Shown here: one piece after another, positions 1-24,177 of the stretch
How the letters are laid out: the number at the start of each line of letters is the position of its first letter
Numbering within the stretch: the first letter of the stretch is position 1
Virus record (IMG/VR): IMGVR_UViG_3300029309_000342
Coordinates: 1 to 24,177 of that record
Strand: one strand, 5' to 3'
Length of the DNA stretch: 24,177 nucleotides
DNA from: a virus
Translations under genes and position numbers: made by a program
The notes under the pieces: model-generated
Told to the model about the DNA's origin: nothing
What the model saw: only the letters and a program-made list of their open reading frames with translations
The model's database searches: none

Positions 1-125
1 ATGGTAAACCTAAAGATCATGACAACCATGTGTTCATAGCTTGGGTTAGTAAGAAAAAAACTCAATGCAATAAACTTGTAAAGCTACCATACATAACTAG
101 AAAAGAAAGAAAAGGTAAACTATGA
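1..125 (+). CDS. 3' end of a truncated gene, unknown product
   Basis: An open frame (codons in phase with base 3) enters from the left edge and ends in TGA at 123-125. It gives about 40 residues that are basic and contain HVFIAWVSKKK near the left edge and YITRKERKGKL at the end. The stop overlaps the next ATG in an ATGA junction, the same coupling seen at the main replication genes, which supports its being real. The upstream part is outside the window and no family is recognised. Confidence 0.5.
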   Translation, partial: GKPKDHDNHVFIAWVSKKKTQCNKLVKLPYITRKERKGKL

Positions 126-274
126 GGTTAAGATACGGAAATCAGATAAGGCAAATCTTAGAGAATCATTATGAATGGTGCAAACAAAATGGTAGAGATG
201 TTTCATGGTATAAAAAATATAAGGAGGATAATGTATTACTGGTCGCCACAAAAGATAAAGGAACTAAAAAGTAG
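122..274 (+). CDS. 50-aa hypothetical protein
   Basis: ATG at 122 sits in an ATGA overlap with the preceding stop, so translation is probably coupled. The product is small, polar and rich in Lys, Tyr and Trp, beginning MRLRYGNQIRQILENHYEW. No signal peptide or membrane segment is visible. Its 3' end overlaps the next ORF by 44 bases. The family is not recognised; it could be an early host-modulating peptide, but nothing in the sequence shows that. Confidence 0.5.
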   Translation: MRLRYGNQIRQILENHYEWCKQNGRDVSWYKKYKEDNVLLVATKDKGTKK

Positions 275-461
275 AGGTTACAAACTGCGACAAATGACTC
301 TCGCAGAGGCTAACAGAGAATATGATTTGACAAATAATAAAAAATATGATAACGGAATAGACAATGAAAAAATACAAAGTAAGATTAACAGGATTAGGAA
401 TAGAGGCAGTAGCAATAATTCCATTCGAGGAAGAGCCGACAATAGAAAAAGTAGAAAATAA
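231..461 (+). CDS. 76-aa hypothetical protein
   Basis: The start chosen is ATG 231 because a strong AAGGAGG ribosome binding site lies at 221-227. The longer in-frame ATG at 171 has no such site. The N-terminal half (MYYWSPQKIKELKSRGYK) looks like a normal soluble basic protein. The C-terminal 30 or so residues are low-complexity and overlap the next gene in another frame by 98 bases, which is unusually long for this genome. The tail may therefore be partly fortuitous, or one of the two ORFs may not be used. No family recognised. Confidence 0.45.
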   Translation: MYYWSPQKIKELKSRGYKLRQMTLAEANREYDLTNNKKYDNGIDNEKIQSKINRIRNRGSSNNSIRGRADNRKSRK

Positions 462-567
462 CGTAGCTTATTATCTGAATCACAACTTAATGAAAGTTGA
501 GCAAAATGATTTTGTGAGAACAGATAGATATTTAATTACATACGAGGAAGTGCAGGTTGAACTATAG
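364..567 (+). CDS. 67-aa hypothetical protein
   Basis: A small ordinary-looking soluble protein starting MKKYKVRLTGLGIEAVAI, with an acidic middle. The pattern of short beta-like segments suggests a compact fold. The ribosome binding site is weak (GGAA about 10 bases upstream). It overlaps the previous ORF by 98 bases, and its stop lies 11 bases inside the primase ORF if that starts at TTG 557. Function unknown; position suggests an accessory of the replication arm. Confidence 0.55.
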   Translation: MKKYKVRLTGLGIEAVAIIPFEEEPTIEKVENNVAYYLNHNLMKVEQNDFVRTDRYLITYEEVQVEL

Positions 568-1375
568 ACAGCAATTAGAAGTTATCAAAGGTTTAAGCAT
601 ACCACCAGATACTCAAACAAGAATGGATTGTCCATTTTGTAGTGGAAGAAACACACTGTCTATAGATACAACTGAAAATAAATTAGGGTGGTATTGCTTT
701 CATGCATCATGTAACGCAAAAGGTAAACAAGAGGGGGAAAAGAATATGCAATATGTTGAGAGAGTATTTCATGGAAATAAATCATTACACATAGAAGATG
801 TAGAGTTTAAGATACCAGATAGTTTTCAATCTATATACTCAAATGAAAAGGCCATGCGTTGGTTATCAAGTAATAATTGTTGGGAGTCTTGGTCTTGGGG
901 TAGAGCAGATTTTAAATATGATGTGAAGCAAGATAGAGTTGTATTCCTAATAAAGAATAGACATTCACATAAAATAGTAGGTGCAGTTGGTAGGGCACTA
1001 AATAAAAACGATTATCCAAAGTGGTATATGTATGGCAACAAAGATGTACCATTTAAATGTGGGGAGTGTAGTGATGCAGTAATTGTTGAGGATTGTCCAT
1101 CAGCCTGTGCAGTATCAAACGTATTGACTGGTATATCAATTATGGGTACGAAGTTAAAAGCATTACACAAGAGTCACCTACAACCATATAAAAATTTGTA
1201 CATATGTTTAGATAGGGATGCTACAACAAAAGCATATGACATTGCAAAAGATTTAAGATCATCTGGATTTAATAATATAATTGTTAAACCTTTAGAGGAT
1301 GACTTGAAATACTATAACACAGAACAAATAAGGAGGATGTTTTATGGACTCGAAAATGATGCAAGAGATTCTTGA
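557..1375 (+). CDS. DNA primase, zinc-finger plus TOPRIM (T7 gp4A-like primase half)
   Basis: This protein would synthesise RNA primers for lagging-strand replication. A zinc-binding domain near the N terminus has Cys25, Cys28, Cys47 and Cys52 in the CPFC...CxxxxC layout of phage primases. The C-terminal part carries a TOPRIM fold with the catalytic Glu in VEDCPSA (E178) and the DxD pair in LDRDAT (D219, D221). At 272 aa it corresponds to the primase half of T7 gene 4. The helicase half is a separate gene downstream, with a 56-aa ORF between them. The start is TTG 557; the first in-frame ATG (residue 23) would remove most of the segment before the zinc finger, so TTG is preferred with some reserve. 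Family assignment rests on visible motifs. Confidence 0.9.
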   Translation: MNYRQQLEVIKGLSIPPDTQTRMDCPFCSGRNTLSIDTTENKLGWYCFHASCNAKGKQEGEKNMQYVERVFHGNKSLHIEDVEFKIPDSFQSIYSNEKAMRWLSSNNCWESWSWGRADFKYDVKQDRVVFLIKNRHSHKIVGAVGRALNKNDYPKWYMYGNKDVPFKCGECSDAVIVEDCPSACAVSNVLTGISIMGTKLKALHKSHLQPYKNLYICLDRDATTKAYDIAKDLRSSGFNNIIVKPLEDDLKYYNTEQIRRMFYGLENDARDS

Positions 1376-1514
1376 TAATTGGAATAGTTGGAAGTATGAT
1401 ATAATAGATTGTAATACTTCCACTTGGAATCAAAGAGATCAAAGCCAATTAGATAGGATAACTGTTATATTAGAAGAACAATTAGCTTGTCAGAAAGAGA
1501 AAGAGAGAAGATGA
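1344..1514 (+). CDS. 56-aa hypothetical protein between primase and helicase
   Basis: ATG 1344 follows an AGGAGG site at 1331-1336, inside the end of the primase gene. The TGA stop at 1512-1514 overlaps the helicase ATG at 1511 (ATGA). Both ends are therefore tied into the operon, which is good evidence that it is translated. The product is polar, Trp-containing and ends in a highly charged KEKERR tail that could form a helix. No family is recognised. It might act as an adaptor between the split primase and helicase, but that is only a positional inference. Confidence 0.65.
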   Translation: MDSKMMQEILDNWNSWKYDIIDCNTSTWNQRDQSQLDRITVILEEQLACQKEKERR

Positions 1515-2725
1515 TAGAAAAACAAATGATTAGGCTCATGCTTAATAAAAAATTTTATACTCAATATAAAGGTACACTATCTCCCACTGTATTTGCAGGA
1601 GATATAAGTTCTCTGTATGATACAATACAAAAAGCACATGATAAGTATGAGGAGGATATAAAAGTTGATGAGTTATATTCTTTACATACTACAATATTTA
1701 ATCCTGCATTAACACGAGCTGCGAAAGAAAAATTTAGTGAGCTAGTAGAAGATATAAAAGAAGTACAAGAACCTAGTAAAGAAATAGCCAAAGATATTAT
1801 GCGTATCTTATCTGATAGAGATCTTGCACAGAGGATAGCAGTTGAGGCCACAGAAATATTTAATGGTAAACAGGCTAACTTTGCAGAGATTACTAGCATG
1901 ATAGACAAGCATAAAATAAATATTAGTGAAGATAAAAACCCTGCAGTTACAAATAATATTGATGAAGTAATGAAGTTACTAGATGTAACTACTAGATGGA
2001 AATTTAATATACCTGTACTAAAAGAAAATGTAGGTGGTATAGGTGGTGGCAATCTTATGATTGCTTTTGCAAGGCCAGAGACTGGTAAGACTGCTTTCTG
2101 GGTTAGTCTTTGTGCAGGGCCAGAGGGTTTCTGTTCTCAAGGTGCAAAGGTACATGCATTTATAAACGAAGAACCTGCTATTAGAACACAGATTAGGGCA
2201 ATATCTTGTTATACTGGTATGAATAGGGAAGAGATAATTGCTGATAAAAAATTAGCCCAGCAATACTGGGGTGATATAAAAGATAATATATTTATGTTTG
2301 ATACAGTTGACTGGTCTATTGAGGATATAGATGCACACTGTGAAAAAAATAAACCAGATATAATTGTAATAGATCAGTTAGATAAAATAAATGTTAGTGG
2401 TACATATGCTAGAACAGATGAGAAATTAAGGCAGATCTATACAAGTGTGAGAGAGATAGCTAAACGTAGAAACTGTGCAGTGATTGCAATATCACAAGCA
2501 TCTGCTGATGCACACAATAGAAACAGTATTTCATTTGATCAAATGGAAAACTCTAAAACTGGTAAGGCAGCCGAAGCTGATTTAATTATTGGTATAGGTA
2601 GAAATGCTAACAGTGATTTAGAAAATAAAATAAGAACTTTATGTATAAGTAAAAATAAAATAAATGGTTATCATGGTGAACCTGTGTGTACCATTAGAAG
2701 GGCGATAAGTAGGTACGAGGTATGA
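1511..2725 (+). CDS. Replicative DNA helicase, DnaB/T7 gp4B-like
   Basis: A RecA-fold hexameric helicase that would unwind DNA at the phage fork. It has a Walker A motif ARPETGKTAF (catalytic Lys193), a Walker B stretch DIIVIDQLDK (Asp288) and an ISQAS motif typical of the DnaB/gp4 sensor region. The N-terminal 150 residues or so are helical and lack the primase zinc finger, which is encoded separately upstream. ATG 1511 was chosen over an upstream in-frame TTG at 1487 because it forms an ATGA overlap with the preceding ORF. The stop in turn overlaps the DNA polymerase start (ATGA at 2722). The 404-aa length fits the family. Function is well supported by motifs and neighbours. Confidence 0.9.
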   Translation: MIEKQMIRLMLNKKFYTQYKGTLSPTVFAGDISSLYDTIQKAHDKYEEDIKVDELYSLHTTIFNPALTRAAKEKFSELVEDIKEVQEPSKEIAKDIMRILSDRDLAQRIAVEATEIFNGKQANFAEITSMIDKHKINISEDKNPAVTNNIDEVMKLLDVTTRWKFNIPVLKENVGGIGGGNLMIAFARPETGKTAFWVSLCAGPEGFCSQGAKVHAFINEEPAIRTQIRAISCYTGMNREEIIADKKLAQQYWGDIKDNIFMFDTVDWSIEDIDAHCEKNKPDIIVIDQLDKINVSGTYARTDEKLRQIYTSVREIAKRRNCAVIAISQASADAHNRNSISFDQMENSKTGKAAEADLIIGIGRNANSDLENKIRTLCISKNKINGYHGEPVCTIRRAISRYEV

Positions 2726-4770
2726 TAACAACAGTAGACGTAGAGACATCTTGGCAAAAAAATGAGAATGGTGGGTATGACCCATCACCTTTTCATCCAG
2801 ATAATATATTAGTTAGTGTGGGTTTAAACTCTTATTGGGGTGATGAATACTATTTTACTAATCATAGTGAAAGAATAGATAAAGGTTGCTTTCATAGGAT
2901 ACAAGAAACTCTTGATAAAACAACTTTACTTGTAGGCCACAATATAAAATTTGATTTGATGTGGCTACTAGAAGCAGGATTTAAATACAAAGGAAGAGTA
3001 TATGATACTATGTTGGGGGAGTATATACTTAACAGAGGTATAAGAAAAAGTTTAACACTTGAGATGTGTTGCCGTAGAAGAAGGATAGGATCTAAAGATA
3101 GCAGTATAAAAGAATATATGGACAGGGGTATATCTTTTGAGAACATACCTGCAGATGTGGTAGAGGAATATGGTAAGATAGATGTACAAATAACTAGAAG
3201 TTTATTTGATTCTCAAATGGCTGATCTTAAATTAGATAAAAATAAAAATCTTTTGATGACAGTTAAAATGATGAATGAGTTTTTAATAGTACTTGCTACA
3301 ATGGAACGTAACGGAATCAATATAGATACAACTGAATTAGATAGAGTTGAGAAAGAATTTAGGGCAGAGTTTGCATATCTAAAACAAAAGATAGATAAGA
3401 TTGTATATAGGCAGATGGGTGATACTAAAATTAATTTATCTAGTCCAGAACAATTATCTTGGTTAATATATTCTGCAAAACCAAAAGATAAAAAACATTG
3501 GGCTAAAATATTTAATGTTGGTATAGACAAAAGCACAGGTAAAAATAAGAGAAGACCTAATTATTCTAGACAACAATTTAGAAACTTAGTTTCTGATAAC
3601 ACAGATGTAATACATAGAACTGTAGCAGAACAATGCACAGGTTGTAAAGGTAAAGGTGTAATCAAAAGAATAAAAAAAGATGGTAGTCCATTTAAAAATT
3701 ATAGTAAATGTTCTGAGTGTGATGGAGACGGATACATTTATACACCAATGGCAAAGATTGCAGGGTTTAGGCAAAGACCTAGAAGTGTATATGATATTGC
3801 AGAGTCTGGCTTTAGAACTGATAGATTAACTTTAACTAAGATTGCATCTGAGGCAGAGGGTGAGTTTAAAGAATTTATTGATGCGATAGTTAGACACAAC
3901 GCAGTTGATACATACTTAAATACTTTTGTAGAAGGATTAAAAAATTTTACAAATGAAAAAGGTTTCTTACATCCTAAATTTATGCAATCAATAACTGCAA
4001 CTGGTAGATTATCTAGTAGAGATCCTAACTTTCAAAACCAACCTAGGGGTAAAACATTTCCTATTCGTAAAGTTGTTACATCTAGATTTGAGGGTGGTAA
4101 AATATTAGAGATAGATTTTGCACAGTTAGAATTTAGAACAGCAGTATATCTTGCACAAGATAAACAAGGTATGGAAGATATAAAAAATAAAATAGATGTG
4201 CACCAATACACTGCAGATATAATAGGTGTATCAAGGCAAGATGCAAAGGCCCACACTTTTAAACCTTTGTATGGTGGTGTTACTGGTACAGAAGATGAAA
4301 AAAGATATTACTCTAAGTTTTTAGAAAAGTATAAAGATATAAAAAAATGGCATGAGAGTTTACAGAGTGAGGCCATTAAATATAAACGAGTTAAACTACC
4401 AACTGGTAGAGAGTATGCGTTTCCCTATGCAGAGAGAACACCTTGGGGTGGGTCTACATACGGAACACAAATAAAAAATTATCCTGTACAAGGTTTTGCA
4501 ACAGCTGACATTGTGCCATTAGCGTGTATAAATATACATAAGTTAATGAAAGAACAGGGTGTAAAAAGTTTGCTTATAAATACAGTCCATGATTCTATCG
4601 TGGCAGATATTTATCCTGGTGAAGAAGATGTGATGAGTAAAATATTTAAGCAGGGCACATCAAACGTAATACCATCCCTCAAAGAGTATTACAAAATTAA
4701 CTTTAACGTACCACTAGATACTGAAACAAAGATAGGTATTAACTGGTTACAAATGGAGGATATAAAATGA
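2722..4770 (+). CDS. polA: DNA polymerase, family A, with 3'-5' exonuclease domain
   Basis: This is the replicative polymerase of the phage. Exonuclease motifs are complete: DVE (D6, E8), GHNIKFD (N74, D78) and YGKID (Y150, D154). Polymerase motif A is DFAQLEFR (D465, E470), motif B RQDAKAHTFKPLYGG (R505, K509, F513, Y517), and motif C VHDS (H623, D624). F513 aligns with E. coli Pol I Phe762, so this is the Phe type, not the Tyr type of T7. There is no 5'-3' exonuclease domain. Between the exonuclease and motif A sits an unusual insertion with two CxxCxGxG knuckles (C305/C308 and C330/C333), like the DnaJ zinc centre. The 682-aa length matches phage PolA proteins. It is coupled to its neighbours by ATGA junctions at both ends. 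Confidence 0.95.
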   Translation: MITTVDVETSWQKNENGGYDPSPFHPDNILVSVGLNSYWGDEYYFTNHSERIDKGCFHRIQETLDKTTLLVGHNIKFDLMWLLEAGFKYKGRVYDTMLGEYILNRGIRKSLTLEMCCRRRRIGSKDSSIKEYMDRGISFENIPADVVEEYGKIDVQITRSLFDSQMADLKLDKNKNLLMTVKMMNEFLIVLATMERNGINIDTTELDRVEKEFRAEFAYLKQKIDKIVYRQMGDTKINLSSPEQLSWLIYSAKPKDKKHWAKIFNVGIDKSTGKNKRRPNYSRQQFRNLVSDNTDVIHRTVAEQCTGCKGKGVIKRIKKDGSPFKNYSKCSECDGDGYIYTPMAKIAGFRQRPRSVYDIAESGFRTDRLTLTKIASEAEGEFKEFIDAIVRHNAVDTYLNTFVEGLKNFTNEKGFLHPKFMQSITATGRLSSRDPNFQNQPRGKTFPIRKVVTSRFEGGKILEIDFAQLEFRTAVYLAQDKQGMEDIKNKIDVHQYTADIIGVSRQDAKAHTFKPLYGGVTGTEDEKRYYSKFLEKYKDIKKWHESLQSEAIKYKRVKLPTGREYAFPYAERTPWGGSTYGTQIKNYPVQGFATADIVPLACINIHKLMKEQGVKSLLINTVHDSIVADIYPGEEDVMSKIFKQGTSNVIPSLKEYYKINFNVPLDTETKIGINWLQMEDIK

Positions 4771-4985
4771 GTAAGGATATAGATGCATTAGAAACTTTAG
4801 ATGAGTATTCTGATGATGAGTATTCAGCTTTTTTAGAATACACACAATTAAAAGATCAATGCATAATAGAACCTACTACACTATACATAAATGAAAAGCA
4901 TGAGTTTTTATCAGAGTGGGAATACTTTGCTAAAGCTGATGGTTTAGACGTTAAACATACAGATTGTGAGACTAGAATATGTTAG
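4767..4985 (+). CDS. 72-aa acidic hypothetical protein
   Basis: ATG 4767 overlaps the polymerase stop (ATGA), so it is translationally coupled to the polymerase. The N-terminal 30 residues are strongly acidic (ALETLDEYSDDEYSAFLEY), and two Cys lie near the C terminus. There is no membrane segment or recognised family. Such an acidic polypeptide next to the polymerase could be a DNA mimic or a polymerase accessory, but the sequence does not decide this. Confidence 0.65.
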   Translation: MSKDIDALETLDEYSDDEYSAFLEYTQLKDQCIIEPTTLYINEKHEFLSEWEYFAKADGLDVKHTDCETRIC

Positions 4986-5062
4986 AAAATATACTTTTTA
5001 TTATGTCATGCATATACTTTTTTTATTTAATAATTAAAATAATATATGGTGTGTCAAAATAA
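4979..5062 (+). CDS. 27-aa single-span membrane peptide
   Basis: ATG 4979 overlaps the end of the previous gene by 7 bases. The frame runs for 27 codons to TAA 5062. Nearly the whole peptide is hydrophobic (ILFIMSCIYFFYLIIKIIYG), enough for one membrane span. No clear ribosome binding site is seen, so it would depend on coupling. AT-rich DNA readily yields hydrophobic frames, so confidence is limited. Confidence 0.35.
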   Translation: MLENILFIMSCIYFFYLIIKIIYGVSK

Positions 5063-5118
5063 CCTGTGGTTTTTTTCTTAAAATATGATATACACAACGG
5101 CTAATATAAGGAGGACAA

Positions 5119-5967
5119 ATGTCTGATAGCAATATAATAGTAAAAGGAATGTCCAATGAGCAGATAATGCAAGTGATAGGACAAGATGATGGGTCTAGCA
5201 TGGGTACTAATATACCTAGGTTAGCAATAAATCGTAGCCCAGAAGATGACGAAGGTAATCAATTACCTGTTGGCCATTTTTATACATACGATTCTAACAC
5301 AGGACAGAATGTATATTCAAAGCCTGTAACTTTAAGACCATTTATAAGTGCAATGCAATACATGCACTATGATGCACTTAAAGGTGAATACATAAATAGA
5401 TCTATAATTTTTAAAAGTTGGAGAGAAGAAGCCATAGATATTTTAGGTGGTACTAAGTGTGGTAAGATACCTTTTAAAGAAAGGTCAACCTTGACTCCAG
5501 AAAAATTAGAAGAGCAAAGAACAATTAGATGTTACAAATTAGTTTATGGTTTGTTAAGTTTTGATAAAGGTGTTACTGCAAAAGGTGAACCTATATCAAT
5601 AGAAAATTTACCTGTGTTATACAGAGTAACTGGAACAGCTTTTTCACCAGTAAGTTCTGCTCTTGATCAACTTAATAAAAGAAAAAAACTTATGTTTAAT
5701 TGTACGTTTTCTTTAAATACAAAGAGACAGAAGAAAGGTGGTAATGTTTATTACACACCAGATATACTTGTAAATTCTGATGCTAATTTACAGTTATCTG
5801 ATGATGATATGCAAACAATAAAACTGTTTCAAGAGTCTATTGATGTGGAAAATAAAGAAGTAATAGATCTTTATAATTCAGCTAAATCTAAATCTGCTAA
5901 TTCTGATGACACTGTTGATGCTAAAATTGTCAAAGAGTTAGATCCAGAGGAAGTATTATCAGCGTAA
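5119..5967 (+). CDS. 282-aa conserved replication-arm protein, possible ssDNA-binding protein
   Basis: It has a strong TAAGGAGG site a few bases before ATG 5119 and is preceded by a 56-base gap, so it may be more highly expressed than its neighbours. The N-terminal domain contains PRLAINRSPEDDEGNQLPVG followed by beta-rich sequence (VTLRPFISAMQYMHYD). The centre is basic (LNKRKKLMFN, KRQKKGG), and the C-terminal 60 residues are Ser/Asp/Glu-rich and end in DPEEVLSA. A basic beta-rich body with a flexible acidic tail, placed between the polymerase and an exonuclease-type nuclease, is what a phage single-stranded DNA-binding protein looks like (compare T7 gp2.5). I do not see a diagnostic OB-fold motif, so this is an inference from layout and composition. 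Confidence 0.7.
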   Translation: MSDSNIIVKGMSNEQIMQVIGQDDGSSMGTNIPRLAINRSPEDDEGNQLPVGHFYTYDSNTGQNVYSKPVTLRPFISAMQYMHYDALKGEYINRSIIFKSWREEAIDILGGTKCGKIPFKERSTLTPEKLEEQRTIRCYKLVYGLLSFDKGVTAKGEPISIENLPVLYRVTGTAFSPVSSALDQLNKRKKLMFNCTFSLNTKRQKKGGNVYYTPDILVNSDANLQLSDDDMQTIKLFQESIDVENKEVIDLYNSAKSKSANSDDTVDAKIVKELDPEEVLSA

Positions 5968-5990
5968 CACATCAAACAACTAGGTATTAA

Positions 5991-6755
5991 ATGGAATTAA
6001 AAAATATAATTAAATCAGACTTTAAGCATAGCTTTAGTTCTATCAATAAATTTAAACATAATCCTAGTGAATGGTTAGTTCACTATGGTTTGGGTTTAAG
6101 AATATCTAGTAGTCCTGCCATGGTTAGGGGTAATCTAGCAGAGTTTGGTGCTTACTATAAAATAAAAAGAGGGATGTCTCAGAAAGGACATAAACACTTT
6201 GAAAAGTTATTAACTCATAAGTTTAAAAAAAATAATTTTTCTAATTCAGAAGAAGAATTATATAATGCTATAAACATAGCTAATAAATTTGAAGAGAAGT
6301 TATATGAGAGACAGCTAAGAAATATAGTAAGTTATCAAAAAGAAAAAGTAGAAAATATTAAAGGTCTTAAATATCCAGTTAGATTATTTACAGATTTTGA
6401 ATATGATAATTTAATAGTTGATTTAAAATCAACTTTAAGATTGCCCCATAAACCAAAGGTAGATCACATAAGACAACAGGCTTTGTATTCTACTTTACAT
6501 AATAAACCAATATCTTTATTGTATGCTACACCAAAAAAAACAATGTGGTATGATCTTACAAAACAAGATGTAAAAAATGGTTATCAAGAATTACTTAGAG
6601 ATTTTAAATCTTTAGAAAATTATATTGATATGTGTAATAATGATATACAAAAGGCCATAAAGGTAACACCTTTAAACACTGATCCTAGCCCTTTTTACTG
6701 GGATAATAATATTAAAAAAGCAGCTATAAAAGTATGGGAAAGTATAAACAAATAA
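5991..6755 (+). CDS. PD-(D/E)XK nuclease (RecB/Cas4-type phage exonuclease)
   Basis: A nuclease likely acting in DNA degradation, recombination or replication, in the place of T7 gp6 exonuclease. The RecB/Cas4-type motifs appear in order: RGNLAE (E51), TDFEYDN (D135), VDLKST with the D-x-K pair (D144, K146), and a QxxxY motif HIRQQALY (Q162, Y166). No iron-sulphur cysteine cluster is seen, so it is not a full Cas4. The 254-aa length is normal for phage members. A weak AGG lies upstream of ATG 5991, 23 bases after the previous stop. Family assignment is good; the precise polarity of digestion is unknown. Confidence 0.8.
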   Translation: MELKNIIKSDFKHSFSSINKFKHNPSEWLVHYGLGLRISSSPAMVRGNLAEFGAYYKIKRGMSQKGHKHFEKLLTHKFKKNNFSNSEEELYNAINIANKFEEKLYERQLRNIVSYQKEKVENIKGLKYPVRLFTDFEYDNLIVDLKSTLRLPHKPKVDHIRQQALYSTLHNKPISLLYATPKKTMWYDLTKQDVKNGYQELLRDFKSLENYIDMCNNDIQKAIKVTPLNTDPSPFYWDNNIKKAAIKVWESINK

Positions 6756-6814
6756 TAAAACAGAATTATAGATTTCCTTTCTACAAGGAGACAAAAGAGT
6801 TCAGTGGTGATTAG
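6734..6814 (+). CDS. Possible 26-aa basic peptide
   Basis: A short frame beginning inside the end of the nuclease gene (ATG 6734) and ending at TAG 6814. The product is basic and aromatic (MGKYKQIIKQNYRFPFYKE). No convincing ribosome binding site precedes it. It fills most of an otherwise 92-base gap, which is the only reason to list it. Confidence 0.25.
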   Translation: MGKYKQIIKQNYRFPFYKETKEFSGD

Positions 6815-6847
6815 TTTGAGGGGTCTAGTCATCATTGACTCTATGTT

Positions 6848-7030
6848 ATGCATTTATATTTTATAGTATTTAAAAATAAAAAAGATAAAGATTATAAACT
6901 ATTTACTAATACTATCTTTGATAAAGAAAAAGAAGCAGATGAATTTGGTAGAAAAAGTATGAAAAGAGGATACGAACATAAAGTATTAGATTATAATAGT
7001 GAGAATCATAATAGGTATTGGAATGAATAA
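6848..7030 (+). CDS. 60-aa hypothetical protein
   Basis: A small charged protein starting MHLYFIVFKNKKDKDYK and ending HNRYWNE, with alternating charge and no membrane segment. There is no ribosome binding site at the usual distance. The nearest purine-rich stretch is GAGGGG at 6818-6823, about 24 bases upstream, with a 5-bp hairpin (6827-6840) between it and the start. Its stop overlaps the next gene by 8 bases. Family not recognised. Confidence 0.55.
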   Translation: MHLYFIVFKNKKDKDYKLFTNTIFDKEKEADEFGRKSMKRGYEHKVLDYNSENHNRYWNE

Positions 7031-7358
7031 AAAAGATAAACTTAATGCAATTAACTCAGTTAAAGTAATAATTACACCTTGGGCAAAAGGTTTTACTTGT
7101 GGAATTATTATGGATAGTCAATCTAAAATGACAACTGAAGAATATGAATTATGCTCTACAATAGCTAGAGGCATGATAAAGATGGCAACTACAGACCCTC
7201 ATTCAACATTCTTGTGGGGCCTTCGTGGGTTTGCTGAAGACAAAAAAAAGAATGATAAAACTATGACAATTAGTTCTGTTGCAGAATTTGATGATGATTC
7301 TAATGTTGTAGATTTTCTTGAGTTCTTAAAACAAAAACGTGATAAGGAGTTAAACTAA
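7023..7358 (+). CDS. 111-aa conserved-looking phage protein
   Basis: ATG 7023 was preferred to the upstream in-frame GTG at 6999, because the protein then starts MNKKDKLNAINSVKVIITP and overlaps the preceding stop by only 8 bases. It is soluble, with a body rich in short beta-like segments (VIITPWAKGFTCGIIMD), then a helical segment (CSTIARGMIKMA) and an acidic plus lysine-rich C-terminal helix (VVDFLEFLKQKRDKELN). It resembles small unknown proteins of marine phages. It shares a base with the phosphoesterase start (TAATG), so the two are co-translated. Function unknown. Confidence 0.65.
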   Translation: MNKKDKLNAINSVKVIITPWAKGFTCGIIMDSQSKMTTEEYELCSTIARGMIKMATTDPHSTFLWGLRGFAEDKKKNDKTMTISSVAEFDDDSNVVDFLEFLKQKRDKELN

Positions 7359-8101
7359 TGGCAACGCACTTAGTTATAGGTGACCCTCATTGTACACCTA
7401 AAGCAAACAATGATAGATTTCTGTGGGCAGGTAGATTAGCAGCAGATTATAAAGTTTCTCATGTAATATGTATGGGTGACTTTTGTAGTATGGATTCTTT
7501 ATCCTCTTATGATAGAGGTAAAAAATCTTTTGAAGGTAGAAGATATCAACAAGATATGGATCATTCACATGAAGCATTATCTTTATTTAACAGAGGATTA
7601 GGTAAGCATAGACCTAAGAAGATTATGATTCATGGTAATCATGAGGATAGGATTGACAGATTTGTAGATGAGAATCCAGAACTTGATGGTACTTTAAAGA
7701 TTAGTGATCTTAAATTTAAACAACATGGTTGGGAAGAAGTTAAATACAAAGCTATAAAAGTTGTAGATGGTGTGCATTATTCACATCACTTACCCTCTGG
7801 TATCATGGGATCTGCAATATCAGGTGAGAATATTGCTCGAAGTATATTGACAAAACATAAAGTTTCTGCTACAGTAGGGCATAGTCATTTGTTAGATTAT
7901 GCAGTATCTACATTACCTAGTGGTAAAAAATTACATGCACTATCTGCAGGATGTTATCTAAATCACACTGAACACTTTGCTAGAGATACTCAACATATGT
8001 GGTGGAGTGGTTTAATTGTTAAAAGAGAAGTGAAAGATGGTAATTATAATATGGAGTTAATAGATATAAAAACTGTTAGGAGAGAATATGGTAAAAGATA
8101 A
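7358..8101 (+). CDS. Calcineurin-like metallophosphoesterase
   Basis: A two-metal phosphoesterase. The signature motifs appear in order: GDPHC (D9, H11), MGDFC (D41), HGNHED (N94, H95), a histidine region YSHHL (H143-H144) and GHSH (H175, H177). These are the metal ligands of the calcineurin/MRE11-type fold. At 247 aa it is a single domain with no nuclease capping domain visible. It is coupled to the 111-aa gene upstream (TAATG) and overlaps the DUF3310 gene downstream by 14 bases. In T7-like marine phages such enzymes sit among nucleotide-metabolism and DNA-degradation genes. The substrate (nucleotide, DNA end or protein phosphate) cannot be told from the sequence. Confidence 0.88.
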   Translation: MATHLVIGDPHCTPKANNDRFLWAGRLAADYKVSHVICMGDFCSMDSLSSYDRGKKSFEGRRYQQDMDHSHEALSLFNRGLGKHRPKKIMIHGNHEDRIDRFVDENPELDGTLKISDLKFKQHGWEEVKYKAIKVVDGVHYSHHLPSGIMGSAISGENIARSILTKHKVSATVGHSHLLDYAVSTLPSGKKLHALSAGCYLNHTEHFARDTQHMWWSGLIVKREVKDGNYNMELIDIKTVRREYGKR

Positions 8102-8387
8102 AAGAACATACATACATAAAAAAGATCATGGTCATGATATATCATATGAGAATGAAACTGTATATGATAATGTAAATGCACCTCCACACTATCTACATGG
8201 TAAAAAAGAAACTATTGATGTCATTCGTGATTGCATGACTAGTGATGAGTTTCATGGATATCTAAAAGGTAATATATTAAAATATGTTTCTAGATATAAA
8301 TTTAAAGGAGAACCATTAGAAGATTTACAGAAAGGACAGTGGTATTTAAATAGATTAGTCAGGGAGGTTAGTAATGGGTCAAGTTAA
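8088..8387 (+). CDS. DUF3310 protein (SaV-like / T7 gp1.7-like nucleotide kinase family)
   Basis: The C-terminal two thirds match the DUF3310 pattern: NAPPHYLHGKKETIDVIRD near residue 28, then YLKGNILKYVSRYKFKG and a closing EDLQKGQWYLNRLV helix. T7 gp1.7, a nucleotide kinase, is the characterised relative of this small helical family. The N-terminal 25 residues are basic and His-rich. ATG 8088 has an AGGAG site 6-10 bases upstream inside the phosphoesterase gene, and the gene overlaps its downstream neighbour by 14 bases. The family call is firm from recalled pattern; kinase activity in this member is inferred. Confidence 0.85.
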   Translation: MVKDKRTYIHKKDHGHDISYENETVYDNVNAPPHYLHGKKETIDVIRDCMTSDEFHGYLKGNILKYVSRYKFKGEPLEDLQKGQWYLNRLVREVSNGSS

Positions 8388-8559
8388 ACATTCAATACTA
8401 GCAGTAGAAGATTTTGTTGCAGGTTGTCTGCGTGATGGTAGAACATTAAATCAAACCATAAGAGATGCTAGAGAATGCAAAGCAGCAAAAACAAATCCTT
8501 ATTTCGATGATGAGGATTTAATAGAAAATAAATATTATCAATTTATAGGAGCAGAGTAA
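8374..8559 (+). CDS. 61-aa hypothetical protein
   Basis: ATG 8374 lies within the end of the DUF3310 gene, with an AGGGAGG site about 10 bases upstream. The protein is a predicted helical domain (VEDFVAGCLRDGRTLNQTI) followed by an acidic tail segment (PYFDDEDLIENKYYQF). It shares a base with the next gene (TAATG). The helix-turn pattern around residues 10-35 is compatible with a small DNA-binding or regulatory protein but is not diagnostic. Confidence 0.65.
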   Translation: MGQVKHSILAVEDFVAGCLRDGRTLNQTIRDARECKAAKTNPYFDDEDLIENKYYQFIGAE

Positions 8560-8780
8560 TGAGTAGAGATATATTAGATGCTTTGAAAAAAAAGTATGAA
8601 GCAGAAGTAGATATAGCAAAAGCTACAATACAAATATACCTAGATAAACCTGTAGGTATAGGAGAACATCCACAGTTTGCTGAAGAGATAGATAAACAAT
8701 TAAATGCAATATCATGTGCAAATGATAAAATAAAAGCAATAGATACACACTACCCTAATGAAGACGATATACCATTTTAA
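8559..8780 (+). CDS. 73-aa helical protein with SSB-like C-terminal tip
   Basis: An almost entirely helical protein (ILDALKKKYEAEVDIAKATI, then FAEEIDKQLNAISCANDKIK), probably coiled-coil or helical hairpin, resembling small conserved cyanophage proteins. The last residues are PNEDDIPF. This is close to the acidic, Phe-terminated tip of bacterial SSB (DDDIPF in E. coli), which recruits replication and repair enzymes. The ribosome binding site GGAGC lies upstream inside the previous gene, and the start is in a TAATG junction. The tail resemblance is directly visible; interaction with SSB partners is inference. Confidence 0.75.
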   Translation: MSRDILDALKKKYEAEVDIAKATIQIYLDKPVGIGEHPQFAEEIDKQLNAISCANDKIKAIDTHYPNEDDIPF

Positions 8781-8792
8781 TAGGAGGTAAAG

Positions 8793-8957
8793 ATGGAACC
8801 AAAACAAAAACAATATCTTGTTACTGCTAGTCAATTACAAGACATTATGAAATATTTAATGACAAGGCCATATGGTGAGGTATTTCACATAATGAGTGAG
8901 ATGGCTAAACTTAAACCTTTTAATCCAGAGGGAGATAAAGATGTTGGAAAAAAATAA
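8793..8957 (+). CDS. 54-aa hypothetical protein
   Basis: ATG 8793 follows an excellent AGGAGG site at 8783-8788. The 54-codon frame ends at TAA 8957, overlapping the next gene start by 17 bases. The product starts MEPKQKQYLVTASQLQDIM and has a short hydrophobic/aromatic core and a Pro/Gly/Lys-rich end. No membrane span is visible. It looks like the small, conserved phage proteins around it. Function unknown. Confidence 0.65.
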   Translation: MEPKQKQYLVTASQLQDIMKYLMTRPYGEVFHIMSEMAKLKPFNPEGDKDVGKK

Positions 8958-9177
8958 TTTAGATAAATTTACTGGCATATTATTTGAATTAAAGATAGGA
9001 TTAAATAAAGACAATGCAATCGTGATTGATTATGGGGGTAAGCCTGTGGGTAAAATTAGAGAGGCTTTAAAATCTTATCCATACCATGGCAACTTATGTG
9101 CTGCTGTAATTAATCATGCTAACTCTGTAGGTAAAAAACTTGAAACTGATATCAGACAAATTATACAAAAAATTTAG
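8941..9177 (+). CDS. 78-aa hypothetical protein
   Basis: ATG 8941 is chosen because a GGGAG site lies about 9 bases upstream. A longer in-frame ATG at 8896 has no such site and would overlap the previous gene heavily. The protein has a helical N terminus (LDKFTGILFELKIGLNK), a Gly turn (VIDYGGKPVGKI) and a second helical part (LCAAVINHANSVGKKL). It is soluble, small and of unknown function, the penultimate gene of the rightward arm. Confidence 0.65.
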   Translation: MLEKNNLDKFTGILFELKIGLNKDNAIVIDYGGKPVGKIREALKSYPYHGNLCAAVINHANSVGKKLETDIRQIIQKI

Positions 9178-9181
9178 AAAG

Positions 9182-9313
9182 ATGTTTTGGCATAATAGAA
9201 TTATAGATTTTGTTGAGAGATGTACTTCAAGATTTAATAGTTATCTCTGGACAAAAAGATGGGGAGATAGATCTTTGTATCAATCAACCCAAAAAAAAAG
9301 ACACTTAGAGTAA
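9182..9313 (+). CDS. 43-aa basic protein, last gene of the rightward arm
   Basis: ATG 9182 lies four bases after the previous stop, with a weak GAAAG purine stretch before it. The product is basic and aromatic-rich (MFWHNRIIDFVERCTSR at the start, YLWTKRWGDRSLYQSTQ in the middle), a composition unlikely for a random frame in AT-rich DNA. The TAA stop (9311-9313) falls in the last stem base and loop of the first terminator hairpin, so the end of the gene and the convergent terminator share sequence. Function unknown. Confidence 0.6.
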   Translation: MFWHNRIIDFVERCTSRFNSYLWTKRWGDRSLYQSTQKKRHLE

Positions 9314-9329
9314 AACTCTAAATGTCTTT
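9291..9329 (-). terminator. Intrinsic terminator for the leftward (late) transcript
   Basis: A 15-bp inverted repeat pairs 9297-9311 with 9315-9329 across a 3-base loop, with one mismatched position. Read on the minus strand the stem is followed directly by a run of nine T (plus-strand A run 9291-9299). This is a good intrinsic terminator for leftward transcription, 54 bases after the last leftward stop codon. Read rightward it lacks a clean T tract. Confidence 0.85.
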
Positions 9330-9347
9330 GTTGTTGTTACCTGCGAT

Positions 9348-9380
9348 GGGGGGGTCTTGTGGCTCCCCCTTTTTATTTTA
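9348..9380 (+). terminator. Intrinsic terminator for the rightward (early/replication) transcript
   Basis: A G-rich stem 9348-9356 pairs with 9361-9369 as nine base pairs, two of them G-U type, closing a four-base TTGT loop. It is followed by TTTTTATTTTA. This is a canonical rightward terminator, 34 bases after the last rightward stop, and it ends just before the leftward gene stop codon at 9383. The two arms' transcripts should therefore overlap by roughly 80 bases at their 3' ends. Confidence 0.85.
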
Positions 9381-9382
9381 TA

Positions 9383-9616
9383 TTAACAGTTCCAAGCCCT
9401 TAATGCTTTATTAATTCTACTGTTAGGATCTCTTGCTGTTTTAGCTGATGTAAGTTTTTTCTTCATACCTTTCATTCGTGCACAGAAACTAGCTCTACGT
9501 TTGTTTCCAACTTTTTTACTAGGTCTTTTTAAATTAGCACCTGTCGTTCTTTTAAAATACTTACGACCTGCCTCATTCAGTCCACCTGATGGGTTCTGAT
9601 ATTTTTTTGCTACCAT
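9383..9616 (-). CDS. DUF6321-like basic protein, 77 aa
   Basis: The sequence contains NPSGGLNEAGRKYFKRTTGA, then RRASFCARMKGM and a C-terminal RINKALRAWNC. This agrees with the DUF6321 pattern as I recall it (GGL-AGR--F--T-GANLK, then a basic S-F--R stretch). It is strongly basic, small and soluble, and is the last gene of the leftward operon. It starts at a TAATG junction with the gene upstream. Members occur widely in phages and bacteria; the function is not established. A nucleic-acid-binding role fits the charge but is not shown. Confidence 0.8.
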   Translation of the reverse strand: MVAKKYQNPSGGLNEAGRKYFKRTTGANLKRPSKKVGNKRRASFCARMKGMKKKLTSAKTARDPNSRINKALRAWNC

Positions 9617-9750
9617 TATCTTTTCTTTGCTGTCATTGCTGCTCTTCTAAAGTTTGCAGCAGTAGGTGCACCTTTAGCACCTTTCTTTTTCATTTTGCCA
9701 CCACGCTTTCTTTTAGCATGTATGTTAGCATATAAACCCTTACCTGGCAT
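9616..9750 (-). CDS. 44-aa basic conserved phage microprotein
   Basis: Located between two TAATG junctions (start 9750, stop at 9616), so it is clearly part of the coupled series. The product begins MPGKGLYANIHAKRKRGG and ends FRRAAMTAKKR, with very high Lys/Arg/Ala/Gly content and almost no acidic residues. From memory, proteins with the same MPGKGLYANI opening are common in marine phages. Function unknown; packaging into virions or nucleic-acid binding is possible because of its charge. Confidence 0.75.
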   Translation of the reverse strand: MPGKGLYANIHAKRKRGGKMKKKGAKGAPTAANFRRAAMTAKKR

Positions 9751-9884
9751 TATGCTCTACCTTTTTTTTTATTTCTTAACATAGCAAAATCTCTTTTAGT
9801 AAGTTTACCATCTCTGTCCATATCTAATTTTTTTCTATTGCCTGTTACTTTTTTTTTATTCTTCATTTTTTTCATTCCGTACAT
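9750..9884 (-). CDS. 44-aa EF-hand microprotein
   Basis: A Lys-rich N terminus (MYGMKKMKNKKKVTGNRKK) is followed by a textbook single EF-hand calcium loop at residues 21-32: D-M-D-R-D-G-K-L-T-K-R-D, with acidic ligands at loop positions 1, 3, 5 and 12, Gly at 6, hydrophobic at 8 and Thr at 9. A short exiting helix (FAMLRNKKK) follows. It lies between TAATG junctions, with an AGGAGAT site inside the upstream gene. Calcium binding is an inference from the motif. With one loop it would need to dimerise or pair with another protein to make the usual two-loop unit. Confidence 0.75.
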   Translation of the reverse strand: MYGMKKMKNKKKVTGNRKKLDMDRDGKLTKRDFAMLRNKKKGRA

Positions 9885-10132
9885 TAACTATATCTCCTAT
9901 ATTTAGCTGTTTTTTTTGCAATCCCTCTCGGTTGCTTCACAAACTGTTTGCCCTTTTTTGTTCCTTGGCGTTTTGCTTTTGTCGTTGCTGCATACTCTGC
10001 AGATGATAGACTCTTGATAGCTTTCTCTGGCAAATATCTTTCCCCAGTCTCCGAAGATTTCTTGCCAGATTTCGTTCTCCATTTTTGCTTTCCCCATGCT
10101 TTTAAACTCCTTTGACGTTTTGCTAGTGCCAT
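9884..10132 (-). CDS. DUF5872 protein, 82 aa
   Basis: The body matches the DUF5872 pattern as I know it: SLKAWGKQKWRTKSGKKS, then a TGERYLPEKAIKSLSSAEYA block and KRQGTKKGKQFVKQP with a basic C-terminal tail. It is extremely basic and soluble. DUF5872 occurs in both bacteria and phages; its function is unknown to me. The start (10132) shares a base with the upstream stop, and the stop (9884) shares a base with the EF-hand gene start. An alternative reading in another frame at 9903-10097 is a shadow. Confidence 0.85.
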   Translation of the reverse strand: MALAKRQRSLKAWGKQKWRTKSGKKSSETGERYLPEKAIKSLSSAEYAATTKAKRQGTKKGKQFVKQPRGIAKKTAKYRRYS

Positions 10133-10425
10133 TATGTTTTTCTCCCCCTTCGTATAGCCTCTTTACCTTTTTTAAATATAGATGCTACCTGCGATTTACC
10201 CATGACTTTAGCTCTTTGTTCGCCAACAGTTAGGATTTGAATTTTCCTAGCAAATGGTTTAGAAATCTTTTTAACTTTTGCCACTGTTTTCCTCGCATCT
10301 GCTGTCGTTGCGAACTTGATTCCAACAGTGTCACGAGGGTTTTCGTCAGTGTAAAGCCTTCTACCATGTTTTTTTCCTGGGTGTTTTCCTGTGCCTTTAC
10401 TAGGCTCTTTTCTTTTTCTTGCCAT
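10132..10425 (-). CDS. 97-aa basic conserved marine-phage protein
   Basis: The sequence contains KGTGKHPGKKHGRRLYTDEN, then a mixed alpha/beta middle (TVGIKFATTADARKTVAKVK, then ISKPFARKIQILTVGEQRA) and a basic C-terminal tail (IFKKGKEAIRRGRKT). It resembles, from memory, a very conserved small protein of cyanophages and pelagiphages without known function. The centre looks like a real folded domain, unlike the simpler basic peptides around it. ATG 10425 lies 26 bases inside the upstream 43-aa gene, with AAGG before it. Confidence 0.7.
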   Translation of the reverse strand: MARKRKEPSKGTGKHPGKKHGRRLYTDENPRDTVGIKFATTADARKTVAKVKKISKPFARKIQILTVGEQRAKVMGKSQVASIFKKGKEAIRRGRKT

Positions 10426-10531
10426 TACCTTTTAAAGCACTTGCTAATAATTTGTGTTGGCCAGTGTGTGCCTTAACAGCACCCTTTAAACCCTTAATAA
10501 CTTTTTTTATTTTTGCTCGTGATTTTTTCAT
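10400..10531 (-). CDS. 43-aa lysine-rich microprotein
   Basis: ATG 10531 is in an ATGA overlap with the upstream 33-aa gene, and the frame ends at TAG 10400 inside the next gene. The product is MKKSRAKIKKVIKGLKGAV followed by an HTGQHKLLASALKG segment and a KKKKRA end. It is histone-tail-like in composition. Similar MKKSRAKIKKVI openings recur in marine phages in my recollection. Function unknown. Confidence 0.65.
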   Translation of the reverse strand: MKKSRAKIKKVIKGLKGAVKAHTGQHKLLASALKGNGKKKKRA

Positions 10532-10629
10532 CTTTTGTATTTATTCCTCCAATAGTTTTGTCTTTGTATTAATCGTATTTGATACTCTAGGTCAGATATA
10601 CCTAAAATTTTTTTAATAAAGTTCAACAT
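10528..10629 (-). CDS. 33-aa basic peptide
   Basis: Starts at a TAATG junction (10629) and ends at an ATGA junction (10528). The product is MLNFIKKILGISDLEYQIR followed by an Arg/Lys/Trp-rich end, forming a probable amphipathic helix. Small size limits confidence, but both ends fit the operon's stop/start grammar and an AGGAAT site for the next gene lies inside it. Confidence 0.5.
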   Translation of the reverse strand: MLNFIKKILGISDLEYQIRLIQRQNYWRNKYKR

Positions 10630-10808
10630 TATTTGTAACCCCCACCTGCAGCTTTGTATTTTTTAGCTAACATCTGGGCTTTTCTTGCTGACCATTGTCC
10701 AGGTTTTCCACCCTTTGACCCAGCCATGATAGAGTTAAACATTCTCTTCCTCATACCAGGTTTTGTATAGTTACCTGCTTTATTTACTGTCGACTTTTTC
10801 TTCGCCAT
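10629..10808 (-). CDS. 59-aa basic conserved phage protein
   Basis: ATG 10808 has an AAGGAG site upstream and overlaps the end of the 222-aa gene by 29 bases. The product is MAKKKSTVNKAGNYTKPGM, then RKRMFNSIMAGSKGGKPGQ and WSARKAQMLAKKYKAAGGGYK-type ending. It is strongly basic, Gly/Lys-rich and resembles a small protein repeatedly present in marine phages. It is the first of the eight-gene cluster that ends the late operon. Function unknown. Confidence 0.75.
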   Translation of the reverse strand: MAKKKSTVNKAGNYTKPGMRKRMFNSIMAGSKGGKPGQWSARKAQMLAKKYKAAGGGYK

Positions 10809-11448
10809 TTTTTATCTCCTTATAATCATAGTCATAACTGCCTTCTTCATTCTCATCAGTTATCCATTTAGATGTGTCTTCTACAGACCATATTCTAGTA
10901 TTAACTAATCTATGTATAAGAGGTTTGCTTGGATCAGCTGCCATAGATGGATCAAATATCCTTAGTCTATTATTAGGTTGTATAGCATAATTACCATCAT
11001 CTAATTCTATTACATGCCCACATTTATGTTGATCTGGTTTTTCTGCATAACCAAAATCTAATTCATTATAATCACCTGCACACCAGTCTATTGTAAATAA
11101 GTATGTGCCTTCTCTTTGTTTACGTCTTCTAGATGTATACATCATTTTACATCCCTGTAATTGATAAAATCTAGTAACACTTACATTGTAGCTAAATGAA
11201 TCCCATAACATTAATTCATTTAATGGTAATTCTTTTACTCCAGGTTTTTTACAAAATGCAGATACAGGTGCTCTCCACCAGATACCACCATCTGTCATCA
11301 TGTAATGAAACAATGGTACTTGTTTTGGTATAGATGTAAAACCAAATACAACACACTCAAAATATTTATCATGAGAATCTTTCTGATCTCTTAGATAATT
11401 ACCACGCACATAACATTCTATGGGTGGTATATTAGCATTTAAATACAT
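10780..11448 (-). CDS. 222-aa conserved marine-phage protein of unknown function
   Basis: A globular protein beginning MYLNANIPPIECYVRGNYLR with many aromatic residues and conserved-looking blocks (GFTSIPKQVPLFHYMMTDGG, LFTIDWCAGDYNELDFGYAE, IELDDGNYAIQPNNRLRIFD). I recognise it as a protein strongly conserved in cyanophages and pelagiphages and always annotated as hypothetical. There is no signal peptide or membrane segment. The 25-residue C-terminal tail is acidic and overlaps the next gene. It starts in a TAATG junction with the 107-aa membrane protein gene. Its persistence across marine phages suggests a core role. Confidence 0.8.
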   Translation of the reverse strand: MYLNANIPPIECYVRGNYLRDQKDSHDKYFECVVFGFTSIPKQVPLFHYMMTDGGIWWRAPVSAFCKKPGVKELPLNELMLWDSFSYNVSVTRFYQLQGCKMMYTSRRRKQREGTYLFTIDWCAGDYNELDFGYAEKPDQHKCGHVIELDDGNYAIQPNNRLRIFDPSMAADPSKPLIHRLVNTRIWSVEDTSKWITDENEEGSYDYDYKEIKNGEEKVDSK

Positions 11449-11771
11449 TAGTTTGCTAGTGGGTTAGAAGATTTAACTTTAATTTCTTCTATTTGTACTT
11501 TTAATAATTCTATTTCTTTCTCAAGTATTTTAACAGCTGAATCATCATGTGTATGATCAAAGTCGTGAGTATGTGCAGTGTCTGCATTCTCTAGTGCTGT
11601 AACTTTTTCTTCTAACACAGCTATTTCTGCAGAATAATCTGTAGATTTTTTAGACTCAAGTGCATTTAGCTTTGTAGTTATCTCACCATATTTTACAAAC
11701 CCACCACCTATTGCTGCTATAACTCCAAGTAATGCTGCTACACCTGCTAATTGATTTTTTATTTTATCCAT
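11448..11771 (-). CDS. 107-aa membrane-anchored coiled-coil protein with His/Asp cluster
   Basis: An N-terminal glycine-containing hydrophobic segment at residues 8-27 (AGVAALLGVIAAIGGGF) is followed by two coiled-coil helices. Between them is a compact His/Asp cluster, THDFDHTHDD, with H67, H69, H73 and H75 and acidic residues beside them, which looks capable of metal binding. ATG 11771 overlaps the secreted 448-aa gene by 8 bases. The layout (one span, then coiled coil) is like a spanin or holin-associated protein, but similar proteins in marine phages have no assigned role. Confidence 0.7.
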   Translation of the reverse strand: MDKIKNQLAGVAALLGVIAAIGGGFVKYGEITTKLNALESKKSTDYSAEIAVLEEKVTALENADTAHTHDFDHTHDDSAVKILEKEIELLKVQIEEIKVKSSNPLAN

Positions 11772-13110
11772 TTTTTAATTGCTCCAGTTCTATTAGTATT
11801 TGTTTTTTCTTTAAATTTATTTTATTTAGTTTTTCGTTTACGATAGCTATAGGATCTGTTGATGTATAATTAGCTAAAGTTTTTTCTTCATATAGCTGTC
11901 TTAAATCCTGTATCTCTACTTGATCTAAATAAATATCTTTACTTTTATAGAAGGGTACATCGTATAATTCAAGTGATACTTGGTTATTTACCATAGCATC
12001 TAATTTAATTATATTTTTTATTTGTAAATTTTTTGATATATCTTTTATATCTTTATCAATTTTATCCATAATTTTTACAAGATTATTTTTGATTGTTTCT
12101 TTCTGTTGTATAGTTTTTTGTTTTTTATTATTCTCATTCTTAATAGTGGCAGTCTTAGTAGTTTCGCTATTAGGTTTCTCTTCTTTAACTTCTTCTTTTT
12201 CACTTGGGGCCTCTGCTAATTTAGTAGGTGCTTCTTCTATTACTTCTTCCTCTGTAAACTCTTCTACTATTTCTTCCTCTACCATCTCCTCTTCTAGCAT
12301 TTCTTCTGGCATTTCTTCAACTATCATTGGAGTAGGTTCAAAAGTAACTTCTTCAAACTCCTCTACTGCTTCCATTTCTAAAGCAGGTTCTTCAAAAAAA
12401 GTTATTAACTCTTCAAATAACTCTTCAATCTCTACAAATTCTAATTCTTCAAATACTTCTTCAACACTTTCAAATATATCTTCTATTTCTTGTGCTATAG
12501 TTGGTGCTATGACTGTGTTATCATAAGTCATAGTAACAGATATATTATCTACATTTGGCCCACCTAAAGTTGCAGGTGCATTTGCATCTGTTGCAGATAT
12601 ATTTATATTACCTGTATATGATCCTGTTCCATTATAGATTAATCTATCTGTAAAATTAGCACCATTTATATCAGTTACATCTGTCCTAATAGTAGTATTA
12701 GATGCTAACGTATTACCATCTTCATCTTTAATTGTTAATACATTTGTAAATGTATCAGCATTACCTTGCCCACCCCAACACCCAGTGACGTTGCACTCGC
12801 CATTTTGTACTTCAATTGTTGAATCTAGTGTAATACCATTATCCAACATATTCTGTGTAATTGTGTCTGAACTCAAATCAAAGTTTTGATTAATAGACCC
12901 ACTATCTCCAAACTCTAAATCATAATTACTAGGTATATTGTTTAATCTACAACAATCATTTAATACCTGTACATCCCCTGATGTATTCCAACCATTAGCA
13001 TTACCAGTTTCAAAGTTACCATTAGTAACTAAATTATCTGTTGTTATCTCTTCTGCTAAAGTTGTAAGGGTTAATGTTATCAGCAAACTTATCAATAATA
13101 TAATACGCAT
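11764..13110 (-). CDS. 448-aa secreted protein: lectin-like domain, Glu-rich linker, Lys-rich coiled coil
   Basis: A Sec-type signal peptide (positive residue 2, hydrophobic core 3-18, likely cut after TLA at residue 19) is followed by a beta-rich domain (about 25-200). That domain contains VTNGNFETGNANGW and paired cysteines, typical of carbohydrate-binding-like beta-sandwiches. Residues 205-313 are almost pure Glu with Val, Phe and Met. The last 130 residues are Lys-rich helical. ATG 13110 has an AGGAA site 8 bases upstream. From memory similar proteins occur in other marine phages. It is probably exported during late infection, because a virion protein would not need a signal peptide. Its role (surface remodelling, superinfection exclusion, lysis control) is unknown. 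Confidence 0.8.
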   Translation of the reverse strand: MRIILLISLLITLTLTTLAEEITTDNLVTNGNFETGNANGWNTSGDVQVLNDCCRLNNIPSNYDLEFGDSGSINQNFDLSSDTITQNMLDNGITLDSTIEVQNGECNVTGCWGGQGNADTFTNVLTIKDEDGNTLASNTTIRTDVTDINGANFTDRLIYNGTGSYTGNINISATDANAPATLGGPNVDNISVTMTYDNTVIAPTIAQEIEDIFESVEEVFEELEFVEIEELFEELITFFEEPALEMEAVEEFEEVTFEPTPMIVEEMPEEMLEEEMVEEEIVEEFTEEEVIEEAPTKLAEAPSEKEEVKEEKPNSETTKTATIKNENNKKQKTIQQKETIKNNLVKIMDKIDKDIKDISKNLQIKNIIKLDAMVNNQVSLELYDVPFYKSKDIYLDQVEIQDLRQLYEEKTLANYTSTDPIAIVNEKLNKINLKKKQILIELEQLKNG

Positions 13111-13147
13111 ATGATATTCCTATAATAAAAATTAGTGTCCAAATCAT
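13034..13147 (-). CDS. 37-aa membrane peptide overlapping the secreted protein's signal sequence
   Basis: ATG 13147 is in an ATGA overlap with the upstream 71-aa gene. The frame runs 37 codons, with a hydrophobic start (MIWTLIFIIGISYAYYIID) and an Asn/Arg-rich end. Its last 77 bases overlap, out of frame, the signal-peptide region of the 448-aa gene. The ribosome binding site of that gene lies within this ORF. It may be a real membrane peptide or a leader whose translation couples the two genes. Confidence 0.5.
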   Translation of the reverse strand: MIWTLIFIIGISYAYYIIDKFADNINPYNFSRRDNNR

Positions 13148-13359
13148 TCTAATATTAAAGAAGTTATTTTTTTCTCACCCATGTATATTTCTATGTTTGC
13201 CTTAGATTGAATACATTTATATACTACCCTGTCTTCACTAGTCTTACCCTTCATAGCATAACGCTTGGCCTTGAGGCATTTTGAAAGGCTATCTTGTATA
13301 CGATGCTCTACAATTTTGTGGTCTTGTATAAGTAAAAGAGCAAAAACTAATTCTATCAT
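13144..13359 (-). CDS. 71-aa small protein with N-terminal hydrophobic segment
   Basis: Starts at a TAATG junction. The N terminus MIELVFALLLIQ could be a weak signal or anchor; the rest is polar and basic with two cysteines (SLSKCLKAKRYAM, VVYKCIQSKANIEIYMG). A secreted or periplasmic location would explain a disulphide between the two Cys, which is an inference. It lies between membrane-associated genes. Not recognised beyond resemblance to small marine-phage proteins. Confidence 0.65.
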   Translation of the reverse strand: MIELVFALLLIQDHKIVEHRIQDSLSKCLKAKRYAMKGKTSEDRVVYKCIQSKANIEIYMGEKKITSLILE

Positions 13360-13760
13360 TAATGTTCACCATTACCATTTCTAATTAATTTTTCTACATC
13401 TACTTGTAGTTTTCCAACTTGTTCTTTTAAGAAATCAATATTTATTTTATTGTTTCTCATACCTTTTAATTCTTCATCCATAGACTCTATAAGACCTGCC
13501 ATATGTTCCACTAGCATGAAGAGCTCTGCCTCTCCACTTGATTGGCCTAGCTCACCCCTTGGGTATTTAATTCTAAACTCTGAGTTTTGTTCTAAATCTT
13601 TTTGCATCAACTCTATTTTTGTTGAATGTTGATTTAGAGTTTCTTGCACACCAAAAAAAGCCCAAGTGCCAATTGCCACAAGTGCGATCAAACTAGCAAC
13701 TGTCTTCATAGGCATCTGTACGGCTGCCTGTTCCGATATCTTTAATGGTTTATTCGACAT
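13359..13760 (-). CDS. 133-aa membrane-anchored coiled-coil protein conserved in marine phages
   Basis: The N terminus MSNKPLKISEQAAVQMPMKT is followed by one membrane span (residues 20-40, VASLIALVAIGTWAFFG). Two helical coiled-coil parts follow, separated by a conserved-looking FRIKYPRGELGQSSGEAELF block. I recall the same architecture and central FRI-PRGELG motif in pelagiphages and cyanophages, without a known role. It is bounded on both sides by TAATG junctions. Single span plus periplasmic or cytoplasmic coiled coil again suggests an envelope function in lysis or entry. Confidence 0.75.
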   Translation of the reverse strand: MSNKPLKISEQAAVQMPMKTVASLIALVAIGTWAFFGVQETLNQHSTKIELMQKDLEQNSEFRIKYPRGELGQSSGEAELFMLVEHMAGLIESMDEELKGMRNNKINIDFLKEQVGKLQVDVEKLIRNGNGEH

Positions 13761-13915
13761 TATATGCCCTGTAATCTAGGGTCTTTACTTGTTATATTTC
13801 TTACAGCTTTAGGCCTAGCCATAGAATCTTTACTTCGCTTTCTTAATTGTGCCATAGCAGAATCTTTTAACTGTCTTTGTTTTTTTATTTTTTCTAAATC
13901 TCTTAATAAATTCAT
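13760..13915 (-). CDS. 51-aa basic helical protein
   Basis: ATG 13915 is in an ATGA overlap with the upstream gene, and the TAA at 13760 shares a base with the next ATG. The product MNLLRDLEKIKKQRQLKDS is a charged helix followed by a Lys/Arg-rich stretch and SKDPRLQGI. No membrane span. It looks like a real microprotein by both junctions and composition; function unknown. Confidence 0.65.
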   Translation of the reverse strand: MNLLRDLEKIKKQRQLKDSAMAQLRKRSKDSMARPKAVRNITSKDPRLQGI

Positions 13916-14043
13916 TTTTTCTTACGCCCCATATACCAATCACCAGGTTCATAATCCCATCTTTTACCATGATGACCTCTTATATCTGCCCACCACATTC
14001 TTAGTTTGACAACCCATTTAAAAAATTTACTTGGTTTTGCCAT
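13912..14043 (-). CDS. 43-aa Trp-rich cationic peptide
   Basis: Starts in a TAATG junction after the lipoprotein gene and ends in an ATGA junction. The sequence has six Trp in 43 residues with many Lys/Arg (FFKWVVKLRMWWADIRGHHG, then RWDYEPGDWYMGRKKK). This gives an amphipathic, membrane-interfacial character with a conserved-looking second half. I recall similar short proteins in marine phages. It could associate with the inner membrane; no function is known. Confidence 0.65.
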   Translation of the reverse strand: MAKPSKFFKWVVKLRMWWADIRGHHGKRWDYEPGDWYMGRKKK

Positions 14044-14732
14044 TATTTAGGTGAACTCCATTCACTCATTTTTTTTGCTTTTTCCTTTTTAATTAATTGT
14101 TCTGCGTTATATTTATCCATTGCTTCTAATTCTGCTGTAATTTTTTTTTGTATTTCTTTATCAGCTTTTTTTCTATCTTCCATACGTTTAACATATGTGT
14201 TATAGTCTGGTCTTTCATGATCATACTTAGACCATAGGGCCTCTGCTTCTTTACCTATCTTACCATCAATAGGACAAGGTGTACCTGCTTGTATCATAGA
14301 CTCAAATACTCTTTCATCTTGACAAAGTATTGCAACAGCTGCTACTTTCATACCAAAATCATTAAGTATTCTAGCTAGTTTCAATCTTTCACAATTCTTA
14401 TCTATTGCATGTTTACCACCACTAATACCTATACCGAATGTTTGAACACCCAATGACATACCTACAGCACAAACATCTTGTGTCATCGAATTGTACGAGG
14501 GTGCACTAGAACTTGGTGGGGCAGATCTAATATTAGAGTTAGTTGTATTACTCGTAGTGCTATTAGAGCTAGACCCAGACTGATAAGTTGTTGTAGCAGT
14601 TGAAGTGTAACCTCCCTCAATAGCAGTATTAGATCCACTAGTATTTGTTTGAGTAGATCCTGCCATTACTGCTGCTGACATACAGCCAGAAAGTATTAAT
14701 AGTAATATTAACAATGTTAAGGGGTGTTTCAT
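14043..14732 (-). CDS. Phage lipoprotein, 229 aa
   Basis: A type II signal peptide with a clear lipobox L-S-G-C (Cys17) would tether it to a membrane. Residues 25-85 are a Ser/Thr/Asn-rich flexible linker. Residues 85-155 form a Cys-containing domain (VCAVGMSLGVQTFGIGISGG, NCERLKLARILNDFGMKVAA, ILCQDERVFE, AGTPCPIDG) that I recognise as recurrent in marine phages under no functional name. The C terminus is a long charged helix. Phage lipoproteins commonly act as outer-membrane spanins or as superinfection-exclusion factors; either fits, neither is shown. The start follows the upstream stop by two bases. Confidence 0.78.
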   Translation of the reverse strand: MKHPLTLLILLLILSGCMSAAVMAGSTQTNTSGSNTAIEGGYTSTATTTYQSGSSSNSTTSNTTNSNIRSAPPSSSAPSYNSMTQDVCAVGMSLGVQTFGIGISGGKHAIDKNCERLKLARILNDFGMKVAAVAILCQDERVFESMIQAGTPCPIDGKIGKEAEALWSKYDHERPDYNTYVKRMEDRKKADKEIQKKITAELEAMDKYNAEQLIKKEKAKKMSEWSSPK

Positions 14733-14734
14733 AT

Positions 14735-14959
14735 TTAAGTATTTTGTTCTGTTTCTGGTATTTCAAAGCAGCCAAATTTTATGTACATACGATATTGATT
14801 TACATCCATAGGGCCAATCTCCTCTATCTTTTTAAGAGACTCAGAATAGCCTGTAACCATACACTCATATTCATTACTAAACTCAAATTCATAAATATGT
14901 GGAGGTAAACAAGATTCTGCTACATAGGAGCATAGTAAAAAAGCTAATCCAAACTTCAT
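14735..14959 (-). CDS. 74-aa small secreted protein
   Basis: ATG 14959 is in an ATGA overlap with a 23-aa membrane peptide gene. The N terminus MKFGLAFLLCSYVAESC is a short signal peptide. The mature part has Cys residues (YECMVTGYSE, KFGCFEIPE) that could pair in the periplasm. No proper lipobox is seen. The neighbour downstream is a lipoprotein. It may form part of an envelope-acting set, but no family is recognised. Confidence 0.65.
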   Translation of the reverse strand: MKFGLAFLLCSYVAESCLPPHIYEFEFSNEYECMVTGYSESLKKIEEIGPMDVNQYRMYIKFGCFEIPETEQNT

Positions 14960-15027
14960 CTATAGCCTGGTTCTAAGAACAAAGCAATTAATACTAAAAG
15001 TATTATTAGTACATAATTAGCCCTCAT
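14956..15027 (-). CDS. 23-aa membrane peptide
   Basis: A 23-codon frame, MRANYVLIILLVLIALFLE plus PGYR, starting three bases after the upstream stop and ending in an ATGA overlap with the next gene. It is a single hydrophobic helix with a charged end. No Shine-Dalgarno sequence is seen, so translation would rely on reinitiation. Its placement between a holin-like protein and two secreted proteins makes it credible. Confidence 0.5.
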   Translation of the reverse strand: MRANYVLIILLVLIALFLEPGYR

Positions 15028-15030
15028 ATA

Positions 15031-15462
15031 TTATTTTTTAACTAAAGATCCCCCAAAGTATAATCCGATAATTGCTGATACTAAATTGGTATCTAATGGC
15101 GTAATTACTAAACTATTAGATGATAAAGTTATCCATTTCATTACTTCTTTTTCTGGTAAGAAGAAGAATGCAGGTTTAAATTCTAAGTAGCCTACAATCA
15201 CACTAGTATCTGGTGATAGTACAGGCATTAGTTTTGGTAATAATACTATTGCAAAGACAGCTACTAAAGCTATAATTCTTCTAGTCCATTGAAAACCTGT
15301 GTTCTCATATTCTCTAGCGTCTTTAAAACCTTGTTGCTGAACTTCTGCTCTTTGCAAAAGCATCTTTTGTTCTGCTTGTTTTGCCTTAATGCTTTGTGAC
15401 CATATACTCATCACACCACCAAGTACAGTGGATCCTAGCATTGTAATCATTTCAAATGGCAT
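15031..15462 (-). CDS. 143-aa three-span membrane protein, holin candidate
   Basis: Three hydrophobic segments can be seen: residues 4-22 (MITMLGSTVLGGVMSIW), 54-78 (IIALVAVFAIVLLPKLMPV) and 118-140 (DTNLVSAIIGLYFGGSLV). A polar Gln/Lys-rich helix lies between the first two. This layout resembles the three-TM holin family of phages and gene transfer agents, and similar proteins occur in marine phages. A GGAG site lies before ATG 15462, within the upstream gene's end. It sits near the candidate hydrolase and other membrane proteins, as expected for a lysis cassette. Holin function is inferred from topology and place. Confidence 0.7.
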   Translation of the reverse strand: MPFEMITMLGSTVLGGVMSIWSQSIKAKQAEQKMLLQRAEVQQQGFKDAREYENTGFQWTRRIIALVAVFAIVLLPKLMPVLSPDTSVIVGYLEFKPAFFFLPEKEVMKWITLSSNSLVITPLDTNLVSAIIGLYFGGSLVKK

Positions 15463-15464
15463 TG

Positions 15465-15680
15465 TTACTCCTTTGTATTTGGTTGATTTGATTCTAGTTC
15501 TTTTATTTTTTTATTCGCATCTTCTAGATCTTGTGTTACATGCTCTAGCTTTTGCAGAGTACGTTTATTTGCACTGTCTTTACTTTTACCAGCGTCTTGC
15601 AATTCAGCAACCTCTTGCTTTAGGATTCTGACTTGCTCCTTGTACTCTTGGATAATATCCTGATATTCAGGTTTAGACAT
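15465..15680 (-). CDS. 71-aa soluble coiled-coil protein
   Basis: Almost the whole sequence is charged heptad-type helix (DIIQEYKEQVRILKQEVAEL, then TLQKLEHVTQDLEDANKKIK), ending in a Pro/Asn-rich tail. There is no membrane segment or signal peptide. It lies two bases upstream of the holin candidate. It may be a cytoplasmic regulator of neighbouring membrane proteins or a virion component; not recognised. Confidence 0.65.
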   Translation of the reverse strand: MSKPEYQDIIQEYKEQVRILKQEVAELQDAGKSKDSANKRTLQKLEHVTQDLEDANKKIKELESNQPNTKE

Positions 15681-15692
15681 TTGTGGTGTATA

Positions 15693-15797
15693 TTATAATA
15701 TTATAGCACCTAGGATAAAACCTGCAACTGCACAAATGACGCAGTGATAGTTCTTTTCCCATATCTCTTTTACTTTTATTTTTAATTCTTCTATCAT
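15693..15797 (-). CDS. 34-aa small membrane protein
   Basis: ATG 15797 has a strong AAGGAG site six bases upstream. The product is a charged amphipathic start (MIEELKIKVKEIWEKNY) followed by HCVICAVAGFILGAIIL, one membrane span with a CxxC pair. Very short phage proteins with this charged-helix, HCxxC, span pattern are known to me from marine phages. Function unknown, possibly a holin partner. Confidence 0.7.
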   Translation of the reverse strand: MIEELKIKVKEIWEKNYHCVICAVAGFILGAIIL

Positions 15798-15806
15798 GTT
15801 TACTCC

Positions 15807-16022
15807 TTAATTAAATAAACCTATTAATGTTAGTATAGTTGCACCTAAACCACCAAGTATAGCATATAGAACTTTATCTATTTTACCATGTAGTTTATCT
15901 ATATCCTCATGCATATGTTTTAGATGATTATTTTTTATACTGCTGACCTCTCTTTTTAATCCTGTGATATATCCATATAAGGATATAATGTGTTCGTTAG
16001 TTGTTTTAGGTTGTTTAGCCAT
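15807..16022 (-). CDS. 71-aa membrane protein with coiled coil (XhlA/holin-like layout)
   Basis: A polar helical part (residues 8-48, with IISLYGYITGLKREVSSIKN and MHEDIDKLHGKIDK) is followed by a C-terminal span (LYAILGGLGATILTLIGLF). This soluble-helix-then-one-span order is like XhlA-type haemolysin enhancers and small holins. It is co-translated with the gene upstream (TAATG at 16022). Its location beside a candidate hydrolase supports a lysis role; no direct proof. Confidence 0.7.
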   Translation of the reverse strand: MAKQPKTTNEHIISLYGYITGLKREVSSIKNNHLKHMHEDIDKLHGKIDKVLYAILGGLGATILTLIGLFN

Positions 16023-16543
16023 TATTCTAGTCCTGCTGCAATTTTAGCATCTTCAAAAGACATATTACTTGGTAACTGTCTATTCTCTCCATTTTTATCA
16101 AATGCTAATGCTAAAGCTATTTCCATTTTTTTAGGATCACTTAAATAATAATCTCTAACCTCAGACTTATTTTCAAATTCTATCATAGCACTCATTGTTG
16201 CACCTATATCATTTTGTGTTATATTTTTTTTACCTACTTTATTTTGAACATATAATATATATTCTGTTGTTTTATTCTCATCCTTTTCAGGTGCATATTT
16301 TTTAATTATTTCAGACACATTGCCATTAAATTGTGTTAGTTTAGAATTAATATCCATAGCTAAAGCTCTCATGCCCATCTCAGGTGAGTCAAAAACTACA
16401 AAAGGTCTCTTTCTATCATTAGCATATGTTTGATTTGTAACTTCATACCCACCTGCAAAACCTTGACCTATCTCTACATTACCTGGATTATTATAAACAT
16501 TATTAGGCTTAAATAATTCATTAGTTTGTTGATTTATATCCAT
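16022..16543 (-). CDS. Possible virion-associated or lytic cell-wall protein, 173 aa
   Basis: The N-terminal part reads NNPGNVEIGQGFAGG, then a PFVVFDSPEMGMRALAMDI block and SEIIKKYAPEKDENKTTEYI. This NNPGN...F-SPE-G-RA...APE-EN-T-YI pattern is shared by a recurrent phage family often called structural protein or lytic transglycosylase-like; I am recalling this, not aligning it. I choose ATG 16543. The frame extends 12 codons upstream to TTG 16579, which would add a hydrophobic VKIKLIIIILL stretch, but those bases overlap the 1262-aa gene and look like chance AT-rich coding. A peptidoglycan hydrolase role is plausible because no other endolysin is visible; catalytic residues cannot be assigned. 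Confidence 0.65.
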   Translation of the reverse strand: MDINQQTNELFKPNNVYNNPGNVEIGQGFAGGYEVTNQTYANDRKRPFVVFDSPEMGMRALAMDINSKLTQFNGNVSEIIKKYAPEKDENKTTEYILYVQNKVGKKNITQNDIGATMSAMIEFENKSEVRDYYLSDPKKMEIALALAFDKNGENRQLPSNMSFEDAKIAAGLE

Positions 16544-16565
16544 AAGCAATATTATTATTATTAAT

Positions 16566-19500
16566 TTAATTTTTACCAAATAATTTTTCTGTTTGCCCTT
16601 TAACAGCAGTTACTATTCTAGGTATTACTTCACTTAACTCTGCACCCTCTTGATAATTTATTTCCATATTTAGTGCTTCACTATATTCATCATTTAGTTT
16701 TCTAAATTTTTTATTTAATTCTTCTAGCTCTTTAAATTTTTTTTCTTCGTCAATTGAACCACTTCTAAACTTAGCATACACTCCTCTTATTTGCTCCTGT
16801 ACCCCTTTTAACCTTCTTCTATATTCTAAACCTTTTATGGTTCTTAGTCTAGCTATATCTGCCTCTTCGATCTTTACACCTACAGTATTTAAAAATGCTA
16901 AAAATTCTGATTCACTTCTTGCTAATGTAGATTTATCTTCTCTAGCTTTTCTTATTCTTTCTGTAGAATATGATCCTGGTATAAAAGGAAAGTTAGGTAT
17001 TAATCTTTTTAATGCAAACTTTGCTCTAATAGAAAAATCATCAAACTCAGATATACCTTGACCTTTTATTTTGTCACCTCTAAATAAATCAAAACCTAAC
17101 ATAGGGAAAAGAACTTCTCCAGCTAAACCAAAATTAGCTTGTAAAGGCTGTGGAACTAAAGGTATTGTTCCAGAGTTTAAATCAAATATATCTCCACCTG
17201 GTACATACCTAGTTACATTAACATATCTAGCTTTATCTGTAGTAGGAATTTTTATATTTTTATGTGGTAAAAAAGGTAGTCCACCTATCTTACCTTGTAT
17301 TTCTTTTGTCATGGCTGCACGTTCTGCATCTGCATCCCCTTCACCCAGTATCTCACCTAAGTTATTTAACGTGTAACCTAAAACTGCATACTTAGCAAAC
17401 TTCCAAGGTCTAACTACAGCTGTCTCTGCAAGTATTGGTACAACCCTGTATGTGTAAGCTAAGAAAGGTGTTGGTAAATTTCTTAAAGCATTTATACCTG
17501 GTGCTTGAATGTTGTAATCAATAAAGGATTTTCTTGCATCTTGTGCTGCTCTAACTTTACTATAACCTTTATTTTTTCTATCCATATATAGAGCAAGTCT
17601 AAATATAGAATCCTCTAAAGCATAATACTCAGATAATTTTGATAATCCAAGTTTATTTTTTACAATTAAATCTTTGTATATAAAACCTGTTAAGTCTACA
17701 CCATTTTCAAAAACATCTTTTTTTGGATCAACATTATAGTATGCAGGTTTTATATTGTCTGGATCTAGTATACCACCTTTTAATTCTTGTTTTACATAAT
17801 TACTAGAAAATACACCAAGATTACTAGCTTCTTCTAATATTTTAACAGACTTACCTCTACTTTGATTTTTAAATGCTGTTACTGCAGATGGTAATAAACT
17901 GGCACTACCATCAACTAAATCTAGTAATACTAAATTACTAACCATATTATTAACATGGACAGTAGGATTCCATGCAGTTTTACTAGCTTTCCATACTTGA
18001 TTTAATGCTCTATAACCTTTACCAAAAGTGCTTCTAGGGCCTTCTGCAGTTTTATTTATTTGAAATATATTTTCATATATTTCTCTTGGTATATATTTAC
18101 CTGCTAAAGCACCATAAGTTTTTTGTATAGTACCTGATCTTGTACTATCAGGAACTTTTACCAAATCTAATCTGTTTATCTCATCAGCTGATGGTGCAGT
18201 CTTAGTAAAAGTTTGTGCAGCTAAATCACCATAAAATTTATATCTAGGTAAAGTTTGTGCCATTAATCTACCAGTTTCCATAATAGCAAATGCACCATCT
18301 TCTATCTCGGACATACCAAGACGTTCTTGTTTAGTATATTCCCACCTAACAGTTAATATATCTTGGTTTGCTTTTTTAGGATCTTTAGCTAATTTTTTTA
18401 CTAGTTCAGGTGTTGCTTTTTCAAATTCTTCACCTACTTTGTCTACACCCTGTACCTTATTAACATTACCAAATAATTCCCAACCTTTATGTTCATTTAC
18501 ACGTACAAGTTTACCTTCATTATTTATTTTAAATGCTTTATTTTTACTAAATGAATTAACCCAATCTCTAGGTGTTATTTTTTCTAAAACACCTCTAGCT
18601 CTTAGCTCAGAACCAATCTTAGATGTTTCTTTACCACCATAAGTTCTTTTAATATATCTCTCTATATTTCTTTGTGCAGTTTCCTCTGTAATTAAACCTG
18701 CATCAATATACATTTGAGTTATTTTAGTAATTTGATTTCTAGCTTTTTTACCTAATTTTCCTAAATCTTTTGGAACATCATTAAATTTAATATCACCTTC
18801 TAATAAATTATATAACACTTTTCTTTCGTCAATAGTTAATTGATTTGCTTGTTGGTATATTCTAAAAAATTCTAATTCAATTTTATTTCTTAAACCTTCT
18901 AAATCTCTTGTCTCTAAATCCTTTACAACTTTAGGAACTTTAAAACCATCAACAAATGCTTTAGCTAAGAAACTAGCTATACTTAGATCTTGTTCTACAT
19001 TATCAATACCTAATTTTACTCTTCTAGCTTCTTTTACAAAATCAGGAACTTGAGTTTTTTTAGCTAACTTTACACCCCCATAACCCATCATAAAACCTAA
19101 GGCTGCTCTTGAAAATTTTTCAGTTAAACCACCTTGTAACTCTTCGGGTAGTTCTACTCCAAATAATTCACCATCGTCAGGTAATGCAAATCCATACAAT
19201 GCACCTGCAGCACCTGTTCCAAACTCACCAGCTTTAGGCCCTACTGAAAAATAATCACTGTAAATTTTTTGTGCTTTTTTAGTATAAGCACCTTTAACTT
19301 TTTCTGTACCTTCGGCTATAGGTCTGGTAACAGCTTGTAAAACTTTACCTGTGGGTTTTACTATGGGATCTGTAACTGGTTTTACATAAGAACCTAATAT
19401 AGTTTTAAAAAATTCTCTGGGCCCTCTTAATAGATAATCTCTATTACTATCTTTTCCAGGTCTACCATCTAACCTATCTATTTTTTTAAATTCTATTTTT

Positions 19501-20354
19501 TCTCTAACAATAGCCTCTACTTTACCTCTACCTTTTATCTTACCTTTTCTTTTACTTTTTTTTAATGCTTTTTCTGTGCCTTTAAAAATATCCTCTTCAC
19601 CAGGTAGAGATATAGTTCTTTTTAAATTATCAGGTAATTTTGCTATATCAGCATCAGAGGGTCTTTGATCTTCTAATAGTTTATTAATTTTTCTAACACC
19701 TGCAGCTTCTAAAGTTTTACCTATTAGTGGAGATAAAATAGCACCACCTACAGCACCAGCAGCTGCTTGTTTGTATCTTTCATCAAACAGTAAACTACTT
19801 TCATCTACATATCCTAGTGCACCTGCAAGTCCACCAGAAACACCACCAGCCATAGCCATTTGATAAAGTTTTCTACCTCTAAGTACAGGTATTAACCAAG
19901 TTACAGGATCTAATATAGCACCACCAAAATAAGCTGCAGCTATTAACCCACCACCTTCACCTTGTAATGCTGCATTCAATTTAGCTTGTTGTGTTTTTAA
20001 ATCATCATCCATTAAGAATACTTTTTCACCACCAAGAAACTGAGTAACACCTCTAAATGTATCTGTAAGACCTAATACAAAAGCATCACCTATACCAAAC
20101 TCTGTATCTGGATCTGTATATAATTTAGTTAAAGATTTTTCTTGTTCATTTTCAGGTAACAAGTCATCAAACAAACCTTTATCTTTTAATTCATACTTAT
20201 CATCAGGTGTATCTGATAGTTTAAATTCATTCTTTACAGGTAAATTTCTTTCTTCTTCAGGTAAGAGATCACTAAATATATCATTAGTCTTAGGTTTATT
20301 TTCAAAACCTTTTTCCTCTTCAGGTAAGAGATCACTAAATATATTTTCAGCCAT
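16566..20354 (-). CDS. 1262-aa large virion protein, probably ejected internal protein
   Basis: The largest gene here, in the place of internal core proteins of T7-like phages. The N terminus has three copies of an F-[SD]-D-L-L-P-E-x-E motif (residues 6-14, 27-35, 62-70). Gly/Ala-rich hydrophobic stretches at about 135-215 and 370-430 look like segments that insert in or cross a membrane. A NPTVHVNNMVSNL segment in the C-terminal half resembles the NP-TH--N--SN motif of phage large polyvalent proteins. The C terminus is coiled coil. It begins nine bases after the upstream stop with AAGG at the start. No lytic transglycosylase or polymerase motif is evident. The role, DNA ejection through the envelope, is inferred from size, order and composition. 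Confidence 0.78.
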   Translation of the reverse strand: MAENIFSDLLPEEEKGFENKPKTNDIFSDLLPEEERNLPVKNEFKLSDTPDDKYELKDKGLFDDLLPENEQEKSLTKLYTDPDTEFGIGDAFVLGLTDTFRGVTQFLGGEKVFLMDDDLKTQQAKLNAALQGEGGGLIAAAYFGGAILDPVTWLIPVLRGRKLYQMAMAGGVSGGLAGALGYVDESSLLFDERYKQAAAGAVGGAILSPLIGKTLEAAGVRKINKLLEDQRPSDADIAKLPDNLKRTISLPGEEDIFKGTEKALKKSKRKGKIKGRGKVEAIVREKIEFKKIDRLDGRPGKDSNRDYLLRGPREFFKTILGSYVKPVTDPIVKPTGKVLQAVTRPIAEGTEKVKGAYTKKAQKIYSDYFSVGPKAGEFGTGAAGALYGFALPDDGELFGVELPEELQGGLTEKFSRAALGFMMGYGGVKLAKKTQVPDFVKEARRVKLGIDNVEQDLSIASFLAKAFVDGFKVPKVVKDLETRDLEGLRNKIELEFFRIYQQANQLTIDERKVLYNLLEGDIKFNDVPKDLGKLGKKARNQITKITQMYIDAGLITEETAQRNIERYIKRTYGGKETSKIGSELRARGVLEKITPRDWVNSFSKNKAFKINNEGKLVRVNEHKGWELFGNVNKVQGVDKVGEEFEKATPELVKKLAKDPKKANQDILTVRWEYTKQERLGMSEIEDGAFAIMETGRLMAQTLPRYKFYGDLAAQTFTKTAPSADEINRLDLVKVPDSTRSGTIQKTYGALAGKYIPREIYENIFQINKTAEGPRSTFGKGYRALNQVWKASKTAWNPTVHVNNMVSNLVLLDLVDGSASLLPSAVTAFKNQSRGKSVKILEEASNLGVFSSNYVKQELKGGILDPDNIKPAYYNVDPKKDVFENGVDLTGFIYKDLIVKNKLGLSKLSEYYALEDSIFRLALYMDRKNKGYSKVRAAQDARKSFIDYNIQAPGINALRNLPTPFLAYTYRVVPILAETAVVRPWKFAKYAVLGYTLNNLGEILGEGDADAERAAMTKEIQGKIGGLPFLPHKNIKIPTTDKARYVNVTRYVPGGDIFDLNSGTIPLVPQPLQANFGLAGEVLFPMLGFDLFRGDKIKGQGISEFDDFSIRAKFALKRLIPNFPFIPGSYSTERIRKAREDKSTLARSESEFLAFLNTVGVKIEEADIARLRTIKGLEYRRRLKGVQEQIRGVYAKFRSGSIDEEKKFKELEELNKKFRKLNDEYSEALNMEINYQEGAELSEVIPRIVTAVKGQTEKLFGKN
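20254..20344. repeat. Direct 28-bp repeat encoding the FSDLLPEEE motif
   Basis: The 28 bases at 20254-20281 recur exactly at 20317-20344, 63 bases (21 codons) apart, inside the 5' end of the 1262-aa gene. They encode two identical copies of IFSDLLPEEE. A third protein copy (LFDDLLPENE) near 20145-20172 has diverged at DNA level. Identical codons suggest recent duplication. Confidence 0.9.
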
Positions 20355-20363
20355 AGCCTTAAA

Positions 20364-21500
20364 TTAAAGTTGTCTTAATATAGACTCATTAAATGTTCCT
20401 AATTCAGTAAGTCTGTTTACTAGTCTTTCTTTTGCTTGTTCTATTTTTTTAATTTTTTCATCTTCCGATAATGATGGGCTATCATTTATTTTAGCTCTAA
20501 AGTCTCTAAAGTCATTGATTAGTTCTGATGAAGATGCAGTAGCTGCCCCTGTAGTTACAGCTTCTCCTGCTGCAATTGGTTCAACTTTCTCTGTAACACC
20601 TATCTGACTAGTGTCAGTTGTATCAAATTTTTTACCATCCTGTGGTACAGCTTTAGTATCTTGTGTTACCTCAGTCTTAACTTCTTCAACAGTAGGAAAT
20701 CCTGTATTATATCCAGTTATTCCTTCTCTTCTTAATTCTCGATCTATGTGATTAAGTCTTGCATATTCATACTTACCTTTTTTAAAACCATTCTTAACAG
20801 CTTCATCGTAACCTATTAATAGTTCGTTTAATAACATAAATTGAGGTGTATTTTTTGCAAAACTTATTGAAGGCTGTCTCATATCATTTACAAAAAATCT
20901 TCTAAAGTCATCATCGAATTGGCCTTGTAATATTGCATGTCTATTAATAGTAACGTCATATATAGTGCCTTCACCTTTAATCTCTTTTAATGATGGTATA
21001 GATGCAGTAGTTTGTTGAACTCCTACTTCAGCAATGTCTTCGCCTTCGTTTGGAAAAAACATTTTAGTCATATTCATAGATCCAAAGCCACCTTTGAGAT
21101 TATTAAATTGTTCTGTTATGAATGCATTATTTTCATCAAATGTTTTAGTTCTCTCTCTCTTTCTTTGTGTTATTGTGGTTTCTAATTTATATTTATCTTC
21201 ATTGCTTAAATTACCCACACTGTCTACAAAGCCTCTACTGTTTACATCACTTAATGTTATATTCTGTGCATCTGCATAGTTAGCATATACTGGGCCTAAT
21301 TCAGTAGATATGTAACTTATATTAGCAGATCTCTTTCTTTCATCTGCTATAAAATTAGGTTTGTCTACATTAAAGTATTGATTTCTTGCCTGTAAAATAA
21401 AATCTCTGTTAAGCTCATCTTGTGCTGCAGTATCTTGTACTTTTGCTGTAAGATAACCTGTTGCTATACCTCTAGCTGCTCTTCCAAAATCTATTGCCAT
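20364..21500 (-). CDS. 378-aa virion-type structural protein
   Basis: Begins MAIDFGRAARGIATGYLTAK, followed by a long helical polar body (QDELNRDFILQARNQYF; TQRKRERTKTFDENNAFITE). A Thr/Val/Ala-rich linker follows at roughly 265-325, then a helical end. Its composition and order, just upstream of the large ejected protein, match the unassigned virion proteins of marine podoviruses, as I recall them. It starts in a TAATG junction. No enzyme motif is visible. The likely place is the internal core or neck of the particle. Confidence 0.65.
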   Translation of the reverse strand: MAIDFGRAARGIATGYLTAKVQDTAAQDELNRDFILQARNQYFNVDKPNFIADERKRSANISYISTELGPVYANYADAQNITLSDVNSRGFVDSVGNLSNEDKYKLETTITQRKRERTKTFDENNAFITEQFNNLKGGFGSMNMTKMFFPNEGEDIAEVGVQQTTASIPSLKEIKGEGTIYDVTINRHAILQGQFDDDFRRFFVNDMRQPSISFAKNTPQFMLLNELLIGYDEAVKNGFKKGKYEYARLNHIDRELRREGITGYNTGFPTVEEVKTEVTQDTKAVPQDGKKFDTTDTSQIGVTEKVEPIAAGEAVTTGAATASSSELINDFRDFRAKINDSPSLSEDEKIKKIEQAKERLVNRLTELGTFNESILRQL

Positions 21501-21985
21501 TATTCAGCCTCCTCTGGTTTAGACATTAAACCTTTTTGTTTTACTTCTTCTTGAATATCTTTTGCAACTTTTTCAGCTTCAACATTTAATCTAACAGCTG
21601 ATCTAATTTCTTTTTTATTTGTAATATCATCCATAGACATTTTAATATTTTTAACACCTGCAATAACACCTATAGTTGCAATCATTTTCATTACAGGTTC
21701 TGCAATTATAAAAGCTACATCTGGAGAAAATTTACCTTTTAAAAATCCACCAAATAATACAGTTCTACCTATAGCCTCTACAGGCACACCTGCATCTAGC
21801 ATAGCTATAATCTGTTCAGCAAACTCTGGTTCTGACATTCTATTCCATAAATGGTCAGCAGCACCATCTGTTGTCACATACTGAGCTGGGTGTTCCCATG
21901 GATAGTTACCTGGCTCATCTGTTAATGATTGTCCAGGGATTGGTGTATCAAATGGGTTACCTATTCCTTCTCCAAATTCATCCAT
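21500..21985 (-). CDS. 161-aa conserved marine-phage virion-type protein
   Basis: The N terminus MDEFGEGIGNPFDTPIPGQ, then SLTDEPGNYPWEHPAQY, is a distinctive Pro/Gly-rich opening that I recall from other marine phages, usually with no function assigned or called structural. A central hydrophobic region (VPVEAIGRTVLFGGFLKG; MKMIATIGVIAGVKNI) could be one membrane-associated helix pair. The C-terminal part is charged and helical. ATG 21985 has an AGGAGAT site upstream. Its role is not known. Confidence 0.65.
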   Translation of the reverse strand: MDEFGEGIGNPFDTPIPGQSLTDEPGNYPWEHPAQYVTTDGAADHLWNRMSEPEFAEQIIAMLDAGVPVEAIGRTVLFGGFLKGKFSPDVAFIIAEPVMKMIATIGVIAGVKNIKMSMDDITNKKEIRSAVRLNVEAEKVAKDIQEEVKQKGLMSKPEEAE

Positions 21986-21993
21986 AATATCTC

Positions 21994-22344
21994 CTATACT
22001 ACTTTACCTTTTACTGTTCTTGCAACTTTATATTTATCAGAATAATATTTACTTAGTCTTCTATCCCATGAAGCATATAGTGTTTCAGGATTTACTGTTT
22101 GTGCGTAACCTGAAGCACCTTTTGACATTCTAGCTGCATTAAATCTCATTCTACCACCAAAACTTGGCATTGTTTTTAAACTTGTATCTATTATTTGAAA
22201 ATCACCACCACCTTCACGTGATTTTGTAAATAAACTATCTGTAACATCAGTTACTTTTTCGGTTATACCTGAAGGAACTCCTAGTTTACTTCCTACCCAA
22301 TTTACTGCTGTTTTAGTTGCTGTTTTTAATATATCTCTAATCAT
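21994..22344 (-). CDS. 116-aa hypothetical protein, probably structural
   Basis: An AGGAG site lies just before ATG 22344, eight bases after the upstream stop. The N-terminal half is helical (MIRDILKTATKTAVNWVGSK); the middle contains TKSREGGGDFQIIDTSLKT, and the end is basic (YYSDKYKVARTVKGKVV). No signal or membrane segment. It is placed between two virion-type genes. Not recognised. Confidence 0.6.
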   Translation of the reverse strand: MIRDILKTATKTAVNWVGSKLGVPSGITEKVTDVTDSLFTKSREGGGDFQIIDTSLKTMPSFGGRMRFNAARMSKGASGYAQTVNPETLYASWDRRLSKYYSDKYKVARTVKGKVV

Positions 22345-22352
22345 TATTACTC

Positions 22353-23750
22353 CTATAAATCAAATCCAAATTTACCAATCAATTGATATAATGCATCTTT
22401 AGATGATTGATCTTGTAATTCAAAAGCTGTAGATCTTTCCATAGCTGCCATAGCTAAGTTATGATTTCTATTTTCCATATTCTCTGAAGAAGTATTAACC
22501 CAAGATGCTTCATCTCTCCACTGTTGCCATAATGATGATAGGGCCCAGTTAGATAGGTTTAATATATTTTGTGCATTAGCTTGGTTAGCAGCATTTACTG
22601 CAGCTGTATTAGCTGTATTGATTGCTCTTCTCCAGACCACATTTGATTGGTCTATTTCTTTTTGATTATTAACATTAAACTGTTGTCTTTGATTCTCTAG
22701 TGTTGCATTGTATTGATTTAAACTAGCTTCTCTTTTTGCATTAGCTTCGTTTACTGCAATATCATTCTGTGCATTCAATGCATTAATTTTACTTGTCTCT
22801 GCTTCTGCAAATTTATTCATCGCATCTACTCTAGCAGAATTTTGTTCAGATATAGTTGCACTTAGTTTGTCATAAAATTGATTAACTTGATTTTGGCTAG
22901 ATGCATTAAATTGAAATGCAGCATTTGCAGCTGCTTGGTCTGATAATAAAAATGTTTGTCTTGTTTGTAAGTTTGCTAAATTAGCTTGTTGTTTGTTAGA
23001 CAAGTTAGCCATATCCATTTTAAGATATGCTTGTGCATTAGTAATATTTGCTTGTTGATTATTAGACAAGTTTTGAAATATCATCTGCTTATATGTAGCA
23101 GCATCAGCTGCAGCTATTGGTATAGCAGATTGCATGATACCTTCTGCTAATGCCTCAGCAGCCATTGAACTTGCACTTAGACCTCTATTGGCCATTGCAG
23201 CTTCAGTAGCTTTTGCAGCACCTCTAGCCCATACTGGTAAAGGATTACCAGATGCTAAAGCTGTTGATACTTCATTTTGTAAACTTTCTAATTGACCTTT
23301 TACTGTAGCATCAGATGTAATAGTGCCCTGTGCAGCAGTCATAGGTTGAGATACAGTACCAGTTGCAGCAGTCACTGTAGGGATATTTGAACCAACAGTT
23401 GCAGCAGTCATAGTTTGAGCAGCTTGTGCAGTTGGTGCTGTACTTGTTGCAGCTGTTAATGCACCTGGTGCAGCTATAGTTGGTGCTGCTGAAGTTGTAG
23501 GTATTGATGCTGCTAAACCTGTACCTGGTGTTTGTCCAGATACTGTTACTGCAGCTTGACCAGGTTGTCCTAATAATTCTTGTGTTGACGCTTGTTGTAA
23601 CTGTGGATTAATAGTTGTACCTTTAGGTAAACTAGGTGTACCAGCAGCCAAACTTTCTATTAAACTTACGGCTTTAGCACTACCTGTTTGTTCTTTTTGT
23701 GTAGGTGCTATAGTACCCTTTTGTAGTTTTACTTCATCTGGTGTTGCCAT
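22353..23750 (-). CDS. 465-aa virion structural protein with N/Q/A-rich helical repeats
   Basis: The N-terminal 150 residues are a Thr/Ala/Pro/Gly linker with imperfect TAA-TGT repeats (TVTAATGTVSQPMTAAQGTI). Next come a conserved-looking ATVKGQLESLQNE and WARGAAKATEAAMANRGLSA, then GIMQSAIPIAAADAATYKQ. The remainder is a long helical region with repeated NLSN-QQAN units and Asn/Gln/Ala-rich heptads. I recognise this arrangement from structural proteins of cyanophages and pelagiphages, without a precise role. It starts in a TAATG junction. The low-complexity helical body suggests a fibrous or internal core component. No catalytic motif is visible. Confidence 0.75.
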   Translation of the reverse strand: MATPDEVKLQKGTIAPTQKEQTGSAKAVSLIESLAAGTPSLPKGTTINPQLQQASTQELLGQPGQAAVTVSGQTPGTGLAASIPTTSAAPTIAAPGALTAATSTAPTAQAAQTMTAATVGSNIPTVTAATGTVSQPMTAAQGTITSDATVKGQLESLQNEVSTALASGNPLPVWARGAAKATEAAMANRGLSASSMAAEALAEGIMQSAIPIAAADAATYKQMIFQNLSNNQQANITNAQAYLKMDMANLSNKQQANLANLQTRQTFLLSDQAAANAAFQFNASSQNQVNQFYDKLSATISEQNSARVDAMNKFAEAETSKINALNAQNDIAVNEANAKREASLNQYNATLENQRQQFNVNNQKEIDQSNVVWRRAINTANTAAVNAANQANAQNILNLSNWALSSLWQQWRDEASWVNTSSENMENRNHNLAMAAMERSTAFELQDQSSKDALYQLIGKFGFDL

Positions 23751-23875
23751 TATCTCCCCTGTCGATTATATTTTTTAAACATCCTTTTTTCTGATTTATT
23801 TTTATTTTTTTTATGTACCCTTGGTCGTTTCCTAGGTTTAGGTCTTTCCTCAAATGACTTAAACTTTCGAGCCAT
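23750..23875 (-). CDS. 41-aa highly basic microprotein
   Basis: Lies between two TAATG junctions (start 23875, stop 23750). The product is MARKFKSFEERPKPRKRPR followed by HKKNKNKSEKRMFKKYNRQ and GR. About half the residues are Lys or Arg. A GGGGAGAT site for the next gene lies at its end. I recall similar MARKFKSF-ERP peptides in marine phages. It resembles the basic cluster at the far end of the operon but sits among virion genes, so it may be a particle-associated DNA-binding peptide. Confidence 0.7.
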   Translation of the reverse strand: MARKFKSFEERPKPRKRPRVHKKNKNKSEKRMFKKYNRQGR

Positions 23876-24162
23876 TATGGTTTAGTTGGCCATGTAACAT
23901 TATTACATTTGTCAACAGTATCTTTACCCTCAGGCAGGTCTCTTAACTCCTGTCTGTATGTTCTCATGTCATCCGACATAGTAACATCAGATAAAGCATA
24001 GAAGTCAGTCTCAGCTAGTAATTGATTTCTTCTAGATCTAAGATTAGCCTGTGCTCTAGCAAGAGCACCGTCTGCCCATGCTTGTTCCTCAGCATCTCTA
24101 GCTGCTTCTTCTTCAGCTGTGAACTGTACCCTCTCACCATTTATATTATGATATCTTGGCAT
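23875..24162 (-). CDS. Phage tail assembly chaperone (Phage_tail_APC-like), 95 aa
   Basis: The C-terminal part matches the tail assembly chaperone pattern recalled as PF16778: RRNQLLAETDFYALSDVTMS, then YRQELRDLPEG and the terminal VTWPTKP. The N terminus has an acidic and Ala-rich helix (FTAEEEAARDAEEQAWADGA). Such proteins assist tail protein folding or assembly and are usually encoded beside tail genes, implying tail genes beyond the right edge. A TAAGGAG site sits at 24168-24174 just before ATG 24162, and the last bases of the window look like the stop of an upstream gene. Confidence 0.85.
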   Translation of the reverse strand: MPRYHNINGERVQFTAEEEAARDAEEQAWADGALARAQANLRSRRNQLLAETDFYALSDVTMSDDMRTYRQELRDLPEGKDTVDKCNNVTWPTKP

Positions 24163-24177
24163 TGTTTCTCCTTATTA

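Follow-up and report, generated by a model that had tools for sequence, protein, structure and literature searches.

Eight overlapping genes for small, mostly basic proteins in a viral contig: possible genome-binding peptides of the phage head

The internal proteins of phage T4 are basic, occur in about 300 copies each and carry a targeting propeptide of 10-19 residues that is cut at L/I-X-E (PMC9026906, accessible part). The same part of that source describes them as ejected, with IPI inhibiting restriction of T4 DNA (PMC9026906). For cyanophage S-CREM2, four unique peptides of ORF137 were recovered from purified virions by mass spectrometry (PMC10665884, accessible part), and 45 proteins of the S-SCSM1 virion are reported by MS in the paper on that phage. 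One member of the family DUF5872 was reported in a Chrysochromulina virus (PMC12085832, accessible part). Our search for a connection between DUF6321, DUF5872, cyanophage capsid targeting and internal head proteins found none in the accessible parts of the open literature, subscription papers and preprints being outside its scope.

Here, we analysed a window of 24,177 nucleotides (IMG/VR virus record IMGVR_UViG_3300029309_000342, positions 1 to 24,177) from a virus of the most abundant bacteria in the ocean. The segment 9383-10808 is filled on the minus strand by eight overlapping ORFs of 59, 33, 43, 97, 82, 44, 44 and 77 aa in order, with a terminator after them, all of which agrees with a preliminary description of this DNA. 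TAATG and ATGA, which that description had named as the main junctions, account by coordinates for six of the seven (1-nt overlap, TAATG, five times; 4-nt overlap, ATGA, once), and the remaining overlap is 26 nt. The terminator-like hairpin closing the cluster was located by a hairpin scan on the minus strand (9297..9329, read 9329-9297) and is faced by a plus-strand hairpin of the same kind at 9348-9369. Three terminator-like sites were found in the region against a shuffle mean of 1.2, and promoter-like matches were at chance level (9 against a shuffle mean of 9.3). The 222-aa gene directly upstream (phrog_3704, 10780..11448, minus strand), given for context only, is overlapped by the first cluster ORF by 29 nt, and HTVC033P gp43 lies in the equivalent place. 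The calculated pI of the eight proteins was 10.4-12.0, with 24-41% Lys+Arg and a net charge of +6 to +23 per protein (+133 summed over the eight); strong basicity, as described earlier, is a property of most of them but not of the 33-aa protein, which is mildly basic (+6).

The basic 59-aa protein (NKAG59, 10629..10808, minus strand as for all eight) belongs to phrog_17747 (E 8.7e-34) and the basic 82-aa protein (SLKAW82, 9884..10132) to phrog_14910 (E 1.3e-38); in a DUF5872-like protein of cells, the former corresponds to the N-terminal and the latter to the C-terminal half. Between them are encoded the 33-aa protein (m33, 10528..10629), with the conserved pattern FIKKILGI..LEY..R...YW..KY and 12 contig groups among the matches listed, window included; the Lys-rich 43-aa protein (K43, 10400..10531), with 52 contig groups among the matches listed, whose ORF makes the 26-nt overlap with the next; and the basic 97-aa protein (YTDE97, 10132..10425), predicted to consist of a disordered N-terminus and three helices (AlphaFold2 model, mean pLDDT 76.7). 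The Lys-rich 44-aa protein (9750..9884) has one calcium loop of the EF-hand/dockerin type. A complete dockerin has two calcium loops, and this ORF covers Dockerin_1 positions 21-55 of 57 (25.9 bits, cut-off 22.9), being an incomplete domain whose single loop is conserved in 9 of 10 sequences, that of the window among them. The loop of the EF-hand peptide proposed earlier scores above the cut-off as Dockerin_1 and below it as EF-hand. The basic 44-aa protein with the GLYANIHAKRKR motif (KGLY44, 9616..9750) matches phrog_16028 (E 1.1e-15) and also forms the N-terminal part of phrog_11180 and phrog_28131, the C-terminal part of which matches the last ORF of the cluster. That ORF (9383..9616, 77 aa, ending in RAWNC) is a full-length member of DUF6321 (PF19846), spanning profile positions 2-72 of 72 at 81 bits (cut-off 28.5), and its AlphaFold2 model is helical (mean pLDDT 87.7). 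DUF6321 was present in 525 of 50,697 phage records, chiefly of cyanophages and some of pelagiphages, and was not found in 72,556 plasmid records.

All eight ORFs have homologues, and mean pN / mean pS was below 1 throughout (in gene order 0.23, 0.29, 0.55, 0.17, 0.19, 0.37, 0.15 and 0.20), with synonymous sites partly saturated, the sequences related and the near-identical loci L020 and L021 included. The purifying selection that the preliminary description had asked about is thus indicated for all, most weakly for the 43-aa protein. The block is syntenic, in the same order, with gp42-gp36 of HTVC033P, a pelagiphage of the HMO-2011 type, in which the 33-aa gene was not found and a different 46-aa basic ORF occupies the EF-hand slot. 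Since all eight have homologues, with pN/pS of 0.15-0.55 and synteny to HTVC033P, the cluster is not a chance arrangement.

Co-occurrence was examined in listings of at most 80 of the 424-594 confirmed loci per module scan and 80 of 408 in the genome-catalogue scan, and 330 loci were grouped into 292 contig groups. All 17 phage records with the 59-aa module lie within the 20 having the 82-aa module, and the modules show good conservation in phages whose hosts range over SAR11, SAR116, Roseobacter, Methylophilales and cyanobacteria. Of the co-occurrence in the same order that was proposed earlier as a check, repeated linkage is seen, but the order is not fixed beyond the nearest relatives. It is very improbable that the eight form no single unit and that unrelated small late genes merely gather at the operon end, shuffled as single cassettes: order does vary, not every member is present in every phage, HTVC033P has another ORF in the EF-hand slot, and hhalign found no homology when seven window families were compared with each other and with seven cyanomyovirus modules, yet the same modules are linked repeatedly in many contigs and combined within ORFs, and 12 of 12 contigs with the 59-aa module that were found independently of the 82-aa scan also carry the 82-aa module.

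We propose, at roughly even chances, that the eight are late, basic and mostly helical peptides that bind the genome of the phage and travel with it in the head, occurring as chains in cyanomyoviruses and 'pre-cut' here. They may neutralise, compact or protect the genome in the head, and perhaps enter the next cell along with it. In T4-like cyanophages one multi-module protein would probably be cut in the head by a prohead protease of the gp21 type; in this HMO-2011-type phage, whose relatives are without the protease family PF03420, several of the same modules would be made as separate peptides.

The chain forms are found in T4-like cyanophages, where the DUF6321, 97-aa and KGLYANIH modules belong to long proteins whose genes lie close to those of the terminase. 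The 43-aa module probably is as well, judging by iterated-profile hits inside three fused ORFs ending in DUF6321, for which single-sequence support is weak (E 0.012). S-SM2 SSM2_109 and its relatives have the 97-aa module as their N-terminal part and end in DUF6321, and KGLY44 is fused to DUF6321 in three loci (L067, L084 and L085). Among the matches listed, DUF6321 stood at the end of the ORF in all but one of 92 hits (91; two of them are the same window copy, and some loci overlap), and the pairs within one ORF were YTDE97 with DUF6321 (6), KGLY44 with DUF6321 (3), K43 with DUF6321 (3), K43 with NKAG59 (5) and KGLY44 with K43 (2). A direct link from NKAG59 to five fused ORFs was not significant. 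The 82-aa protein was expected to match the RDWF module of cyanomyoviruses, but this link was dropped because the hhalign probability was 2%.

In the fused ORFs the start of DUF6321 is marked by glutamate, which stands 2-5 residues ahead of the module's first Trp in 48 of the 48 non-redundant fused DUF6321 ORFs listed (reduced from 51). L, I, V or M lies two residues before this Glu in 25 of 48, compared with 335 of 1559 for other Glu. The junction Glu was present in 48 of 49 DUF6321 hits longer than 130 aa and in 4 of 40 shorter ones, 89 of 171 hits being scorable and 82 without a W[TQ] core being left out. The four stand-alone exceptions are one ORF with a leader (L090), a piece of a fused ORF cut off by the contig end (L079) and two that look like frame-start artefacts (L043 and L174). 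The context of the junction is often prohead-protease-like, though the contexts are related rather than independent; the small sets gave A 2/3, K 3/6 and L 0/1. In 38 fused proteins the pattern [LIV]xE[AGS] was observed 91 times where 46.8 were expected (z 6.6), and in ten control proteins 10 times where 14.7 were expected; the looser [LI]xE was enriched alike in both (fused 1.35, control 1.29), which counts against the proposal.

The gp21-type prohead protease family PF03420 was found in 5 of 5 cyanomyovirus records and in 0 of 10 other phage records, namely HTVC033P, HMO-2011 and eight further ones, and PF04586 in 0 of 15 phage records; the window record itself is probably a fragment. Because protease presence follows phage type, the PF03420 contrast may be phylogenetic. 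Leaders resembling the T4 capsid-targeting sequence were seen on eight module ORFs of other contigs or phages among the matches listed, and leader-like starts also on ORFs of 39-51 aa that hold another module (L009, L041, L089 and L097). Such leaders are rare (they occur on 8 of 649 module ORFs, while a somewhat looser pattern picks out 97 of 19,188 ORFs), and by reading none was found in the eight window proteins; both points count against the proposal.

In cells, the 59- and 82-aa modules make up the two halves of a single protein. Both modules lie on one ORF in 28 of 80 genome-catalogue loci among the matches listed, and in some SAR11 genomes they are fused in swapped order and tail-less. 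Five of nine joined cellular proteins tested matched DUF5872 (PF19197) at 18.6-26.4 bits, all under the 27.5-bit cut-off, the longest match covering positions 2-109 of 116; in the window proteins tested, and in the window, DUF5872 had no match at E<=1. The Pfam labels given earlier thus divide: DUF6321 stands for the 77-aa ORF, while DUF5872 did not match directly and holds for the window proteins indirectly, through joined-module relatives just under the cut-off.

Bacterial histone-H1-like nucleoid proteins carry Lys/Ala-rich tails. Tails of this kind were present on 16 of 28 fused 59+82 ORFs; among 201 neighbouring ORFs, a similar test with fixed 50/60-residue ends, which differs from the test used for DUF6321, gave 9. 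For DUF6321, stop-to-stop frames with at least 20 residues before or after the core were taken, and 18 of 18 DUF6321 frames from whole genomes were tailed, several tails measuring 18-19 residues from the first Met and 15 other genome-catalogue loci, probably viral contigs, lying outside the count. One frame of the set (L430) has two in-frame stops. By reading, one of those 15 loci (L378, a DUF6321 protein of 98 aa) has no tail, and DUF6321 is lacking from 9 of 11 genomes that have the 59- and 82-aa modules, SAR11 included, both of which count against the proposal. No Lys/Ala/Pro-rich tail was found in the window proteins by reading; the 59-, 82- and 77-aa proteins are the cores of cellular proteins that often bear histone-H1-like tails.

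As for virions, S-CREM2 ORF137 ends in DUF6321 (40.8 bits), and the accessible part of the paper together with the sequence match places a DUF6321-ending protein in a cyanophage virion; coverage was 4.1% in that text and the four peptides may lie outside DUF6321, which counts against this. S-SCSM1 ORF29 (DUF6321) is labelled a virion protein in its record. S-SZBM1_192, a leader with DUF6321, is missing from the 30-protein virion table of that phage, which also counts against the proposal. For this phage or a stand-alone member, our search of the accessible open literature yielded no results from mass spectrometry, from ribosome profiling or on DNA binding. The eight proteins probably bind and pack viral DNA, because relatives of several of them occur in other marine virions or in histone-like-tailed bacterial proteins, and the DNA condensation or packaged nucleoid-like role suggested in the preliminary description is favoured by the same relatives.

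Anti-defence cargo is generally expected to change fast. That the peptides are ejected into the new cell and target its nucleoid or its defence, in the manner of T4 IPI against restriction, seems to us rather unlikely, since the modules are well conserved across phages of diverse hosts, unlike such cargo; the ejection of T4 internal proteins and the block of restriction by IPI (PMC9026906, accessible part) speak for it, as does the sharing of the 59- and 82-aa modules with bacterial genomes including SAR11, which is expected of host nucleoid mimics. More doubtful still is a role in the cell only, where the peptides would cover or compact the phage DNA or assist the terminase without staying in the virion. 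The gene positions suit it (DUF6321 or module genes lie between TerS and TerL in S-SM2, S-CREM2 and S-SZBM1 and directly before TerL in MEP401, and the window cluster at the late operon end), as does S-SZBM1_192 being undetected in virions, but S-CREM2 ORF137 was detected in purified virions (accessible part of the paper).

Interference with the ribosome or host RNA, which had also been suggested, is the least probable reading. The high Lys/Arg content would suit it and the 97-aa family resembles La-related protein 7 in a chance-level profile similarity (E 0.041), but family searches gave no ribosomal or RNA-binding match, NCBIfam, searched with four window proteins, had no name for them, relatives have ties to a virion and to H1-like tails, and nothing found points to such interference. 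Three alignments searched against PDB sequences yielded either nothing or hits at chance level. The DUF6321 model had no PDB match in a fold search, its confident hits in BFVD being, where named, mostly DUF6321 proteins, and the 97-aa model found generic helical bundles only (E 1.8 or worse); the lack of a confident match to a solved structure for either model counts against the genome-binding proposal.

Going beyond that proposal, we consider it possible, though doubtful, that unrelated marine phage types share an interchangeable kit of DNA-organising peptides, as cut chains in cyanomyoviruses and microgenes in the HMO-2011 type, with modules common to H1-like-tailed bacterial proteins and exchanged between phage and cell in split, fused and permuted forms. 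Pfam gives DUF6321 no function, and if it and its partners organise DNA in the head, a role would emerge for many marine phage genes now called 'hypothetical'. Phage heads would then be linked to uncharacterised bacterial proteins with H1-like tails, and the equivalence of the chain and pre-cut forms would become testable by proteomics.

Compared with T4 IPI-IPIII, the window proteins are likewise small, basic (pI 10.4-12.0) and encoded in the late region, at the end of the late operon, and a leader and junctions marked by glutamate, similar in kind, occur in some of their cyanomyovirus relatives, the likeness being one of description; the window proteins differ in being leaderless, in the absence of PF03420 from the ten non-cyanomyovirus records and in that cyanomyoviruses chain several modules per protein. 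Giant phages such as SPN3US, as described in accessible sources, also have head ejection proteins cut by the prohead protease, but belong to another phage group than the window phage. With DUF5872 the 59- and 82-aa proteins share a correspondence to the halves of DUF5872-like cellular proteins scoring below the cut-off, whereas the window has two split genes, themselves without a match. DUF6321 is a stand-alone core in the window, a C-terminal module in the long proteins of cyanomyoviruses and Lys/Ala-tailed in the bacterial genomes read. The 59-, 82- and 77-aa proteins of the window have cellular relatives that are often tailed in the manner of histone-H1-like nucleoid proteins, whereas the phage proteins are the tail-less cores.

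The eight ORFs of the cluster (9383-10808, minus strand) lie in a record of 24,177 bases that is probably a fragment of a virus genome. Its replication-type genes occupy the plus strand and its late genes the opposite one, and the junction of these blocks, near 9297-9369, is marked by terminator-like hairpins that face each other. Neighbouring ORFs in the cluster share 1, 4 or 26 nt. Mean pN / mean pS was below 1 in all eight (0.15-0.55), namely 0.23 for the 59-aa, 0.29 for the 33-aa, 0.55 for the 43-aa, 0.17 for the 97-aa, 0.19 for the 82-aa, 0.37 for the EF-hand, 0.15 for KGLY44 (44 aa with the KGLYANIH motif) and 0.20 for the DUF6321 ORF, calculated from 5-12 sequences per ORF, some near-identical, with synonymous sites partly saturated. 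These ratios indicate purifying selection, so the eight ORFs listed in the preliminary description are real genes, and the basic character ascribed to their products was borne out by calculated pI values of 10.4-12.0 and a summed net charge of +133. Of the eight, the 33-aa ORF (10528-10629) has the weakest basic character; its conserved start (FIKKILGI) looks amphipathic, and its role may differ from that of its neighbours. Elsewhere in the window, the 448-aa product of 11764-13110 begins like a signal peptide and contains an extended Glu-rich segment; a PHROG search at E 0.001 gave no match for it; gp45 of HTVC033P, at the corresponding place, is annotated as carbohydrate-binding.

Pelagibacter phage HTVC033P, assigned to the HMO-2011 type in an excerpt of PMC9038755, is the nearest named relative. 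Its block has the same order as in the window with 81.2% DNA identity across 87% of the block, lacks the 33-aa ORF and has another basic ORF, of 46 aa, in place of the EF-hand ORF; among 187 matching phage records it alone covered at least 80% of the block. Co-occurrence was examined in 292 contig groups from named phages and four scans, each represented by the best 80 of 424-594 loci. The 59-aa family was found in 93 of the contig groups listed and the 82-aa family in 107, all 93 with the former also having the latter; since the 82-aa family was the query of one scan, the fair figure is 12/12, from contigs recruited solely through another module. In named phages, every record that has the 59-aa protein, 17 counting HMO-2011 twice, falls within the 20 with the 82-aa protein. 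The window order, with six to eight modules retained, was seen in at least 10 contig groups including the window, while in others DUF6321 stood ahead of the 59/82-aa pair or was exchanged with KGLY44. Thus the expected joint recurrence held and the expected constant order did not, and because linkage is combined with varying order, the cluster is a recurrent set rather than a fixed operon.

Of 50,697 phage records, 525 contain DUF6321, and 475 of these carry the name Synechococcus, Prochlorococcus or Cyanophage. In T4-like cyanophages the domain often forms the C-terminal end of long proteins. Among 92 hits, which include the window copy twice and some overlapping loci, it extends to the ORF end in 91. 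SSM2_109 of S-SM2 (708 aa), whose gene adjoins the gp17 terminase gene, starts with the 97-aa module and ends with DUF6321. KGLY44 and DUF6321 are fused at three loci (L067, L084, L085), and PHROG families 11180 and 28131 likewise imply this fusion. A DUF192 domain (85.2 bits) also lies within the S-SM2 multi-module protein (L008, 5938-8064) and a DUF5661 domain within that of L073; therefore the chains hold folded domains besides basic peptides. In Pelagiphage Greip (MT375525.1), the DUF6321 match at 30793-31005 falls where a RecA-like recombination protein is annotated; misannotation or overlap is the probable cause. A predicted phage protein annotated Ferritin/DPS (BFVD A0A6J5N5R9, 679 aa) resembles DUF6321 in predicted fold (TMq 0.67, E 0.016), and a fusion of a DNA-protection protein with a DUF6321 module is possible from this model.

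One such long protein has been seen in virions. ORF137 of S-CREM2 (108049-109521), encoded between terminase genes and ending in DUF6321 (40.8 bits), was identified by 4 unique peptides (4.1% coverage) in virions purified on CsCl; the adjoining ORF136, which has a leader-like start, was likewise identified, by 8 peptides (excerpts of PMC10665884). ORF29 of S-SCSM1 (517 aa) contains DUF6321 and is labelled 'virion protein' in its record; the corresponding paper lists 45 proteins identified in virions by MS, and we infer that the label reflects MS detection. S-SZBM1_192 (165 aa, leader plus DUF6321) speaks against a general presence in virions, as it is absent from that phage's table of 30 virion proteins.

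In sequence, the module junctions resemble cutting sites of a prohead protease. Glu stood 2-5 residues ahead of the module's first Trp in 48/48 non-redundant fused ORFs, and the residue two before it was L/I/V/M in 25/48 versus 335/1559 for other Glu of the same proteins. In a larger DUF6321 set, leaving out 82 hits without the Trp core, junction Glu occurred in 48/49 ORFs above 130 aa versus 4/40 shorter ones. Other modules (lettered in this analysis) tended the same way: against a background of 0.31 and with contexts related to one another, Glu lay within 5 residues upstream in 11/11 (J), 26/27 (H), 9/9 (D), 9/10 (B), 18/23 (E), 28/35 (F), 15/22 (C), 43/47 (DUF6321, by profile start), 2/3 (A), 3/6 (K) and 0/1 (L). 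In 38 fused proteins [LIV]xE[AGS] was observed 91 times versus 46.8 expected; for ten control proteins of these phages the figures were 10 versus 14.7. The looser [LI]xE was similarly enriched in fused and control proteins (1.35 and 1.29), so the signal rests in the narrow motif. LxE followed by A also occurs near the start of the major capsid proteins of P-TIM68, S-SZBM1 and S-SCSM1, presumably as a cut site. Leader-like starts, which we take to resemble the T4 capsid-targeting sequence, were found in 8/649 module ORFs and are rare overall (97/19,188 background ORFs with a slightly looser pattern); four ORFs of 39-51 aa join a leader to module J. The role of the T4 leader was taken from excerpts of PMC9026906. 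PF03420 (gp21-type protease) was present in 5/5 Kyanoviridae records versus 0/10 others, and PF04586 was found in 0/15 phage records. The PF03420 distribution suggests that cyanomyoviruses may make a cuttable chain whose place is taken elsewhere by separate genes, a correlation confounded with phage type.

Cellular relatives were collected from bacterial and archaeal genomes by a single scan, for which the 59-aa family was the query (408 confirmed loci, best 80 analysed). Of the 80, 28 have the 59- and 82-aa modules in one ORF and 48 in two ORFs, many of the latter probably viral contigs; in 4 the 82-aa module was not seen. Named isolates with a one-ORF form include Fibrella, Hymenobacter, Myxococcus and Occallatibacter, and 16 of the 28 one-ORF forms carry a basic Lys/Ala/Arg/Pro/Ser/Thr-rich tail of at least 20 residues; a similar test on neighbouring ORFs gave 9/201. 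DUF5872 matched 5/9 tested joined-module proteins at 18.6-26.4 bits, under the cut-off of 27.5. DUF6321 was present in 17/80 genomes of Occallatibacter's order, and all 18 whole-genome frames (those 17 plus one Gemmataceae genome) have a Lys/Ala-rich extension, several being just 18-19 residues counted from the first Met. Such Lys/Ala-rich tails are typical of histone-H1-like DNA-binding proteins. However, among 15 other, probably viral, loci with a DUF6321 gene, the one whose gene was read (L378) has no tail, and only 2/11 genomes with the 59/82-aa modules had DUF6321. At L401 and L403 the DUF6321 gene directly precedes the fused 59+82-aa gene.

Four SAR11 loci of the best 80 join the 59- and 82-aa halves in swapped order and have no tail. 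One of these genes (L395, 4740-5156) lies in a host genome beside genes for DUF1365, cyclopropane synthase, DUF3833, short-chain dehydrogenases and TspO, a neighbourhood that we take to be light/oxidative-stress related and that by eye resembles L412; its protein was matched in 12/99 genomes of the family, as one full-length ORF in 11 and two pieces in 1. On a 399-kb SAR11 contig (L362, 1-10174), phage-structural-looking genes and a 59/82-aa pair run straight into genes that, by eye, resemble host purine-salvage genes, and the boundary looks like the end of an integrated phage.

AlphaFold2 gave a confident helical core for DUF6321 (mean pLDDT 87.7) with no match in the PDB, and a disordered start followed by three helices for the 97-aa protein with only generic helical matches; neither predicted fold settles function. 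The best reading is that the cluster products are DNA-associated head peptides with putative DNA binding, because the cores bear basic tails in cells and occur in a phage virion protein, several phages encode them close to their terminase genes, and the window set is basic and at the late-operon end. The literature drawn on was PMC9026906, PMC10665884, PMC9602691, PMC9146016, PMC9038755, PMC12085832 and PMC3037559. By arithmetic on assumed copy numbers, if each peptide were packaged like the T4 internal proteins, at about 300 copies each (PMC9026906, excerpt), a set charge of +133 would offset roughly 40,000 phosphates, out of about 106,000 in a 53-kb genome.
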